In this document: in pieces, positions 1-64,000 of the stretch
Layout of the letters: each line of letters begins with the position of its first letter
Numbering within the stretch: the stretch's first letter is position 1
NCBI GenBank assembly: GCA_937897325.1
Contig: CALCOY010000025.1
Span: 1-64,000 of the forward strand
Length of the DNA stretch: 64,000 bases
Origin: an uncultured Shimia sp.
GTDB lineage: Bacteria > Pseudomonadota > Alphaproteobacteria > Rhodobacterales > Rhodobacteraceae
Direction of reading: 5' to 3'
Translations under genes and position numbers: made by a program
Notes under the pieces: model-generated
Told to the model about the DNA's origin: nothing
The model's input: only the letters and a program-made list of their open reading frames with translations
Database searches by the model: none

Positions 1-59
<59 letters not shown>

Positions 60-94
60 GCCTTGTTGCCTTTAGCGCATCTCACCCAAGCGCT

Positions 95-673
95 TCAAGT
101 CCCTTCCGGCAGGCAGATCTGCACGCCCCTCTCGACATGATAGACAACCCCCTGCCGTCCGGGCATCTCGGCAAATCGCATCGGGTCGAGACCAAGCGCA
201 AGACAGCGGAGGATACGGCTGGTAATCCCATGCGTCACAACGATTGTCGGCCCATCAAGATCCGACAGGAATTGCTCGGCCCGTTTGGCCACCGCGATCA
301 GACCTTCACCACCTGGCGCGTGATCATACCAAAGCATCTCGTCCATCATCTCAAAGAATTGCGGATTCTCTTCAACCAGGTCGTCGCGACGCAGTCCTGT
401 CCAGGCCCCTACATCAATCTCCACCAGACGTAGGTCTTCGGACAGATCCACCCCAAGGCCTTCCGAGGCGATGCGGGCCGTTTCCATCGCGCGATCTTTC
501 GGCGACACACGCCAGGCCCAACCCGTGACACCAAAGTCGCGCAGCAACCTGCCTTGCCGCGCAGCCTGCGCGCGTCCAAGATCTGTCAACGGGCTGTCGA
601 GCGCCCCTTGCAGACGGCCTTCGCGGTTCCATTCCGTTTCTCCATGGCGCAGAATCAGAAGCGGGTGCGTCAT
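95..673 (-). CDS. histidine phosphatase family protein (phosphoglycerate mutase-like)
   Basis: A 192-residue soluble protein of the phosphoglycerate mutase/histidine phosphatase superfamily. The N-terminus carries the phosphohistidine motif LRHGETEWN (catalytic His10), and a second histidine is in IVVTHG near residue 148. The length suits small phosphatases of the CobC/SixA/GpmB type rather than glycolytic dPGM, which is usually about 230-250 residues. The substrate cannot be told; no cobalamin genes are nearby. Its start overlaps the stop of the upstream minus-strand ORF by ATGA, so the two are probably co-translated. Confidence 0.85.
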   Translation of the reverse strand: MTHPLLILRHGETEWNREGRLQGALDSPLTDLGRAQAARQGRLLRDFGVTGWAWRVSPKDRAMETARIASEGLGVDLSEDLRLVEIDVGAWTGLRRDDLVEENPQFFEMMDEMLWYDHAPGGEGLIAVAKRAEQFLSDLDGPTIVVTHGITSRILRCLALGLDPMRFAEMPGRQGVVYHVERGVQICLPEGT

Positions 674-1020
674 CGCTTTTCTCTGCGGACGAGGCTTGGC
701 TGATTGAGCGAACCAAGGCCGACCTGACCCGATAGCACATCGCGCACCGCCGCAACCACCCCGACCAACATGCTGTCCGAGACGCGCCGATGGGCAGGGG
801 GTCCCGCAAGGTGCTTGTTCCGGCCACGGCCACAGGCACGATCTAGAAGCGCCCTTTGAAAGCAGTGAATTTCAGAAATCGGCTTATCCCGCTTTGCAGC
901 CAACCTCGGCAAGGCTCCGTTTGTCAGGTCCAACCAGACGGCCTCAAGTGCAGCGCGATCCTCCAGCGGTGGAAGCAGAAAGGCCGAAGCGTTCGAAACA
1001 CTTTTGGACTGTTCTGACAT
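670..1020 (-). CDS. hypothetical protein, 116 aa, coupled to the phosphatase gene
   Basis: Not recognised. The ORF can extend to 1080, but the ATG at 1020 (MSEQSKSV...) avoids an Arg-rich, low-quality N-terminal extension. The protein is soluble with no membrane segment and has a central basic stretch (ACGRGRNKH) followed by a hydrophobic segment around VGVVAAVRDVL. The stop codon overlaps the start of the downstream phosphatase gene (ATGA), which supports it being a real, translated gene. Function unknown. Confidence 0.55.
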   Translation of the reverse strand: MSEQSKSVSNASAFLLPPLEDRAALEAVWLDLTNGALPRLAAKRDKPISEIHCFQRALLDRACGRGRNKHLAGPPAHRRVSDSMLVGVVAAVRDVLSGQVGLGSLNQPSLVRREKR

Positions 1021-1193
1021 GCCGGTGTCCCCCGCCCCATCCCGCCGCCTCGACCTACGTGCTCGGCTCCGCTCTGTCAAAGGCAGGTCAGATGTGCGGC
1101 ACGAACTCTTGAAGCACCGAAGCGGGCCAACCTATGGACGCTGCCGACCACCTTCCTTATATCTTTAGTCAGAGAAAAGAGGCACACCCGATC

Positions 1194-1556
1194 ATGGATC
1201 AGCAAAACGACATGCTTGAAGGCACCCCGCTTATCAAGCCATCGTCAACCGATCACCCCCTTTACGAAGGTGTCGTCGAAGCATGCCGGACAGTCTTTGA
1301 TCCCGAAATCCCGGTCAACATCTACGAGTTGGGCTTGATCTACACCATCGACATCACGCCTTCGAACGAGGTGAAGGTGATCATGACGCTGACGGCCCCC
1401 GGCTGCCCAGTCGCGGGTGAAATGCCGGGCTGGGTTGCGGATGCCGTAGAACCCCTTCCAGGTGTCAAACAGGTTGACGTGGAACTCACCTGGGAGCCTC
1501 CCTGGGGCATGGACATGATGTCGGACGAAGCAAGGCTCGAATTGGGCTTCATGTAG
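1194..1556 (+). CDS. DUF59 / MIP18-family Fe-S assembly protein (SufT-like)
   Basis: A 120-residue member of the MIP18/DUF59 family, which acts in iron-sulfur cluster maturation. The body contains the family motifs DPEIPVNIYELGLIY and LTAPGCPVAG; the cysteine in the latter is the conserved reactive residue. The C-terminus has WEPPWGMDMMSDEARLELG, typical of SufT-type proteins encoded at the ends of suf operons. The longer frame from 1134 adds 20 unrelated residues; the ATG at 1194 follows a purine-rich stretch and fits the family length. An A-type Fe-S carrier is encoded 1.4 kb downstream, but a glycerophosphodiesterase lies between, so this is not a compact suf operon. Confidence 0.88.
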   Translation: MDQQNDMLEGTPLIKPSSTDHPLYEGVVEACRTVFDPEIPVNIYELGLIYTIDITPSNEVKVIMTLTAPGCPVAGEMPGWVADAVEPLPGVKQVDVELTWEPPWGMDMMSDEARLELGFM

Positions 1557-1668
1557 GTTAGCCCAGGTTTTTCTTTCTTAACAGGGCTTTGAACGCATCG
1601 GTCGCGTCAGAAAACTGTCATGTAGTGCGCTCATATTAGACCGCATTACACCTTTTGAAAGAGAGACC

Positions 1669-2886
1669 ATGCGCATCAAGATCACGGCCATCGCGCTGAC
1701 CTTACTGCCTTCCATCTGTTTGACCGAGGCACATAGTTCCGGACCAGCAATCGATTACGGCCCCAGACCAGCCTACTTGATAGACAAATTGCCAGACGGC
1801 GAGTTGAAAAGCAAACTTCTGAGTTGTGAGGGCCAGACCCCGCAGCGAACTGACTTTTCGATCGGCCACCGCGGGGCGCCATTGCTCTTTCCTGAGCATA
1901 CGGTTGAATCCAACGTCGCAGCCGCGCGGATGGGGGCGGGTATCCTCGAATGTGACGTCACTTTCACCAAAGATCAGGAACTGGTCTGCCGTCACGCACA
2001 AAATGATCTGCACACAACAACCAACATTCTGCTGACCGACCTCGCCAGCACTTGCAACGTGCCTTTCACTCCGGCCTCCGGTGACACGGAGGCCGCTGCC
2101 GAATGCCGCACCTCGGAACTGTCGCTCGCCGAATTCCAAACGCTGACACCCAAGATGGACAGCTCCGACAAGTCCGCGACCACGGCTGAAGGATACCAGG
2201 GGGGCATCGCCGATTGGCGGACCAATCTATACACGGATGGCGCCACGATGATGACCCACGCCGAAAGCATTGAGGTCTTCAAGTCGCTCGGCGCCAAATT
2301 CACACCCGAGCTGAAATCGCCCAGCGTTGACATGCCGTTCGAAGGTTTTAGCCAAGAGGACTACGCCCAAAAGCTGGTCGATGAATACAAGACCGCAGGC
2401 ATTCCTGCTTCCAACGTCTGGCTGCAAAGCTTCAATCTTGATGACGTGCTTTACTGGATTGAAAACGAACCAGATTTCGGCGCACAAGCCGTCTACCTGG
2501 ATGACAGTTACGACATCGACGGCTTCGATCATATGGATCCGGCGACCTACCCCGACAGTATGAAGTCGCTTTATGATCGTGGCGTCCGCTACATTGCCCC
2601 GCCGCTCTGGATGCTTGTCACGATCGAGAATGGCGAAATTGTTCCATCGGCCTATGCGACAGATGCCAAGGCGGCGGGCCTCAACATCATCACCTGGACG
2701 CTCGAACGTTCGGGCCCGCTGGCGGGTGGCGGCGGTTGGTATTTCCAGTCGATGACAGATGTCACAACGCATGATGGCGTATATTACGAACTGCTTGATG
2801 TGCTGGCACAGGACGTTGGCGTTGTTGGCGTTTTCTCGGATTGGCCTGCCACCGTGACCTACTACGCGAACTGCATGGGCCTATGA
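1669..2886 (+). CDS. glycerophosphodiester phosphodiesterase, secreted
   Basis: A 405-residue protein of the GlpQ/GDPD family, which hydrolyses glycerophosphodiesters to glycerol 3-phosphate and an alcohol. A hydrophobic signal peptide covers about residues 1-21, indicating a periplasmic location. Catalytic-site motifs are visible: IGHRGAP (His67, Arg68), PEHT (Glu76) and ECDVTFT (Glu94, Asp96) in the first part of a TIM barrel, and TPELKSP in the middle. The size is above the usual 240-370 residues because of an insertion between the first and second barrel motifs. It is a single gene with its own upstream region; a hairpin follows at 2904-2928. A role in phosphate or glycerol scavenging from phospholipids is inferred. 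Confidence 0.9.
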
Positions 2887-2903
2887 TCCCATCCAAAGGC
2901 TTG

Positions 2904-2928
2904 AGATAAGGCGCGCCTCGCCTTATCT
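2904..2928. terminator. 10-bp hairpin between GDPD and A-type Fe-S carrier genes
   Basis: Perfect 10-bp inverted repeat (agataaggcg / cgccttatct) with a 5-nt loop, 18 nt after the phosphodiesterase stop and about 20 nt before the next ATG. There is no T-run after the stem, so it may be a weak terminator or an mRNA-stability element. Confidence 0.5.
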
Positions 2929-2948
2929 TCGCCGGGAAGGAGAGATAC

Positions 2949-3329
2949 ATGTTTTCCATTCCCGGCAAGCAGGCCGTTACGATCACATCGAAAGCGGCGG
3001 CACAGATTTCCAAGCTGATGTCCAAGGAAGGGCATGCCGGTTTGCGCATCGGCGTCAAGAAGGGCGGCTGCGCGGGCATGGAATACACCATGGACTATGT
3101 TGACCAGACCGATCCAAATGACGAGGTCGTTGAACAGGATGGCGCCCGGATCATGATCGCGCCCATGGCGCAGATGTTCCTCTTCGGTACGGAAATCGAC
3201 TACGAGGTCTCGCTGCTCGAAGCGGGCTTCAAGTTCAAGAACCCGAACGTGACCGAGGCATGCGGCTGCGGCGAATCCATCAAGTTTGCCGATGTCGACG
3301 AATTGGCGGCGCAGCAGACCAAAGGGTGA
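2949..3329 (+). CDS. A-type iron-sulfur cluster carrier (HesB/IscA/SufA family)
   Basis: A 126-residue protein that carries Fe-S clusters from the scaffold to target apoproteins. All three conserved cysteines are present: Cys41 in KKGGCAGMEY and Cys105/Cys107 in the C-terminal EACGCGES motif. The ATG at 2949 has a strong ribosome site (gggaaggag) 7-12 nt upstream. The next gene starts 3 nt after its stop. No scaffold or desulfurase genes are in the window, so it is separated from any main suf operon; SufA versus ErpA-type assignment is not resolvable here. Confidence 0.92.
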   Translation: MFSIPGKQAVTITSKAAAQISKLMSKEGHAGLRIGVKKGGCAGMEYTMDYVDQTDPNDEVVEQDGARIMIAPMAQMFLFGTEIDYEVSLLEAGFKFKNPNVTEACGCGESIKFADVDELAAQQTKG

Positions 3330-3332
3330 CCT

Positions 3333-3656
3333 TTGGCCATCACCGATGAACAGATCGCGCATGCGCTGGAACTGTTTGCCGGTGTCGGTCCTTTGAGTAC
3401 ACGCAAGATGTTTGGCGGGCTTGGTATCTATACCGAAGGAAAGATCTTTGCGGTGGTTATGTCCGACGGAGCAGTGCGCCTCAAAGGCATGGGTGACATG
3501 ATCCCCCGCTACGAAGCGCTTGGCATGGAACACTGGACCTATCAACGCCCGGGTCAAAAGTCTTCTGCCATGCCTTATTGGACCATCCTTGATACCATGC
3601 AGGATGATCCCGAGGCCACCTCGGCGCTCGCCCGCGAAGCCATCAGCCATCTCTAG
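3333..3656 (+). CDS. TfoX/Sxy N-terminal domain protein
   Basis: A 107-residue protein consisting only of a TfoX/Sxy N-terminal domain: the signature is the early segment GPLSTRKMFGGLGIY followed by an alternating beta region. In gammaproteobacteria full-length TfoX/Sxy regulates competence; stand-alone N-domains in alphaproteobacteria have no assigned role. The start appears to be TTG, 3 nt after the stop of the Fe-S carrier gene, with the carrier's last codons (caaaggg) providing a Shine-Dalgarno-like stretch, so translation is probably coupled. Confidence 0.83.
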   Translation: MAITDEQIAHALELFAGVGPLSTRKMFGGLGIYTEGKIFAVVMSDGAVRLKGMGDMIPRYEALGMEHWTYQRPGQKSSAMPYWTILDTMQDDPEATSALAREAISHL

Positions 3657-3709
3657 ACGTCGCCCAGCACTCCTGCGATGGTGCGCGCAAATCATACTTG
3701 GGGAAAACG

Positions 3710-4453
3710 ATGCGGCGCAAACTGGCAGCAGGCAATTGGAAGATGAACGGCAGCCGGGCGGCATTGTACGAATTGGCAAAGATGGCCGAAACGCTTCCTG
3801 AAGATCCGCCGGAAGTTCTGATCTGTCCCCCAGCCCCTTACATTGCGCATGCAATCGAAATGGTAGGTCCGTCTATCATGATCGGAGCACAGGATTGTCA
3901 CACAGCCGAAAAAGGCGCACATACCGGGGACATTGCCACACCGATGATCGCCGACCTGGGTGCTTCGCATGTGATCGTCGGTCACTCCGAACGCCGAACG
4001 GATCACGGCGAGAGTGATTCAGACGTGCGCGCGAAAGCTGACGCCGGACTGAAGGCCGGTCTGACATCTATCATCTGCATCGGCGAAAGCGAGGCGCAAT
4101 ATGATGCCGGCGAAACCATAAACGTGCTCAACGCGCAGCTTCGGGGCTCTGTCCCCGACGATATTGATCCTTACCGCACCGTAATCGCCTATGAGCCCAT
4201 CTGGGCCATCGGTACAGGCAAAACCCCGACATTGGACGAGATTGCATCTGCTCATGCAGCCATCCGCACCACTCTGACCGACCGGTTCGGTGACCGCGCG
4301 GATGCGATCCGTCTGCTTTACGGCGGCTCAGTCAAACCGGGCAATGCCAGTGACATCTTTGGCATTCCTGAAGTCGACGGTGCTCTCGTCGGCGGCGCCA
4401 GTCTAAAAGCCGATGATTTCGTGCCGATCATCACCGCCCTTTCGGAAAGCTAG
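3710..4453 (+). CDS. tpiA: triosephosphate isomerase
   Basis: A 247-residue TIM-barrel enzyme interconverting dihydroxyacetone phosphate and glyceraldehyde 3-phosphate in glycolysis and gluconeogenesis. Active-site residues are visible: Asn9/Lys11 in AGNWKMNG, His92 in VGHSERR and Glu162 in AYEPIWAIGTG, with the phosphate-binding LYGGSVKPGN near the end. The ATG at 3710 was chosen over the TTG at 3698 because it gives the family-typical N-terminus. It stands alone; other lower-glycolysis genes in the window (two gap genes, tkt) are more than 13 kb away. Confidence 0.97.
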   Translation: MRRKLAAGNWKMNGSRAALYELAKMAETLPEDPPEVLICPPAPYIAHAIEMVGPSIMIGAQDCHTAEKGAHTGDIATPMIADLGASHVIVGHSERRTDHGESDSDVRAKADAGLKAGLTSIICIGESEAQYDAGETINVLNAQLRGSVPDDIDPYRTVIAYEPIWAIGTGKTPTLDEIASAHAAIRTTLTDRFGDRADAIRLLYGGSVKPGNASDIFGIPEVDGALVGGASLKADDFVPIITALSES

Positions 4454-4917
4454 CTTAAAACGCGCATCCCGATAAAGCGCTTGGTCATCTTCGGCCAGAT
4501 CAGCAGCGTCACGTTCAAGATGACAAGACGTACAATCGAACCAAACCCTGCAACCAGCATCTGCGTGGCAATCTTAGCCAGTCGACGTCCATGCATCCCC
4601 AACCATCTGCTCTCCGCACGGGGCTGGCTCCACATCTTTCTGAGCGAAAGTGAACGGCTTCGCAATGTCCACTTCATCCGATTGGCAAGATCAGAGCTAT
4701 GCACAAAGATACCTGAATATTCTTCGCCTTGATCCGCTCCGCCCAATATTGCGCCGCGCTTTCCGCAAAAAGGACCTTTCGCTATCAGCACATGGTTCAA
4801 TTCTTGGCAGATAACGGCACTGCTTTGTAGTAAGGCACTTAGCTGCCCGCTTCCACCAGATCGGCCCATGTCTAGACCAGCCTTTTCTGAACTGCTTCCC
4901 GCTTCGTGCCAGAGCAC
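4450..4917 (-). CDS. hypothetical protein, weakly supported
   Basis: Not recognised. A 155-residue frame convergent with tpiA, its stop overlapping the tpiA stop. The N-terminal half is Gly/Ser-rich and the C-terminal part is basic with one possible membrane segment (LVAGFGSIVRLVILNVTLLIW, near residues 120-140). No strong ribosome site is apparent. It may be a real species-specific gene or the remnant of one; the 200 bp between it and the P450 gene holds no other convincing ORF. Confidence 0.35.
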   Translation of the reverse strand: MLWHEAGSSSEKAGLDMGRSGGSGQLSALLQSSAVICQELNHVLIAKGPFCGKRGAILGGADQGEEYSGIFVHSSDLANRMKWTLRSRSLSLRKMWSQPRAESRWLGMHGRRLAKIATQMLVAGFGSIVRLVILNVTLLIWPKMTKRFIGMRVLS

Positions 4918-5119
4918 CGCCTTGGGGACGGACCAGGCCGCAGTTTTGGCCTCCGTGTCCAGAAAAGGCGGCGGCGCTTACGTTTCATCCGCCTGAGCCA
5001 GATCCTTTCGATCGTGACGCAGGGTATGATCCAATGCCGACAAATAACCACGACACCCAACGCGAAGCGAGAACCCCGACGATGCCAAAAGACACCTGAC
5101 CTTGAGGCCGCCTATTGCA

Positions 5120-6322
5120 ATGATCAAAGCGCCGCGTATCCATGCACCGATGCTACAGCTTTCGCCCCTAGATCCCGATTTCGTCCAGGACCCATATGCA
5201 CTCTACGCAAAAATCCGCGCGCAGCATCCGGTGGTCTTCTGGGATGACTACGGAATGCTTGCCGCTTTCGACCACACGACGGTCTATTCGCTCTTGCGCG
5301 ACAAACGCCTTGGTCGGGAAGTCCCCGCTTCTCAGCGCAAAGACCCTCCGGTCCATCTGATCCCTTTCTACGCGATTGAAAAGCACTCAATTCTAGAGCT
5401 TGAGCCACCCCGCCACACGCGCCTGCGCCGACTGGTCCTGCGCGCGTTCACCTCGCGCCGGATCGCCGGGCTGGGACCGGAGATCAACGACATCGCCCAC
5501 GACCAGCTCGACCAGCTTTGCGATGGCGACGACCTGATCCCGAAATTCTGCCAGCCGATCCCCGTCCGCGTCATCGCCCGCCTTCTCGGCGTACCCGAAG
5601 GCATGGCGCCAGACCTCCTCCGCTGGTCAACGGCAATGGTCGCGATGTATCAAAGCAATCTTACCAGACAGACAGAGGAGGATGCGGCAAGCGCCGCAAC
5701 CGAATTCGCGGATTTCCTGCGCCAATATGTCGAAACCCGCCGCCACGATCCCCGCGATGATCTGATCACCCACCTGATCGCCGCTGAACAAGACGGCGAA
5801 ACGCTCACACTGGATGAGCTCATCTCGACCTGTATCCTGCTGCTGAACGCTGGGCACGAAGCAACTGTTCACACGATTGGCAACGCCGTCAAATGCCTGC
5901 TCGAACAGAAAACCGACCACGCGTCCCTGGCGCCGGATCGGATTGAAGGAACGGTCGAGGAGATCCTGCGCTTCGATCCACCTTTACATGTCTTCACCCG
6001 CTACGCCTATGAAGATGTTTCGCTGGGTCAGCACGTCTTGCGCGCAGGCGAACAGGTCGCGCTGGTCCTGGGCGCAGCCAATCGTGATCCAAAGATCTGG
6101 AACGACGCAGAGGTATTCAACCCCGACCGCGCGCCTCGCCCACATACAGCATTCGGGGGCGGCCTGCACTTCTGTGTCGGCGCTCCACTTGCGCGGCTGG
6201 AACTCAAGATCGTCCTCTTAGCACTCTTCCAGGCCTTTCCGCAGCTCTCCCTGTCCGAAACGCCGCGATACGCAAACAGCTACCACTTCCACAAACTCGA
6301 CCGCCTAATCGTTGGTCTATAG
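5120..6322 (+). CDS. cytochrome P450
   Basis: A 400-residue bacterial class I-type P450, soluble, without a membrane anchor. The I-helix oxygen-activation motif AGHEAT is at 244-249, the K-helix ExxR at 281-284 (EILR), and the haem loop FGGGLHFCVGAPLARLE has the ligand Cys352. The usual acidic residue of AG(D/E)(D/E)T is Glu247. A TTG at 5102 would add six residues; the ATG at 5120 is preferred. No ferredoxin or ferredoxin reductase gene is adjacent (the FPR gene at 11 kb is the nearest). Substrate unknown. It is convergent with the Lrp-type gene. Confidence 0.93.
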   Translation: MIKAPRIHAPMLQLSPLDPDFVQDPYALYAKIRAQHPVVFWDDYGMLAAFDHTTVYSLLRDKRLGREVPASQRKDPPVHLIPFYAIEKHSILELEPPRHTRLRRLVLRAFTSRRIAGLGPEINDIAHDQLDQLCDGDDLIPKFCQPIPVRVIARLLGVPEGMAPDLLRWSTAMVAMYQSNLTRQTEEDAASAATEFADFLRQYVETRRHDPRDDLITHLIAAEQDGETLTLDELISTCILLLNAGHEATVHTIGNAVKCLLEQKTDHASLAPDRIEGTVEEILRFDPPLHVFTRYAYEDVSLGQHVLRAGEQVALVLGAANRDPKIWNDAEVFNPDRAPRPHTAFGGGLHFCVGAPLARLELKIVLLALFQAFPQLSLSETPRYANSYHFHKLDRLIVGL

Positions 6323-6409
6323 CCAAATGCACCGACTTCAGTCGAGACGCGACGCCTCGACACGTGTCAGTATCAAAAATGCGCGGTAGCGCCCCTTTGG
6401 ATCAGCAGA

Positions 6410-6871
6410 CTACAAAGGCAACATCGTTGTCGACTTGATCTCCTCCATCGACAAAAGCGCCGTGACATTATGCACCCGCACTTCTGAAATAAGCGTCTGA
6501 TAAAACGCATCATACGCCCGCGCATTCTTGACCCGCACCTTCAGAATGTAGTCGATATCTCCTGCAAGGCGGTGCGCTTCTTGAACTTCGGGCCGGTCAC
6601 GCAAAGCTTTCAGAAATGCGGCTTGCCATTCCGCCACATGTTCAGACGTCCGGATCAGGACAAAAAAACAGGCCTCAAAGCCCAACGCTTCCGCGTCAAG
6701 AACAACAGTCTGCTGCCCAATCACGCCAGCGTCGCGCAATTTGCGAATCCTATTCCAGACAGGCGTCTTTGAACTGCCAACCAGCTTGGCTATGTCGTCC
6801 AGCGACCGGCCCGCATCCTGTTGCAATTCAGCCAATATTTTTCGATCCAGTTCGTCCATGCGAACGACCAT
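6410..6871 (-). CDS. Lrp/AsnC-family transcriptional regulator
   Basis: A 153-residue regulator with an N-terminal helix-turn-helix (LDRKILAELQQDAGRSLDDIAKLVG, recognition helix around SKTPVWNRIRKL) and a C-terminal RAM/AsnC effector domain. It is divergent from the sulfur-assimilation operon starting at 7019, and the shared intergenic region contains a perfect 13-bp inverted repeat. That arrangement makes it the obvious candidate regulator of the cys operon, responding to a sulfur amino acid or related metabolite; this is inference. Translation could alternatively start at the ATG at 6859. Confidence 0.92.
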   Translation of the reverse strand: MVVRMDELDRKILAELQQDAGRSLDDIAKLVGSSKTPVWNRIRKLRDAGVIGQQTVVLDAEALGFEACFFVLIRTSEHVAEWQAAFLKALRDRPEVQEAHRLAGDIDYILKVRVKNARAYDAFYQTLISEVRVHNVTALLSMEEIKSTTMLPL

Positions 6872-6894
6872 TCCAACCTGCCCTCTCTTTTACA

Positions 6895-6932
6895 ACATTC
6901 GTTCCAAACACAAGTCAGATTGGAACGAATGT
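6895..6932. promoter_or_regulatory. perfect 13-bp inverted repeat, likely operator of the Lrp-cysG divergent region
   Basis: Arms acattcgttccaa (6895-6907) and ttggaacgaatgt (6920-6932) are exact reverse complements, separated by 12 nt. Arm centres are 25 bp apart, somewhat over two helical turns, which suits a dimeric or multimeric regulator. The element lies 23 bp from the Lrp-type start and 86 bp before cysG. No T-run follows on either strand, so a terminator is unlikely. Confidence 0.6.
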
Positions 6933-7018
6933 CCTTATCTGCCTTCGTATCTAGCAACATATTGGGAATATTTCCTATATTGAAGTTCAAGTCAAACAAG
7001 CGGACGGGTTCAGCTCAA

Positions 7019-7837
7019 ATGGCCAAACCTCTTATCTCCAACGCAAGATCGCAGTATGGCAGTGTGCTCTTTGTAGGTGCGGGGCCTGGCGATCCCGATC
7101 TGCTGACCATCAAGGCGTTGCGCGCCCTGCAAGAGGCCGATGTGGTCATTCATGACCGTCTCATCAGCGCCGAGATTCTGGCTATTGCGCGGGGCGAACG
7201 CATCGATGTGGGCAAGGAAGGCTTCGGCCCCTCAACAGCACAAGAGGTAATCAATTCACTTATCGTCCGACACGCCCGGTCAGGTGCCAATGTGGTACGA
7301 CTGAAATCCGGGGACTGCACCGTCTTTGGTCGTCTGGATGAGGAGATTGATGCGCTCAGTGCCGCGCGGATCGATTGGCAGATCGTGCCCGGCATCACCT
7401 CGGCTTCGGCCGCTGTCGCCAGTATCGGGCAAAGTCTGACGAAGCGCGGCCGCAACCGGTCCGTCCGCTTTCTGACCGGCCACGATATGAAGGGCTTTGC
7501 TGATCACGACTGGAAAGCCCTGGCGCAGGGGTCTGAGGTGGCGGCCATCTACATGGGCAAGCGCGCCGCCCGATTTATCCAGGGTCGCCTAATGATGCAT
7601 GGCGCCGATCGCACTACGCCCGTCACGGTGGTCGAGAATGCCTCGCGCGTGGACGAACGTATCATCACAACGACACTTGCCGAGATGGAACCAAGCATCC
7701 GTGCCGCGCAGATGGACGGCCCGGCGCTGGTCTTCCTCGGGCTCGCTCCGCGGAATGTAGGTGCGATGCACCGACAGAATATCGACGTCATACCGACGCA
7801 ATACAGACAGCCCATTTCAGTGCAGGAGGCATTCTGA
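7019..7837 (+). CDS. uroporphyrinogen-III C-methyltransferase (CysG/CobA-type)
   Basis: A 272-residue SAM-dependent tetrapyrrole methylase that makes precorrin-2 (the sirohaem precursor) from uroporphyrinogen III. The N-terminal SAM-binding motif VGAGPGDPDLLT and the central VVRLKSGDCTVFGR and VPGITSASA motifs are diagnostic. Only the methylase domain is present; the dehydrogenase/ferrochelatase domain of enterobacterial CysG is missing. The frame extends upstream to 6821, but that would read through the inverted repeat; the ATG at 7019 fits the family. First gene of the operon, presumably supplying sirohaem for the sulfite reductase. It overlaps the next start by 1 nt (TGATG). Confidence 0.94.
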   Translation: MAKPLISNARSQYGSVLFVGAGPGDPDLLTIKALRALQEADVVIHDRLISAEILAIARGERIDVGKEGFGPSTAQEVINSLIVRHARSGANVVRLKSGDCTVFGRLDEEIDALSAARIDWQIVPGITSASAAVASIGQSLTKRGRNRSVRFLTGHDMKGFADHDWKALAQGSEVAAIYMGKRAARFIQGRLMMHGADRTTPVTVVENASRVDERIITTTLAEMEPSIRAAQMDGPALVFLGLAPRNVGAMHRQNIDVIPTQYRQPISVQEAF

Positions 7838-8142
7838 TGCCAAAAGCCTTTACGCCAAAAGTTGTGACTGCAAATCACCTTCTGAAAGGGGATGTCATCT
7901 ATCAGACCAAGTCTGGTTGGTCGCGCACGCTTTCTGACGCCGAAGTGCTCGAAGACGAAGCGCATGCGGACCTTCGCCTGATCGAAGCAAGCCAGCAAAC
8001 CGGAGAGGTTGTCGGCGCCTATCTTACTGATATCATTATAGAAAACGGTGCGCTCAATCCGAAACACTTCCGAGAGGATTTTCGGGCAACGGGCCCTTCC
8101 AACTACTTCCACGGCAAGCAGGAGGCCGGGAGCAATGTATAG
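7837..8142 (+). CDS. DUF2849 protein, sulfite-reductase-associated
   Basis: A 101-residue protein of the DUF2849 family, repeatedly found directly before the sulfite/nitrite reductase gene in alphaproteobacteria. It begins PKAFTPKVVTANHLLKGDVIY and has no membrane segment or metal-binding cysteines. Its start overlaps the cysG stop (TGATG) and its end overlaps the cysI start by 8 nt, so it is translationally embedded in the operon. Biochemical role unknown; a small chaperone or electron-transfer adaptor of the reductase is a guess. Confidence 0.88.
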   Translation: MPKAFTPKVVTANHLLKGDVIYQTKSGWSRTLSDAEVLEDEAHADLRLIEASQQTGEVVGAYLTDIIIENGALNPKHFREDFRATGPSNYFHGKQEAGSNV

Positions 8143-9799
8143 CTACAACGAGTTCGACACTGCCTTTCTAGCCGAACGCAACCAACAGTTCCGCATGCAG
8201 GTGGAGCGCCGGATCAGTGGAGAGCTGACCGAGGATGAATTCAAACCCCTGCGCCTGATGAACGGCCTCTATTTGCAGCTTCATGCCTATATGCTGCGAG
8301 TCGCCATTCCTTATGGCACATTGGATAGCGCAAAGATGCGGAAATTAGCCGAGATTGCAGACCGCTGGGATCGTGGCTACGGCCACTTCACCACGCGGCA
8401 GAACATCCAATACAACTGGCCTGAATTGCGTGACGTGCCCGACATGCTGGAAGCTCTTAGCGAGGTCGGGATGCACGCCATCCAGACCTCGGGCAATACG
8501 ATCCGCAACGTGACTGCTGATCATTTCGCCGGTGCGGCTGCTGATGAGGTCGCGGACCCCCGACCTATTGCCGAATTGCTGCGCCAATGGAGCACCGATC
8601 ACCCCGAATTTCAGTTCATGCCTCGCAAGTTCAAGATCGCTATCACCGGAGCCGAAAGTGACCGCGCGGTGATCCGCGCCCACGATATCGGAATCCAACT
8701 CATCGAGAAGAATGGCGCAATCGGCTACAGGGTCATCGTTGGTGGGGGTCTTGGCCGGACACCCATGATAGGAAAAGTTATCAATGACTTCGTGCACGAA
8801 GCTGATCTTTTGCCATACTTGGAATCCATTGTTTCAGTCTGGAACCAAATCGGGCGGCGCGACAACAAGTACAAGGCCAGGATCAAGATCACAGTCCATG
8901 AACATGGGATAGAGGATATTCGCGAACGGGTGGAGGCCCGCTTTGCATTGGTCAAACCGCGTTTCGAGGGCATCGATCAGGCTTTGCTCGCGGAGATCAA
9001 AGACCAGTTTGTGGATCCAGATTTCAAGGCGGCCGACACGGCTGTGTTCGACACGGCCTACGCGACCGATCCAATCTTCCGATCGTGGGCCGACACCAAT
9101 CTGGCCGCACACAAATCACCCGGCTACGCGATCGTTCAGATCAGCCTAAAGGCACATGGTGCCACCCCGGGGGATGCGACATCGGACCAGATGCGCCTTA
9201 TGGCTGATCTTGCCGAACGCCACGGACACAACGAACTGCGCATCAGCCACGAACAGAACGTTATCCTGCCGCATGTTCATAAATCAGACCTGCCCGCCAT
9301 CCACAGGGCATTGAAAGAGCAAGGGCTTGCGACTGCGAACATAGGGCTGATCTCGGATATCATCGCCTGCCCGGGCATGGACTATTGCGCGCTGGCCACC
9401 GCCCGATCGATCCCGGTTGCCCAGCAAATTGCCACGCGCTTCGATGATCTGAAGCTGGAGCACGATATCGGTGACCTGAAGATCAAGATCTCGGGATGCA
9501 TCAATGCCTGCGGTCATCACCACGTCGGACATATCGGCATCCTTGGCCTCGACCGTGCAGGTGTAGAGAACTACCAGATCACGCTTGGCGGCGATCACAC
9601 GGAAATGGCAGCGCTCGGTCAGCGGACCGGTCCGGGCTTTTCGGCGGAAGAGATCATTCCAGCGATTGAACGTTTGGTACAAACCTATCTTGAAATCCGC
9701 GAGGGCCGCGAAGAAACCTTCCTCCAAACGTATCGCCGGGTTGGAATGGAACCGTTTAAGGCCGCCCTCTATCCCGCAGCGGCCGTTGCGGCAGAGTGA
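8135..9799 (+). CDS. cysI: sulfite reductase, sirohaem/4Fe-4S haemoprotein subunit
   Basis: A 554-residue nitrite/sulfite reductase-family protein reducing sulfite to sulfide. The four cysteines that hold the 4Fe-4S-sirohaem centre are at 412 and 418 (CPGMDYC) and 455 and 459 (GCINACGHHHVG). Two ferredoxin-like half-domains and the repeat architecture are typical. No CysJ flavoprotein gene is present, so electrons probably come from ferredoxin; a ferredoxin-NADP reductase gene sits 1.2 kb downstream. Start at 8135 (MYSYNEFD) overlaps the DUF2849 ORF. Assimilatory sulfite reduction is favoured over nitrite reduction by the operon context. Confidence 0.93.
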   Translation: MYSYNEFDTAFLAERNQQFRMQVERRISGELTEDEFKPLRLMNGLYLQLHAYMLRVAIPYGTLDSAKMRKLAEIADRWDRGYGHFTTRQNIQYNWPELRDVPDMLEALSEVGMHAIQTSGNTIRNVTADHFAGAAADEVADPRPIAELLRQWSTDHPEFQFMPRKFKIAITGAESDRAVIRAHDIGIQLIEKNGAIGYRVIVGGGLGRTPMIGKVINDFVHEADLLPYLESIVSVWNQIGRRDNKYKARIKITVHEHGIEDIRERVEARFALVKPRFEGIDQALLAEIKDQFVDPDFKAADTAVFDTAYATDPIFRSWADTNLAAHKSPGYAIVQISLKAHGATPGDATSDQMRLMADLAERHGHNELRISHEQNVILPHVHKSDLPAIHRALKEQGLATANIGLISDIIACPGMDYCALATARSIPVAQQIATRFDDLKLEHDIGDLKIKISGCINACGHHHVGHIGILGLDRAGVENYQITLGGDHTEMAALGQRTGPGFSAEEIIPAIERLVQTYLEIREGREETFLQTYRRVGMEPFKAALYPAAAVAAE

Positions 9800-9800
9800 C

Positions 9801-10532
9801 ATGCTGGATTGCCCAGACATAAATCTTGGCGAAAAGGCGACGGCGCTGAATGACCAATTGCGCCATCACGGTGCAACAGAAGTTCTGCGGGCTGCCTTCG
9901 ACGCCATTTCGGAACTTGCGCTGGTCTCCAGCTTTGGGGCGGAATCTGTCGTGCTGTTGCATCTTGCGGCCATGACAAAACGCGACGTGCCGGTTCTGTT
10001 CATCGATACCGAAATGCTCTTTGCGGAAACGCTGGTCTATCAGCAGGACGTGGCAGAGCGTTTGAAATTGCAAAATGTGCGCGTGATCCGCGCGCATGAT
10101 CTAAACCAAAGGGATCCGGACCGCAGTCTACATAAGCGCGATCCGGATGCATGCTGCGCCTTACGCAAAACGCAGCCGCTTCAATACGCGCTGTCCCCCT
10201 TTGAAGGCTGGATCACTGGACGCAAACGCTACCAGTCTGGACAGCGGGCGCAGCTTGAATTCTTCGAGGCCGAGCCGGGAACCGGGCGTCTGAAAGTCAA
10301 TCCCCTGGCCCGGTGGAGCCCAGAAGACATTGCGGAGTACATGACCGAAAACCGCCTGCCCCGGCATCCGCTGGTGGCGCAGGGCTATCCCAGCATCGGC
10401 TGTGCGCCCTGCACGTCGCCCGTTGCGGAAGGTGAAGACGCCCGGGCTGGACGCTGGCGGGGACAGGACAAAGACGAATGCGGCATTCATTTCGTGGACG
10501 GCAAACTGGTCCGCGCAGGAGAGAACACATGA
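9801..10532 (+). CDS. cysH: assimilatory adenylyl-sulfate (APS) reductase
   Basis: A 243-residue PAPS/APS reductase-family protein. It has the P-loop-like SSFGAES region near the N-terminus, two cysteine pairs for a 4Fe-4S cluster (Cys118-Cys119 in DACCALRK and Cys201/Cys204 in GCAPCTSP) and the catalytic Cys227 in ECGIH. The Cys pairs distinguish the APS-type (4Fe-4S) enzymes from enterobacterial PAPS reductases. It starts 1 nt after the cysI stop and overlaps DUF934 by ATGA. It converts APS to sulfite, the substrate of the preceding gene's product. Confidence 0.94.
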   Translation: MLDCPDINLGEKATALNDQLRHHGATEVLRAAFDAISELALVSSFGAESVVLLHLAAMTKRDVPVLFIDTEMLFAETLVYQQDVAERLKLQNVRVIRAHDLNQRDPDRSLHKRDPDACCALRKTQPLQYALSPFEGWITGRKRYQSGQRAQLEFFEAEPGTGRLKVNPLARWSPEDIAEYMTENRLPRHPLVAQGYPSIGCAPCTSPVAEGEDARAGRWRGQDKDECGIHFVDGKLVRAGENT

Positions 10533-10939
10533 CAATCATCGTAAGCGATGAAGGATTTGGTCCCGATACATGGGAACACGGATACGCAGCCCTTGACGAA
10601 GCGGCCAATGACCCGGTCTCACTTGACCTGTCTTCGGACATCGACCCCGACAGCATCTCGCTCTCGTCCTCTTTGAAGATGGTGCGAGTTGACTTTCCGT
10701 CCTTCGCAGATGGACGGGGTTTCACCATCGCCAAAACGCTGCGCCTGCGCGGTTACAGAGGCCGCTTGCGCGCTAAGGGCCATATCATATCGGATCAATA
10801 TGCCATGGCACGCCGCGTCGGATTTGACGAGGTCGAGATCAGCCAGGCACTTGCCGCACGACAACCCGAAGACGCATGGCGCTTCCGCGCAAATTGGGAG
10901 GATCACGATTACCAAACACGTCTTCGGGGTCGCCTCTAG
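10529..10939 (+). CDS. DUF934 protein, cys-operon oxidoreductase
   Basis: A 136-residue DUF934 protein (beginning TIIVSDEGFGPDTW), regularly encoded after cysH or cysI in proteobacteria. Conserved segments FPSFADGRGFTIAKTLR and RAKGHIISDQYAMARRVGFDEV are visible; there are no cysteines or membrane segments. It overlaps the cysH stop by ATGA and is the last gene of the five-gene sulfur operon. Biochemical activity has not been established. Confidence 0.9.
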   Translation: MTIIVSDEGFGPDTWEHGYAALDEAANDPVSLDLSSDIDPDSISLSSSLKMVRVDFPSFADGRGFTIAKTLRLRGYRGRLRAKGHIISDQYAMARRVGFDEVEISQALAARQPEDAWRFRANWEDHDYQTRLRGRL

Positions 10940-11046
10940 GCGTGATTTTCAGCCAACATCCGAGATGAGGCGTTTTGCTGACTGGCGCGCCAACAAAACC
11001 CTTTCTAAATCGCAAAGGGCAGGTGTAGACCTGCATTGACAAAACC

Positions 11047-11895
11047 ATGACCGAGCAAACCAAAGTGAATCAGGAAACCGCAGTAAAAGCCCCGACCCTG
11101 CCAGATGCCCAGACCGTTACCTCGGTCGAACACTGGACAGATCGCTTGTTTTCGTTCCGGGTGACGCGCCCCGCAAGTCTGCGCTTTCGCTCGGGTGAAT
11201 TTGTTATGATCGGGCTGATGGGCGATCCAGACCCCAAAACCGGCAGACAAAAGCCGTTGCTGCGGGCCTACTCCATCGCCAGCCCCTCCTGGGATGAAGA
11301 GTTGGAGTTCTACTCGATCAAGGTGCAGGACGGGCCACTGACCTCAAAACTGCAGCATATCCAGCCTGGCGATCAGATCATTCTGAGGCCCAAACCCGTG
11401 GGGACACTTGTCCATGACGCACTGCTGCCCGGCAAGCGCATCTGGTTCTTTGCCACGGGTACGGGCTTTGCGCCCTTCGCCTCGTTGCTGCGAGATCCAG
11501 AGACCTATGAGAAGTTCGAAGATGTCATCATCACGCACACCTGCCGCGACCTGGCCGAGTTGGATTATGGAAAACGCCTCATCAACGACTTAAAAAGCGA
11601 TGAGTTGATGCAGGAGCTTATCGGCGAAGAGAACCTTGCCAAGATCCGATACTATCCGACCACGACGCGGGAAGATAGTGCAAGGATGGGGCGGATCACA
11701 ACGCTTTTGGAGAATGGGACTGTCTTCAAGGATCTGGGAGTCGAGGGAATCTCTCCCGAGACGGATCGGGGCATGGTCTGCGGCAGCCTTGACTTCAATA
11801 CCGATATCAAAGCCATCCTTGAAGGTTTCGGGCTTGAGGAAGGCGCCAATTCCGACCCCAAACACTACGTGGTCGAAAAGGCCTTTGTCGGCTAG
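11047..11895 (+). CDS. fpr: ferredoxin--NADP(+) reductase
   Basis: A 282-residue bacterial-type FPR that exchanges electrons between NADPH and ferredoxin/flavodoxin. FAD-binding LLRAYSIASPSWDEEL, the NADP-binding FFATGTGFAPFASLLRDP, and MVCGSLDF are present, and the protein ends VEKAFVG, the pattern of the FPR subclass whose C-terminal extension covers FAD. It follows the cys operon by 107 bp on the same strand and could supply electrons to the sulfite reductase or P450 via ferredoxin, although it probably has its own promoter. In related bacteria fpr is oxidative-stress controlled; no such site was identified here. Confidence 0.95.
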   Translation: MTEQTKVNQETAVKAPTLPDAQTVTSVEHWTDRLFSFRVTRPASLRFRSGEFVMIGLMGDPDPKTGRQKPLLRAYSIASPSWDEELEFYSIKVQDGPLTSKLQHIQPGDQIILRPKPVGTLVHDALLPGKRIWFFATGTGFAPFASLLRDPETYEKFEDVIITHTCRDLAELDYGKRLINDLKSDELMQELIGEENLAKIRYYPTTTREDSARMGRITTLLENGTVFKDLGVEGISPETDRGMVCGSLDFNTDIKAILEGFGLEEGANSDPKHYVVEKAFVG

Positions 11896-11934
11896 TTTGG
11901 CGTGGCCGCGCAGCATGGCGCGACCGCCAGGTTC

Positions 11935-12750
11935 TCAGAGGCCCATCGCTTCGCGGATCTGTTGAAGGGCGGCTTCAAGCAGTTGCGGATTGTTCTGCGC
12001 CTGTTCAAGCGTTGCAGTCAGCAAGCCCTTTTGAACTGCACCAAGGTCTGATCCTTCGATCATCTCGTTGACCTTTTCGAAGTTAAATCCGTCGACAGTC
12101 AACAATTCTTGCGGCGACGCGGGCGCTTCGGCTGCCGGTGCTTCTTCGGTTGTCGCTTCAGACGAAACAGCAGCGGTCTCGGTCGTCGCATCCTCGTTGC
12201 TTTCGGCAGTCACATTCGCAGTCTCGTCGATCGCGTCGGCAGCCGCGTCAGCGGCATCTGTCGAAGCTTCAGCCGCCGCGTCAGCACCACCATTCAGGCC
12301 TTCTGTGACCGTGTTGGCCAGTTCTTCCGCAGCGGTTTCAGCCTGTTCCACAAGATTGCTCGCCGCGTCAGAAGCTGCATCGGCCGCTTCAGCCGCGGTG
12401 TCCGCCACGCTTTCAGCCGCCTCCGAAGCCGTTGCAGTTGCCCCCGCGGCCACTTCAGCCGCTTCACCGGTCGTGTCGGCAGCCGCGTCAGCGGCTTCAT
12501 CAGTGCCTTCGGTCGCGGCTTCCGCTGCGGCATCTGCCGTGTCCTGAGCGCCCTCAACCGCCTCGGTCACAGCGCCGTCCGTTTCCTCGACTGTATCGCC
12601 TGCAGCCTCTGACGCAGAATCAAGCGCCGCTGGCGCATTCACTGCTTCTGCAGCATCCGTCGCAATTTCCTGGACGCTGCGTCCCGAAAACAGCAGATAC
12701 GCACCTGCCGCCACGGCGAGTGCAACTACGATCCATATGATGTTTCTCAT
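11935..12750 (-). CDS. alanine-rich membrane-anchored protein
   Basis: Not recognised as a named family. 271 residues: an N-terminal hydrophobic segment (residues 4-21, probable uncleaved anchor), about 170 residues of low-complexity A/E/T/D sequence made of repeated ADAA-, TAEA-like units with predicted helical character, and a short ordinary C-terminal domain (LLTVDGFNFEKVNEMIEG... ending AMGL). The layout suggests an acidic periplasmic spacer presenting a small C-terminal domain. It is convergent with fpr and divergent from infC. The opposite strand also has open frames in the repeat region, but these are composition artefacts. Confidence 0.75.
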   Translation of the reverse strand: MRNIIWIVVALAVAAGAYLLFSGRSVQEIATDAAEAVNAPAALDSASEAAGDTVEETDGAVTEAVEGAQDTADAAAEAATEGTDEAADAAADTTGEAAEVAAGATATASEAAESVADTAAEAADAASDAASNLVEQAETAAEELANTVTEGLNGGADAAAEASTDAADAAADAIDETANVTAESNEDATTETAAVSSEATTEEAPAAEAPASPQELLTVDGFNFEKVNEMIEGSDLGAVQKGLLTATLEQAQNNPQLLEAALQQIREAMGL

Positions 12751-12954
12751 CGTTTGATCCCTCCTTGAAATCGCACAGCGCGCCCCCTGGCATACGCTTT
12801 GGCATCTCGTTTCTCAGATGTGTAGGACAAGGGAAACGGACAAGTGCGAATTTCGGTCCCATTGGCGGTCAACGGCCTATTTGCGACTTGAAGATGTACC
12901 GCGCGACAGTTACGTTCCGGCTCCGTAATTCTTCCACAATCAGAGGATACTCCC

Positions 12955-13506
12955 ATCGCCCGAAGACCCCACAATGCGCCGCCGCAACGCGACACCGGCC
13001 CGCGCGTAAACGATAAGATCCGCTCCCCCGAAATTCGTTTGATTGGCGCCGATGGCGACAATGTCGGCGTTGTCAGCCCCTCGCGCGCCATGGAGCTCGC
13101 TGACGAGGCAGGACTGGATCTTGTAGAAATTTCGCCGAATGCCAGTCCGCCGGTCTGCAAAATAATGGATTTCGGTAAGTTCAAGTATGAGCAGCAAAAA
13201 CGCGAAAGCGAAGCCCGAAAAAAGCAGAAAATAATCGAAATCAAAGAGGTCAAATTCCGACCCAACACCGACACCAATGACTATGACGTCAAGATGCGGA
13301 ACGTTTTCAAATTCCTGGAAAATGGCGACAAGGTGAAAGTCACGCTGCGTTTCCGCGGTCGCGAAATGGCCCACCAAAACCTTGGGCGTGAACTGCTGGA
13401 GCGCGTGGCAGAAGACACCAAGGAGGTCGGCAAGATTGAGAACTTCCCGAAAATGGAAGGCCGCCAGATGGTCATGATGATTGGACCATTGCCGCAAAAA
13501 GGCTGA
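12955..13506 (+). CDS. infC: translation initiation factor IF-3 (AUC start codon)
   Basis: A 183-residue IF-3 that binds the 30S subunit and proofreads start-codon selection. The reading frame with family-typical N-terminus ([10 protein letters not shown]..., then [17 protein letters not shown]) begins with ATC at 12955, with the Shine-Dalgarno sequence agagga 7 nt before it. There is no ATG in frame until 13039, which would cut off much of the N-terminal domain. Rare AUU/AUC/AUA starts are known for infC in other bacteria and let IF-3 repress its own translation. The C-terminal domain ([15 protein letters not shown]) is intact. A strong terminator follows. Confidence 0.95.
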
Positions 13507-13530
13507 TCCCAGGCAGATTGATGCGATTGC

Positions 13531-13556
13531 AAGGACCGTCGACGCGGTCCTTTTTT
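13531..13556 (+). terminator. rho-independent terminator of infC
   Basis: Perfect 8-bp stem aaggaccg / cggtcctt with a 6-nt loop (tcgacg), followed by a run of T. It begins 25 nt after the infC stop and abuts the end of the convergent molybdopterin-binding gene, so it may serve both strands. Confidence 0.88.
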
Positions 13557-14571
13557 ATGTGTCCTGGCTCTCGGCCATACGCGCCCGGCGGGGCCTTGGA
13601 CGGGTTGGGATTTCCTTCAAAAGCCCGCCTACGCCCATCAATGCAATATCGCTCTGATCCAAAGCTTGACCGCAGAGCAGGCGTTCCAACACCCAGTCCG
13701 CACCGTTCAGAGCCGGGGAGCGTGCGCAGCCCGGCAGCCCAATGACCGGTTTGTGGTCCAGCTTCCCAAAGAAAAGCAGATTGCCCGGATCGACCGGCAT
13801 GCCATAGGCGGTGACGACCCCGCCAGCTTGCCGCACCGCCTCAGGCGCCACATCATACGTGTCAGAGGTTGCGGAAGCTGTCAGCAAAAACAGCACGTCG
13901 CCCCGGTACTGATCCACCGCATCCGACAGAGGTTCTATGGCATGTGGCACAACCACTCTATCCGCCAGTTCCAGACCCAGCCGATCCAAACGCTCGGCCA
14001 TCGAACGGTAGCCCTTGTCCGGCGGACTTTCGCTGCCGACTTGCGTTTCGATCAACATCGCCCTGTCGAACACTGGGGGTTGAACGCGGATCGCCCCATC
14101 CGCTTGATCGGTTGCGGTCTGAAGCGCGCTTTGCGGGACCGCATATGCAATAATCTTTATCGTAGCGACCATAGTGCCGGGATCGACACGTGCAAAGGGT
14201 GGCAGCGTTGCGATTGTGATCATCGGATCGCTTGCGTTGATCTGATGAATGCGACCTTCATCAAGATCGACGATCCCGGGACCAACGGCATATAGATTGA
14301 CCCGCCCTGCTCCGGCTGCAGCAACACGCAAATGCTGGCCTTGCGGGTCAGGCACCAGCGCCTGCGCCAAAGTCGTTGCGGCCGCGTTCTCTTCAACATC
14401 ATGTGCTTCAAGCCGGGCTACGGTGACGCTGTCATGTCCGGCCTTTGTCAAAACTTCAAGGTGATCAGCCATCAGCAACGTCCCTTTGGATATCCGACCG
14501 GACGGCACGGCCATGGAATGCGCAAGGATCGCCCCAGCTGCGTTTTTGGTTGGAACAGCCCCGAATTTCAT
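13555..14571 (-). CDS. molybdopterin-binding (MoCF_biosynth domain) protein
   Basis: A 338-residue protein with a C-terminal MoaB/Mog-like molybdopterin-binding domain: VLFLLTASATSDTYDVAPEAV, AYGMPVDPGNLLFFG and IGLPGCARSPALNGADWVLERL are the recognisable segments. The N-terminal half (residues 1-150) lacks clear motifs. It resembles the molybdopterin-binding proteins encoded with XdhC/CoxI genes rather than full MoeA. Its start overlaps the stop of the XdhC-family gene (ATGA). A role in preparing molybdenum cofactor for a xanthine- or CO-dehydrogenase-type hydroxylase is inferred; no such enzyme is encoded in the window. Confidence 0.82.
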   Translation of the reverse strand: MKFGAVPTKNAAGAILAHSMAVPSGRISKGTLLMADHLEVLTKAGHDSVTVARLEAHDVEENAAATTLAQALVPDPQGQHLRVAAAGAGRVNLYAVGPGIVDLDEGRIHQINASDPMITIATLPPFARVDPGTMVATIKIIAYAVPQSALQTATDQADGAIRVQPPVFDRAMLIETQVGSESPPDKGYRSMAERLDRLGLELADRVVVPHAIEPLSDAVDQYRGDVLFLLTASATSDTYDVAPEAVRQAGGVVTAYGMPVDPGNLLFFGKLDHKPVIGLPGCARSPALNGADWVLERLLCGQALDQSDIALMGVGGLLKEIPTRPRPRRARMAESQDT

Positions 14572-15536
14572 GCGCTGCGTCGCAGGGTCTGGATCATTTC
14601 AGCCAGAATCGACACGGCAATCTCCTGCGGGCTGGCTGCGCCGATATCAAGACCGATTGGGCCACGGATCCGGGCGATATCATCATCCGTAAAGCCTGCT
14701 TGTTTCAACCGTTCGACCCGCTTCGCATGGGTTCGTTTTGACCCAAGTGCCCCTATGTAGAAGGCGTTCGATTTCAGCGCGATATGCAGAGCCGGATCAT
14801 CAAGCTTTGGGTCATGTGTCAACAAGACCAACGCCGTACGTGTGTCCAATCCGAACGTCTCCAATGCCGCATCCGGCCAGTCATCCAGAATCGTTTCGCC
14901 AGGAAACCGCGCTTCAGACCCGAACGCCCCGCGGGGATCGACCAGAACTGGATCGTAACCGGCAATCCGGGCCATGGGCAAAAGCGCCTGAGCGATGTGC
15001 ACGGCGCCCACAAGGGCCAGACGCAAAGGAGGGTTGTGAATGGCCACAAATGTATCGCCATCCTCTTCGAATCCGGAACGGTCAGTCATAAAGCGTGCCC
15101 GATGTCCTACCTCATCCAGGGTCCGCATGCCGGATACGGTATTTACGACGTAGGCCAATGGTTTCCGCGCGGCGCGGCCCGCGACGAGGTCCTGCAAGAT
15201 GGGTTCGGGCATCACTGGGCCGACAGGCTCAACCAGAACACGGATTGTTCCGCCACAAGCCAGCCCCACTGCAAAAGCATCACCATCGCTGACGCCGTAT
15301 TCCAGCAGACGCATCTCGCCTGTATCCAAAGCCTCTGTGGCCTCCATCACAACGGCCCCTTCGACACATCCCCCGGAGACAGAGCCTTGCATCTCCCCCT
15401 CACCCGAAATGACAAGCTGTGATCCCACGCGGCGCGGCGCACTGCCCCAGGTTTCGACCACTGTAGCCAGAACCGCACCCTTGCCAGCCCTGTGCCAAGC
15501 AAGCGCCTGTTCCGGCGCGTTTTCAACGATGCTCAT
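14568..15536 (-). CDS. XdhC/CoxI-family molybdenum hydroxylase maturation protein
   Basis: A 322-residue protein with the XdhC/CoxI N-terminal domain (ATVVETWGSAPRRVGSQLVI, SGGCVEGAVV) and a C-terminal Rossmann-like XdhC domain (YIGALGSKRTHAKRVERL, RGPIGLDIGAASPQEIA). Family members bind and sulfurate molybdenum cofactor before insertion into xanthine dehydrogenase-type enzymes. A longer frame starts at 15590; the ATG at 15536 gives the family N-terminus. First gene of a two-gene operon with the molybdopterin-binding protein. Confidence 0.9.
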   Translation of the reverse strand: MSIVENAPEQALAWHRAGKGAVLATVVETWGSAPRRVGSQLVISGEGEMQGSVSGGCVEGAVVMEATEALDTGEMRLLEYGVSDGDAFAVGLACGGTIRVLVEPVGPVMPEPILQDLVAGRAARKPLAYVVNTVSGMRTLDEVGHRARFMTDRSGFEEDGDTFVAIHNPPLRLALVGAVHIAQALLPMARIAGYDPVLVDPRGAFGSEARFPGETILDDWPDAALETFGLDTRTALVLLTHDPKLDDPALHIALKSNAFYIGALGSKRTHAKRVERLKQAGFTDDDIARIRGPIGLDIGAASPQEIAVSILAEMIQTLRRSA

Positions 15537-15728
15537 CTGATCTCTCCCCTCGGGTGGACAATGCCGGATTGCAGCACTGCGCGCAGCCACGACCTCCGTC
15601 GCAAAGGCCGGAAGTCGACAGTTGAAGACTAATCCGCCGCGAGACCTATTCGCAAGCCACCCTTCCCCGCTTGCCTGCCGGGCCAGAGCGGCTTAGATCT
15701 GAGAGGTAAGACCCAGCGGAGACCGTCC

Positions 15729-15968
15729 ATGCCGATGCAAGCGCAGGAAATCGAAGACCTGATCCGGGAAACCTTTCCGGATGCGCAGATCACGATCACG
15801 GATCTTGCAGGTGACGGCAATCACTATGCCGCCGAGGTAATTGATGCGTCCTTTTCAGGACTGAACCGTGTGCAGCAGCATCGTGCGGTCACAAAGGCGC
15901 TGAAGGGCAAGATGGATGGCAGCCACGGAGAGCTCCATGCCCTTGCATTGACGACCAAAGCGCCATGA
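15729..15968 (+). CDS. BolA family protein
   Basis: A 79-residue BolA-type protein (DLIRETFPDAQITITDLAGDGNHYAAEVIDASF and HRAVTKALKGKM), with a conserved C-terminal His in HGELHALAL. BolA proteins pair with CGFS monothiol glutaredoxins to hold a 2Fe-2S cluster in iron sensing or cluster delivery. The partner is encoded two genes downstream in the same operon, with only a 101-residue ORF between. Start could be the ATG at 15735. Its stop overlaps the next ORF by ATGA. Confidence 0.93.
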   Translation: MPMQAQEIEDLIRETFPDAQITITDLAGDGNHYAAEVIDASFSGLNRVQQHRAVTKALKGKMDGSHGELHALALTTKAP

Positions 15969-16270
15969 ACCTTTGGGCGCGTCTCAGCTATCCCTTCCGG
16001 TCTCGACCACGCAGACCGCTTGCCATGCGCCAACCCGAACGGCAGGAAGGCCGCAACAATCAAGTTGTTCCGCTGGGCATGGAGGCAACAGATTTGGACA
16101 TGGTGGATCGCGTCACGCGCCGCAATGATGCGTTGGAACGCGTCAGCAGTGGGTGGCTCGTCAAAAATCGTCCAACCGAACGCAGCTCACATGTCCGAGC
16201 GATGCCGGACGACGAAACCTATGCCAGACGCTACTTCAGCATGTTCAAGAAGAAAGGCACACCAGAATGA
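15965..16270 (+). CDS. hypothetical protein between bolA and the CGFS glutaredoxin gene
   Basis: Not recognised. 101 residues, basic, soluble, with a segment around [23 protein letters not shown] and a lysine-rich tail ([11 protein letters not shown]). It overlaps both neighbours by ATGA, so bolA, this gene and the glutaredoxin gene are translated as a unit. That tight coupling suggests a role connected to the BolA-glutaredoxin pair, but nothing in the sequence shows what it does. Confidence 0.7.
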
Positions 16271-16632
16271 CCGACGCAGCAGCGCAGATTCAGGAAACGA
16301 TCACCAGCAATGACGTGGTGCTTTATATGAAAGGGACCAAATCCATGCCGCAATGTGGGTTTTCCAGCCGCGTGGCGGGCGTGCTGAACTACATGGGCGT
16401 CGACTATCAGGATGTGAACGTTCTGGCTGACGAAAATGTGCGTCAAGGCATCAAGGACTTTTCCGACTGGCCAACGATCCCACAGCTTTATGTCAAAGGC
16501 GAATTTGTCGGCGGCTGCGACATCATCACCGAAATGACCCTTTCAGGCGAGTTGGACACACTCTTCAGTGAAAATGACGTAACGTTCGATAAGGAAGCCG
16601 CTGACAAGATCCGCGAAGCCAACGCATCGTGA
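16267..16632 (+). CDS. grxD: monothiol glutaredoxin, CGFS type
   Basis: A 121-residue Grx4/GrxD-family protein. The active site is CGFS (Cys30) preceded by KGTKSMPQ, and the glutathione-binding [19 protein letters not shown] is complete. Such proteins bind a glutathione-ligated 2Fe-2S cluster and transfer it, or form heterodimers with BolA. Start at 16267 overlaps the previous stop. It is convergent with zapA, whose stop lies only a few bases beyond. Confidence 0.95.
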
Positions 16633-16634
16633 TA

Positions 16635-17033
16635 TCAGGGCGCGGTCTTTTCTTCCAATTCGGCGGCCATCGCCTCGGCACGGGCTGCCATCTCTGCCAG
16701 CGTATCGGTCACGGTCTGTGGTACAACAGGCACTTCGATGCGTTGAGGCTCTGCTGTGGAAGCCGCTGTTTTCAAGGCTGAAATCTCGGCATCCCGTTTG
16801 GTAAGTTGCGCCTCGACCTCGGTGACCTTGTCTTCAATGCTTGCCGTACGATCCGCAAGCATAAGGCCCGCCATCAAAAGCATCCGTGCTTCGGGCATTC
16901 GCCCAATCTGATCTGCCATCACTTGCGCTTCATCGTCCAGCATCTTGGCAGCCGATTGGAGGTATTGCTCTTCTCCCGGCTGACAGGCGACCTCAAATTC
17001 ACGGCCGCCGATCTTGATGGTGACTTCAGGCAT
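16635..17033 (-). CDS. zapA: cell division protein ZapA
   Basis: A 132-residue FtsZ-ring-associated protein. The N-terminal MPEVTIKIGGREFEVACQPG and the central heptad-rich helix (YLQSAAKMLDDEAQVMADQIG, RMLLMAGLMLADRT) are typical; the C-terminal third is an extended low-complexity helix not found in enterobacterial ZapA. The start at 17033 (MPEV) is preferred over the longer Arg-rich frame from 17123. It overlaps by 8 nt the gene upstream, another coiled-coil protein, suggesting a joint division-related unit. Confidence 0.88.
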   Translation of the reverse strand: MPEVTIKIGGREFEVACQPGEEQYLQSAAKMLDDEAQVMADQIGRMPEARMLLMAGLMLADRTASIEDKVTEVEAQLTKRDAEISALKTAASTAEPQRIEVPVVPQTVTDTLAEMAARAEAMAAELEEKTAP

Positions 17034-17478
17034 CTTGCGTCTCCTTATCAGCCGCTTCAAGCAGCGGGGCGAGCGCGCCAATAATACTTTCGGCTTCAGC
17101 GATGTCAGCCGCACGCGCCGCACGCAGAGCTTCCAGTTCGGCCATTATCGACTGGTTGATCAGGTTGGGATCCCCGACCCCCTCCGCATTGGCCTTGCGT
17201 AGGGCATCGTTGGCGGCACGCAGATCCGCATTGGCCTGCCGCAAGCGTTGAAGATCCGTATCCAGCATCTGAAGGCGCGCATCAGCCTCTTGCTGTCGCG
17301 TGCTGAGCTTGCGAACGCGCTCCATCAATTGCGCATTGGCCAGCTTTTCTTCATCCAGCGCTGTCTGCAGATCGGCTGCCCCCGCTACCGTTTCGCCGAC
17401 GCGCCCGACGCCGGTCGCAATCCGATCCATCGCCGCACTGATCCGGCGTTCCAATTCTTCGATGTCGCTCATCCCCAA
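17026..17478 (-). CDS. coiled-coil protein upstream of zapA
   Basis: Not a named family I can assign. 150 residues, almost entirely predicted coiled coil: an initial helix (IEELERRISAAMDRIATGVG) and long heptads through residues 40-100 rich in Leu, Ala and Arg. No membrane segment or cysteine. The 8-nt overlap with zapA suggests co-expression and a possible Z-ring-associated function. Start could be the ATG at 17472. The 234 bp upstream to tkt hold no further gene and presumably contain divergent promoters. Confidence 0.7.
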   Translation of the reverse strand: MGMSDIEELERRISAAMDRIATGVGRVGETVAGAADLQTALDEEKLANAQLMERVRKLSTRQQEADARLQMLDTDLQRLRQANADLRAANDALRKANAEGVGDPNLINQSIMAELEALRAARAADIAEAESIIGALAPLLEAADKETQDA

Positions 17479-17712
17479 CCTCAGCGTCGTCTGTTCCCTT
17501 TACCCGCATGACCGCAGACGAATCGCATGGCCCACAAGTTGATCCCGAATGTACCCAATGGCGAGACAAATTGCGCCCCCTTTACGATCAAAGGCTTGCG
17601 AGGCGGCATTGATGTGCCATCTGGCGCGCGGCTTCCCGCCGCTTGATCTTTGGCCCCCGGCTGATATGCACCGCTGACACGTGACATCTGCTGCCAAAAA
17701 GGAACGCCGCCC

Positions 17713-19758
17713 GTGGATCTTGACGCCCTTCGCTCTGCCCATCCCGATCATTGGTCCAAAGCGACAGCCATCAGAGCGTTAACGCTGGATGCGGTGGCCG
17801 CAGCAAATTCCGGCCATTCCGGCATGCCGATGGGAATGGCCGATGTGGCGACGGTTCTCTTTGAAAAGCACATGAAATTCGACGCCACCGACCCGCATTG
17901 GCCGGATCGCGACCGTTTCATCCTGTCGGCCGGTCATGGGTCTATGCTGCTCTATTCGCTGCTTTATTTGACAGGCTATTCGGATATGACGCTTGAGCAG
18001 GTGAAAAACTTCCGCCAATGGGGTGCGATTACAGCGGGCCACCCGGAATATGGTCACGCCACGGGAATCGAAACAACGACCGGACCATTGGGCCAGGGCA
18101 TCGCGAACTCAGTCGGCTTTGCGATGGCCGAAGAAATTCAGCGCGCTCATTACGGCAAGAAAGTCGTCGATCACTACACTTACGTGATCGCGGGCGACGG
18201 CTGCCTTATGGAAGGTGTCAGCCAGGAAGCCATAACCCTCGCCGGGCGGCACCAACTCTCCAAGCTCATCGTGCTGTGGGACAATAACAACATCACGATC
18301 GATGGCACGGTGGAGCTTGCGGACCGCACCGACCAGATCATGCGTTTCAAATCAGCCGGCTGGGCAGTGATTGAAATCGATGGCCACGACCCGGAAGAGA
18401 TTGACGAGGCGCTGACCAAGGCCAAACGCGGGCAAAAGCCAACCATGATTGCCTGCAAGACGCATATTGCTTTGGGTCACGCGGCGCAGGACACGTCAAA
18501 AGGGCATGGTGCGCTGACGGATCAGGGGCAGTTGCAGGACGCAAAGGCGGCCTACGGATGGACTACAGAACCGTTTGAAGTGCCCGGAGATATCAAGACG
18601 GCCTGGGAAACAATTGGCACCCGCGGACAAGAAGCACGGCGCGCTTGGACAGAACGTTTCGCTAGCCTGTCGGCAAAAAAACGTGGCGAATTCGAACGGG
18701 CCTACGCTCTTGATGCACCAAAGAAATTGAGCGCGACGATCAAAGCGCTTAAAAAACAAATGTCCGAAAGCGCACCTAAACTTGCAACACGGGCCAGCAG
18801 TGAAAAGGTGCTCGAGATCATCAATCCGGTCATGCCGGAAACTGTTGGCGGATCGGCGGATCTGACGGGTTCGAACAACACTAAGACGGCAGATCTCGGG
18901 GTTTTTGACGTGGATAACCGCAAGGGACGCTATGTCCATTGGGGTGTGCGCGAACATGGAATGGCCGCGGCGATGAACGGCATGGTCCTGCATGGGGGGG
19001 TGCGTCCCTACGGCGGAACCTTCATGGCATTCACCGACTATGCGCGGCCCGCGATGCGACTGGCGGCGTTGATGAAGGTGCCCACGGTCTTTGTGATGAC
19101 GCATGACTCGATTGGGTTGGGTGAGGACGGTCCGACCCACCAACCGATCGAGCATCTAGCGATTTCGCGTGCAACACCAAACACTTACGTCTTCCGTCCT
19201 GCCGACACGATCGAAACCGCCGAGGCATGGGAACTGGCACTGACCGCCAAGGAAACGCCATCGGTGCTGTCACTGACCCGTCAGGGACTTCCAACCGTGC
19301 GGACGGATCACAAGACCAAGAACCTGACTGCGCAAGGCGCTTACGTGCTGAAGGACGCCGATGCGAAGCGGCAGGCGATCCTGATGGCCACGGGTTCTGA
19401 GGTTTCGGTTGCCATGGCCGCCCGTGACATCCTGGAAACCGAAGGGATCGGAACACGTGTGGTTTCAATGCCTTGCTGGGAGCTTTTCGAAGAGCAAGAC
19501 GAAGCATACCGCAAGCGGGTCTTGCCCGGTGGGCCTGTGCGCATCGCGGTCGAGGCTGGCATCCGCCTTGGCTGGGATCGCTGGCTTTTCGGGGAACGCG
19601 GCAAGCGCGAAAAGTCCGGCTTTGTGGGCATGCATGGCTTTGGCGCCTCTGCCCCAGCGGATGAACTTTTTCGCCAATTCGAGATCACGCCCGAGGCGAC
19701 GGCCCAAAAGGTACGGGATCTTGTTGACGGGAAATGGCAGCCGTCTGCCGAAGTGTGA
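17713..19758 (+). CDS. tkt: transketolase
   Basis: A 681-residue thiamine-diphosphate enzyme moving two-carbon units between pentose and other sugar phosphates. ThDP-binding [13 protein letters not shown]...NN and the N-terminal [11 protein letters not shown] and [15 protein letters not shown] motifs are present; the pyrimidine domain has [12 protein letters not shown] and [20 protein letters not shown]. Length is typical of the family. The best start is GTG at 17713. The gene stands between zapA's coiled-coil neighbour (divergent) and a DUF808 gene (convergent), with the two gap genes next on the same strand. Confidence 0.97.
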
Positions 19759-19925
19759 CAACACCCTATGCCGGTTCGGTGCGTGTTTCGTTCTCAAACA
19801 ACCGCTTAGCCAAACAAAACAAGGCGAAGCGGATGTCTGATTGACGTGGGCGTTGCGTCGGTTACTGACACCCGGGCGAACTCGATTTCCAGGCTGTGCG
19901 TCGCGGCAACTTCACCATCAAGACC

Positions 19926-20888
19926 TTAGGCAGGTGCCTTGGCCGCGACGGACCGCCAAAGCGGCGTGATGACCTTTTCGCCCACTGGGATCAGGATAAA
20001 CCCAAGGATCGCGCCGAGCACACCATCGAGTGCGGCCTTCACGATCCATTCCACGGCCCCCTGTCCCTGACCGATCGCATGGGCCACAAAGTGGATCGCC
20101 TCTTCCGGTCCGTGCCAGCCCATTTCGGCCAGACCGTGCACAATGATAGACCCGCCAACCCAGAGCATGGCGGCGGTTCCAACAATTGTCAGGGTCTTCA
20201 TAAAGCCCGGCATGATCCGGACGATGCCGCGACCCAGGGCTTGCAAGATCCCAATCCGCCCGCGCGTGGCGAGTGCGAGGCCAAAATCATCGGCCTTCAC
20301 GATCAACGCTACAGAACCATAGACCGCGACGGTAATCAGAATGCCGACCATGGCAAGGGTCGCCCCTTCCATCCAGATGTTGCTTTCGGGAATGGCGGCG
20401 AGCGCGATTGTCATAATCTCGGCCGAGAGAATAAAATCGGTCTTGATGGCGCCCATTGCCTTTTGTTCCTCAAGATGGGCGGGATCCTCCACGGTGTTTT
20501 CCCTGTCGGGATAGTCCTCATGCCCATGCCCGCCGAGCCCAAGTGCATGGGCAATCTTTTCGGCCCCTTCAAAGCAAAGATAGGCTCCACCCAGCATCAA
20601 CAGCGGTGGGATCAACCATGGCGCAAAGGCCGACAGAAGCAGGCCCGCAGGCAGCAGATACAGGAGCTTGTTCTTGAAAGACCCTTTGGCGATGCGCCAG
20701 ATGATCGGCAATTCGCGGTCGGCCGAAAAGCCATGGACGTATTTGGGGGTTACGGCTGCGTCGTCGATCACCGCACCGGCGGCTTTTGATCCGGCCTTGA
20801 TGGCCTGGGCCGCGACATCGTCGATGCTGGTTGCTGCCACTTTTGCAATGGCTGCCACATCGTCCAGCAATGCCAGTAATCCGCTCAT
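19926..20888 (-). CDS. DUF808 family membrane protein
   Basis: A 320-residue DUF808 (YedI-like) protein. It begins MSGLLALLDDVAAIAKVAATS, the family signature, and has about six to eight hydrophobic segments from residue 75 onward, e.g. LYLLPAGLLLSAFAPWLIPP, TLAMVGILITVAVYGSVALI and VEWIVKAALDGVLGAILGFI. Function is not established in the family. It is convergent with tkt and divergent from the first gap gene, whose regulatory region it shares. Confidence 0.9.
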   Translation of the reverse strand: MSGLLALLDDVAAIAKVAATSIDDVAAQAIKAGSKAAGAVIDDAAVTPKYVHGFSADRELPIIWRIAKGSFKNKLLYLLPAGLLLSAFAPWLIPPLLMLGGAYLCFEGAEKIAHALGLGGHGHEDYPDRENTVEDPAHLEEQKAMGAIKTDFILSAEIMTIALAAIPESNIWMEGATLAMVGILITVAVYGSVALIVKADDFGLALATRGRIGILQALGRGIVRIMPGFMKTLTIVGTAAMLWVGGSIIVHGLAEMGWHGPEEAIHFVAHAIGQGQGAVEWIVKAALDGVLGAILGFILIPVGEKVITPLWRSVAAKAPA

Positions 20889-20952
20889 AGTGCCGTTCCC
20901 TTTTCGCCTTTTGGCAGAGCTAGCACCGCCGGTGCAGGAAACAAACCGCCTA

Positions 20953-20985
20953 TGTGTGCGCTAACACCCTTCTTTATCGCTAACA
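20953..20985. promoter_or_regulatory. two LacI-type palindromic operators upstream of gap1
   Basis: Two 14-bp sites resemble the palindrome TGTTAGCG(C/A)TAACA: TGTGTGCGCTAACA at 20953-20966 (12/14 to the idealised TGTTAGCGCTAACA) and CTTTATCGCTAACA at 20972-20985 (11/14). They are 19 bp apart, nearly two helical turns, and end 2 bp before a predicted -35. A LacI-family regulator of central carbon metabolism (CceR/PckR type in alphaproteobacteria) is the candidate binder; inferred from motif shape, not shown. Confidence 0.5.
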
Positions 20986-20987
20986 TA

Positions 20988-21015
20988 TTGAAAACGTGTA
21001 TTTCCCTGTCACAAT
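20988..21015 (+). promoter_or_regulatory. predicted sigma-70-type promoter of gap1
   Basis: TTGAAA (20988-20993), 16-bp spacer, CACAAT (21010-21015). Roughly 50 bp before the gap1 ATG. The two palindromes lie immediately upstream, a position compatible with activation or with regulation of the divergent DUF808 gene. Confidence 0.4.
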
Positions 21016-21064
21016 CAGAGGTCTATAGAACCAACAATTGCTGTACTGCAAAAGGGTTTTTACG

Positions 21065-22066
21065 ATGACGATCAAAGTTGGGATCAACGGATTCGGCCGG
21101 ATCGGGCGCTGCACACTCAGCCACATCGCGGCCAGCCGCCGCAACGACATCGAAGTCGTGAAGCTGAACGCGACCGGGCCGATCGAAAGTGCCGCGCATC
21201 TGATCCGCTATGACAGCGTCCACGGTGCGTTTCCAGGGAATGTGCAGGTTGCTGGTGACACCATTGACCTGGGGCGTGGCCCGATCGAGGTGCAATCGAC
21301 CTATGATATGGGCGAGCTTGACTGGGAAGGCTGTGACGTCGTCCTGGAATGCACGGGCAAGTTCAACGATGGCCAGAAGGCGAAGACCCATCTGGAGCGT
21401 GGCGCGGGCCGCGTTCTCCTGAGCGCACCCGGTAGGAATGTGGACCGGACGGTCGTCTATGGTGTGAACCACAGAGATTTGGTTGAGACCGACAAGATGG
21501 TGTCGAACGGATCCTGCACGACGAATTGCCTTGCCCCACTTGCCAAAGTGCTCGACGATTCTATCGGTATCAAAAACGGTCTCATGACCACGATCCATTC
21601 TTATACTGGCGACCAGCCCACGCTGGACAAACGCCACAATGATTTCTACCGCGCCCGTGCCGCGGCGATGTCGCTTATCCCGACATCGACCGGGGCGGCC
21701 AAGGCGCTTGGTGAGGTTCTGCCCAGCCTTGCGGGCAAGCTTGACGGGACGGCGATGCGGGTTCCGACACCGAATGTCTCTGCGGTGGATCTGACGTTCC
21801 AGGCCAAACGTGATGTGACCGCTGATGAAGTCAATGCGGCGGTCCTAGAGGCCTCCAAAGGACCGATCGGACATGTGTTGGCCTACGATCCAGAACTGAA
21901 AGTCTCGGTCGACTTCAACCATACAGAACATTCGTCGATCTTCGCGCCGGACCAGACCAAGGTGGTTGGCGACAGGCTGGTGCGCGTGCTGGCCTGGTAT
22001 GATAATGAATGGGCCTTTTCCGTCCGGATGGCGGATGTGGCTGTGGCAATGGGGCGGCTTAACTAG
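21065..22066 (+). CDS. glyceraldehyde-3-phosphate dehydrogenase 1, predicted NADP-preferring (GapB-like)
   Basis: A 333-residue type I GAPDH: Rossmann motif INGFGRIGR, catalytic Cys151 in SNGSCTTNC, HSYTGDQPTLD and PTSTGAAKA, and the C-terminal WYDNEWAFS. The residue after Asn35, which is Asp in NAD-dependent enzymes, is Ala36 (LNATGPIES). Loss of that aspartate is the hallmark of NADP-accepting, often gluconeogenic GapB-type enzymes such as Bacillus subtilis GapB; coenzyme use here is inferred. The ATG at 21065 gives the family start. A terminator and a 47-codon membrane ORF separate it from a second GAPDH gene. Confidence 0.95.
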   Translation: MTIKVGINGFGRIGRCTLSHIAASRRNDIEVVKLNATGPIESAAHLIRYDSVHGAFPGNVQVAGDTIDLGRGPIEVQSTYDMGELDWEGCDVVLECTGKFNDGQKAKTHLERGAGRVLLSAPGRNVDRTVVYGVNHRDLVETDKMVSNGSCTTNCLAPLAKVLDDSIGIKNGLMTTIHSYTGDQPTLDKRHNDFYRARAAAMSLIPTSTGAAKALGEVLPSLAGKLDGTAMRVPTPNVSAVDLTFQAKRDVTADEVNAAVLEASKGPIGHVLAYDPELKVSVDFNHTEHSSIFAPDQTKVVGDRLVRVLAWYDNEWAFSVRMADVAVAMGRLN

Positions 22067-22086
22067 TTCCTCAGAGCTTGAATGGT

Positions 22087-22121
22087 AAGGGCGGGGATGT
22101 CATAGCCATCCCTGCCCTTTT
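22087..22121 (+). terminator. rho-independent terminator after gap1
   Basis: 13-bp stem with one mismatch (aagggcggggatg at 22087-22099 and catccctgccctt at 22107-22119), 7-nt loop, then T residues. It begins 20 nt after the gap1 stop, separating gap1 from the downstream small ORF and gap2. Confidence 0.75.
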
Positions 22122-22133
22122 GCTGTCTGACCC

Positions 22134-22277
22134 ATGACGAACCGCCTTGCCCTTACACTCGCCATCCTGCTTCTGGGCAGCCTCGTGCTCGATCTCTGGC
22201 TATATGGATCAGAGCACATGATTTTTCTCGGCAAGAAACTCTTCGAACTGATCGACTGGCTCGCCTTTTGGCGTTGA
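22134..22277 (+). CDS. 47-aa single-span membrane protein between the two gap genes
   Basis: A 47-residue ORF beginning MTNRLALTLAILLLGS. Residues 4-20 form one hydrophobic span, followed by DLWLYGSEHMIFLGKKLFE and ending LIDWLAFWR. The codon bias matches neighbouring genes and the hydrophobic-then-amphipathic pattern looks selected. I recall similar short ORFs beside gap genes in related Rhodobacterales, but this cannot be verified here. The Shine-Dalgarno region is poor (tgctgtctgaccc). The predicted gap2 promoter overlaps its 3' end. No function known. Confidence 0.6.
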   Translation: MTNRLALTLAILLLGSLVLDLWLYGSEHMIFLGKKLFELIDWLAFWR

Positions 22278-22295
22278 ATTCCCGTTTTCTACAAT
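22268..22295 (+). promoter_or_regulatory. predicted sigma-70-type promoter of gap2
   Basis: TTGGCG (22268-22273), 16-bp spacer, TACAAT (22290-22295), overlapping the end of the 47-codon ORF. It would start transcription about 22302, upstream of the palindrome at 22316-22329. Confidence 0.4.
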
Positions 22296-22315
22296 AGCCT
22301 TTTGCTTTTTGCGCC

Positions 22316-22329
22316 TGTTAGCGATAACA
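22316..22329. promoter_or_regulatory. LacI-type palindromic operator in the gap2 leader
   Basis: TGTTAGCGATAACA, 13/14 to TGTTAGCGCTAACA, within a longer perfect inverted repeat ctgtta-gcga-taacag (22315-22330). It sits downstream of the predicted gap2 promoter and 29 bp before the ATG, a location typical of a repressor operator. Confidence 0.6.
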
Positions 22330-22358
22330 GAGCCTCAAATCGGATCGGAGGGCATGTC

Positions 22359-23351
22359 ATGGCAATCACAGCCGCAATCAATGGGTTTGGCCGGATCGGG
22401 CGCAATGTGCTGCGCGCACTGATCGAAGAGGGGCGCGATGACATTGATATCGTCGCAATCAACGATCTGGGCCCGGTTGAGACGAATGCCCATCTTTTGC
22501 AGTACGACAGCGTGCACGGCCGCTTTCCCGCAAAAGTGAGCGTGGGTGAGAACAGCATTGATGTGGGGCGCGGCTCAATCCAGGTCACGGCAGAGCGGAA
22601 CCCGGCAGATCTGCCGTGGAAGGACGTGGACATCGTTTTGGAATGCACGGGCATCTTCACCTCGAAAGAGGCTTGCCAAGCGCATCTCGAGAATGGCGCG
22701 GGTAAGGTGCTGATATCCGCGCCAGGCAAGAACGTCGACAAGACAATTGTCTATGGGGTCAATCATGACACGTTAGGGGCTGACGATCTGATCGTCTCAA
22801 ATGCATCCTGCACGACCAATTGCCTGACGCCCGTCGCGAAGGTCTTGCAGGACAGTTTTGGCATCAACCGCGGGTTCATGACGACGGTGCATTCCTACAC
22901 GGGCGATCAGCCTACGCTGGACACATTGCACCAGGATCTCTACCGGGCACGAGCCGCCGCACTCAGCATGATCCCGACCTCGACCGGTGCTGCCAAAGCC
23001 GTCGGCCTGGTTATGCCCGAATTGGGCGGCAAGCTGGACGGTGTGGCAATCCGAGTGCCGACGCCCAACGTCTCATGCATCGATCTGACGGTCGAGTTGG
23101 GGCGCGATGTGTCGGCAGAAGAGGTCAACGTGACGATGACCGATGCCGCAAACGGGCCACTGCAAGGCGTTCTGGGCGCCACGGATGCCAAACTCGTGAG
23201 CCAGGACTTCAACCACGATCCGCATTCATCCATCTTTGCGACCGACCAGACCAAGGTTATTGACGGCAACATGCTGCGCGTTTTGTCCTGGTATGACAAC
23301 GAATGGGGCTTTTCGAACCGGATGCTGGATGTTGCAGCCGTGATGGCCTGA
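22359..23351 (+). CDS. gap: glyceraldehyde-3-phosphate dehydrogenase 2, predicted NAD-dependent
   Basis: A 330-residue type I GAPDH with INGFGRIGR, catalytic Cys151 (SNASCTTNC), HSYTGDQPTLD and WYDNEWGFSN. Asp36 in AINDLGPVE is the residue that binds the adenosine ribose of NAD and excludes NADP, unlike the upstream paralogue. This is therefore the likely glycolytic enzyme. The ATG at 22359 (after cggagggcatgtc) is chosen over the extension from 22302, which would read through the palindrome. It is convergent with an ABC ATPase gene. Confidence 0.96.
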   Translation: MAITAAINGFGRIGRNVLRALIEEGRDDIDIVAINDLGPVETNAHLLQYDSVHGRFPAKVSVGENSIDVGRGSIQVTAERNPADLPWKDVDIVLECTGIFTSKEACQAHLENGAGKVLISAPGKNVDKTIVYGVNHDTLGADDLIVSNASCTTNCLTPVAKVLQDSFGINRGFMTTVHSYTGDQPTLDTLHQDLYRARAAALSMIPTSTGAAKAVGLVMPELGGKLDGVAIRVPTPNVSCIDLTVELGRDVSAEEVNVTMTDAANGPLQGVLGATDAKLVSQDFNHDPHSSIFATDQTKVIDGNMLRVLSWYDNEWGFSNRMLDVAAVMA

Positions 23352-23390
23352 CGGCAGTGGCCAGCGACAAGCCCGCTTTGCCGTCACCAA

Positions 23391-23413
23391 GTAAGCTGGG
23401 CGTGTCGCCCGCC
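23391..23413. repeat. hairpin repeat copy 1 downstream of the ABC ATPase gene
   Basis: gtaagctgggcgtgtcgccc... with stem gggcg/cgccc (loop tgt). It shares 21 of 23 bases with a copy at 24632-24654, in the same orientation; the two flank the ABC ATPase gene. It lies between convergent genes and may act as a terminator. Confidence 0.6.
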
Positions 23414-23420
23414 CCGATGT

Positions 23421-24518
23421 TCAAGCAGATGACGCAAAAATATAGCAGCGTGCACGTGGAACACGAAGCCACATAACCGTGCCAGGAGTGGGCAAAAAAA
23501 CATTGGGCACCGTCACCTTGAGCGGCAGGTGTTCGTGGTCCAGCCGAAACTCGATAAGGCTTTCATTGCCCATGAAGCGCGCGCGTTCGACCACAGCCTT
23601 GGCCGAGGTCCCATCGGTATCCGTGGGGTGCGGGCCCTGACCGCCCCGGTCAAAGTCGATGCGGACGTGCTGGGGGCGGAACACGATTTCAACTGTCGTG
23701 CCATCTGGAAAGCCCGGCGCAAGGAAGGGACCAAATGGAGTTGCCGCGAGGGCAGAGTTGATTTCGGCAGTCAAGATATTGGCATCGCTGAAAAACGCCA
23801 TCGCATCCTTGTCGCGCGGCTGCATGTAGAGATTGTAGGGCGCGCCCTGCTGGACGACATGTCCATCCCGCATGAGCGCGATTTCGTCAGCCATGCGCAA
23901 CGCCTCCTCCGGCTCATGCGTCACCAACAGGACGGCCGTGTCCTCCTCTTTCAGGATGGCCAGCGTCTCATCGCGAATGCCGTCACGCAAACGATTGTCG
24001 AGACCTGAAAAGGGTTCGTCCATGAGCATAATGCGGGGCTTTGGCGCCAAAGCCCGGGCCAGCGCGATCCGCTGCTGTTCACCACCGGACAACTGATGCG
24101 GGAAGGCATCCACAAAGCCTTTCATCCGGACACGCGCCAGCATGTCTTCGACGCGCTGACGCTTGTCGATCTTGCTGCCTCTCAGTCCGTAGGCCACATT
24201 GTCGGCAACGCTCAGATGCGGAAAAAGGGCAAAATCCTGGAACATCAGACCGATCTCGCGCTTTTCTGGAGGCACGCGCCGATGAGCGTCGCAAATCAGC
24301 TGTCCATCGACATATATTTCGCCGCTGTCCTGCATTTCGACCCCGGCAATCATCCGCAGCGTCGTCGACTTGCCACAACCCGATGGTCCGAGCAGACAGG
24401 TCACCTGACCGGGTTGAACTGACAAAGACACGTCATCCACTACGCGGCGCCCGCCGAAACTGCGCACGAGATTGCGAATTTCAAGTCGTGGAGCGGTCTC
24501 CTGCACCCGATCTTCCAT
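23421..24518 (-). CDS. ABC transporter ATP-binding protein (Fe3+/polyamine, FbpC/PotA-like)
   Basis: A 365-residue importer ATPase. Walker A GPSGCGKST at 44-52, Q-loop FQDF near 93, signature LSGGEQQ at 143-149, Walker B LMDEP at 165-169 and switch His201 are all intact. The C-terminal part contains a TOBE-like domain (VEIVFRPQHVRI, FMGNESLIEFRLDHEHLPLKVTVP). Architecture fits iron(III), spermidine/putrescine or similar uptake systems. No permease or binding-protein gene is adjacent in this window, so it is an orphan ATPase; the substrate is unassigned. Confidence 0.9.
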   Translation of the reverse strand: MEDRVQETAPRLEIRNLVRSFGGRRVVDDVSLSVQPGQVTCLLGPSGCGKSTTLRMIAGVEMQDSGEIYVDGQLICDAHRRVPPEKREIGLMFQDFALFPHLSVADNVAYGLRGSKIDKRQRVEDMLARVRMKGFVDAFPHQLSGGEQQRIALARALAPKPRIMLMDEPFSGLDNRLRDGIRDETLAILKEEDTAVLLVTHEPEEALRMADEIALMRDGHVVQQGAPYNLYMQPRDKDAMAFFSDANILTAEINSALAATPFGPFLAPGFPDGTTVEIVFRPQHVRIDFDRGGQGPHPTDTDGTSAKAVVERARFMGNESLIEFRLDHEHLPLKVTVPNVFLPTPGTVMWLRVPRARCYIFASSA

Positions 24519-24631
24519 TTCCGATCAAAAAGCTCAGGCGGAGGTATCAGGGCGGTTTGCCCTCCGCAAGAACCGAAGCGCGACAAGCGAAACAAGCACT
24601 TTGTCAGGACAGCGTCTGGGCGTTACAGTTC

Positions 24632-24654
24632 GTAAGGCGGGCGTGTCGCCCGCC
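24632..24654. repeat. hairpin repeat copy 2 between alkC and the ABC ATPase gene
   Basis: gtaaggcgggcgtgtcgccc... forms a perfect 9-bp stem aggcgggcg/cgcccgcct at 24635-24655 with loop tgt. It is the partner of the copy at 23391-23413. It follows the alkC-like stop on the minus strand; no T-run is evident. Confidence 0.65.
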
Positions 24655-24659
24655 TCCGC

Positions 24660-25784
24660 TTAGGGTTCGATCAGTTCAAAGGTTGATGTCGCACGGTCAA
24701 CGCCATTGACTTGCAGCGTGATTTCGTGAGGCCCAGGATAGAGACGAAAGGTGGTCGCGTCGCCCTTCAGTTTATGATCCTTCGTCAGCCGAATTGCCTT
24801 GCCGCTTTTGGCATTGGCCTGTTTCAGCTTGAAGACCTTCTCGCCGCTTTTCCTGCCCGGACGCGCAAAGCGCAAACGATAATCAACCAGTACCGGCAGA
24901 TCTTCATCCGCCACGAGTTCGCACTCAAAAGATAATGTTTCGCCGATCTTCAGAACGTTTTTTGCAATCTCAATGTTGGCCTTAACGCCAATGTCCCCAC
25001 GATAACCAAGTTGCAACAAGGCCGCAGGATGCCCGTCTTTGACCAGCGTCCGAAGGGCGTGTCGGGTCATCCAATCAAGCTCCTTTTTGATCTGACGCTC
25101 CAAGCCCTGCCAAGCAACCAGTCGATCGAGAACGGCGTCGGGATCTTTTTTGGTGACATCATTCAGGTGGTTTGCGACCGATCGCGTGACAAAGCGTGCG
25201 TCATCGGCATGCAAAAGGTCCAAGAGCGGTAAGGTTTGCGCCAGCGTCAGATCAACACCACGCGCCCAGGGCAGGTTGGGACGCGTACCTTCACTCACAA
25301 GACGACGCACGTGGTAGTTTTCATCCGTCGCCCAGCGTTCCAAACGCGCAAGCGTTTCGTCCGGCCAGCGATTCAAGAAAGGCCGAATGTAGAATTCCAT
25401 CGAGAAGCGCTGCGTGGCCGCGTGCAGCAGGTCAAGCGCGACCTCGCGGTGATCTTCAAGCCCGTGGCGGACGGCCAGAACACCGGGAACCGCGTGGATG
25501 AACTGACCGAAATCATCATCCTTCAAAGCGGGATCCAATGGCGGCGGCATTATGGCCCGGATCTGATCAGCCATCTCCAGGAAATCATCGGCCAAATACG
25601 GTTCGATACAGTCTGCGAACCAATCGAGACACTCCATGAGACTGCGCTCCGCAACGCCGGAAAGGGCCTTTTGCGAAAAGGATTGCCCGTCGAGGTCGGG
25701 CAGGCCAGCTTCATATTCTCGACCAAGTTGGCCAAGAGTTTCGGCGTTGAAGAGCCTGTCTTTCATCGAAAAATTTTTGGCCAT
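24660..25784 (-). CDS. AlkC-type HEAT-repeat DNA alkylation repair protein with C-terminal Ig-like domain
   Basis: A 374-residue protein of the AlkC/AlkD superfamily of DNA glycosylases that excise cationic N3- and N7-alkyl purines. HEAT-like repeats fill about residues 1-250; characteristic segments are QRFSMEFYIRPFLNRWPDETL, ENYHVRRLVSEGTRPNLPWA and DPDAVLDRLVAW. Residues about 265-374 are beta-rich (IGETLSFECELVADEDLPVLV... HEITLQVNG) and match the Ig-like tail described for the AlkC-beta subgroup. No membrane segment. The gene precedes the ABC ATPase on the same strand but a hairpin separates them. Confidence 0.86.
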   Translation of the reverse strand: MAKNFSMKDRLFNAETLGQLGREYEAGLPDLDGQSFSQKALSGVAERSLMECLDWFADCIEPYLADDFLEMADQIRAIMPPPLDPALKDDDFGQFIHAVPGVLAVRHGLEDHREVALDLLHAATQRFSMEFYIRPFLNRWPDETLARLERWATDENYHVRRLVSEGTRPNLPWARGVDLTLAQTLPLLDLLHADDARFVTRSVANHLNDVTKKDPDAVLDRLVAWQGLERQIKKELDWMTRHALRTLVKDGHPAALLQLGYRGDIGVKANIEIAKNVLKIGETLSFECELVADEDLPVLVDYRLRFARPGRKSGEKVFKLKQANAKSGKAIRLTKDHKLKGDATTFRLYPGPHEITLQVNGVDRATSTFELIEP

Positions 25785-25810
25785 GCCTTGCCCTTGTTCG
25801 TTGCTGAAAA

Positions 25811-25855
25811 GGGGCTTTGCCCCTCGCGGCTACGCCGCTCACCCCAGGATATTTT
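25811..25855. repeat. GC-rich double-hairpin extragenic element
   Basis: Two adjacent hairpins, ggggc-ttt-gcccc (25811-25823) and gcggc-tac-gccgc (25826-25838), followed by accccaggatatttt. It lies between the SDR gene and the alkylation-repair gene, both minus strand; read on that strand the A/T-rich end comes first. The combination of aaatatcctgggg with gcggc and ggggc hairpins looks like a dispersed intergenic element of the Roseobacter group; genome-wide copy number cannot be seen here. Confidence 0.55.
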
Positions 25856-25869
25856 AAACCCAGAGAAGT

Positions 25870-26649
25870 TCAGATCGTGAAGTTTGTGGCCCCCCCATCC
25901 AAAAGAATGTTCTGACCGATGATAAAGCCTGCATGTTGGCTGCAGAGAAAAGCGCAGGTCGCGCCGAATTCCTGACGGGTGCCGTAGCGTCCCGCAGGGA
26001 TTGTTGCGGCGCGTTCGGCGCGGGCTTCATCCAGCGTGATGCCTTTGGCCTTGACCACACCACCGTCCAGCGCATCTGCGCGATCGGTCGCGTGGATGCC
26101 CGGCAGCAGGTTGTTGATCGTTACGCCGCTGCGGGCGACTTGGCGCGAGGTTCCGGCGACGTAGCCGGTCAGACCAGCGCGCGCCGAATTTGACAGGCCC
26201 AGAACGGGGATCGGCGCTTTAACCGATTGCGACGTTATGTTGACCACCCTGCCCCATCCCCGTTCCATCATACCTGGAACCAGCGCTTTGATCATAGCGA
26301 TGGGCGTGAGCATGTTGGCATCGAGTGCAGCGATGAAATCGTCCCGGTTCCAGTCGTGCCACATACCCGGGGGTGGGCCACCGGCATTGTTGATAAGGAT
26401 GTCCGCGTCTCCCGCCGTCTCAAGCAGCTTGGCCTGACCTTCCGCGGTGGTGACGTCCGCGGCGACGGTGGTGACCTGAACCCCATGTACCTGGCGGATG
26501 GTTTCCGCCGACGCGTCTAGTGCCTCGGCGCCGCGCGCATTCATCACAAGTTTTACGCCTGCCGAAGCCAATGCTTCTGCGCAGCCCAGGCCAAGCCCTT
26601 TGGACGCCGCGCAAACCACTGCTGTCTTGCCAGAAATTCCCAGATCCAT
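25870..26649 (-). CDS. SDR family oxidoreductase with altered catalytic motif
   Basis: A 259-residue short-chain dehydrogenase/reductase fold protein. The NAD(P) site is recognisable but modified: AASKGLGLG at 14-22 in place of TGxxxGxG, with NNAG at 87-90. Ser140 of the catalytic triad is present, but the YxxxK motif is replaced by S153-N-S-A-R157. The C-terminal VTINNLLPGIHATDRAD and GQNILLDGGATNFTI are standard. Related SDRs with SNxxR at this point form a subgroup whose activity is unclear. Probably transcribed alone. Substrate unknown. Confidence 0.88.
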   Translation of the reverse strand: MDLGISGKTAVVCAASKGLGLGCAEALASAGVKLVMNARGAEALDASAETIRQVHGVQVTTVAADVTTAEGQAKLLETAGDADILINNAGGPPPGMWHDWNRDDFIAALDANMLTPIAMIKALVPGMMERGWGRVVNITSQSVKAPIPVLGLSNSARAGLTGYVAGTSRQVARSGVTINNLLPGIHATDRADALDGGVVKAKGITLDEARAERAATIPAGRYGTRQEFGATCAFLCSQHAGFIIGQNILLDGGATNFTI

Positions 26650-26723
26650 CTCATTCTCCCTGTCAGTGTCGCCCCGGCTTAGCGCGCCAGGGCGTGAGGT
26701 ACCAGAGGATCAATCGGGCAGGA

Positions 26724-27092
26724 TCAAGTGGCGTAAAAGAACTCCTCGCGGGTGATCTTGCCGTCCGCCACGTGGTAGAGTGCGACCTCTTTCATCTCAA
26801 AAGTCTGATCATTTGTCTTGTCTTTGCCCGCGACCTCGAAGATCACGGCGAATTTGTCATCACCATGCAGCATCGGATCGCTGACCTCCATGTTGGAGAC
26901 CTCCATCGTGTTCTCCCACCATTCATGTTTGCCCCGGATCGCGTCGAGACCGGTGACCTCGCGCCCCTGACCACTTTGATCTACGGCTTCAACCGAGGCA
27001 GCATCAGGCACGTAGAGCTTGTCGAGATTGGCGGTCTCGCGATGTTCACGACAACCAGCGACGAGTTCGTTTGCGATGTCTTTCAGGGTCAT
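26724..27092 (-). CDS. NTF2/SnoaL-like domain protein
   Basis: A 122-residue protein with an NTF2-like alpha+beta cone: an N-terminal helix (MTLKDIANELVAGCREH), KLYVPDAASVEAVD, a helix with HEWWENT, and the closing strands EMKEVALYHVADGKITREEFFY. SnoaL-like proteins act as small cyclases, isomerases or ligand binders; this one cannot be assigned. It is divergent from the SARP-like regulator gene with about 85 bp between them. Confidence 0.78.
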   Translation of the reverse strand: MTLKDIANELVAGCREHRETANLDKLYVPDAASVEAVDQSGQGREVTGLDAIRGKHEWWENTMEVSNMEVSDPMLHGDDKFAVIFEVAGKDKTNDQTFEMKEVALYHVADGKITREEFFYAT

Positions 27093-27176
27093 AGTCTTTC
27101 TCCCAGATTTTGGTTAGTCTGACTTAATCGGAGCACCTGACAGATTTTGGCAGCAACTTTCCTTGACGATCACTCA

Positions 27177-28460
27177 ATGACAACCGAACCAACGGAAATC
27201 TTTCTGGAACTGAGCCTTACGGGTGAGTTCCGCGCAATGGCGTCCAACGGCGAGGACCTCACCCCGAGATCAAGCAAGGCGCAAGCGATCTTGGCAATGG
27301 TTGCAATGTCACCCGAGATGCGTCGTGAGCGTAAGTGGCTGGAAAAGATGCTTTGGAGCGAGCGAAACGAGGACGTCGCAAAAGGAGGGTTGCGGCAAGC
27401 CTTGTCAGAATTGCGCACGTCCCTTGGTCCCTGCGCTAAGGCCCTGAAGGTGGGTTCTGATGCCATATCTCTGGAGCCCGGCCTCATTCGGAAGACTTAC
27501 ACGCAAGGAGAAACGCTTTTGGACGACTTGTGGGGGAGCGTTCGGGATCCGTCGTTTGCGGCTTGGCTCTCCGGTGAGCAGACTGCCTTTGATCTATCCT
27601 GGCGGCAGCAGGAAGATGAGACATCCGCATCATTGCCTGAACAGAATGGTCAGACCGAGCAGGTTTACCAACTTCCCGAAGATCTACCGCTTAGCACCTC
27701 GATAACATTCACGGCACAAAGGTTGTCGCTGGGCCCAGGAGATCCGGTGCCCGAACGTGAGGAATTGGCGCAAATCTATGAAGATCTGCGCGAGGCAGTG
27801 CGGGATCTGCGCGATTTGGGCAATCTGTCGAACCAGTCGCCACTGCTGGCACGGGGGATCGAACGCTTTCTGGGACGTATTCCGCCCGAATACACCGATC
27901 TTGAACAGGTGCGCTTTGGCATCGGGTTACAAGCCCTGCGCCTGCAATTCGAACCAGAGCGGTCCACCCTGCAAGATGTGGCGCCCGACAAGGTCGGACA
28001 TATCGAAGCTGTCTTGCTTTACTCCGACCTGATCGCGGCAAGGCTGCCAGAGTGGAGGGATTTTCTGGAAGAGGAGGAGGACAATGAGGCTGTCATCGAA
28101 GTTCATCGCGAGACGACCGAGCAAATCCTCGATGACGCGGCGAAAGCACTGGCCAAGGATCCCCGGCACTTTGACGTGTCGCTTTTTGAGCGGATCCGCG
28201 AATATCTAGATGATGCGACCACGACCGCTTATCTGGCGTCAAAAGACCTGCTGCTGGCGATTGCACACAAAACCTTCACGCTGGCGCGGGAGTTGATCAA
28301 GGACACGGCCAGCGCGCAGCGCAAACAGGCCATCAAGAACATTGCCACAGCGTTGAATGTGCAATTGGGCGCGGTGCTTCTGGAACTCGCAGGTCTGCTG
28401 CCACACCAACTGAAATGGCTTGTGGCTTGGCTGAACTATTTGCCAAAGCTCTTGACCTAA
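27177..28460 (+). CDS. SARP/AfsR-like DNA-binding protein with uncharacterised helical C-terminal region
   Basis: A 427-residue protein. Residues about 8-105 match a SARP/OmpR-type winged-helix output domain: LSLTGEFRAMASNGEDLTPRSSKA is followed by the helix MRRERKWLEKMLWSERNEDVAKGGLRQALSELR. Residues about 185-420 are helical and contain no TPR, BTAD or NB-ARC motifs that I can see; segments include TDLEQVRFGIGLQALRLQFE and QLGAVLLELAGLLPHQLKWL. It resembles a one-component regulator with a novel sensory half. prfC starts 40 bp downstream on the same strand. Confidence 0.65.
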   Translation: MTTEPTEIFLELSLTGEFRAMASNGEDLTPRSSKAQAILAMVAMSPEMRRERKWLEKMLWSERNEDVAKGGLRQALSELRTSLGPCAKALKVGSDAISLEPGLIRKTYTQGETLLDDLWGSVRDPSFAAWLSGEQTAFDLSWRQQEDETSASLPEQNGQTEQVYQLPEDLPLSTSITFTAQRLSLGPGDPVPEREELAQIYEDLREAVRDLRDLGNLSNQSPLLARGIERFLGRIPPEYTDLEQVRFGIGLQALRLQFEPERSTLQDVAPDKVGHIEAVLLYSDLIAARLPEWRDFLEEEEDNEAVIEVHRETTEQILDDAAKALAKDPRHFDVSLFERIREYLDDATTTAYLASKDLLLAIAHKTFTLARELIKDTASAQRKQAIKNIATALNVQLGAVLLELAGLLPHQLKWLVAWLNYLPKLLT

Positions 28461-28501
28461 GCCCGCTTGCCGCTCGGGTTCAGCGCCGATATATGCGCGT
28501 C

Positions 28502-30100
28502 ATGCTCGACAACCGCCCAGAATTGCCGCCTGAAATTGCCCGTCGCAGGACCTTTGCGATTATCTCGCATCCCGATGCGGGCAAGACTACCTTGACCGAG
28601 AAATTCCTGCTGTTTGGTGGGGCGATCCAGATGGCGGGACAGGTCCGCGCCAAAGGCGAGGCACGGCGCACGCGCTCCGACTTTATGGAGATGGAGAAGG
28701 ACCGGGGCATCTCTGTAAGCGCCTCGGCCATGTCATTCGACTTCCGCGAGTTTCGCTTCAATCTGGTTGATACGCCGGGTCACTCAGATTTCTCGGAAGA
28801 CACCTATCGCACACTGACGGCGGTGGATGCCGCCGTGATGGTGATCGACGGGGCCAAGGGCGTGGAAAGCCAGACCCAAAAACTTTTTGAGGTCTGCCGC
28901 CTGCGCGATCTGCCCATCCTGACATTCTGCAACAAGATGGACCGGGAAAGCCGCGATACGTTCGAGATCATTGATGAGATCCAGGAAAATCTGGCCATTG
29001 ATGTCACCCCGGCTTCGTGGCCCATCGGGATGGGGCGGGATTTCATCGGGAGTTATGACCTTTTGAACGACCGTCTTGAGCTAATGGAACGGTCCGACCG
29101 GAACCGCGTGGCCGAGACGGTGAAGATCGAAGGGCTTGATGACCCAAAACTGGCGGATCACGTGCCGGAGGGGCTACTGGCGCAATTGCGCGAAGAAGTT
29201 GAGATGGCGCGGGAATTGCTGCCCAAGCTGGACCAAACGGCGGTGCTGCAAGGGACAATGACGCCGATCTGGTTCGGCTCTGCCATCAACTCTTTCGGGG
29301 TCAAGGAATTGATGGATGGTATCGCGAGCTATGGTCCCGAACCGCAGATCCAGTCGGCTGAACCACGGGAGATCCTGCCCGAGGAAGGCAAGGTGGCGGG
29401 TTTTGTCTTCAAGGTGCAGGCCAATATGGACCCCAAACACCGCGACCGGGTGGCATTTCTGCGCATGGCGTCGGGGCATTTCAAACGCGGCATGAAGCTC
29501 ACCCATGTGCGGTCGAAAAAGCCGATGGCGATCTCGAACCCGGTGATGTTCTTGGCCTCAGACCGGGAGCTCGCCGAAGAGGCCTGGGCGGGCGACATCA
29601 TCGGCATTCCGAACCACGGGCAGTTGCGCATCGGCGACACGCTGACCGAGGGCGAGGCACTGCGGGTCACAGGCATCCCTTCCTTTGCGCCCGAGCTCTT
29701 GCAGGGCGTGCGGGCGGGCGATCCGCTGAAGGCAAAGCATCTGGAAAAAGCGCTGATGCAGTTTGCAGAGGAAGGTGCCGCCAAGATTTTCAAACCTGCG
29801 ATAGGATCGGGCTTTGTGGTGGGCGTCGTGGGCGCCCTGCAATTCGAGGTGCTGGCGAGCCGGATCGAACTGGAATACGGCCTGCCCGTTCGGTTTGAAC
29901 AATCACAGTTCACAAGCGCAAGATGGGTCAGCGGCGAACAACAAGCCCTTGATAAATTTACAGAAAGTAACAAACAACACATTGCACACGACCACGATGG
30001 CGATATCGTCTATCTCACGCGCCTGCAATGGGACATCGACCGGGTGGAACGGGACTACCCCGATGTTCGCTTGACAGCCACCAAGGAAATGATGGTCTGA
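28502..30100 (+). CDS. prfC: peptide chain release factor 3
   Basis: A 532-residue translational GTPase that recycles RF1/RF2 after termination. The G1 motif is SHPDAGKTT, G3 is DTPGHSDFSEDTYRTL, G4 is FCNKMDRE. The RF3-specific VRAKGEARRTRSDFMEMEKDRGISVS and the C-terminal domain (FVVGVVGALQFEVL) are complete. Start at 28502 (MLDNRPELPPEIARRR) matches relatives; an ATG nine bases upstream at 28493 is also possible. It follows the SARP-like gene on the same strand. Confidence 0.97.
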   Translation: MLDNRPELPPEIARRRTFAIISHPDAGKTTLTEKFLLFGGAIQMAGQVRAKGEARRTRSDFMEMEKDRGISVSASAMSFDFREFRFNLVDTPGHSDFSEDTYRTLTAVDAAVMVIDGAKGVESQTQKLFEVCRLRDLPILTFCNKMDRESRDTFEIIDEIQENLAIDVTPASWPIGMGRDFIGSYDLLNDRLELMERSDRNRVAETVKIEGLDDPKLADHVPEGLLAQLREEVEMARELLPKLDQTAVLQGTMTPIWFGSAINSFGVKELMDGIASYGPEPQIQSAEPREILPEEGKVAGFVFKVQANMDPKHRDRVAFLRMASGHFKRGMKLTHVRSKKPMAISNPVMFLASDRELAEEAWAGDIIGIPNHGQLRIGDTLTEGEALRVTGIPSFAPELLQGVRAGDPLKAKHLEKALMQFAEEGAAKIFKPAIGSGFVVGVVGALQFEVLASRIELEYGLPVRFEQSQFTSARWVSGEQQALDKFTESNKQHIAHDHDGDIVYLTRLQWDIDRVERDYPDVRLTATKEMMV

Positions 30101-30107
30101 TCGCGCC

Positions 30108-30848
30108 ATGACGGCGGACGAGATCTATGACGGCGGTTATCCCGCCTTGCGCGACTTTCTTGAAGAACGGCAGCGCTCGTTCCAAGGCACAGATCAGGTG
30201 CTCCCGCGCGCAGATGTGGTGCTGGCCCCTCTTAAAAGCCGCCTTGTTGTCGCACCAAGGCTCGAAAGACTGCCGCGCTACTCTGCATCGGCTAAGTGGC
30301 AGGATCTGCAGATCCAGTTCGATGGCGCGCCAGAACTTTGGTGTCTGCACGCCATGGTGATCGCCTGTTTGCGTCGCAAGGGTCCGCCTGAGACTGCTCG
30401 GTCCCTCTTCATGCGGATATGGGAGGAGGAGGGCCAATGGATGGCCGAAACGCTCAACGTGCGCTGGCTGATTTCGGCGGCCACGACCTTTGCCGATCAT
30501 GGTCAAACGGGCGACGAGCGTGCCCTTGGCATGGGTCTTTCTGTGCTTTTCGACATGATCAAGCTGCATGACAGCGAACGACGCCTCACCGGCCTCACAG
30601 GCAACGATCCTTTCCGCAGACAGGGAGCCGGTCGGGTGCCCGGTATCGCCTTTGGAATGCAGGGCTATTCCTTCAAAGGCGGCGATCTCGACAAGGTGCT
30701 GCTAGCGAGGCTCGCGCAACTGGCTGATCGCACACCGCGCATGCGGGCCTTGGCCCACACCATGCTGAACCTGATCATGAGCGAGCGGCGCAGCATTTTT
30801 GCGCGTGTCCAGATGGTTAAGGCACGCCGTCGCGGAGCGCAGATGTGA
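30108..30848 (+). CDS. hypothetical protein coupled to a glycosyltransferase gene
   Basis: Not recognised. 246 residues, mostly helical, with no signal peptide or strong membrane segment and a strongly basic C-terminus (RSIFARVQMVKARRRGAQM). It starts 8 nt after the prfC stop and overlaps the following glycosyltransferase start, so it is translated with it. A segment around PELWCLHAMVIACLRRKG may be a structural helix pair. No function can be assigned. Confidence 0.72.
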   Translation: MTADEIYDGGYPALRDFLEERQRSFQGTDQVLPRADVVLAPLKSRLVVAPRLERLPRYSASAKWQDLQIQFDGAPELWCLHAMVIACLRRKGPPETARSLFMRIWEEEGQWMAETLNVRWLISAATTFADHGQTGDERALGMGLSVLFDMIKLHDSERRLTGLTGNDPFRRQGAGRVPGIAFGMQGYSFKGGDLDKVLLARLAQLADRTPRMRALAHTMLNLIMSERRSIFARVQMVKARRRGAQM

Positions 30849-31759
30849 CCTGGGGCGTGGTCGCCACCGTCAAGGCAGATACCAAGGCGATCCTACAGTT
30901 TGCTGCCTATCATCTGGATGCGGGCGCGCATCGTGTCTTTGTTTACCTTGATGAGGACGATGAGGCGGCGCGCCTCGCCCTGAAAGCACATCCAAAATGC
31001 CGGGTGACGCGGTGCACACAGGGCTATTGGCGCAAGCTCACGGGTAAGCGCCCGGTCAAGCATCAGGTACGTCAAACGCGGAATGCGACCCGTGTCTATG
31101 TCCGCGCCGATGTAGACTGGCTAGCGCATATCGACGTGGATGAATTTCTAGTGGCCAACGAACCGATCAACGCTATGCTGGCTGATCTGCCAAAACACGT
31201 TCAGACGGTACGGGCGCGGCCCATGGAATTGCTGGCGGGTGGCAACGGGACGGCGTTCAAGGCGTTTGTCCCACCGCTATTTTGGCGGCACTCCGTTGTC
31301 AGCCGTATTTATCCAACTTTCGGGCCGCAACTGCGCGACGGTTTTATGAGCCACAACAGCGGTAAGCTGTTCGCGCGCACAAGCATGGACGAGGTCGAAT
31401 TCCGCATCCACAACGTTTTCCGCAATGGCGAAAAGAACCCAGGCGAGGTCGAGCTGAACAAACTACGCTTGGCCCATTGTCATGCAACGAATTGGGCGCA
31501 TTGGATGGCGGCGTACCGTTTTCGCGTAACCTCGGGTTCCTATCGATCGGATCTCGCGGCAGGCCATGACGGGATGAACCTGCATTCGGTTCTGACAGGG
31601 ATCGAAGCCACAAAGGGCGAGCCAGGTCTGCGCCGCTTCTTCGACGAGGTTTGCATGGATACACCCGCGTTGCGGACGCGGCTGAAGCAGGCTGGGTTGC
31701 TGCAGCGCGCCGATCTCGGCTTAGACGAGAAAACGGCCCGGCACTTTCCCCAGATTTGA
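30845..31759 (+). CDS. glycosyltransferase family 2-like protein
   Basis: A 304-residue protein with an N-terminal GT-A-type nucleotide-sugar-binding fold (VVATVKADTKAILQFAAYHLDAG, FVYLDEDDEA) and the metal-binding motif in HIDVDEFL near residue 98, typical of the Glyco_tranf_2_4 group found in capsule or exopolysaccharide loci. No membrane segment. It begins with GTG at 30845, overlapping the previous stop. No other polysaccharide genes are nearby, so the sugar acceptor is unknown. Confidence 0.84.
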   Translation: MTWGVVATVKADTKAILQFAAYHLDAGAHRVFVYLDEDDEAARLALKAHPKCRVTRCTQGYWRKLTGKRPVKHQVRQTRNATRVYVRADVDWLAHIDVDEFLVANEPINAMLADLPKHVQTVRARPMELLAGGNGTAFKAFVPPLFWRHSVVSRIYPTFGPQLRDGFMSHNSGKLFARTSMDEVEFRIHNVFRNGEKNPGEVELNKLRLAHCHATNWAHWMAAYRFRVTSGSYRSDLAAGHDGMNLHSVLTGIEATKGEPGLRRFFDEVCMDTPALRTRLKQAGLLQRADLGLDEKTARHFPQI

Positions 31760-31883
31760 CGGTGAGATAACCCTCTGTTATGGACCACGCAGAATTGGGG
31801 GCCAGCGGGCCCCCTTGGCCATTCAGGCCAATATATTTCGACGCAGCGGGCCAGGTGATAGTGTCCGCAACCCACGGACGCAC

Positions 31884-33248
31884 ATGACAAAGTTTTCTGA
31901 TCTGAACCTGAACCCCAAGGTGCTCAAAGCCATTGATGAAGCGGGCTACGAAAGCCCAACCCCGATCCAGGCGGGCGCCATTCCGCCCGCCCTAGAAGGG
32001 CGCGATGTTCTGGGCATTGCCCAGACGGGCACCGGCAAGACGGCCAGTTTCACACTGCCCATGATCACGCTGCTGGCACGCGGTCGCGCAAGGGCGCGGA
32101 TGCCAAGATCGCTGGTGCTTTGCCCGACACGAGAACTGGCCGCGCAAGTGGCCGAGAATTTCGACACATACACCAATCATCTGAAACTGACGAAGGCACT
32201 GCTGATCGGCGGAGTTTCGTTCAAGGAACAGGACGCGTTGATCGACCGGGGTGTAGACGTGCTGATCGCCACGCCAGGCCGCCTCTTGGACCATTTCGAG
32301 AGAGGTAAGCTGCTGCTGACCGGCGTGCAGATCATGGTTGTGGATGAAGCCGACCGGATGCTCGATATGGGCTTCATCCCGGACATCGAACGCATCTTTT
32401 CGCTGACGCCCTTTACGCGCCAGACACTCTTTTTCAGCGCCACCATGGCGCCCGAGATTGAGCGGATCACCAACACGTTCCTGTCAGCGCCCGAACGGGT
32501 CGAAGTCGCCCGCCAGGCGACGGCCTCAGAGACAATCGAGCAGGGCGTGGTTATGTTCAAAGGCTCGCGTCGCGATCGCGAAAGCTCGGAGAAGCGCAAG
32601 GTTCTGCGCATGCTGATCGACGCGGAAGGCGAGAAATGCACTAACGCGATCATTTTCTGCAACCGCAAGACTGATGTCGATATCGTAGCGAAGTCGATGA
32701 AGAAATATGGCTATGACGCAGCGCCCATTCATGGCGATCTTGACCAGTCGCAACGGACCAAGACGCTGGATGGGTTCCGCGAGGGAGAGTTGCGTTTTCT
32801 GATCGCCTCGGATGTGGCCGCGCGCGGCCTTGATGTACCGAGCGTCAGCCACGTATTCAACTTCGACGTGCCGAGCCATGCGGAAGACTACGTCCACCGC
32901 ATCGGCCGCACAGGTCGCGCCGGACGTGAGGGCAAAGCGATGATGATCTGCGTACCCCGGGACGAGAGAAACCTTGGCGATATCGAGGCGCTGATCCAGA
33001 AAGAGATCCCCCGGATCGAGAATCCGCTCAAGGTCGAAAAGTCCGACGACACGCCAAAGGACGAAAGACCCAAGCGCGGAAGGCGCAGGAAGGACGATGG
33101 CGAGAGTGGCGAAAGCAAACCCGCCGAAAAGCGCCGTTCAAAATCTGACAGAGGCAACCGTGGTGAGGGCAGCAGCAAAGTCGTTGGCCTCGGAGACCAC
33201 ACACCAAGCTTCATCGAACTCAGCTTTGATGAGCGACGGGCAGGATAG
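31884..33248 (+). CDS. DEAD-box ATP-dependent RNA helicase (RhlE-like)
   Basis: A 454-residue DEAD-box helicase. Q-motif region YESPTPIQ, motif I AQTGTGKT, Ia PTRELA, II VVDEADRMLD, III FSATMAPE, V SDVAARGLDVP and VI HRIGRTGRAG are all present. The C-terminal 70 residues are charged and disordered (KRGRRRKDDGESGES...), as in RhlE proteins that use the tail for RNA binding. The ATG at 31884 is preferred over the 23-residue longer frame. It probably has a role in ribosome assembly or mRNA turnover. Confidence 0.95.
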   Translation: MTKFSDLNLNPKVLKAIDEAGYESPTPIQAGAIPPALEGRDVLGIAQTGTGKTASFTLPMITLLARGRARARMPRSLVLCPTRELAAQVAENFDTYTNHLKLTKALLIGGVSFKEQDALIDRGVDVLIATPGRLLDHFERGKLLLTGVQIMVVDEADRMLDMGFIPDIERIFSLTPFTRQTLFFSATMAPEIERITNTFLSAPERVEVARQATASETIEQGVVMFKGSRRDRESSEKRKVLRMLIDAEGEKCTNAIIFCNRKTDVDIVAKSMKKYGYDAAPIHGDLDQSQRTKTLDGFREGELRFLIASDVAARGLDVPSVSHVFNFDVPSHAEDYVHRIGRTGRAGREGKAMMICVPRDERNLGDIEALIQKEIPRIENPLKVEKSDDTPKDERPKRGRRRKDDGESGESKPAEKRRSKSDRGNRGEGSSKVVGLGDHTPSFIELSFDERRAG

Positions 33249-33315
33249 CTAGAAGCTTGCTTCTAATAAGCGCCGCTTAGGTTTCTGCTATTAAGATTGA
33301 CGGAAAGCGCATTGC

Positions 33316-34221
33316 TTGCATGATCTAATATCGACAGAACGGGTTCGCGTCGAGCCAGACACCTCCGCAATTGACGGACATATAGCCTTTTCACCAAGCC
33401 GCGCTCTTTGGTTGCTAACACATGGAGTTCTGGGTGCAGTCGGCGTCTTGTTCTTTCCAAGTCCTGAGGCTCCTGCAGTTTTCGTCCTGCTTACAGCCAT
33501 AACGATATGTGCTGGTCACTCCGTCGGAATGCATCGTCTTCTTATTCATCGCAGCTTTGAGACCAGACGGTCAGTAGAGTACTTCTTGGTCTGGTTGGGC
33601 ACCCTTGTCGGAATGGCCGGACCATTTGGAATGATAAAAGCGCACGACATGAGGGACTGGCATCAACGTCAAACCGATTGTCCTCCGCATCCGGCTCATG
33701 CGGCTGGCTTTGCAAGAGATGCTTGGTGGCAGCTTTGTTGCCAACTCGAATTGTCGAACCCACCCACATTCGTTTTGGAAGATCGTGTAAAGCACGACCG
33801 GGTCTACTGGTTCATGGAACGATACTGGATGCTGCAGCAGGTGCCGCTTGCGTTGGCACTTTACTGCTTCGGTGGACTGAGCTGGGTGCTCTGGGGATGT
33901 TGCCTTCGCACATTCGTGTCTCTGGTCGGCCACTGGATGATGGGCCACTTTGCACACAGCCGAGGCCAACAAGGGTGGAAAATCGATGGACTGCCGGTGC
34001 AAGGATACAATCTGCCGGGGTTTGGTCTAGTCACTTTCGGAGAGAACTGGCACGGAAATCATCATGCGTTCCCCTACTCAGCGCAGCTGGGCACCGAGCG
34101 CGGCCAGCTTGACCCGGGATATCTGTTCATTCGATTTCTTGAGCGAGTTGGCCTGGCACATGATGTAAAAACGCCAGGCTCAATGCCGGAGCGTCGTGGG
34201 CTGACAAAAATTGTTTCTTAG
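33316..34221 (+). CDS. acyl-CoA/fatty acid desaturase-like membrane protein
   Basis: A 301-residue membrane di-iron desaturase-like protein. Histidine boxes: HRLLIH (box 1, near residue 75), HDMRDWH with further His downstream in PPHPAH (box 2, unlike the canonical HxxHH), and HGNHHAF near residue 246 (box 3). Hydrophobic segments flank box 1 and lie at about residues 172-210. The start appears to be TTG at 33316; no in-frame ATG occurs until residue 73. The gene looks AT-richer in its 5' third than its neighbours. Role in membrane lipid or other aliphatic desaturation or hydroxylation is inferred. Confidence 0.8.
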   Translation: MHDLISTERVRVEPDTSAIDGHIAFSPSRALWLLTHGVLGAVGVLFFPSPEAPAVFVLLTAITICAGHSVGMHRLLIHRSFETRRSVEYFLVWLGTLVGMAGPFGMIKAHDMRDWHQRQTDCPPHPAHAAGFARDAWWQLCCQLELSNPPTFVLEDRVKHDRVYWFMERYWMLQQVPLALALYCFGGLSWVLWGCCLRTFVSLVGHWMMGHFAHSRGQQGWKIDGLPVQGYNLPGFGLVTFGENWHGNHHAFPYSAQLGTERGQLDPGYLFIRFLERVGLAHDVKTPGSMPERRGLTKIVS

Positions 34222-34262
34222 ATCAGTTGAATCAGCTCGCAACGGTAAATTTTTGACCAGCA

Positions 34263-35930
34263 CTACTGCATCCTGCCGATTACGACCGTTACCTCTGGTT
34301 TCTTCCCGATCTCGTCCTGTGCCGTTTTGCGCGCAATCCGGCGGAGTGCTTCGGTGAGAGTGTCATCATCGCGCAGGGTTTTGCCGTCGGCGCGTCCAAG
34401 GAACTGGCTCAGATCTTCTTCGAGCACATCGACCAAGGGCGTGTTCGAATTGCCGGTTTCTGCAAGGCCCGTAACCTCGCACCATGGCTCACCCAGGGGT
34501 TCGTCTTCCTCGTCGAGGATCAGCGTTAAGACGATGTGGCCGTTCAGCGCCATGCGGATGCGGTCGCGGACGATCCCGTCGAGCGCGCCGATCTGGACGG
34601 AGCCGTCGATGTAGGTACGGCCGGTCTCTACGTAGCCCGCAACCTTGGGTGCATTGCCCGAAAGGTCGATCATCATGCCGTTGACGGCGAGTACGCCCGC
34701 CCGGCCCTTGGAATGGGCGAGCTTCACATGCTCGCGCAGATGCCGGTGTTCGCCGTGCATCGGCACGACAATCTGCGGGTTCACGATGTCCTGCAAACGC
34801 TCCAGATCCGGACGGTTGGCGTGGCCCGAAACGTGGTACAGACCGGAACTGTCATCGACTACATCCACCCCCTTTTCGGACAATTGGTTGATGATCCGGA
34901 TCACGCCCTTTTCGTTGCCGGGGATCGTCTTGGACGAAAAGAGGAAGAGATCGCCTTCCTTCAGCTCAAGCCCCATGTACTTGCCATTCGCCAGTTGCGC
35001 CGACGCCGCGCGGCGTTCGCCCTGAGAGCCGGTGACCAGCAACATGAGGTTTTCGCGGGGGATATGCTTTGCGTCTTCCGGGCCAACCACGCTTGGAAAG
35101 TCCTTCAGAACGCCTGTCTCGACCGCCGCCTCGATCATGCGGCGCATGGCACGTCCCAGAAGACAGATGGATCGGCCCGCGGCCTGCCCCGCCTCAGCGA
35201 GGGTTTTCAGGCGCGCGACGTTCGAGGCGAATGTGGTCGCAACAACCATGCCCTCTGCTTCGCTGACGAGCTTTTCGATCTCGGGCCCGACAGACATTTC
35301 CGAGCGACCCGGCGCTGGCGAAAAGACATTCGTGCTGTCGCAGATCAGCGCCTTGACCCCCGACTTCGAGACCTCGGCCCAAAGATCGGGATCGAAGGGT
35401 TCGCCCACCACGGGCGTCGGATCTAGCTTGAAGTCACCGGTATGGATCACCCGACCGTCGGGCGTGTCGATGATCAGAGCTGCACTTTCCGGTATGGAAT
35501 GCGACATGGGCAAAAAACCCAACCTGAAAGGACCCGCCTCGACTTGGTCGGGCCACTTGGCGACAACACGCACGGCTTCCTCGTCATGGCCTGCCTCGTC
35601 CATCTTCCGCCGCGCGATATTCGCCGTGAAGGGGCGCGCATAGATCGGCGCGCCCAAACGGTCGTAGGTGTGGGCAACCGCGCCCACGTGATCTTCATGC
35701 GCGTGGGTGATGAAAATACCGTCAATCTGATCCCGCCGCTCGGCCAGCCAAGCGATGTCGGGCAGGATAAGATCCACGCCCGGTGTGCCGTCCATATCCG
35801 GGAAGGTCACGCCAAGATCCACCACGATCAGACGCTCGGCATCCTGGGCGCCATAACCATAGACATAGGCGTTCATGCCGATTTCGCCCGCTCCGCCAAG
35901 GGGCAGGTAGATCAGTCTTTCACTGCTCAC
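34263..35930 (-). CDS. rnj: ribonuclease J
   Basis: A 555-residue metallo-beta-lactamase/beta-CASP ribonuclease with 5'-exo and endonuclease activity in rRNA and mRNA processing. The zinc motif THAHEDHVG (HxHxDH), LPMSHSIPESAAL and HTGDFKLD are present, and the beta-CASP region has VTGSQGERRAAS and MHGEHRHLREH. Length is typical for alphaproteobacterial RNase J. Last gene of the minus-strand run that begins with nuoA; it starts 2 nt before the coaX stop region (coaX ends at 35932). Confidence 0.96.
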   Translation of the reverse strand: MSSERLIYLPLGGAGEIGMNAYVYGYGAQDAERLIVVDLGVTFPDMDGTPGVDLILPDIAWLAERRDQIDGIFITHAHEDHVGAVAHTYDRLGAPIYARPFTANIARRKMDEAGHDEEAVRVVAKWPDQVEAGPFRLGFLPMSHSIPESAALIIDTPDGRVIHTGDFKLDPTPVVGEPFDPDLWAEVSKSGVKALICDSTNVFSPAPGRSEMSVGPEIEKLVSEAEGMVVATTFASNVARLKTLAEAGQAAGRSICLLGRAMRRMIEAAVETGVLKDFPSVVGPEDAKHIPRENLMLLVTGSQGERRAASAQLANGKYMGLELKEGDLFLFSSKTIPGNEKGVIRIINQLSEKGVDVVDDSSGLYHVSGHANRPDLERLQDIVNPQIVVPMHGEHRHLREHVKLAHSKGRAGVLAVNGMMIDLSGNAPKVAGYVETGRTYIDGSVQIGALDGIVRDRIRMALNGHIVLTLILDEEDEPLGEPWCEVTGLAETGNSNTPLVDVLEEDLSQFLGRADGKTLRDDDTLTEALRRIARKTAQDEIGKKPEVTVVIGRMQ

Positions 35931-35931
35931 G

Positions 35932-36705
35932 TTATTCGTTGTCCTTGTTGTATTTGTAGATGACCGTCAGTCCATGCATGGTGAGGTCGTCTTCGATCTT
36001 GTCAAATAGCACATCGCCCTGACTAAAAAGCGGAGCGAGCCCGCCGGTCCCAACGATGCGCATCGGCCTGTCATGTTCGCCCCGAATGCGTTCGCAGATT
36101 TCGCGGATCAGACCCACATATCCCCAGAACACACCCGATTGCATGCAGGCGACCGTATTCGTGCCAATGACGCGCTGCGGTTTGGTCACGTCCACATGCG
36201 GCAGGGCAGCCGCCGCCTGGTGCAGCGCCTCAAGGCTCAGGTTCACGCCGGGGGCGATGACGCCGCCTATATAAGCGCCGTCCTGATCGACCACGTCAAA
36301 GGTGGTGGCTGTTCCGAAATCGACAACGATCAGATCACCGCCATGCCGGTCAAAGGCGCCTGCGGCGTTCACCAGCCTGTCTGGGCCGACCTGTGTACCC
36401 TCGTCGACCCGAGGGTCCACAGGCAAAAGGCAGTCGGGTTTGCCGACGACATAAGGACGTGTGTGAAAATAGCGGTCGCAGAAAACGCGCAGGTTAAAGA
36501 CAACGCGCGGCACAGTGGAAGAGATGATGACATCCGTGATCTCGACATCGATCTTCTGGAATTTGAGGAGAGTTGAGAGCCAAACATAATACTGATCGGC
36601 TGTGCGCTGGTGCTCTGTCGAGGTGCGCCAGGTGCCTATGAACTGGCTGCCGTCCCAAACCGAAAAGACAGTGTTGGTGTTGCCGCAATCGATGGTAAGA
36701 AGCAT
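35932..36705 (-). CDS. coaX: type III pantothenate kinase
   Basis: A 257-residue CoaX enzyme catalysing the first step of coenzyme A synthesis. The ASKHA-fold phosphate loop DCGNTNTVFSVWDG is at the N-terminus, with GPDRLVNAAGAF and VDFGTATTFDVVDQDGAYIGG in the middle. Type III kinases need a monovalent cation and are not feedback-inhibited by CoA. It lies between birA and rnj, an order common downstream of nuoN in this group. Confidence 0.96.
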   Translation of the reverse strand: MLLTIDCGNTNTVFSVWDGSQFIGTWRTSTEHQRTADQYYVWLSTLLKFQKIDVEITDVIISSTVPRVVFNLRVFCDRYFHTRPYVVGKPDCLLPVDPRVDEGTQVGPDRLVNAAGAFDRHGGDLIVVDFGTATTFDVVDQDGAYIGGVIAPGVNLSLEALHQAAAALPHVDVTKPQRVIGTNTVACMQSGVFWGYVGLIREICERIRGEHDRPMRIVGTGGLAPLFSQGDVLFDKIEDDLTMHGLTVIYKYNKDNE

Positions 36706-36715
36706 GCCTCACCCC

Positions 36716-37447
36716 CTAGAAATAGACATCGGCTGCTGGGATCGGAACGCGGCCTTTTGGCGTCTCTAGAACAAGTTGGCCGGTCTCGTCCACATCGGCA
36801 AAGGTGCCAGACATTTCGACTTGGTTCGTCCGGGCGGTGATCACCTCACCCAAACGGGCAGCGTGGGACAGCCAAGCGGCGCGTATCGGCGCAAACCCGA
36901 ATGTGGTGAACTGATCCTCGTAGCGGGCATAGGCATCCGCCAGAAGGTTCAGGAAATCCTCGGGCGCGATCTTATGACCGATGGTGTTGAGTGCCACCGG
37001 CGGAACCGCGCCGGGCTCCACCTGATCTGGCCGCGGAGCGGCGACAAGGTTCACGCCGATCCCAATGGCAAGATGATCCTGGTCCAACCGCTCAAGCAGA
37101 ATACCGGCCAGCTTACAGCCCCGCAGCAGGACGTCATTGGGCCACTTGAGGCTGAAGACGTCTTCCCGGCCCGTCGCGGCAATGCAGGCCTCTCGCAAAG
37201 CGAGGGAGGCAACGAAGGAGCGTAGCGCAACCAGGGCGGGCGGTTCGGCCACCGGCAAGATCAGGGTTCCAGCAAAGTTGCCAATTTGCATGGACCAAGA
37301 CCGTCCCCGGCGTCCACGGGCCCGGGTCTGTCTCTTTGCCAGTATCCACTCAGGCCCTTGAACCGGCAGGCGGCGGACCGCTTCATCCAGGGTGCTGTCG
37401 ACGCTTTCCAGGACATGCCGTCCATAACGGCTGGGCCAATCGATCAT
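36716..37447 (-). CDS. birA: biotin--[acetyl-CoA carboxylase] ligase
   Basis: A 243-residue monofunctional biotin protein ligase: catalytic GRRGRSW loop near residue 46 and LKWPNDVLLRGCKLAGILLE near residue 100. It lacks an N-terminal helix-turn-helix, so it cannot act as a biotin-operon repressor. The start is 6 nt from the nuoN stop, in line with co-transcription at the end of the nuo cluster. It attaches biotin to carboxylase carrier proteins. Confidence 0.95.
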   Translation of the reverse strand: MIDWPSRYGRHVLESVDSTLDEAVRRLPVQGPEWILAKRQTRARGRRGRSWSMQIGNFAGTLILPVAEPPALVALRSFVASLALREACIAATGREDVFSLKWPNDVLLRGCKLAGILLERLDQDHLAIGIGVNLVAAPRPDQVEPGAVPPVALNTIGHKIAPEDFLNLLADAYARYEDQFTTFGFAPIRAAWLSHAARLGEVITARTNQVEMSGTFADVDETGQLVLETPKGRVPIPAADVYF

Positions 37448-37453
37448 GCGACG

Positions 37454-38893
37454 CTAGTTGACCAGGGCCGTCGCGGCAAAGGCCGCAGCCCCCTCGATAC
37501 CGAACATGTTAACGATGCCGACCACCATGATGGTGGCCGAGGCCATCAAAAATCCGGACAGGATCGGTGACTTGCTGCCTGTCATCACCTCATCCGTTTC
37601 GTCGCCGAAATACATGAAGAAGACGATGCGCAGATAGTAGAACGCGCCGATGACACTCGCGATTACCCCCGCGACGGCAAGCCAGATGAGGCCCGCATCA
37701 TAGGCCGCGCGCAGGACGTAAAGCTTGCCGAAAAAACCTAGCATCGGAGGTACGCCCGCCAGACTGAACAACAGCACAAGCATGGCAAGTGCGCGTCCGG
37801 GCTCGCGCCGGGCATAAAGGTTGAGCGAGGCGATATCCGTCACCGGTTGCCCGTCGCGCTGCATCATCAGGATGAACGCGAAGGTGCCGACATTCATCGT
37901 GACGTAGATGGCCATGTAGACGAGCATGGCTTGCACACCCAAAACGGTCCCGGCGGCAAGACCCATCAGTGCGTAGCCCATATGCGCAATGGAAGAAAAG
38001 GCCATCAGGCGTTTGATATTGGTCTGACCGATCGCCGCTACGGCGCCGAGGAACATTGAGAGCACCGACAGAAAGGCAATGATCTGCTGCCAGTCGCGTA
38101 CGGCAGAACCGAAGGCGTCGTGCATCACGCGGGCAAAGAGCGCCATGGCCGCAAGTTTCGGCGCGGTTGCGAAAAAGGCGGTGATCGGCGTTGGTGAGCC
38201 TTCATAGACGTCGGGCGTCCACATGTGGAACGGCACGGCCGAGACCTTGAAGGCAAAACCGGCCGCAAGGAAGACAAGGCCGAAGAGCAGGCCCAAAGAC
38301 ATGTCACCCGATTTCGCCGTCTGGATGATCCCGGAAAAGAGCGTCGTGCCGGAATAGCCGTAGACCAGCGAGGCACCATAGAGCAGCAGGCCCGAGGACA
38401 GCGCGCCGAGCACGAAGTATTTGAGCCCCGCTTCCGTCGACTTGACGCTGTCGCGCCGCAGGGAAGCCACGACATAAAGCGCCAGGGATTGCAGTTCTAG
38501 TCCCATGTAAAGCGACATTAGATCACCCGCGCTGACCATCATCATCATGCCCACCACGGCAAGCACGATGAGCATCGGATATTCAAAGCGCAGGATGCCG
38601 CGATCGGCCATGTAGCCCTCGCTCATCAACAGGATGGCCGCCGCAGAGAGCAAGATGGCGACTTTGCAAAAGCGCGAAAACGCATCATCCACGAACATGC
38701 CGTCAAAGGCGACATTTGTGCCCTCTCCGGTCGTACCGATCCAGATGGCCATGACAAGAAAGACCGCACTTGTGGCCCAGACCAATTGCGAGGCCATGCC
38801 GTCCTTTGAGGTGTAGACCGCCAAAATTAGGCCCAGCATGGCAAAGCAGGCCATAAAGACCTCGGGCAGGATGAGTGTCAGATCGGTTGCCAT
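37454..38893 (-). CDS. nuoN: NADH-quinone oxidoreductase subunit N
   Basis: A 479-residue antiporter-like membrane subunit of complex I with about 14 transmembrane helices. Core motifs include the Lys/Glu-bearing [20 protein letters not shown] and the [16 protein letters not shown] helix typical of NuoL/M/N. One of three subunits forming the distal proton-pumping arm. It follows nuoM by 9 nt. Confidence 0.97.
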
Positions 38894-38902
38894 AGCTGCC
38901 CC

Positions 38903-40447
38903 TTAGTTCATCGCCAGACGCGTCGCCTGCTCCGAGACGCTAAGCGCCGTCTGATAATTGTCCACAAGCTGGGCGACGGTCGGCCCAATGATGTCGAGCG
39001 CCATGGCAGGATACACGCCCAGCAGGATCGTCATCACGACGAGCGGCGCAAAGATCGCCTTTTCGCGGCGCGTCATATCGCCGATCGACTTGAGGCTCTC
39101 CTTGATCAGATCGCCCATCACAACCCGTCGGTAAAGCCAAAGCGCATAGGCCGCCGAGAAGACGACGCCGGAGGTCGCAACCAGCGCGACCCAGGTGTTG
39201 ACCTGGAAAACCGCCATCAGCGTCAGGAATTCGCCTACGAAGCCGCTTGTGCCCGGAAGACCGACATTGGCCATGGTGAAAAGCATAAAAATCAGCGCAT
39301 AGGCTGGCATCCGGTTCACAAGACCACCATATGCGTCGATCTCGCGCGTGTGCATCCGATCGTAGATCACACCGACACAAAGGAAGAGCGCACCAGAAAT
39401 GAAACCGTGGCTCAGCATCTGGAATATTGCGCCATCAATCCCCTGCTGGTTGCCCGCAAAAATTCCCATCGTGACAAAACCCATATGCGCGACCGAAGAG
39501 TAGGCGATCAGCTTTTTCATATCTTCCTGGACGAGGGCGACGAGCGAGGTGTAGACGATCGCGATGGCGCTCATCCACAGGACCAGCGGCGTCATGACAT
39601 CGGACCCGATCGGGAACATCGGGATTGAAAAACGCAGGAACCCGTAACCACCCATTTTCAAGAGGATCGCGGCCAGGACGACCGAACCTGCGGTGGGCGC
39701 CTGCACGTGTGCATCCGGCAGCCAGGTGTGCACCGGCCACATAGGCATCTTGACGGCAAAGCTCGCAAAGAAGGCCAAGAACAGCAGAGTTTGCATACCT
39801 CCGACGATCTGAATTCCCAAAAGGCTAAACGTTTCAGATCCAAATTGGTGGTTCAGAAGCTGTTCGATATCCGTCGTACCGGCCTCGACAAACATGCCGA
39901 CCATGGCAACCAACATCAGGACAGAACCAAGGAAGGTGTAAAGGAAGAACTTGAAGCTGGCATAGATGCGGTTCTTGCCGCCCCAAATCCCGATGATCAG
40001 AAACATTGGAATAAGACCCGCCTCGAAGAACAGGTAGAACAGCACCAGATCCAGCGCACAGAAGACACCCAACATAAGTGTTTCAAGTAACAAGAACGCG
40101 ATCATGTATTCCTTAACGCGTTCAGTCACGTCCCAGCTGGCCCAGATCACAAGCGGCATCATGAACGTCGTCAGCATCACGAAGAGAACGCTGATCCCGT
40201 CGATCCCCATCTTGTATTGCAGACCCAGCAACCACTCGGCCTCTTCTATAAACTGGAAACCCGTGTTCAGCGGATCGAAGCGGAAGAGGATGAAGAGAGA
40301 GGCCAGAAAGGTTGCACAGGTCGCAAACATCGCCACCCATTTGGCATTGCGCTGCGCATGTTCGTCGTCACCGCGCAAGAAAACGGCCAGGATCAGTGCG
40401 GCCAGCGCAGGCGTGAAGGTCACAAGGGAGAGGATGGAATCCTGCAT
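38903..40447 (-). CDS. nuoM: NADH-quinone oxidoreductase subunit M
   Basis: A 514-residue antiporter-like subunit of complex I. The proton-channel segments [20 protein letters not shown] and [16 protein letters not shown] are present, and 14 hydrophobic helices can be counted. The frame extends to 40477, but the ATG at 40447 sits in a TGATG overlap with the nuoL stop, so translation is coupled. Confidence 0.97.
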
Positions 40448-42606
40448 CAGTTTGCCCCTCCGCTCATCGTCATCCATGTGATCAGAACAGCGATACCGAT
40501 GACCATCGCAAAGGCGTAGGTGAAGATGTAACCTGACTGCACCCGCCCCGCGAGGCGGGTGAAGAAGGGCACTATACCCATGGCAACGCCGTTGATGGAG
40601 CCGTCAATGACATTGCCATCACCCTTGCGCCAAAGCTGCCGCCCGATCCACAGAGCGGGCTGGACAAAGATCACATTATAAAGTTCGTCAAAGTACCACT
40701 TGTTTTTCAGGAACAGGTACAGAGGGCGCTGATTTTCGGCCAGCTTGCCCGGCAGAGACGGATTCACGATGTAGAACCAGTAAGCAAAAAGCAGGCCGAT
40801 CAGCATCGCTGCAAAGGGCGACGTCTTCACCCAGTAGGGCACCTTGTGCGCGTCATCCAGAAGGGTGTTGCCCGGCGCGACATAGAGCGACCCCTGCCCG
40901 GGCTCGCCGACAAAGGCATAGTGGTGCGCGCCATGCCCTTTTTCATCTCCCTGCCCGCCTTCGGCCGCGTCAACGTGATGCGCGTCAGCCGGGCCGTCGG
41001 CAGCAGGCTCGGCCTGGGTTTTGTCATCGTGGTCCTCGGCATGCTCTGTCGCTTCGGCGTATGGAATACCGTAAAATTTGGCGACCTGATCCACGTGGCC
41101 AAAGAATGATTTGTACCAGATCATGCCCGCGAACACCGCACCAAGCGCCAGAACGCCCAGTGGGATCAGCATAACCACCGGACTTTCGTGCGCATGTTCG
41201 TGCGTGTGCTTGTTGCCGCGCGGCTCACCATAAAACGTCAAGAACATCAGCCGCCAGGAATAGAAACTGGTGAACAGAGCGGCTATCACGAGTGCCCAGA
41301 AACCAATGCCTGATCCTGCGGCATAAGCGGATTCCACGATCGCGTCTTTAGAATGGAACCCTGCAAAACCGATGGGGATCTCCCCCAACGTCAGGATCCA
41401 GACAGGCACCCCAACGCCGGTAATGGCGAGCGTGCCGATCATCATGGCCCAGAACGTGTAAGGGATCCTTTTGCGCAGGCCACCGTAATTCATCATGTCC
41501 TGTTCGTGGTGCATGGCGTGGATGACAGATCCCGCGCCAAGGAACAGCATCGCCTTGAAGAAGGCATGGGTAAAGAGATGGAACATGGCCGCCGAATACA
41601 TGCCGACGCCAGCGGCCACGAACATGTAGCCAAGCTGCGAGCAGGTCGAATAGGCGATCACACGTTTGATGTCGGTCTGCACGAGACCGACGGAGGCCGC
41701 AAAAAAGGCCGTGAGCGCACCTAGGACCGTGACAAAAGCCATCGCTTCGGGGGCGAATTCCAAGACGGGCGACATCCGGCAGACGAGGAACACACCCGCC
41801 GTCACCATGGTCGCTGCGTGGATCAGGGCCGATACCGGTGTCGGTCCCTCCATCGCATCAGGCAACCACGTGTGAAGGAGAAGCTGTGCAGATTTCCCCA
41901 TGGCCCCGATGAACAACAGGAAAGCGACGAGATTGGCCGCATTCCATTCGGTCCATAGAAAAGTCAGTTGCGTTTCAGCGAGACGCGGCGCCTCGGCAAA
42001 CACATCATCAAATCGGATGGAATCCGTCAGGAAGAAAAGTGCAAAAATGCCCAGGGCAAAGCCAAAATCACCCACACGATTTACGACAAAGGCCTTGATG
42101 GCTGCCGCATTGGCGGAGGGTTTGCGGTAATAGAAACCAATCAGCAGGTAAGAGGCGACGCCTACCCCTTCCCAGCCAAAAAACATCTGGGCAAGGTTGT
42201 CGGACGTCACCAGCATCAGCATCGCAAAGGTGAAGAACGAAAGGTAAGCGAAAAAGCGGGGCTTGTAGACCTCCCCCTCGCGCCATTGCGGGTCGTGATC
42301 CATGTAGCCAAAGGAATAAAGGTGAACGAGCGCTGAAACGGTTGTCACAACGATCAACATGATGGCCGTCAGACGGTCGAGCCTGATGGACCAATCCGTG
42401 CTGAGGCTGCCGCTTTCGATCCAACGCAGGATCTGTATCTGTTCGGTCGTACCGTCGAAGGTCAGAAAGACGATCCAAGACAGGATTGCCGCCAGAAACA
42501 AAAGCGCCGTCGCGATCCACATCGCCGCCCTTTCGCCGAAGACGCGCCAGCCAAAGCCGCAAAGCAGCGCGCCAACAAGTGGACTGAAAAGAATGATGGT
42601 TTCCAT
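40447..42606 (-). CDS. nuoL: NADH-quinone oxidoreductase subunit L
   Basis: A 719-residue subunit, the largest antiporter-like member, with the C-terminal lateral helix that runs along the membrane arm. Motifs [20 protein letters not shown] and [15 protein letters not shown] are present. A His/Asp-rich loop around residues 525-575 ([23 protein letters not shown]) is longer than in E. coli and could bind divalent metals; its role is unknown. It follows nuoK by 5 nt. Confidence 0.97.
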
Positions 42607-42611
42607 TCGGG

Positions 42612-42917
42612 TCAGCCCTTCATCACATTGACGTCTTCGACCGCGATGGTACCGCGGTTGCGGAAGAAACAGACAAGGATCGCAAGACCGATCGCTGCTT
42701 CGGCGGCCGCAACGGTCAAAACGAACAGCGTAAAGACTTGGCCCACGAGATCGCCAAGAAAGCTGGAGAAAGCGACAAGATTGATGTTCACGGCCAGCAG
42801 CATCAATTCGATGCTCATCAGCAGGATGATCACGTTTTTTCGATTGAGAAACAGGCCGAAAATGCCAATCACGAAAAGCGTCGCCGCAACGGTGAGGTAA
42901 TGTTCAAGTCCGATCAT
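42612..42917 (-). CDS. nuoK: NADH-quinone oxidoreductase subunit K
   Basis: A 101-residue membrane subunit with three transmembrane helices. The conserved glutamates of the E-channel are in [17 protein letters not shown] (helix 2) and [13 protein letters not shown] (helix 3). It is separated from nuoJ by a 29-codon membrane ORF. Confidence 0.97.
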
Positions 42918-42937
42918 GTGCTTGTCCTAGCGGCCTC

Positions 42938-43027
42938 TTACTTCTTGTTGCGCCGATTGAAGTAGCCAAAGGCCGCCAGAAGCGCGACTGCCACCGCGAC
43001 AAGTATGACCAGGGTGTCGCCATCCAT
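42938..43027 (-). CDS. 29-aa single-span membrane peptide between nuoJ and nuoK
   Basis: A 29-residue ORF beginning [20 protein letters not shown]: a short acidic N-terminus, one hydrophobic helix (residues 5-20), then GYFNRRNKK, a basic tail that by the positive-inside rule faces the cytoplasm. Its ATG lies in a TGATG overlap with the nuoJ stop, as do other junctions in this cluster. The length is too short for most gene finders. It is a candidate accessory or assembly subunit of complex I; no homologue can be named. Confidence 0.6.
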   Translation of the reverse strand: MDGDTLVILVAVAVALLAAFGYFNRRNKK

Positions 43028-43629
43028 CAGAGCCCCTGCCCCGGCTTGACGTCTTTAAGTTCCATCGCTTTGGCAGGATCGCGGTACATCTGGGCCAGTA
43101 CATCCTGACGTTTGACATCATCACGGTGGCGCAGGGTCAGCACGATGGCGCCGACCATGGCGACCAGCAGGATCAGACCCGACAATTGGAACAACAGAAA
43201 ATACTGATCATAAAGGATCATGCCCAAAGCTTCTGTGTTGTGTCGATTCGTTGGCACGACCTGTTCGCGCAGTGTCTTGGCCACCGGGTTGGCCTCCCAC
43301 GCGCCGAAGGCAAGCGCGAATTGCATCAGGATGATCACCCCGATCACCATGGCGAGCGGCAGATACTTGGCCATTTCTGCCTTAAGTTCGGCAAAATCCA
43401 CGTCAAGCATCATCACGACGAACAGGAACAGAACGGCGACGGCACCCACATAGACGATGACGAGTAGCATCGCGACAAATTCTGCCCCCAAAAGCACGAA
43501 AAGCCCCGCTGATGACAGGAACGCCAGGATCAGCCAAAGCACCGAATGGACCGGGTTGCGGCTGATCACCGTGAAGAGCCCGCCCGTGATGACGCTGATA
43601 GCAAAAAGATAAAAGGCGAATACGGTCAT
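43027..43629 (-). CDS. nuoJ: NADH-quinone oxidoreductase subunit J
   Basis: A 200-residue membrane subunit with five helices. The conserved third helix contains [21 protein letters not shown], the pi-bulge region that couples quinone reduction to proton translocation. The frame is open to 43827, but the start at 43629 ([10 protein letters not shown]) overlaps the previous stop by ATGA. The C-terminal 35 residues are a charged cytoplasmic extension. Confidence 0.97.
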
Positions 43630-44030
43630 GTGTCGTCCTCGCTTTTTTCTTCCATCGCTTCTTGCGCCAGCTCCATCGCGCGTGTCATGGCGGGAACACC
43701 TGCAAACATAGCGATCATGCCGATGGTTTCGCTCACCTGCTGTTCGGTGGCGCCCGCCTCGATCGCATGACGGACGGTCTGGCGGACGGCGGTGGCATTC
43801 TGCGCTCCCTGCATCGTCAATCCGCAAAGCGTGATCAGAAGCCGCGTCTTGGCGTCCAGCCCGTTTTCATTGATCGCATTGCCAAACCACGCCTCCATCA
43901 GCTCTTTCGGCATGGTCGGCCACATCGCTTCGAAAGCCTTGGGATCAAAGGCATTCATCTGCGGCCAGGCCTTCGCCATGTCCTGCACCTGGGCCATCAT
44001 CGCAACAAAAGGGTTTTTCGTGTCGGTCAT
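43626..44030 (-). CDS. carboxymuconolactone decarboxylase-family protein 1 (no CxxC)
   Basis: A 134-residue all-helical CMD/AhpD-fold protein. The core [58 protein letters not shown] is recognisable. The redox CxxC of AhpD-type members is absent, so peroxidase/disulfide activity is unlikely. Translationally coupled to nuoJ (ATGA) and to the DUF4259 gene upstream. A second CMD-fold gene lies just beyond that; the two may form a heteromer. Role in complex I biology unknown. Confidence 0.85.
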
Positions 44031-44716
44031 TGTTTGCGCTTTTCCAGCAGATCGATGCGCGCCGTCAAGTCATCCAGCCGACCGAGAACCGCATGCCGCA
44101 TATGCGTGACATCGCTGTGCAGCACATGGATCTTACGTGCGAGGTGCCGTAGCACTTCAACGGACGGATCCACCTTGTTCTGATCGGCCAGGCGCTCAAA
44201 GGCCGCGTGCATCTCGTCATACACTTCCTGTACGTCGGCACCCAATTCGTCTTCCGATGTGATCTCAACCGGCTGGAAGGCGGCATCCAGGTCATGCGTC
44301 TCGGCAGCTTTGATCAACCGTGCATCGAGATCAGCTATACTGGCACGCCATGCCGCCGCATCATCCGCCTCCTCCCAAAGTTCGGCCAATTCCGAAACTT
44401 CACTTTGCACAAGCACCAACGCGCCGCGTGCACGCCCAAGAACCTCGGCATTTACCTTCAGCGCCAATTCCAGATCGAATACCTTTGCATCCAACACACG
44501 CGGCTGACCCAGATCGTTGGCGACCACTTCAGCTGCCGCGACAGCGGTCGCGGCGGTACCCACATCGATGTCGCCCGCTAGCGCTTCGATGCGCAGGGTG
44601 CTGAACACCTCGTTCATCGCATCAATCTGAGAAACGGGCTGTTCCATCTTCTCGATCTCAGCCAGCCAATCTGCAGCATCGTCATTGTCGAATGCGAAGT
44701 GCCCCCAAGTGCCCAT
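44027..44716 (-). CDS. DUF4259 protein with C-terminal coiled coil
   Basis: A 229-residue protein. The first 15 residues (MGTWGHFAFDNDDAADW) are the DUF4259 signature, followed by an alanine-rich helical region. From about residue 110 the sequence is rich in heptads and ends KIHVLHSDVTHMRH...LDDLTARIDLLEKRK, a predicted coiled coil. The ORF overlaps the downstream CMD gene by ATGA. No enzymatic motif is visible; DUF4259 proteins have no known activity. Confidence 0.8.
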   Translation of the reverse strand: MGTWGHFAFDNDDAADWLAEIEKMEQPVSQIDAMNEVFSTLRIEALAGDIDVGTAATAVAAAEVVANDLGQPRVLDAKVFDLELALKVNAEVLGRARGALVLVQSEVSELAELWEEADDAAAWRASIADLDARLIKAAETHDLDAAFQPVEITSEDELGADVQEVYDEMHAAFERLADQNKVDPSVEVLRHLARKIHVLHSDVTHMRHAVLGRLDDLTARIDLLEKRKQ

Positions 44717-44752
44717 CAGATCATCCGCCTGTTGATCAGTGCTGCTTGCCGA

Positions 44753-45142
44753 TCATTCATGGTCTTCTGCCTCAAATACCTCAATCGCCGCGTTGAGCGC
44801 ATTGATCATAGCGGGAAACCCACCATAGAGGGTCATCTGGTAAATGATTTCGCAAATCTCTTCCCGGCTAGCACCGACCGCCCGCGCGCTCGAGATGTTC
44901 ACCTTAAGCTGTGGTTTGGTCTGGCCACCCAAGGCCGCAAGCGCTGCGATTGTTGCCAAAAGCCGTGTCTTTTCATCCACGACACCACGGCTGTAGAATG
45001 TGCCATAGGGCACTTCGACCACCATGCGCGACAGCCCCGGCACCAGCGCGTCATAGCGTGCGGCCAGTGCGTCTTCCATACCCGGATTAACGGCTTCGGA
45101 CAACGCTTTGCCACGCTTATATGTTGGCTCATCCAAACTCAA
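44753..45142 (-). CDS. carboxymuconolactone decarboxylase-family protein 2 (no CxxC)
   Basis: A 129-residue CMD-fold protein ([63 protein letters not shown]). It is closer to classical 4-carboxymuconolactone decarboxylase in its core than the paralogue at 43626-44030, but no protocatechuate pathway genes are near. No CxxC is present. It starts just after the 77-residue ORF on the same strand. Confidence 0.87.
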
Positions 45143-45145
45143 GTT

Positions 45146-45379
45146 TCAGAACCCTCCGGTGCATATGTCTGGTGCGGCCCATGCTTTGGCGGGCAGATAG
45201 GCATTGATCAACTCCGGACGGGTCGAACCGTTCTGCCAGCCCCGGGGACACGTCTCGCCCATCGAAACGTAAAACACGTAGTCCATCGTCGCCGCAACGA
45301 CCGAGCTGTGCGGTCCCGTCACAAAAAAAACGGCGCCTGCCAGGAAAACGAAAGCCACATATTTGGACCAGCGTTTCAT
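45146..45379 (-). CDS. small exported hypothetical protein, 77 aa
   Basis: Not recognised. A hydrophobic N-terminal segment (residues 7-29, signal peptide or anchor) precedes a short mature region with two cysteines ([10 protein letters not shown] and PDICTGGF), which could form a disulfide in the periplasm. It overlaps the nuoI stop region by ATGA, so it is translated immediately after nuoI. Confidence 0.65.
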
Positions 45380-45870
45380 CGGTAGGGTGCGTCCAGTTCG
45401 AGATTGCGCGCAATCTCCGCCTCCCAGCGTTCGCCATTGGCGAGCAGCTTTTCCTTGTCATAGTAAAGCTCTTCCCGGGTTTCGGTGCTGAACTCAAAAT
45501 TCGGCCCTTCGACAATCGCATCGACAGGACAGGCTTCCTGGCAGAACCCGCAATAGATGCATTTCGTCATGTCGATGTCGTATCGCGTTGTCCTGCGGCT
45601 GCCATCATCGCGTGGTTCCGCATCAATCGTGATGGCCTGCGCCGGGCAGATTGCTTCGCACAGCTTGCAGGCGATGCAACGCTCCTCTCCATTTGGATAG
45701 CGGCGCAAGGCATGCTCTCCCCGGAACCGCGGCGAGAGCGGCCCTTTTTCATGCGGGTAGTTCAAGGTTGCCTTCGGCGCGAAAAAGTACTTTAGCCCCA
45801 GCTTCATCCCCTGCCAGAAATCCTGCAAAAGGAAATACTTGGCGGCGCGGGTGTAATCCATCTGCGTCAT
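45376..45870 (-). CDS. nuoI: NADH-quinone oxidoreductase subunit I
   Basis: A 164-residue hydrophilic subunit with two 4Fe-4S clusters (N6a, N6b) held by [16 protein letters not shown] and [16 protein letters not shown]. It is the electron bridge between NuoG and NuoB. The N-terminal helix ([19 protein letters not shown]) packs on the membrane arm. Coupled to the preceding small ORF by a TGATG overlap. Confidence 0.98.
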
Positions 45871-46064
45871 CAGTCGATGTCCTTTTCGTTGGTTTTCATG
45901 AAAGCCCAGGCGGCCATGGCTTTGCTGATCTCTTTGGGGTCAAGGCCCGTCATTTCTCGGGTCGTCACGTCCAGCGATTGCATCTCGAATTCGGCCGCAA
46001 GAAACGCCGCGAGATCATCGCGTTCATGCGCGGATGCGTCGGCTATGCATTCGGCCAGGCGCAT
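45870..46064 (-). CDS. small hypothetical protein between nuoH and nuoI, 64 aa
   Basis: Not recognised. A 64-residue soluble, acidic protein ([25 protein letters not shown]...). It starts at the ATG at 46064 (a GTG one codon earlier is also possible), 3 nt after the nuoH stop, and its own stop overlaps the nuoI start by TGATG. The tight spacing indicates it is translated with complex I subunits; it may be an assembly factor. Confidence 0.65.
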
Positions 46065-46067
46065 CAC

Positions 46068-47105
46068 TCAGCCCCCCACCGTCCAGCGGGCATAGGCCCC
46101 CCAGAACCAATCGAACTTAGCGGCGAAGGACACAAAAACCACCCAGAATAGGCTGAGCGGCAGAAAGACCTTCCAGCCGATCCGCATGAGCTGATCATAG
46201 CGGTAGCGAGGCGTGATCGCCTTGACCATTGCGAAGAGGAAAAAGAAAAACGCCATCTTCGCCACCATCCAAAGCGCCCCATCAGGCAGGCCGGGAATGG
46301 GTGACAACCACCCGCCGAAGAACAGCAGCGACATCAAAGCACACATCAGGAAAATGGCGATATATTCGCCCGCCATGAACAGAAGGAACGGCGTGGAGGA
46401 GTACTCCACCTGATATCCGGCCACCAGTTCCGACTCCGCCTCTGGCAGGTCGAAGGGCGGGCGATTGGTTTCCGCCAGCGCGCTGATGAAAAACAAGAAC
46501 ACCATCGGCAGGTGTGGCAGCCAGTACCACGAAAAGAACCCGTATCCACCATCTTGACTAGCGACGATCTGACCGAAATTCATCGATCCGGCAGATATAA
46601 TGATGCCAATGATAATCAGGCCCAGCGACACCTCGTAAGAGATCATCTGCGCCGCCGACCGCAATGACCCTAGGAACGGGTATTTCGAATTGGACGCCCA
46701 CCCCCCCATGATCACGCCATAAACCTCAAGAGAGGAAACGGCGAAGACGAACAGGATAGCGACATTGATATCGCTCAAAACCCATGTCTCGTTGAAGGGG
46801 ATCACCGCCCAGGCAAGGATCGCCAACACAAAGCTGGTCATCGGCGCGAGCATGAAAACAGTCTTGTCGGCGCCCGCAGGGACGACGATTTCTTTGACCA
46901 CATATTTCAAGGCATCAGCGACCGTTTGCAGCAGACCATAGGCCCCCACGACATTCGGGCCGCGACGCATCTGAACGGCCGCCCAGATCTTGCGGTCACC
47001 GTAGACAAGGAACAGCAGGCTGATCATCACAAACGCCACAACGGCCAGCACTTGCGCCAGGATCAGCACAGCTATTCCGCCCGGAGTGGTAAAAAAATCA
47101 GCCAT
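46068..47105 (-). CDS. nuoH: NADH-quinone oxidoreductase subunit H
   Basis: A 345-residue membrane subunit contacting the quinone chamber. Typical motifs are [18 protein letters not shown] near residue 35, [24 protein letters not shown] and [20 protein letters not shown]. About eight helices. The last subunit before the I gene; a lipoprotein-like ORF precedes it. Confidence 0.98.
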
Positions 47106-47111
47106 GCTTCC

Positions 47112-47495
47112 TCAAGACGTCGGTATTCCCTTCTCCGCGCATGTTTTGGCCACCTCGTCGGCTTCAAGCGTGACCAATCCGCGCGGACGTGTTGGCGAGA
47201 TGGTGTAAACCGCATCGGCACGCCAGACGCCAGATACTTCATCTACTTTTGTGCGCAAATGCCGCGCAAACGCCCAGCCCTGACGCAAGGTGTAGCCTGC
47301 AACGGCGCAGTCGGCATAATCCTCGACATCAGCCTCGGTCAGAGCGTTGGTCATCTCCACATCAATATGCACCAGGTTCTCATCAAGGCCCAAGGTCCGA
47401 ATGCCCAGATACTCGGGGATCAGGTCCTCAGCTGCGGGGCCCCTATCAGCGCATGCGGCCATGGGCAACACAGCTATTAGGGCCAATGCCCTCAC
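47112..47495 (-). CDS. putative lipoprotein in the nuo cluster
   Basis: A 127-residue protein with a short signal ending in a lipobox-like LPMAAC (Cys15), so probably anchored to the membrane on the periplasmic side. The mature part has two further cysteines and no recognised domain. It starts with GTG at 47495, overlapping the nuoG stop (GTGA). It is one of several exported accessory ORFs inserted between nuo genes. Confidence 0.7.
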
Positions 47496-49510
47496 TCCGC
47501 CGCCAGCGGTTGTGCCCGTCTGGACGCGGCCCCCGCCGAAAGCTCGGCCATGAGCTGGCTGGCCCGCGCGATGGGGTTGGTCAGGTAGAAATCTTTCATC
47601 GGATAGTCGAAATCACCCTCTCTCAGACCCCCGACTTCAAGTGATTGCCATTCGTTTTCAGGTACTTCGTCGACTTTCTTGAGATGCGGGATATCCTCAA
47701 CAAGCGCCTGACGCAATTGCGCAAGGCTGTCCCACGGCTGCGTCGCTTCAATCTCGGCGGATAGCGCACGCAGTATGGCCCAGTTTTCCTTGGCCTCGCC
47801 GGGCGCGAAACTGGCCCTCAGTGCCAGTTGTGGACGCCCCTCGGTGTTGACAAAAAGACCCTGTTCCTCGGTGTAGGCGGCGCCTGGCAGGATCACATCA
47901 GCCCTGTGTGCGCCCCGGTCGCCATGACTACCCTGATAGATTACGAATGCGCCCGCAGGTACGTCGATTTCATCCGCACCAAGGTTGTAGACCACATCCG
48001 CTTTCAAAGCTGCCTCGACACCGCCATCGCAGGTCGCACCTACATCCATCGCGCCAACCCGGGCCGCGGCATTGTGCAGGATCAAGAGTTTCGATTGCGC
48101 GGTCTCGGCCATCCTGTGGATCGTCGCCAAAACCTCTGCGCCATCGGAACCTGTCAGAACGCCCTGGCCGACGATGATGATCCCGTTCAGATCGTGTTTG
48201 TCGGAATGATCCATCGCGGCAAGGCCGGCAAGTGCTTCTCTTCCCGTTCCGATCTGGATCACGTCATATGTCAGATCCGCCTTGGCCCCGATCCGGGCGA
48301 CCTTTGCGCCGCGCAGCCAGGCCTTACGGATCCGAGCGTTCAGCACGGGTGCTTCCAGCCGCGGGTTCGTCCCGATCAGCAGGATGTTGTTGGCCTCATC
48401 AATCTCTTCGATGGTCGCATTGCCCACATAGGCCGAACGGTTGCCATCCGGCAGCTTCACCCCATCCGTCCGGCATTCGACCATACCGCCCTGTTCTTCA
48501 ATCATCTGCTTCAGCGCATAGGTCGCCTCCACCGGGACCAGATCGCCAACCAATCCAGAAAGCGTTTTTGCTCCCTTGATGGCCTCCGCCGCTTTCGCGA
48601 GTGCCTCGGGCCACGTGGCCGCGCTCAGCTTGCCATTTTCGCGCACATAGGGCTTGTCGAGCCGCTGACGCCGCAAACCATCCCAGACAAAGCGCGTTTT
48701 GTCAGAGATCCATTCCTCGTTGACGCCGTCATGATTACGCGGCAGGAAACGCATGACTTCGCGCCCTTTCGTATCCACCCGGATGTTGGAACCAAGCGCG
48801 TCCATGACGTCGATGCTTTCGGTCTTGGTCAGTTCCCACGGGCGGGCTGTAAAGGCATAGGGTTTGGACACCAGCGCACCGACAGGACACAGATCAATGA
48901 TGTTACCCTGAAGGTTGCTGTCGAGCGTTTCGCCCAGATATGATGTGATCTCTGCATCCTCACCCCGGCCGGTCTGGCCCATCTGGGTGATCCCGGCGAC
49001 TTCTGTGGTGAAGCGAACGCAGCGCGTGCAAGAGATACAGCGCGTCATATGCGTTTCGACTAACGGCCCTAGGTCAAGGTCATCCACGGCACGCTTGGGT
49101 TCGCGAAAACGACTGAAGTCCACCCCGTAAGCCATTGCCTGGTCTTGCAAATCACACTCGCCGCCCTGATCGCAGATCGGGCAGTCAAGCGGATGGTTAA
49201 TCAGCAGAAACTCCATCACGCCCTCGCGGGCCTTCTTGACCATGGGCGAGTTTGTTCGCACTTCCGGGGGCGCGCCTTCCGGTCCGGGCCGCAGATCACG
49301 CACCTGCATCGCACAGGATGCCGCAGGCTTCGGAGGACCGCCGACGACCTCGACCAAACACATTCGGCAATTGCCCGCAATCGACAGGCGTTCGTGATAA
49401 CAGAAGCGCGGGATCTCGATCCCCGCCTCCTCACAAGCCTGAATGAGGGTCAGAGCCGGATCGACTTCAACCTCCGCACCGTCGATGATGATCGTTCTCA
49501 GGTCGCTCAT
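47492..49510 (-). CDS. nuoG: NADH-quinone oxidoreductase subunit G
   Basis: A 672-residue hydrophilic subunit that carries the N1b 2Fe-2S cluster ([14 protein letters not shown] region) and N4/N5 4Fe-4S clusters ([34 protein letters not shown]). The molybdopterin-oxidoreductase-like body has lost catalytic residues, as usual. Length is shorter than E. coli NuoG and typical of alphaproteobacteria and mitochondria. The start at 49510 is preceded by the DUF5333 gene. Confidence 0.98.
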
Positions 49511-49513
49511 GCC

Positions 49514-49912
49514 TTAGTTCACCCTTAGTAAAGCGCCAATCTGACTGCCTCTCGCGATCTCTGCCCGGCCAAGTTCGCAATACGTATCGGGGGTCGCACG
49601 TTTGACCCCGCCAGCTTGCAGATACTTGTCCCGCTTCGATTTCAACCGCGCCTTCTCGGAGTCCGACTTGCGATAGGCATTAATCTCCGCGTCCGAATAC
49701 CCCAAGTCCTTCGCCCGTGATTGCAAACCATTCGCCATGCTGATCGCACGGAACATGCGCGCAGATATATCCGGGCAGTTCTTACGGATCTCATCCGCGA
49801 TGCCAATCACCAGAATGGTGTTGTCGATCTCCGCCACCTCGCGCAGCGGCGGCTTGGCCAGGGACATGCTGGCCAGCAAAGCAATCATACCTGCCATAGT
49901 CATTGCGCGCAT
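49514..49912 (-). CDS. DUF5333 protein, exported, upstream of nuoG
   Basis: A 132-residue protein with a signal peptide (MRAMTMAGMIALLASMSLA) and a mature DUF5333-like domain (DEIRKNCPDISARMF, LGYSDAEINAYRKSD) containing two cysteines. DUF5333 proteins are found with nuo genes in Rhodobacterales; function unknown. It starts 4 nt from the nuoG start and so is tightly linked. Confidence 0.8.
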   Translation of the reverse strand: MRAMTMAGMIALLASMSLAKPPLREVAEIDNTILVIGIADEIRKNCPDISARMFRAISMANGLQSRAKDLGYSDAEINAYRKSDSEKARLKSKRDKYLQAGGVKRATPDTYCELGRAEIARGSQIGALLRVN

Positions 49913-50029
49913 CGTATCTCTCCTATCACACGACTTAGGTGTCGCAGAAGGAAAAGCCCACCATTGCTATGCAATAACAAGCCCGACAACCAATGGCATG
50001 GCGCATAATGTCGCCATCACTCAAGGCAG

Positions 50030-50413
50030 TTACTCCTCGCAGCTGCCCTGCAGCACCAGCGTGTCCCCGTCAAGCGTCACTTCTTCCGCATCAGGTCCCG
50101 AGGTCCATGCGATGTCCGATGTACCGAAATTCGTGACGCAATAGCTGATCGCCTCATAGCGACCCGCCTCGCGCGCGCCGTCCAGACTGGCCGAAACCGG
50201 CGTGACCGACACGCTGAACAGGTTGAACTGACGGTCGATCCGTTTGAGCTTTGCATTGTAGAACTGCCCATCGAACGCGATCCGATCCTCGTTGCGACCA
50301 CAAGCCGCCAGGATCAGAAAGACCCCAAGCAGCAAAAAGACCAACCAAAGAGCCGACCGTGTGTCGGTTGCGGCAACCGCTTGTGCCTGCGCCAGATCAG
50401 ACCGGTTCTTCAT
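50030..50413 (-). CDS. hypothetical membrane-anchored protein, 127 aa
   Basis: Not recognised. An N-terminal segment (ALWLVFLLLGVFLILAAC, about residues 22-38) could be a signal anchor or lipoprotein signal, followed by a beta-rich mature region (RIAFDGQFYNAKLKRIDRQFNLFSVSV, YEAISYCVTNFGTSDIAW). The frame extends to 50464, but the ATG at 50413 is preferred. It is 117 bp upstream of the DUF5333 gene on the same strand. Confidence 0.6.
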   Translation of the reverse strand: MKNRSDLAQAQAVAATDTRSALWLVFLLLGVFLILAACGRNEDRIAFDGQFYNAKLKRIDRQFNLFSVSVTPVSASLDGAREAGRYEAISYCVTNFGTSDIAWTSGPDAEEVTLDGDTLVLQGSCEE

Positions 50414-50869
50414 CACAATGCTCCACTCTGCATAACCTGACGCGTTGTTTGCGCCACATCGCAACAGCTTTCAAGAGGTGGGCGGTTCAACAGGCGAGCC
50501 GCTTGAACATCGGGACAGTGCCCAGCGAAGATACCGCGCCTCTCGCACGCACGTAGTGGCACTGAGTTTTTTGGGGCGACCAGCCATGAAAATCAAAAAG
50601 CAGCGAAAGCGGACGGGCCAACAGCGATGCCAAACGCCACACTTCCGCCCAAGGCTTTCAGCGAGTCTCTCGATGCATAAAGGCTCACACGACGCGCCAT
50701 GCATTTGGCGATGAGGGCTTGTCCGCAAGCGGCGCATTGAACATCACTGAATTGGGGTGGATTCGGTGCCAACACGCAAACCAGACCCAGTTGCTTGGCA
50801 CCACGCGACCGCGGGCCATCGGGCGGTACGGTTTTGGTTGCGACTTGACAGATGGTTCATCAAACCTTC
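50414..50869. other. 456-bp region without a convincing gene
   Basis: Only short frames occur here, e.g. a minus-strand frame at 50593-50775 containing CAACGQALIAKCMARR and overlapping frames on both strands. None has a good ribosome site or a recognisable domain. It lies on the nuoF-nuoG interruption together with an IS66 remnant and may be a degenerate or foreign segment. Confidence 0.5.
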
Positions 50870-51109
50870 CTATCTCCGCCGTCGATCACGTAGCGGGGCC
50901 ACGCCGCCCGATGCCTTACGCAGAAAAGCGATGACCATGATCCCTCCAACGACCAGAAGTCCTGCCATGGGAGCATAGGCCCAGGCAGGGATGATCCCGT
51001 AGGTGATCGCCTGATGAGATCCCCAAAGTGGCACACCCACGATTGCGATGGTTGCAAGCGCTGCGCCAAGGCTCAACAGTCCATCCCACATGTTTTTGAA
51101 GAAGCTCAA
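50870..51109 (-). CDS. small membrane protein, 79 aa
   Basis: Not recognised. Two hydrophobic segments (ALATIAIVGVPLWG and AYAPMAGLLVVGGIMVIAFL) and a basic C-terminal tail (LRKASGGVAPLRDRRRR). It would start with TTG at 51109 or ATG at 51091. No ribosome site is strong. Possibly a real small membrane protein of the interrupted nuo region. Confidence 0.45.
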   Translation of the reverse strand: MSFFKNMWDGLLSLGAALATIAIVGVPLWGSHQAITYGIIPAWAYAPMAGLLVVGGIMVIAFLRKASGGVAPLRDRRRR

Positions 51110-51549
51110 ACCGCGTCCCTTTTTCCCCAGAGCATCACGCGAACCGCTTTGTCAGGCGGATCGTGCCAGACAATCGCAGAAAAAGGCGTAGTCGCTGCGG
51201 CCCTGTGCTTCAAGATGTACGAAACGCCCGACTGCCTCAGCGATTGCGGGGCGATGTCCTTCGGGCGCCCAATACATTACCAGCCTACAACCCCGGATCG
51301 GGATCGTTTGGTAAGTCTTTCCAGTCATAGAAGCGCTTTTAGAGCGTGTTGACAAAAGTGCCGCAGGCTTTCGGCGTCTTCCCAGACCGACAAATTGCTC
51401 AAAATGCGGGGAGGTTGCCGCCCAGGGGCCTCGCCGGATCCAGTTGCGAGGCCTCAACCTCATCCCCCTCGATATGCCAGACATCACCCGGACTGCGCCG
51501 CGCGGTGGTGCCCCTTCGGTGGGCAGTCTGGTGGGTTTTGCTGATGAGG
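51110..51549. other. 440-bp region with only short frames
   Basis: Contains a 58-codon minus-strand frame (51152-51328, including GCRLVMYWAPEGHRP) and an antisense extension of it, but no recognisable gene. It adjoins the IS66 remnant and likely belongs to the same disrupted segment. Confidence 0.45.
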
Positions 51550-51938
51550 GTTGGTGTCCGCTCAAGGTAAATAGACACTTGGAAGCGCTGGTTGGGGGGA
51601 AGAGGTGCATGCGTCGGAATTGGAGCGATCACGCGCGGACGATCTGCGCGCGGACGCGGTTGCTCCTGATCTTCTTTGCGCGGGTTGCGCGGTGCTATGA
51701 TCTGAAAACGAGCCAGATCTTCGACTGGCTCAAAGATCCCAAGCTTACGGCGTTGCCGGATGACGAATCCCCGGCCTGTTTCCTACCGGTCGAAGTGGTC
51801 GAACCGAACACGCCCCAAGACAGAGGCCATCATTGATCACAACGAGATGGTTGTCGAACTGGTTTGCTGTCTGCGGCTGCGAATTGTCGGTTCCAATGAT
51901 CCGGATGCACTGGCCGATCTGATCCGAAAGCTTGGCAC
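51550..51938 (+). pseudogene. IS66-family tnpA remnant
   Basis: The segment from EALVGGKRC through RNWSDHARTICA...RVARCYDLKTSQIFDW and the tail MVVELVCCLRLRIVG...ALADLIRKLG match the small helix-turn-helix protein encoded first in IS66 elements. It is split by at least one frameshift (near 51830) and its N-terminus is not intact. It is followed directly by the tnpB remnant. Confidence 0.65.
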
Positions 51939-52266
51939 ATGGTCCCGGTTTCTGCGCAAACCAAGGTCTGGCTGGCCGCCCCGGGGTCACAGACATGCGC
52001 AGGGGGTCAACGGTCTTTCCGCTCTTGCGGAAAAGACTTTGGCCGAACACCCGTTCTCGGGATATCTGTTCGTGTTCCGGGGCCGCTGCGGTGGTCTGAT
52101 CAAGGTGATCCGGTTCGACGGCTGAGGCCCGTGCTTGTTTGCCAGGCGCCTGGAGAAGGGCCGGTTCGTTTGGCCGTCGCCTGCCGACGGCAAGGTGTCC
52201 GTCACACCAGCACAACTGTCGATGTTGCTGGAAGGTCGTGACTGGCGCACATCCAGGCGCCACTGA
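51939..52266 (+). pseudogene. IS66-family tnpB remnant
   Basis: The protein segments AQTKVWLAA, then in another frame GLSALAEKTLAEHPFSGYLFVF and GGLIKVIRFDG, then after an in-frame TGA at 52123 the segment GPCLFARRLEKGRFVWP and SPADGKVSVTPAQL, are the IS66 TnpB sequence in order. At least one frameshift (about 51975-51995) and one nonsense codon show it is dead. No tnpC, the large transposase gene, follows. Confidence 0.85.
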
Positions 52267-52589
52267 CCACTGGCGATCCATCAACAAGTCCAGTGCCTAG
52301 AACTGCCAAGCTCTAGCATCAACGCGCAGGCACAATCGGCACCAGTTTGGTTCCAGATCAAAGAGCGCGGATCATCCAAACCCTGTTTCAGAGTGCCAAG
52401 ATTTAAAGAGGCACGCTGGCTATTGCACAGATCAAAGCAATGGCAATCGAACACATGAAAAAGAGGCCCAAAGGGATCACAAGCTGTCAAAGCTGCCGAA
52501 GAGTTAACCGCCCTTTCCAATGCCCATCAACGTTATGCATGGACATGCCCGCAAGATGGGCATTGCAAACCAAGTAGACGCCAAATTCG
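52267..52589. other. 323-bp intergenic region before the nuoF end
   Basis: No gene with support is visible; a 79-codon minus-strand frame at 52281-52520 is unrecognised and unlikely. The segment may include remnants of the IS66 insertion's right side. Confidence 0.5.
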
Positions 52590-53882
52590 CTATTCAGCGG
52601 CGACCTGCGTGCCGCCGCGCCTGTGCTTGATCCGATCCTCTATCTCATCGCGGAAGTTGCGGATCAGACCCTGAATGGGCCAGGCCGCGGCGTCACCCAA
52701 AGCGCAGATCGTGTGCCCCTCGACCTGCTTTGTCACGTCAAGCAGCATGTCGACTTCCTCGACCTCGGCCTCACCTTTAACCAGTCTTTCCATAACACGC
52801 ATCATCCAGCCTGTGCCCTCCCGGCAGGGCGTGCATTGCCCGCAGCTTTCGTGTTTGTAAAACTTCGAAAGCCGCCAGATTGCCTTTATGATATCCGTAC
52901 TCTGATCCATCACGATGACCGCCGCCGTGCCCAGCCCCGATTGCAGATCGCTGCGCAGATAGTCGAAATCCATAATTGCGTCGCGCATGTTTTCGCCACG
53001 CACACAAGGCACGGACGATCCGCCGGGGATCACTGCCTTCAGATTGTCCCAACCGCCGCGGATCCCGCCGCAATGCTTTTCGATCAGTTCTTCGAAACTG
53101 ATGCTCATCGCTTCTTCGACCACGCATGGGTTGTTCACGTGACCACTGATCGCAAAAAGCTTTGTGCCCAAATTGTTGGGCCGCCCGAAGCTGGCGAACC
53201 ATTCGGCTCCGCGCCGCAGCACTGTTGGGACGACGGCGATAGACTCAACATTATTGACAGTGGTCGGACAACCATAGAGGCCCGCACCGGCCGGGAACGG
53301 AGGTTTCATCCGCGGCATGCCCTTCTTGCCCTCAAGGCTTTCAAGAAGCGCGGTTTCCTCGCCACAGATATAGGCCCCTGCCCCGTGGTGCAGATAAATG
53401 TCGAAATCCCAACCGGATCCGGCGGCATTGGGACCAACCAACCCGGCATCATAGGCCTCATCAATGGCGTTCTGCAGCGCCTCTTTCTCGCGGACATATT
53501 CGCCCCGAATGTAAATGTAGCAGGCATGGGCCTGCATCGCGAATGAGGCGACAAGGCAGCCTTCGATCAGCGTATGCGGATCATGGCGCATGATCTCGCG
53601 ATCCTTGCAAGTACCGGGCTCGGATTCATCGGCATTGACCACCAGATAGCTGGGCCGACCATCGCTTTCTTTCGGCATGAAGGACCATTTGAGCCCGGTC
53701 GGAAAGCCGGCCCCACCCCGGCCACGCAGACCAGAATCTTTCATTTCCTGAACGATCCAGTCGCGGCCCTTTTCGATCAGCTTGGCCGTACCATCCCAAT
53801 GGCCGCGCGCCTGCGCACCGCGCAGGGACCGATCGTGCATCCCGTAGATGTTCGTAAAGATCCGGTCCTTGTCGTCCAGCAT
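52590..53882 (-). CDS. nuoF: NADH-quinone oxidoreductase subunit F
   Basis: A 430-residue subunit holding FMN and the N3 4Fe-4S cluster. [17 protein letters not shown] is the NADH-binding glycine-rich loop, and the cluster motif [14 protein letters not shown] is near residue 350. Complex I's NADH-dehydrogenase module (NuoE/F/G) is complete in the window. It is followed downstream (toward nuoG) by the interrupted region. Confidence 0.98.
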
Positions 53883-53886
53883 GCCT

Positions 53887-54108
53887 TTAACCCTTGTCCT
53901 TCTGGCGTGCCCGCCAGAACCCGATGCCTACCCACAGCGCCCAGCCGAACCCAGCGAGCACGATCAGATCGAACAGGGCCCGGATCCGGTTGGACCAGCC
54001 CAGTTGCGATCCGGCGATGTTGGCGCACACCCACAGGATGCCGAGCCCTGCAATGACCAAAGCCAAACGCTGACCTGCTTTTTGACCGTCACCGTGCTTT
54101 TGCGCCAT
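53887..54108 (-). CDS. DUF5337 small membrane protein
   Basis: A 73-residue protein with two hydrophobic segments ([18 protein letters not shown] and [17 protein letters not shown]), a pattern matching the DUF5337 family found next to nuoE/nuoF in Rhodobacterales. It begins 4 nt from the nuoF start. It could be a small accessory subunit or assembly factor; not established. Confidence 0.8.
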
Positions 54109-54121
54109 GTGTCATACGGCC

Positions 54122-54847
54122 TCAATCATAGACGCCGCCCTTTTCGACCTTTTTCGAAAACTCTGTCTCACCACCCGTCGCGAGGGTCTTGGCCTGTTCG
54201 ACCCAATTGTCCCGGCTGACCCGGCCCTTGAAGCCTTCAAGGTTTTGATCAACCCAGGACACCTCATCTGTCCCCCAGCTTGCGACCTGGTCGAAGTGGT
54301 AAAAGCCCATCGAATGAAGAAGGCCTTCGAGTTTTGGCCCAACACCCTTGATCTGTTTAAGATCATCCGGCTCACCTTCGCGCGCCTCCGTCAATGTCGC
54401 GGGTTTCGTACCGGGTCCTTCGGATGCCGCAGGCGCGGCTGCCGTCTCGCCCTCGTATTTCCACTCGCCTTTGCGTTCTGCCAGCTCCTCTTCGCCCTTC
54501 AATGACGTTGAGGGCTTGATCTCCATCGCGGGTTCTTCAGCAGAGGCAGAAGCCTCTGCGGCGGGTTCTGGCGCATGCGATGGATCAGGCGCTGCAACCG
54601 CCGCCGTTTCTGTTTCGGCCGCCCGCGTTTGTGTTTCCCCAACCTGCGACAAGGGCGGCAGAGCCTTACACAAGAACCGGATCAAAAGCGCGGTCGAAAA
54701 CGCAAACACCAAAATTCCGATAAAGGCCCCTTGCAGGAACGTGTATCCCCCTAAAACCCACAGCAGTGCCGCCGCGAACAAACCCCCGGCGAATGCCACA
54801 CCTGTGCAAGACAGCGCGCATCCAAAGCTTCCCTGATTGTTGTTCAT
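54122..54847 (-). CDS. membrane-anchored helix-hairpin-helix protein (NuoE tail paralogue)
   Basis: A 241-residue protein: two N-terminal hydrophobic segments (about residues 10-62), a low-complexity A/E/P linker (about 70-155), then a helix-hairpin-helix domain (about 160-225) with [39 protein letters not shown] and FKGRVSRDNWVEQAKTL. That domain is near-identical in plan to the tail of the neighbouring NuoE. No DNA-binding function is implied; GVGPK motifs in such HhH domains also mediate protein contacts. Nothing else is known. Confidence 0.82.
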   Translation of the reverse strand: MNNNQGSFGCALSCTGVAFAGGLFAAALLWVLGGYTFLQGAFIGILVFAFSTALLIRFLCKALPPLSQVGETQTRAAETETAAVAAPDPSHAPEPAAEASASAEEPAMEIKPSTSLKGEEELAERKGEWKYEGETAAAPAASEGPGTKPATLTEAREGEPDDLKQIKGVGPKLEGLLHSMGFYHFDQVASWGTDEVSWVDQNLEGFKGRVSRDNWVEQAKTLATGGETEFSKKVEKGGVYD

Positions 54848-54923
54848 TGCTGTGCCTCTCCCATGTCAAAGTCAGTCATTGCCAGAGTGATAACGCGTTT
54901 TTGCGTCCTTTGGGAGTGTCTGT

Positions 54924-56024
54924 TTATTCGTCTTCCGAAAGCGCCTTTGCCTGCGCGACCCATTCATCGCGACTGACACGGCCCCTGAAGCCTTCCAGGT
55001 TCTCATCGACCCAGCTGACCTCTTTCTCAGTCCAGGCGGCGATCTGATCAAAGTGGAAAAAACCAAGGCCGTACAACAGTTCTTCCAGCTTTGGCCCCAC
55101 CCCCTTGATCCGCTTGAGATCATCCGGGGCTCCGGCGCGCGCGGTCTCCAAAGACGGGGGCCTTGTGCCGACCTCTGCGACAGGTGCGGGTTTGCCCTTC
55201 GCATTGACAGTGCCAGGGACATTCCTGCGCTCCGTCAAACCTACGCCGCGCGGCGCCTTGTCGTTGTTGGAGGGCCCGACCAGATCATCCCGCACCGGGG
55301 CGCGGTCCTTCGATCCCTTGGCGCGCCATGGGGTGATCAGCGGCAGCTCAGTTCCGTCGATCCGTTTGACCGTATCATTGATATCATTGGCCAGTTGGAC
55401 GCTCGCGTTGAACTGGGTATGCCCGCTTTCGATATCGGTCAGACTTGTCAATCCATGCCGCGGCTCCGAAGCGAACCGGCCATTCTGCGGGCCCGGTGTC
55501 GGCACATTGCCTTTGGCAAGTTCATCAATGATTTCACGCAGGCGTTTGGCTGTAAGATCCTCGTAGTAGTCCTTGCCGATCTGCGCCATAGGCGCGTTAG
55601 AGCAGGCCCCAAGGCATTCGACCTCTTCCCAACTGAATTTACCATCCTCTGACAGCTCATGCGGGCGTCTGGCGATGCGATCCTCGCAGACCGCCACCAG
55701 ATCCTCCGCCCCGCAGATCATGCATGAAGTCGTACCGCATACCTGAATATGTGCAACGGAGCCAACGGGTTGAAGCTGAAACATGAAGTAGAATGAGGCC
55801 ACCTCGAGCGCCCGAATGTACGCCATACCCAGCATATCCGCGACTGTCTCGATTGCCGGGCGGGACAGCCATCCCTCCTGCTCTTGCGCGCGCCACAAAA
55901 GCGGAATGATGGCCGAGGCTTGCCGCCCTTCCGGGTACTTCGTAATCTGTGCCTCTGCCCAAGCCTGATTGGCGGAGGTGAAGGCGAAGCTTTCGGGCTG
56001 TTCTGCGTGAAGTCGGCGGAGCAT
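54924..56024 (-). CDS. nuoE: NADH-quinone oxidoreductase subunit E with C-terminal HhH domain
   Basis: A 366-residue fusion. Residues 1-165 are NuoE with the N1a 2Fe-2S ligands Cys96, Cys101, Cys137 and Cys141 ([22 protein letters not shown]). A linker rich in Asp, Asn and Lys follows, and residues about 300-366 form an HhH domain ([36 protein letters not shown]). E. coli NuoE is about 166 residues, so the tail is an addition. The ATG at 56024 sits in a TAATG overlap with the previous stop; a GTG at 56033 is less likely. Confidence 0.95.
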
Positions 56025-56476
56025 TATACGCACCCCTTTCCGTTGAATTTTATGAAGACTTGACCGGATTCAGTTTCTTCCAGCTCCAAAATGCCTTCAT
56101 TGGCCATATGAACGTGCGTCAAGTTGTAAAGCAGGTTTATCCGGCCGTGCTCAAACCATTCGTCCCGTTCGGCCGCGGTCGCTGTCCGTTTCAACGGTCC
56201 AGGATGGAGAAATCTGTAAGGTCGAACGGAGTCTTCGAATCCCGCATATGTCAACTCGCAGCCACGCTGCCTAAATACACCTTCGACGATCTTTTGGATA
56301 TGTTGACCACCCGGTGTCGCCGCCATCTCAGCTGGCATCTTAGCTGCTAACTCTCTGATATCGACAGATCTGGACGGTTGATTTGCGTCCCTGCCTTGCG
56401 CGGTTGAGAGGGTCGTTGACGCGCAGAAACACAGCGCTGTCACCAAAAAACGGACCACCACTGACAGAGGTATCAT
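56024..56476 (-). CDS. exported hypothetical protein between nuoD and nuoE, 150 aa
   Basis: Not recognised. N-terminal signal peptide ([23 protein letters not shown]), then a mature domain with [14 protein letters not shown] and two cysteines late in the chain, ending [10 protein letters not shown]. The frame is open further upstream to 56584; the ATG at 56476 overlaps the previous stop by ATGA. Coupled to nuoE, so possibly a periplasmic partner of complex I assembly. Confidence 0.65.
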
Positions 56477-56814
56477 TGCACGACAATCGCCTGCGACCGA
56501 TCCGCTGTGCGGTTGTTTGTCCAAAGGCGCGGCTCTGCTTCGCAGGTGCCTCCGTTTGGACAGACGACAGGCGGCTGGTAGCACGGCGAAGCAATGTCGC
56601 CCTGCCAGAATCGCGGCGATTGGCAGTCTCCGGGCGCGGCCAATTCCGGCAGACCCCGTTCTTCTCGCTCCACTTCTTTCCAGAACTCAGCCAGTTCTTT
56701 GATTGCAAGATTTCTTTCGACCTCGGCCAATTGGGGGTCGGAGCGGATCTCAAAGATCCAGAATGCGCCGCCCAGAACGGCCACAATACCGAGACCTGCG
56801 ATCAGTTTCTTCAT
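56473..56814 (-). CDS. exported/membrane-anchored hypothetical protein, 113 aa
   Basis: Not recognised. A hydrophobic N-terminal segment ([17 protein letters not shown], residues 5-21) acts as signal or anchor, followed by a charged helix and a cysteine-containing C-terminal half ([29 protein letters not shown]) with four cysteines that could form two disulfides. Coupled to nuoD by an ATGA overlap and to the next ORF by ATGA. Confidence 0.68.
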
Positions 56815-58034
56815 CGGTCAATCTCTCCAAACACCACATCCATCGTCCCGATGATCGCCGCCACATCGGCCAGTTGATGCCCTTTCGACAGATAATCCAT
56901 CGCTTGGAGATGCAAGAACCCTGGCGCGCGGAGTTTGGCGCGGTAGGGTTTGTTCGTGCCATCTGCCACCAGATAAACGCCGAACTCGCCTTTCGGTGCC
57001 TCGACGGCAGCGTAAACCTCACCTTCGGGCACATGGAAGCCTTCGGTGTAAAGTTTGAAGTGGTGGATCAGCGCTTCCATCGACTGTTTCATGTCCTTGC
57101 GCGACGGCGGGGTGATCTTGCCACGCGCCAAAACATCACCCTGACCTTCGGGCGCACGGAGTTTCTCGACCGCCTGCTGGATGATGTAGACCGATTGGCG
57201 CATCTCCTCCATACGGACCAGATAACGATCATAGCAATCGCCGTTCTTGCCAACGGGGATCTTAAAGTCGAATTCGTCGTAACACTCGTAAGGCTGCGCA
57301 CGCCGCAAATCCCAGGCGAGCCCTGATCCCCGCACCATGACGCCCGAGAACCCATATTCGAGGATATCTTCCTCGGTCACGATCCCGATATCGGCATTGC
57401 GCTGTTTGAAGATACGGTTTTCTGTCAGCAGACCGTCCACATCGACCATGAAACCGGTCAGGAACTTCTCGGCCCATGCCTCGATATCATCAAGCAGGCC
57501 CGCCGGCAGATCCTGATGCACGCCACCGGGACGGAAGTAAGCTGCATGCAGCCGCGCCCCACAGGTGCGTTCGTAGAAGATCATCAGTTCTTCACGCTCT
57601 TCAAAACCCCAAAGCGGCGGGGTTAGCGCGCCGACATCCATCGCCTGCGTCGTGATGTTCAGTAGGTGGTTTAGGACCCGCCCGATCTCGCAGAACAGAA
57701 CCCTGATCAGGGATGCGCGGCGCGGCACCTCGACGCCCGTCAGCTTTTCGATGGCAAGACACCAGGCATGTTCCTGGTTCATCGGAGCCACATAGTCGAG
57801 CCGATCGAAGTAAGGCAGGTTTTGCAGATATGTCCTGCTTTCCATCAACTTCTCAGTGCCGCGATGCAGCAAACCGATATGCGGATCGCAGCGTTCGACA
57901 ATCTCTCCATCGAGCTCAAGCACAAGCCGCAAAACACCATGTGCCGCAGGATGTTGCGGGCCGAAGTTGATGTTGAAATTCCGGATCTTCTGCTCGCCCG
58001 TCAGAGCATCATTGAAATTGGAGCCGTCCATCAT
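56811..58034 (-). CDS. nuoD: NADH-quinone oxidoreductase subunit D
   Basis: A 407-residue quinone-site subunit (49-kDa homologue). [48 protein letters not shown] and the C-terminal [15 protein letters not shown] are diagnostic. The ATG at 58034 overlaps the previous ORF stop by ATGA; the longer frame to 58052 is not needed. Confidence 0.98.
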
Positions 58035-58228
58035 GTCTGATCTCCCGACCATGGGCTAAGTGCCAACAACCAAACTGCAGCCACCACAAAGGCAACACTC
58101 GGCACCAAGGGCAGAACTGCCAACCATCTTGAAATGCCGATACGCGGCAAGGTGACCCAAAGGCCCACGGATGCAAGGATAAGTGCCGCAAGCAACGCCA
58201 GTGACGGCAGACCGAGACTGAAGGTCAT
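58031..58228 (-). CDS. small membrane protein C of nuoC-nuoD interval, 65 aa
   Basis: A 65-residue protein with two hydrophobic segments ([22 protein letters not shown] and [24 protein letters not shown]) joined by a short loop. The start at 58228 lies in a TGATG overlap with the previous 57-residue ORF, and its stop overlaps nuoD by ATGA. Third of three consecutive tiny membrane proteins between nuoC and nuoD; no homologue is recognised. Confidence 0.72.
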
Positions 58229-58401
58229 CACCGCTTCTCCATATCCTGTAGCCGTAGCGCAATCATCCACAGGAGGATCACCAGACCCAACGGGATAACA
58301 CAAAGTGCAGCCCACATCTTATTGATCCCGAAATGCGGCAGGATCTTCACCATCGGGATGATCGTCGCGATCACCAGCGCGAGCCAGATAAGACCCTGCA
58401 T
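58228..58401 (-). CDS. small membrane protein B of nuoC-nuoD interval, 57 aa
   Basis: A 57-residue ORF beginning [20 protein letters not shown]. Two hydrophobic segments (residues 4-17 and about 30-48, GLVILLWMI) and a basic tail (LRLQDMEKR). The start overlaps the previous 95-residue ORF by TGATG and the stop overlaps the next start by TGATG. The doubly coupled position indicates real translation. Function unknown. Confidence 0.68.
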   Translation of the reverse strand: MQGLIWLALVIATIIPMVKILPHFGINKMWAALCVIPLGLVILLWMIALRLQDMEKR

Positions 58402-58688
58402 CAGGCAGCCTCCCGCGTAAGCAGCCGCCGCGCCACGCCCTGCACGATCAGGCAGACCAAGGCGCAGGCGACACCGTCCATCGCAACTTGCCGGGCCACC
58501 GTCATCTCATCCGTGATAAAGCGAAACGGCAATAGCAACATGATGCCCGCGCCCAACACCGCTGCCACCCCAAAGGCCCACCAATACCGACGGAACAGCA
58601 CACCAATGCCCGCGCCGATCACGAAAAGCACTGGGAACAGCATCAGCGCAAGCAGGCTGACAAAGGTCATGAGCGCCGCGTCGATCAC
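58401..58688 (-). CDS. small membrane protein A of nuoC-nuoD interval, 95 aa
   Basis: A 95-residue protein with three hydrophobic segments: [38 protein letters not shown] and [20 protein letters not shown]. Coupled to nuoC at its 5' end (ATGA-type overlap with the nuoC stop) and to the 57-residue ORF by TGATG at its 3' end. Not recognised as a named family. Confidence 0.72.
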
Positions 58689-59293
58689 TTGGTATCGGCC
58701 TCCTTTTCGTCACCCGGCAGAATGTAGTCAGCCCCTTCCCAGGGACTCATGAAGTCAAACTGCCGGTACTCCTGCACCAGGCTGACGGGTTCATAGACGA
58801 CGCGCTTTTGCGCTTCGTCGTAGCGTACCTCGGTGTAGCCTGTCGTCGGAAAGTCCTTGCGGAGCGGATACCCGCGAAAGCCATAATCCGTGAGAATCCG
58901 CCGCAGATCCGGATGCCCTGAAAAGAGGATCCCGAACATGTCGAACACCTCACGTTCGAACCAATTCGCGGAAGGATGCATGGGCGTGATCGATTGCACC
59001 ATCTGATCCTCACGCACAGCCAAGCGCAGGCGGATCCGGTGATTCTGATACATGCTGAGCAAATGATAGACGACGTCGAACCGCCGCGCCCGCCCGATGT
59101 GATCCACACCCGTGATGTCGACAAGGGACGAAAACCGGCACGTGGCATCCTTCTTCAGAAACTCCACCAGCCCCGCAATACTGGCAGGAGCTACATCCAT
59201 AGTGAGTTCGTCAAAGGCGACTGACCACTTCAGGATGCAATCCGGCCGCTTCGCCTCGATGTAGTCGCCGAGTTCTCGCAGGGCTTCGGTCAT
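58685..59293 (-). CDS. nuoC: NADH-quinone oxidoreductase subunit C
   Basis: A 202-residue subunit of the quinone module. The conserved [40 protein letters not shown] is complete. The frame extends upstream to 59485, but the ATG at 59293 matches relatives. It is a separate gene from nuoD, unlike the fused nuoCD of E. coli. Confidence 0.98.
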
Positions 59294-59318
59294 GGCGTGG
59301 TCCCTTTGCACCCGCAGT

Positions 59319-60208
<890 letters not shown>

Positions 60209-60270
60209 GAGAAGGCTCCTTTCGGCTGCGCGGCCCCAAAACTTGAGGACTTACGCTGTTGGCTGACATT

Positions 60271-60299
60271 GATGTACGCCGCACACCCCTAAGGGTCAA
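60271..60299 (-). promoter_or_regulatory. predicted promoter of the nuo operon
   Basis: On the minus strand TTGACC (60299-60294), a 17-bp spacer and TACATC (60276-60271). Transcription would start near 60264, giving a leader of about 55 nt before the nuoA start. Confidence 0.5.
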
Positions 60300-60361
60300 T
60301 GAAGCTGCCGGAAACAGATAGCTGTTTTTTCGGGTGATTTCGACGCAGGATCACCCTGCTC

Positions 60362-61069
60362 TTACTCCAAAACGGCGATCTTTACGCCTCCCCAAAGGGC
60401 CTTAGCATACTTTTGACTGATTTGCCGCTGGCCCGCCCAATCAAATCCAGTACCGTTAAGCGACATATGAAATCCGTGGACGGCCTTTCTCGTTTCTTCA
60501 AGCAACCACTTTTCATCGCCGTGCTGAGCAGGCGATACCGTGCCAGCCTTTTCAGCGCGCGTTTGAAGCAGTGGATGCGCCAGCTTGTCCCGATAGTTGC
60601 GGAACCGCTGCAATCTGGCGCTCTCCGAGATCACTCGAATACGCCGTATCGTGAACCGCAACCGGGCCAAAGATCGCTTTGCGTCTCTGGCCGCCCATTG
60701 GGGATATCGCTTTCCATATTGGTTGTAACCCCTGACGAAGACGAATGGACCAACGTCGCCTGGACAAGCCAAAGCAGCCACCGTTCTCAAGCTGTATCCA
60801 TCCATATCAACGTCGTCCCAAAACGCACACGTTCTGAAGACTTTATAGTGAAGCAAGGCCCTTTGAAAATCGTGAAACGCATGGCCTGCGTAAGATCTAG
60901 GTATCTGTTCCGATAGCACGTCCGAGTAATTGACCATCTGGTTGCTTTCATGAGTCAGATCATGTGAAACAACATCGTCAACCAACCTTTGTGTCCGCTC
61001 CTTTGCCATCTCGTAGCGGTCGTGTGGGGATAGCGCTTCAATGCGCTTCATCGATTGATTTTTGTGCAT
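60362..61069 (-). CDS. HEPN-like (AbiU2-type) protein
   Basis: A 235-residue soluble protein. The region DFQRALLHYKVFRTCAFWDD followed by RFRNYRDKLAH resembles the AbiU2 group of HEPN domains; the motif R160-D-K-L-A-H165 fits the R-x4-6-H ribonuclease signature of the HEPN superfamily. AbiU2-like proteins occur in phage-defence and toxin contexts, but no antitoxin or nuclease partner gene is adjacent. Start could be the ATG at 61051. It lies upstream of nuoA on the same strand. Confidence 0.55.
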   Translation of the reverse strand: MHKNQSMKRIEALSPHDRYEMAKERTQRLVDDVVSHDLTHESNQMVNYSDVLSEQIPRSYAGHAFHDFQRALLHYKVFRTCAFWDDVDMDGYSLRTVAALACPGDVGPFVFVRGYNQYGKRYPQWAARDAKRSLARLRFTIRRIRVISESARLQRFRNYRDKLAHPLLQTRAEKAGTVSPAQHGDEKWLLEETRKAVHGFHMSLNGTGFDWAGQRQISQKYAKALWGGVKIAVLE

Positions 61070-61070
61070 G

Positions 61071-61971
61071 TCACGTGCGAAAAAATAAAGCGTTCAACTT
61101 GATGAACCAAGTCGCGCGTAGGTTGTCAATAAATTCGCACCTTCGGCCAAAATGCCCCGCCATAAACGCCCGCGCCCTTGGATCCTTGGCGGCCGTCAAC
61201 ATCTGTTCGGTCAGGCCGATCTCGCGGAGCGCCCCAAGATGCAAATAGGCGACCCGGTCCGCAATGCGGCGCGCCTCCATCATCGAATAGGTGATCACTA
61301 AAATGGACATCCGTTGTTTGAGTTACACCGGCAATTCCTCAATCTGCGCCGTTGCGATAGGGTCAATGGAACCTGCTGGTTCGTCCATCAGCAACACCTC
61401 CGCCTCGTTCGCAAGTGCACGAAAAATGCAAATTCGCTGCTGCTACCCGCCCGAAATGTCGTGGCCCGATTTTCTGGGCAGCACGTCCTTCACCTCGTCC
61501 CAAAGCCACGCCTGACGCAGGGCTTTTTCGACGTGATCGGCCAACGCCTTGCGCCGTCGGACAAGGCCATGAATGCGGGGGTCATAGGCCACATTTTCAA
61601 AGATCGTCTTGACGAAAGGATCGGGCTTTTGCGCGACCCAGCCAAAGCGCCGACGGTGCATCGGCACGTCGATATCAGCCCCGTGAATGTCGACACCATT
61701 CATCAGGATTGTCCCGCTGATCTGCACGCCGCGTGTCATCGTGCATTCCGTTCAGGCATTTCGACACCGTGGATTTACCAGACCCGGATGGACCAATAAA
61801 CGCCAGGATCTTGATCGGTTATAGATCAAAGCTGACGTCTCGCAGGGCCTGCTTTTCACCGTACCGCAAGCTCAGATGCCGAACGCTCGCCACCGGTGCA
61901 GCATTGCAGCATTCCGAAGCGATCTCAGCCCCGTCAAACCCTTCCCTGTCGAACATCTCGATGCTCCGCAT
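61071..61971 (-). pseudogene. pstB-like phosphate ABC transporter ATPase pseudogene
   Basis: The whole PstB sequence can be followed with interruptions. From the ATG at 61971 it reads through SVRHLSLRYGEKQALRDVSF to a TAA, then LAFIGPSGSGKST (Walker A) and KCLNGMHDD. After a frameshift comes VQISGTILMNGVDIHG and VAQKPDPFVKTIFENVAYDP. A TAG follows DISGG, then [23 protein letters not shown] to a TAA, and finally SILVITYSMMEARRIADRVAYL. Three stops and at least one frameshift make it non-functional. No pstSCA genes are adjacent. Confidence 0.9.
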
Positions 61972-62077
61972 TTATCTTCGCAAAGGATCGTACACCCCAA
62001 TTCACCCGGCATGACTTGGATCAAAGGGCTGTTAGACTTCATGAAAAATTCATAGAATTGTCAAGGCACGGCGCCGA

Positions 62078-62863
62078 CTAACCCATCCAAGGGGCCTTGG
62101 TCTTGGCAAAGAATGCATCGATGCCAGCCTTCGCCTCGTCGGTTTCCCACCGTTCTTTGAGGGCCGCTATGGTGATGCCGATCGTCTCTTCATCAATCTT
62201 TGTACCCAGCGACCGGCACAACGCTTTGGCAGACGCGACCGCCCCGGGAGCCGCACTTAGATACGGCGCGACCTCTGCCTCGACCGCTTCGGCCAAATCA
62301 TCGGTCGGCAGTGCGCGGGCCAGAAGCCCCAGATCAACCGCTTCGGCTGCATCGAACATGCGGCCCGAGAAAAACACCCGCCGCGCACGCCCCTCGCCCA
62401 TTCGGGCAATGACATAAGGCCCAATCGTTGCCGGGATGATACCAAGCCGTACCTCGGTCAGACCCATCTTCAGGTGATCCGCCCCCAGGGCCGTGTCGCA
62501 CACGCTCGCCATGCCGACGCCGCCCCCAAAGGCGTTGCCCTGCAGCGCCCCAATCAGGGGTTTGGGCATGGTGTTGAGCGCCTGCAGCATATAGGCGAGT
62601 TTGCTCGCCTCAAGCGCACGGGTTTCGGGATCCGCCTCCATCTGTTCGCGCATCCAGCCCAGATCACCGCCCGCACAAAAGCTCTTGCCAGCGCCCGTCA
62701 GCACGACGACCCGGACCGCCTTGTCGGCACCCAGAAGCCAGGCGGCTTTGGTCAGTTCCGCGAGCATCTGCGCGCTCATCGCGTTGTGCTTGTCCGGTCG
62801 GTTAAGCATTAGCGTCGCAACGCCCCGCCCGTCGACATTGATATCTATCGTTTCAAAGTTCAT
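62078..62863 (-). CDS. enoyl-CoA hydratase/isomerase-family protein (probable methylglutaconyl-CoA hydratase)
   Basis: A 261-residue crotonase. Oxyanion-hole segments GKSFCAGGDLGWMREQ and ALQGNAFGGGVGMASVCD are present, with EVRLGIIPATIGPYVI following. Its position at the end of a run with HMG-CoA lyase suggests methylglutaconyl-CoA hydratase of leucine degradation (LiuC), inferred from context. The 11-nt overlap with the upstream membrane-protein gene indicates co-transcription. Confidence 0.9.
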   Translation of the reverse strand: MNFETIDINVDGRGVATLMLNRPDKHNAMSAQMLAELTKAAWLLGADKAVRVVVLTGAGKSFCAGGDLGWMREQMEADPETRALEASKLAYMLQALNTMPKPLIGALQGNAFGGGVGMASVCDTALGADHLKMGLTEVRLGIIPATIGPYVIARMGEGRARRVFFSGRMFDAAEAVDLGLLARALPTDDLAEAVEAEVAPYLSAAPGAVASAKALCRSLGTKIDEETIGITIAALKERWETDEAKAGIDAFFAKTKAPWMG

Positions 62864-63377
62864 CCCGTCTCACCCCCGGCACTTCGCCCCCTGCCCGAAG
62901 CCAATCGTCCAAGATCCAGACCATCCGGTCGCAAAACCAGACCTTTGGTACCATTGTCATCGCCATCCCGAACAGCGTCCAGTCCCACCAGAGAAAGACC
63001 AGTCCAATGATCATGACGACCGCCCCCGGCAAGCTCAGCCAGGTGAGCACATGCACCATGCGCTGATGATGGTCCGGCAGATCATGGCGATGGTCGATCC
63101 AGACCCTTTCACCAAAGACCGCGCGGCTCATCCAGGATTTGAAATCATGCGGCTCCGGAAAGACACGCGGGTTCAGCCAGATCCAGAGGAGCGCAAGCGC
63201 TGTCAGAGGCAATGCCCACCAGCCGAACCAGACGCGGCTCCAGATGGCGAGGACAAGTAGCGGCAGACAGGTCCACAATCGCGTCAGCCCAGATAGCGGG
63301 TTTGCGTGACGCCTCCAGACCGAATCGTTCATTGCAAAAGCGCGCTCGGCCAGGTTGTAGACGTCAACCTGGGTCAT
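62853..63377 (-). CDS. DUF6653-like membrane protein
   Basis: A 174-residue protein with four hydrophobic segments: LWTCLPLLVLAIWSRVW, WALPLTALALLWIWLNP, LTWLSLPGAVVMIIGLVFLWW and WTLFGMAMTMVPKVWF. The cytoplasmic loops contain WIDHRHDLPDHHQRM and the end has VWFCDRMVWILDDW. It matches my recollection of the DUF6653 family. It lies between the HMG-CoA lyase and enoyl-CoA hydratase genes and overlaps both, so is probably part of the leucine operon. Confidence 0.75.
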   Translation of the reverse strand: MTQVDVYNLAERAFAMNDSVWRRHANPLSGLTRLWTCLPLLVLAIWSRVWFGWWALPLTALALLWIWLNPRVFPEPHDFKSWMSRAVFGERVWIDHRHDLPDHHQRMVHVLTWLSLPGAVVMIIGLVFLWWDWTLFGMAMTMVPKVWFCDRMVWILDDWLRAGGEVPGVRRDEL

Positions 63378-64000
63378 GCGCGCATTGCCTTTGCCATTTC
63401 GGCGGCGGCTTCGACCTGTTTCAAATCAAGGCCAGTTTCATACCCCAAACGGTCAAGATGCGCGGCCAATGCTTCGGTCGCCACATTGCCCGATGCCCCG
63501 GGCGCGTAAGGGCAGCCGCCAAGGCCCCCGACCGCCGCATCGAAAACGCGCAGACCAAGGGACAGAGAGGCGTCGATGTTGTCTAAGGCCCGCCCGTTTG
63601 TATCGTGATAATGTCCTGCCAAACGCCCGATGGGCACCACGTCCCGAACCTTTATCAGCATCTTCACAATCGTGTCGGGCGTGCCTTTCCCGATCGTGTC
63701 ACCCAGGCTGACCTCGTAACAGCCCATTGAAAACAGCGCGTCGGCGACGGCTGCCACCGCATTGGGTGCGACCGGCCCGTCATAGGGGCATCCCACCACG
63801 CATGATACATAGCCGCGCACAGGCAGATCGATATGCCGCGCGGCCTCCACGACGGGGCGGAAGCGATCCAGGCTCTCAGCAATGCTCGCATTCAGGTTGG
63901 CCTTGGAAAACCCCTCGGAGGCAGAGCCGAAGACTGCGATCTCATCCGCCTTGGCCGCCAGCGCGTCTTCATAGCCGCGCACATTCGGCGTGAGCGCTGC
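63374..64000 (-). CDS. hydroxymethylglutaryl-CoA lyase, 5' end beyond the window
   Basis: C-terminal part (209 codons) of a TIM-barrel HMG-CoA lyase, which splits HMG-CoA to acetoacetate and acetyl-CoA in the final step of leucine degradation. VSCVVGCPYDGPV, GHYHDTNGRALDNID and the signature GLGGCPYAPGASGNVATE with its catalytic Cys are visible. The frame is open to the window edge (reading AALTPNVRGYEDA), so the gene continues upstream. Its stop overlaps the membrane-protein start by ATGA. Confidence 0.95.
   Translation of the reverse strand, partial: AALTPNVRGYEDALAAKADEIAVFGSASEGFSKANLNASIAESLDRFRPVVEAARHIDLPVRGYVSCVVGCPYDGPVAPNAVAAVADALFSMGCYEVSLGDTIGKGTPDTIVKMLIKVRDVVPIGRLAGHYHDTNGRALDNIDASLSLGLRVFDAAVGGLGGCPYAPGASGNVATEALAAHLDRLGYETGLDLKQVEAAAEMAKAMRA

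Follow-up and report, generated by a model that had tools for sequence, protein, structure and literature searches.

A family of two-helix membrane proteins in the variable nuoC-nuoD junction of Rhodobacteraceae, candidate helpers of complex I

Unidentified reading frames (URFs) occur in the nuo/nqo operons of Paracoccus and Rhodobacter. The three small ORFs described here between nuoC and nuoD, designated A, B and C, are extra ORFs of alphaproteobacterial nuo operons and belong to a kind that is already known. As stated in the available part of PMC8115037, the complex I of the Rhodobacteraceae group, that of Paracoccus, serves as a model for mitochondrial complex I, and in this tractable model two small hydrophobic core subunits probably escaped detection by mass spectrometry; a protein such as B would therefore be easy to miss too. 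According to the accessible excerpt of PMC11522691, the complex I of Paracoccus denitrificans, at 2.3 Å, carries NDUFS4, NDUFS6, NDUFA12 and PIMT beyond its core. Proteins P12, P8 and P6 of the Corynebacterium glutamicum III-IV supercomplex, to which entries 7qhm and 7qho also belong (their sequence is the same as 7q21_K), are lineage-specific and were first recognised in a cryo-EM map (PMC8795186, in excerpt). In the titles and abstract openings that were searched, a coverage outside which the operon papers of the 1990s mostly fall, no pointer to proteins encoded between nuoC and nuoD was found, and inserted genes go unmentioned in the excerpts of PMC12361115 and PMC4859585.

Layout of the nuoC-nuoD junction

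On the minus strand of the window, by which we mean the whole stretch of DNA analysed (64,000 nucleotides), the gap between nuoC (58685..59293, identified from its translation), the upstream neighbour, and nuoD (56811..58034, starting at 58034), the downstream neighbour, is filled by ORF A (58401..58688, minus strand), ORF B (58228..58401, minus strand) and ORF C (58031..58228, minus strand). These coordinates confirm the three small membrane ORFs of 95, 57 and 65 codons that the first-pass annotation had placed there. ORF A, with 95 codons plus stop and a GTG start, is an orphan with three predicted membrane segments; B (57 aa) is a predicted two-helix hairpin from a conserved nuo-operon family, and C (65 aa) a predicted two-helix protein, its diverged tandem paralogue. 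Hydropathy counts 3, 2 and 2 hydrophobic segments in A, B and C, respectively, and AlphaFold2 models B and C as hairpins, in agreement with the two or three hydrophobic helices initially proposed for each ORF.

The stop codon of nuoC (TGA, 58687-58685) and the start codon of A overlap as GTGA, A/B and B/C each overlap as TGATG with one base in common, and the stop of C overlaps the ATG of nuoD as ATGA, so that the whole gap is spanned by a chain GTGA / TGATG / TGATG / ATGA. Both TGATG overlaps and the ATGA at nuoD had been read correctly in the first-pass annotation; the overlap at nuoC is GTGA and not the ATGA given there. Under a dinucleotide Markov model of the segment with a fixed start, a run of three ORFs, each 55 codons or longer and linked by TGATG, arose in 51 of 200,000 trials. 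Among 80 named loci carrying B, which are the best 80 of 148 confirmed matches, a simple start rule gives a start/stop overlap of B with the preceding stop in 41 and with the following start in 46, and coupling of B is therefore common and not universal. Other nuo junctions of the window hold extra ORFs as well, on the minus strand at 56024-56814, 53887-54847, 49514-51091, 47112-47495 and 44027-45379; Pfam recognises DUF5337 (53890-54108), DUF5333 (49517-49912) and DUF4259 (44030-44716) among their products, and seven of the ten extra ORFs scanned gave no match at E 0.01.

By its codon usage, ORF A appears gene-like. Its GC3 is 0.80 and its codon-bias score of 0.117 equals the 99th percentile of wrong-frame scores, the training set being the long ORFs of the window with some wrong-strand ORFs included; on the same scale, one antisense frame of the A stretch scores 0.102, and the opposite strand holds a long ORF of 139 aa. 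No convincing homologue of A was found in 294 other Rhodobacteraceae genomes. Weak matches at E 0.002 to 0.1 were obtained in 60 Rhodobacteraceae genomes, many of them within far longer frames, nothing below E 0.05 was found in the 80 named junctions (from the best 80 of 148 B matches), and no PDB chain matched A up to E 1. Most likely, A is a recent, lineage-restricted arrival in the nuoC-nuoD slot. A 104-aa three-helix slot ORF from Sulfitobacter aestuariivivens (L241) was also considered as a relative of A and was set aside, homology being unsupported at z 1.4 with 96 of 1000 shuffles as good.

ORFs B and C and the wider hairpin family

Judged from its substitution pattern, ORF B is clearly a real gene under purifying selection. 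The first-pass annotation had raised the behaviour of synonymous sites as a check on coding, and for B the pattern is a coding one, with a pN/pS of 0.065 within 14 Ruegeria rows and of 0.120 within 15 Roseobacter/Sulfitobacter rows, all rows being chosen by motif, which biases pN down somewhat. Residues P16, K19, L21, P22, G25, W30, L43 and W45 show no variation in 32 rows. Over the 3632 of 5886 pairs with a usable Ks, which are non-independent, Ka/Ks has a median of 0.34 and reaches at least 1 in 8 pairs. The AlphaFold2 model of B is a helical hairpin with a pLDDT of 82.5 and helices at residues 2-24, 28-33 and 36-56.

Database comparisons show B to represent an undescribed two-helix family. 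Neither A, B nor C has anything above cut-off in Pfam or NCBIfam: the Pfam scores of B are 12.9 bits for DUF202 (cut-off 23.4) and 15.5 bits for AI-2E_transport (cut-off 34.3), and C reaches 8.8 bits for PrgI against a cut-off of 27. Likewise, relatives of the three ORFs gave no convincing Pfam or NCBIfam match, the best E values being 0.015 for PrgI and 0.99 for DUF805. A profile built from the 32 B rows retrieved no PDB chain below E 0.1, with one unrelated match at E 0.75, and Foldseek found no match to the B model in the PDB. In PHROGs, A and C gave nothing and B a single weak match at E 0.019, and the plasmids searched with A and B returned no match.

ORF C has a weak codon bias (GC3 0.58, score -0.061) and aligns at z 12-13 with the ORF that follows B in Roseobacter sp. 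WL0113 and H9 (L240, L262); these clear counterparts in two Roseobacter genomes make C look gene-like. B and C belong to one hairpin family in which C is a diverged tandem paralogue, as shown by their mutual alignment (z 5.4, a value reached by 1 of 1000 shuffles) and by a B'-type profile that retrieves both from the source genome, B with an E of 7.3e-12 and C with 1.5e-6. As B and C are related, the trio consists of one orphan, A, and a tandem pair. The AlphaFold2 model of C is again a hairpin, less certain than that of B (pLDDT 69.3, helices at 7-30 and 34-57). In other Rhodobacteraceae genomes, 17 of the 20 matches to C fall at places also matched by B, the remaining three (G029, G189, G255) are weak, two genomes (G123, G269) have two neighbouring matches each, and C stands next to B in a few genomes only. 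A PDB match of the C alignment to the 65-aa membrane chain 7q21_K, at E 0.018, was judged chance-level and is not counted as homology, because a B' profile finds nothing and another profile of the family scores an unrelated lectin at E 0.00028.

The distribution of B was followed in Rhodobacteraceae, a family assignment that we draw from named relatives. B-type matches (E ≤ 0.01) are present in 71 of 295 genomes, amounting to 73 matches with the window's own included, whereas NuoD was found in 283 of the 295; B is not retained wherever complex I occurs, and complex I therefore does not need it. All 73 matches lie inside the nuo operon: 72 of them adjoin nuoC, nuoD or both, and the remaining one is placed between nuoF and nuoG. 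These locations were assigned for 49 by comparing coordinates by hand and for 24 from fetched DNA. In the 49, the match precedes nuoD by no more than about 1.1 kb on the identical contig and strand; the flanks of 23 were searched, 21 of them having both nuoC and nuoD and one (L413) having nuoC and then the contig end, and the match of G306 sits in a fetched junction (L197). The match between nuoF and nuoG (L412 in G154, 1441-1662) is a B'-like hairpin with the second-weakest score (E 0.0038), and the neighbouring nuoF and nuoG products are 76% and 72% identical to the proteins of the window. In all of the 80 named loci, again the best 80 of 148 confirmed matches, nuoC precedes and nuoD follows B. 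Hence B is confined to nuo operons in the Rhodobacteraceae genomes searched, none of the 73 matches in the 295 genomes lying outside, with a B query at E 0.01 that would miss distant members; the window's own genome records may be absent from some collections. SPO2785, tried as a Ruegeria locus tag for B, proved to be nuoB.

These results bear on the question, raised in the first-pass annotation, of whether all three ORFs are conserved in order between nuoC and nuoD; such conservation is not supported, A being an orphan and C lying beside B in a few genomes only. Homologues do exist for B and C; for A, none is convincing in the 294 other genomes.

Beyond Rhodobacteraceae, a genome from another alphaproteobacterial family (G363) encodes a 59-aa B'-like hairpin between nuoC and nuoD, in one of the six other-family junctions that are wider than 90 bp. 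Across the class, the B profile matches 6 of 337 genomes, including two Rhodobacteraceae, and the B'-type profile matches 39 of 270, with at least two and mostly adjacent matches in 16 of the 39. Outside Rhodobacteraceae, nuoC/nuoD adjoin the wider hairpins in 1 of 28 loci read. The hairpin is therefore general in Alphaproteobacteria, and the B subfamily is nuo-bound in every Rhodobacteraceae genome where it was detected. B'-like hairpins, often in tandem, stand beside rlmN or argG at ten loci (L371, L373, L374, L376, L377, L381, L383, L388, L389, L391); of ten neighbour ORFs tested, nine pass the curated TIGR00048 cut-off for RlmN, whereas the tenth, a partial ArgG, falls short of its own cut-off. 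The hairpins beside rlmN/argG form an undescribed recurrent arrangement in other alphaproteobacterial families.

A variable slot between nuoC and nuoD

Extra genes, often translationally coupled, occupy the nuoC-nuoD junction of many Rhodobacteraceae, a slot whose contents vary. The distance between nuoC and the aligned nuoD start exceeds 90 bp in 96 of 126 Rhodobacteraceae junctions, as against 6 of 68 junctions from other alphaproteobacterial families by the identical measure; both samples favour a NuoD near that of the window, so these proportions are not unbiased estimates, and gaps beyond about 1.4 kb are outside the measurable range. The Rhodobacteraceae set comes from 130 fetched junctions, ordered approximately by NuoD similarity to the window with a few skipped and with G306 added for its B' match, from which four without nuoC in the stretch (L069, L077, L087, L097) were dropped. 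The control set comes from 69 loci, of which one (L293) is from Rhodobacteraceae and was excluded, and its 68 loci are approximately the NuoD matches nearest to the window from 103 other-family genomes with a match.

The 126 Rhodobacteraceae junctions contain a sulfotransferase in 37 cases, B in 33, B' in 18, a lumazine-binding-like gene in 12, GFA in 4 and an FlK-like thioesterase in 2, the Pfam identity of each class being taken from one example and the labels B and B' being set by our motif rules. In addition, several hold ORFs of 35-50 aa, some contents are singletons and 23 junctions have no gap. An unexpected lodger is the sulfotransferase of about 290 aa (for instance at L075, L091, L093, L108, L109 and L112), whose Pfam identity is that of the single example L210. 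Relatives of the window thus fill the same slot with unrelated genes over these 126 junctions, as would be expected of a site that takes passengers, and since these include unrelated soluble genes, position alone cannot prove a role in complex I. The first-pass annotation missed both this variability and the relatedness of B and C.

Individual loci add further detail to the slot. At one of them (L166 in G181) the B copy looks damaged: the caller finds only a shortened and altered B, followed by a fragment that resembles the lumazine-binding-like gene. In Ruegeria loci (e.g. L213-L215, L220-L224), a 40-aa one-helix ORF directly follows B; with a pN/pS of 0.034 over 15 motif-chosen rows, it is probably a real further microprotein. 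A NuoC tree for counting gains and losses was tried on 123 rows and rejected, with 4 of 120 inner branches starred and L165 misread. As this tree is too poorly resolved, its change counts (B 29, B' 14, sulfotransferase 20, lumazine-binding-like 11, GFA 4) are not used.

Possible roles and comparison with known systems

B and C may be lineage-specific hairpins, dispensable to complex I, that help its assembly or its membrane arm, a reading that we favour while holding it tentatively. B, with C as its diverged partner, would be a membrane helper of complex I and most likely an assembly or stabilising factor. It would be made while NuoC and NuoD are made, and could help the soluble quinone module to attach to the membrane arm; alternatively, B could be placed at the edge of the membrane arm as an accessory subunit. 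This helper role is favoured by the apparent confinement of B to nuo operons (80 of 80 named loci, these being the best 80 of 148, and 73 of 73 Rhodobacteraceae matches), by the nuoC-nuoD member in G363 and by the low pN/pS, the invariant residues, the hairpin model and the frequent tandem copies in the wider family. Against it, soluble enzymes occupy the same slot and most relatives have no B, overlap is not universal, no PDB match falls below E 0.1, related hairpins are mostly found elsewhere, and B may simply have stayed at its first insertion site. A conserved B that is nuo-only in the Rhodobacteraceae genomes searched fits the extra complex I protein imagined in the first-pass annotation, whose argument from position is weakened by a variable slot with unrelated soluble genes. 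A more far-reaching proposal, which we regard as rather unlikely, is that a function in complex I assembly has brought the hairpin family into nuo operons on more than one occasion, the Rhodobacteraceae nuoC/nuoD junction being a co-translational recruiting slot. The entries would be those at nuoC/nuoD in Rhodobacteraceae, at nuoC/nuoD in another alphaproteobacterial family and at nuoF/nuoG in one genome, and new membrane helpers like A and C would be tried out, then kept or lost lineage by lineage.

The main rival to the helper reading, and a quite possible one, is that coupling keeps nuoD expressed so that insertions are tolerated, the inserted genes exploiting a strongly expressed operon while having functions unrelated to complex I, and B and C being general small membrane proteins that settled there. 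Such a passenger origin is consistent with the unrelated soluble genes in the same slot, with the patchy distribution of B, with the wider hairpins that other alphaproteobacterial families carry elsewhere, often next to rlmN, and with the extra ORFs in other nuo junctions of the window. However, pure hitchhiking predicts neither that the 73 B-type matches never lie outside the nuo operon, one of them being in a different nuo junction, nor that a hairpin occurs in the nuo operon of another family. The same operon confinement, together with the strong conservation of B, would suit an accessory subunit that is a constitutive part of mature complex I, like the supernumerary subunits of Paracoccus, and P12, P8 and P6 of the Corynebacterium glutamicum III-IV supercomplex (PMC8795186, in excerpt) offer a precedent; yet B is absent from most relatives, the PDB profile search retrieved no B-like chain among solved structures, and the additions listed at 2.3 Å for Paracoccus denitrificans in the excerpt of PMC11522691 do not include B, in a strain that may or may not carry it, and we regard this option as improbable. 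That the three are spurious ORFs of GC-rich DNA is very improbable, even considering the 139-aa ORF opposite A, the antisense frame that scores 0.102 against 0.117 for A and the weak codon bias of C. Indeed, the pN/pS of B (0.065-0.120) and, for C, the counterparts at z 12-13 in two Roseobacter genomes and the profile match already contradict it, and A has its 99th-percentile codon bias and a start and stop that overlap its neighbours.

As a conserved hairpin made between NuoC and NuoD and with no match in the searched family libraries and structures, B is a candidate assembly or membrane-arm factor that can be put to the test. The junction, which different genera re-fill although the operon around it is highly conserved, bears on the way in which accessory proteins are added to enzyme complexes.

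Among described proteins, PrgI (PF12666), DUF805 (PF05656) and DUF202 (PF02656) also have membrane helices and give sub-threshold scores only, their best E values of 0.015, 0.99 and 0.16 supporting no membership. The hairpins beside rlmN/argG have a motif in common with B, are found by the B'-type profile and are often in tandem, but they lie outside nuo and several have a WP-type tail in place of the KLQELEKR tail of B. P12, P8 and P6 are, in the excerpt available, tiny lineage-specific respiratory subunits, and C resembles the 65-aa chain weakly and non-significantly (E 0.018); they differ in belonging to another complex and another phylum, and two larger hairpin profiles have no match to 7q21_K. 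If B were a subunit, it would resemble the supernumerary subunits of Paracoccus as an addition beyond the 14 core subunits of bacterial complex I, whereas the latter are demonstrated components of the enzyme, with no small membrane hairpin among them as described in the excerpt of PMC11522691, and B is a candidate with a patchy distribution. DUF5337 and DUF5333 belong to other junctions of this operon than A, B and C, which match no Pfam family above cut-off; like A, B and C, both these proteins and the URFs are encoded by small or unknown ORFs that lie between nuo genes and run in the same direction.
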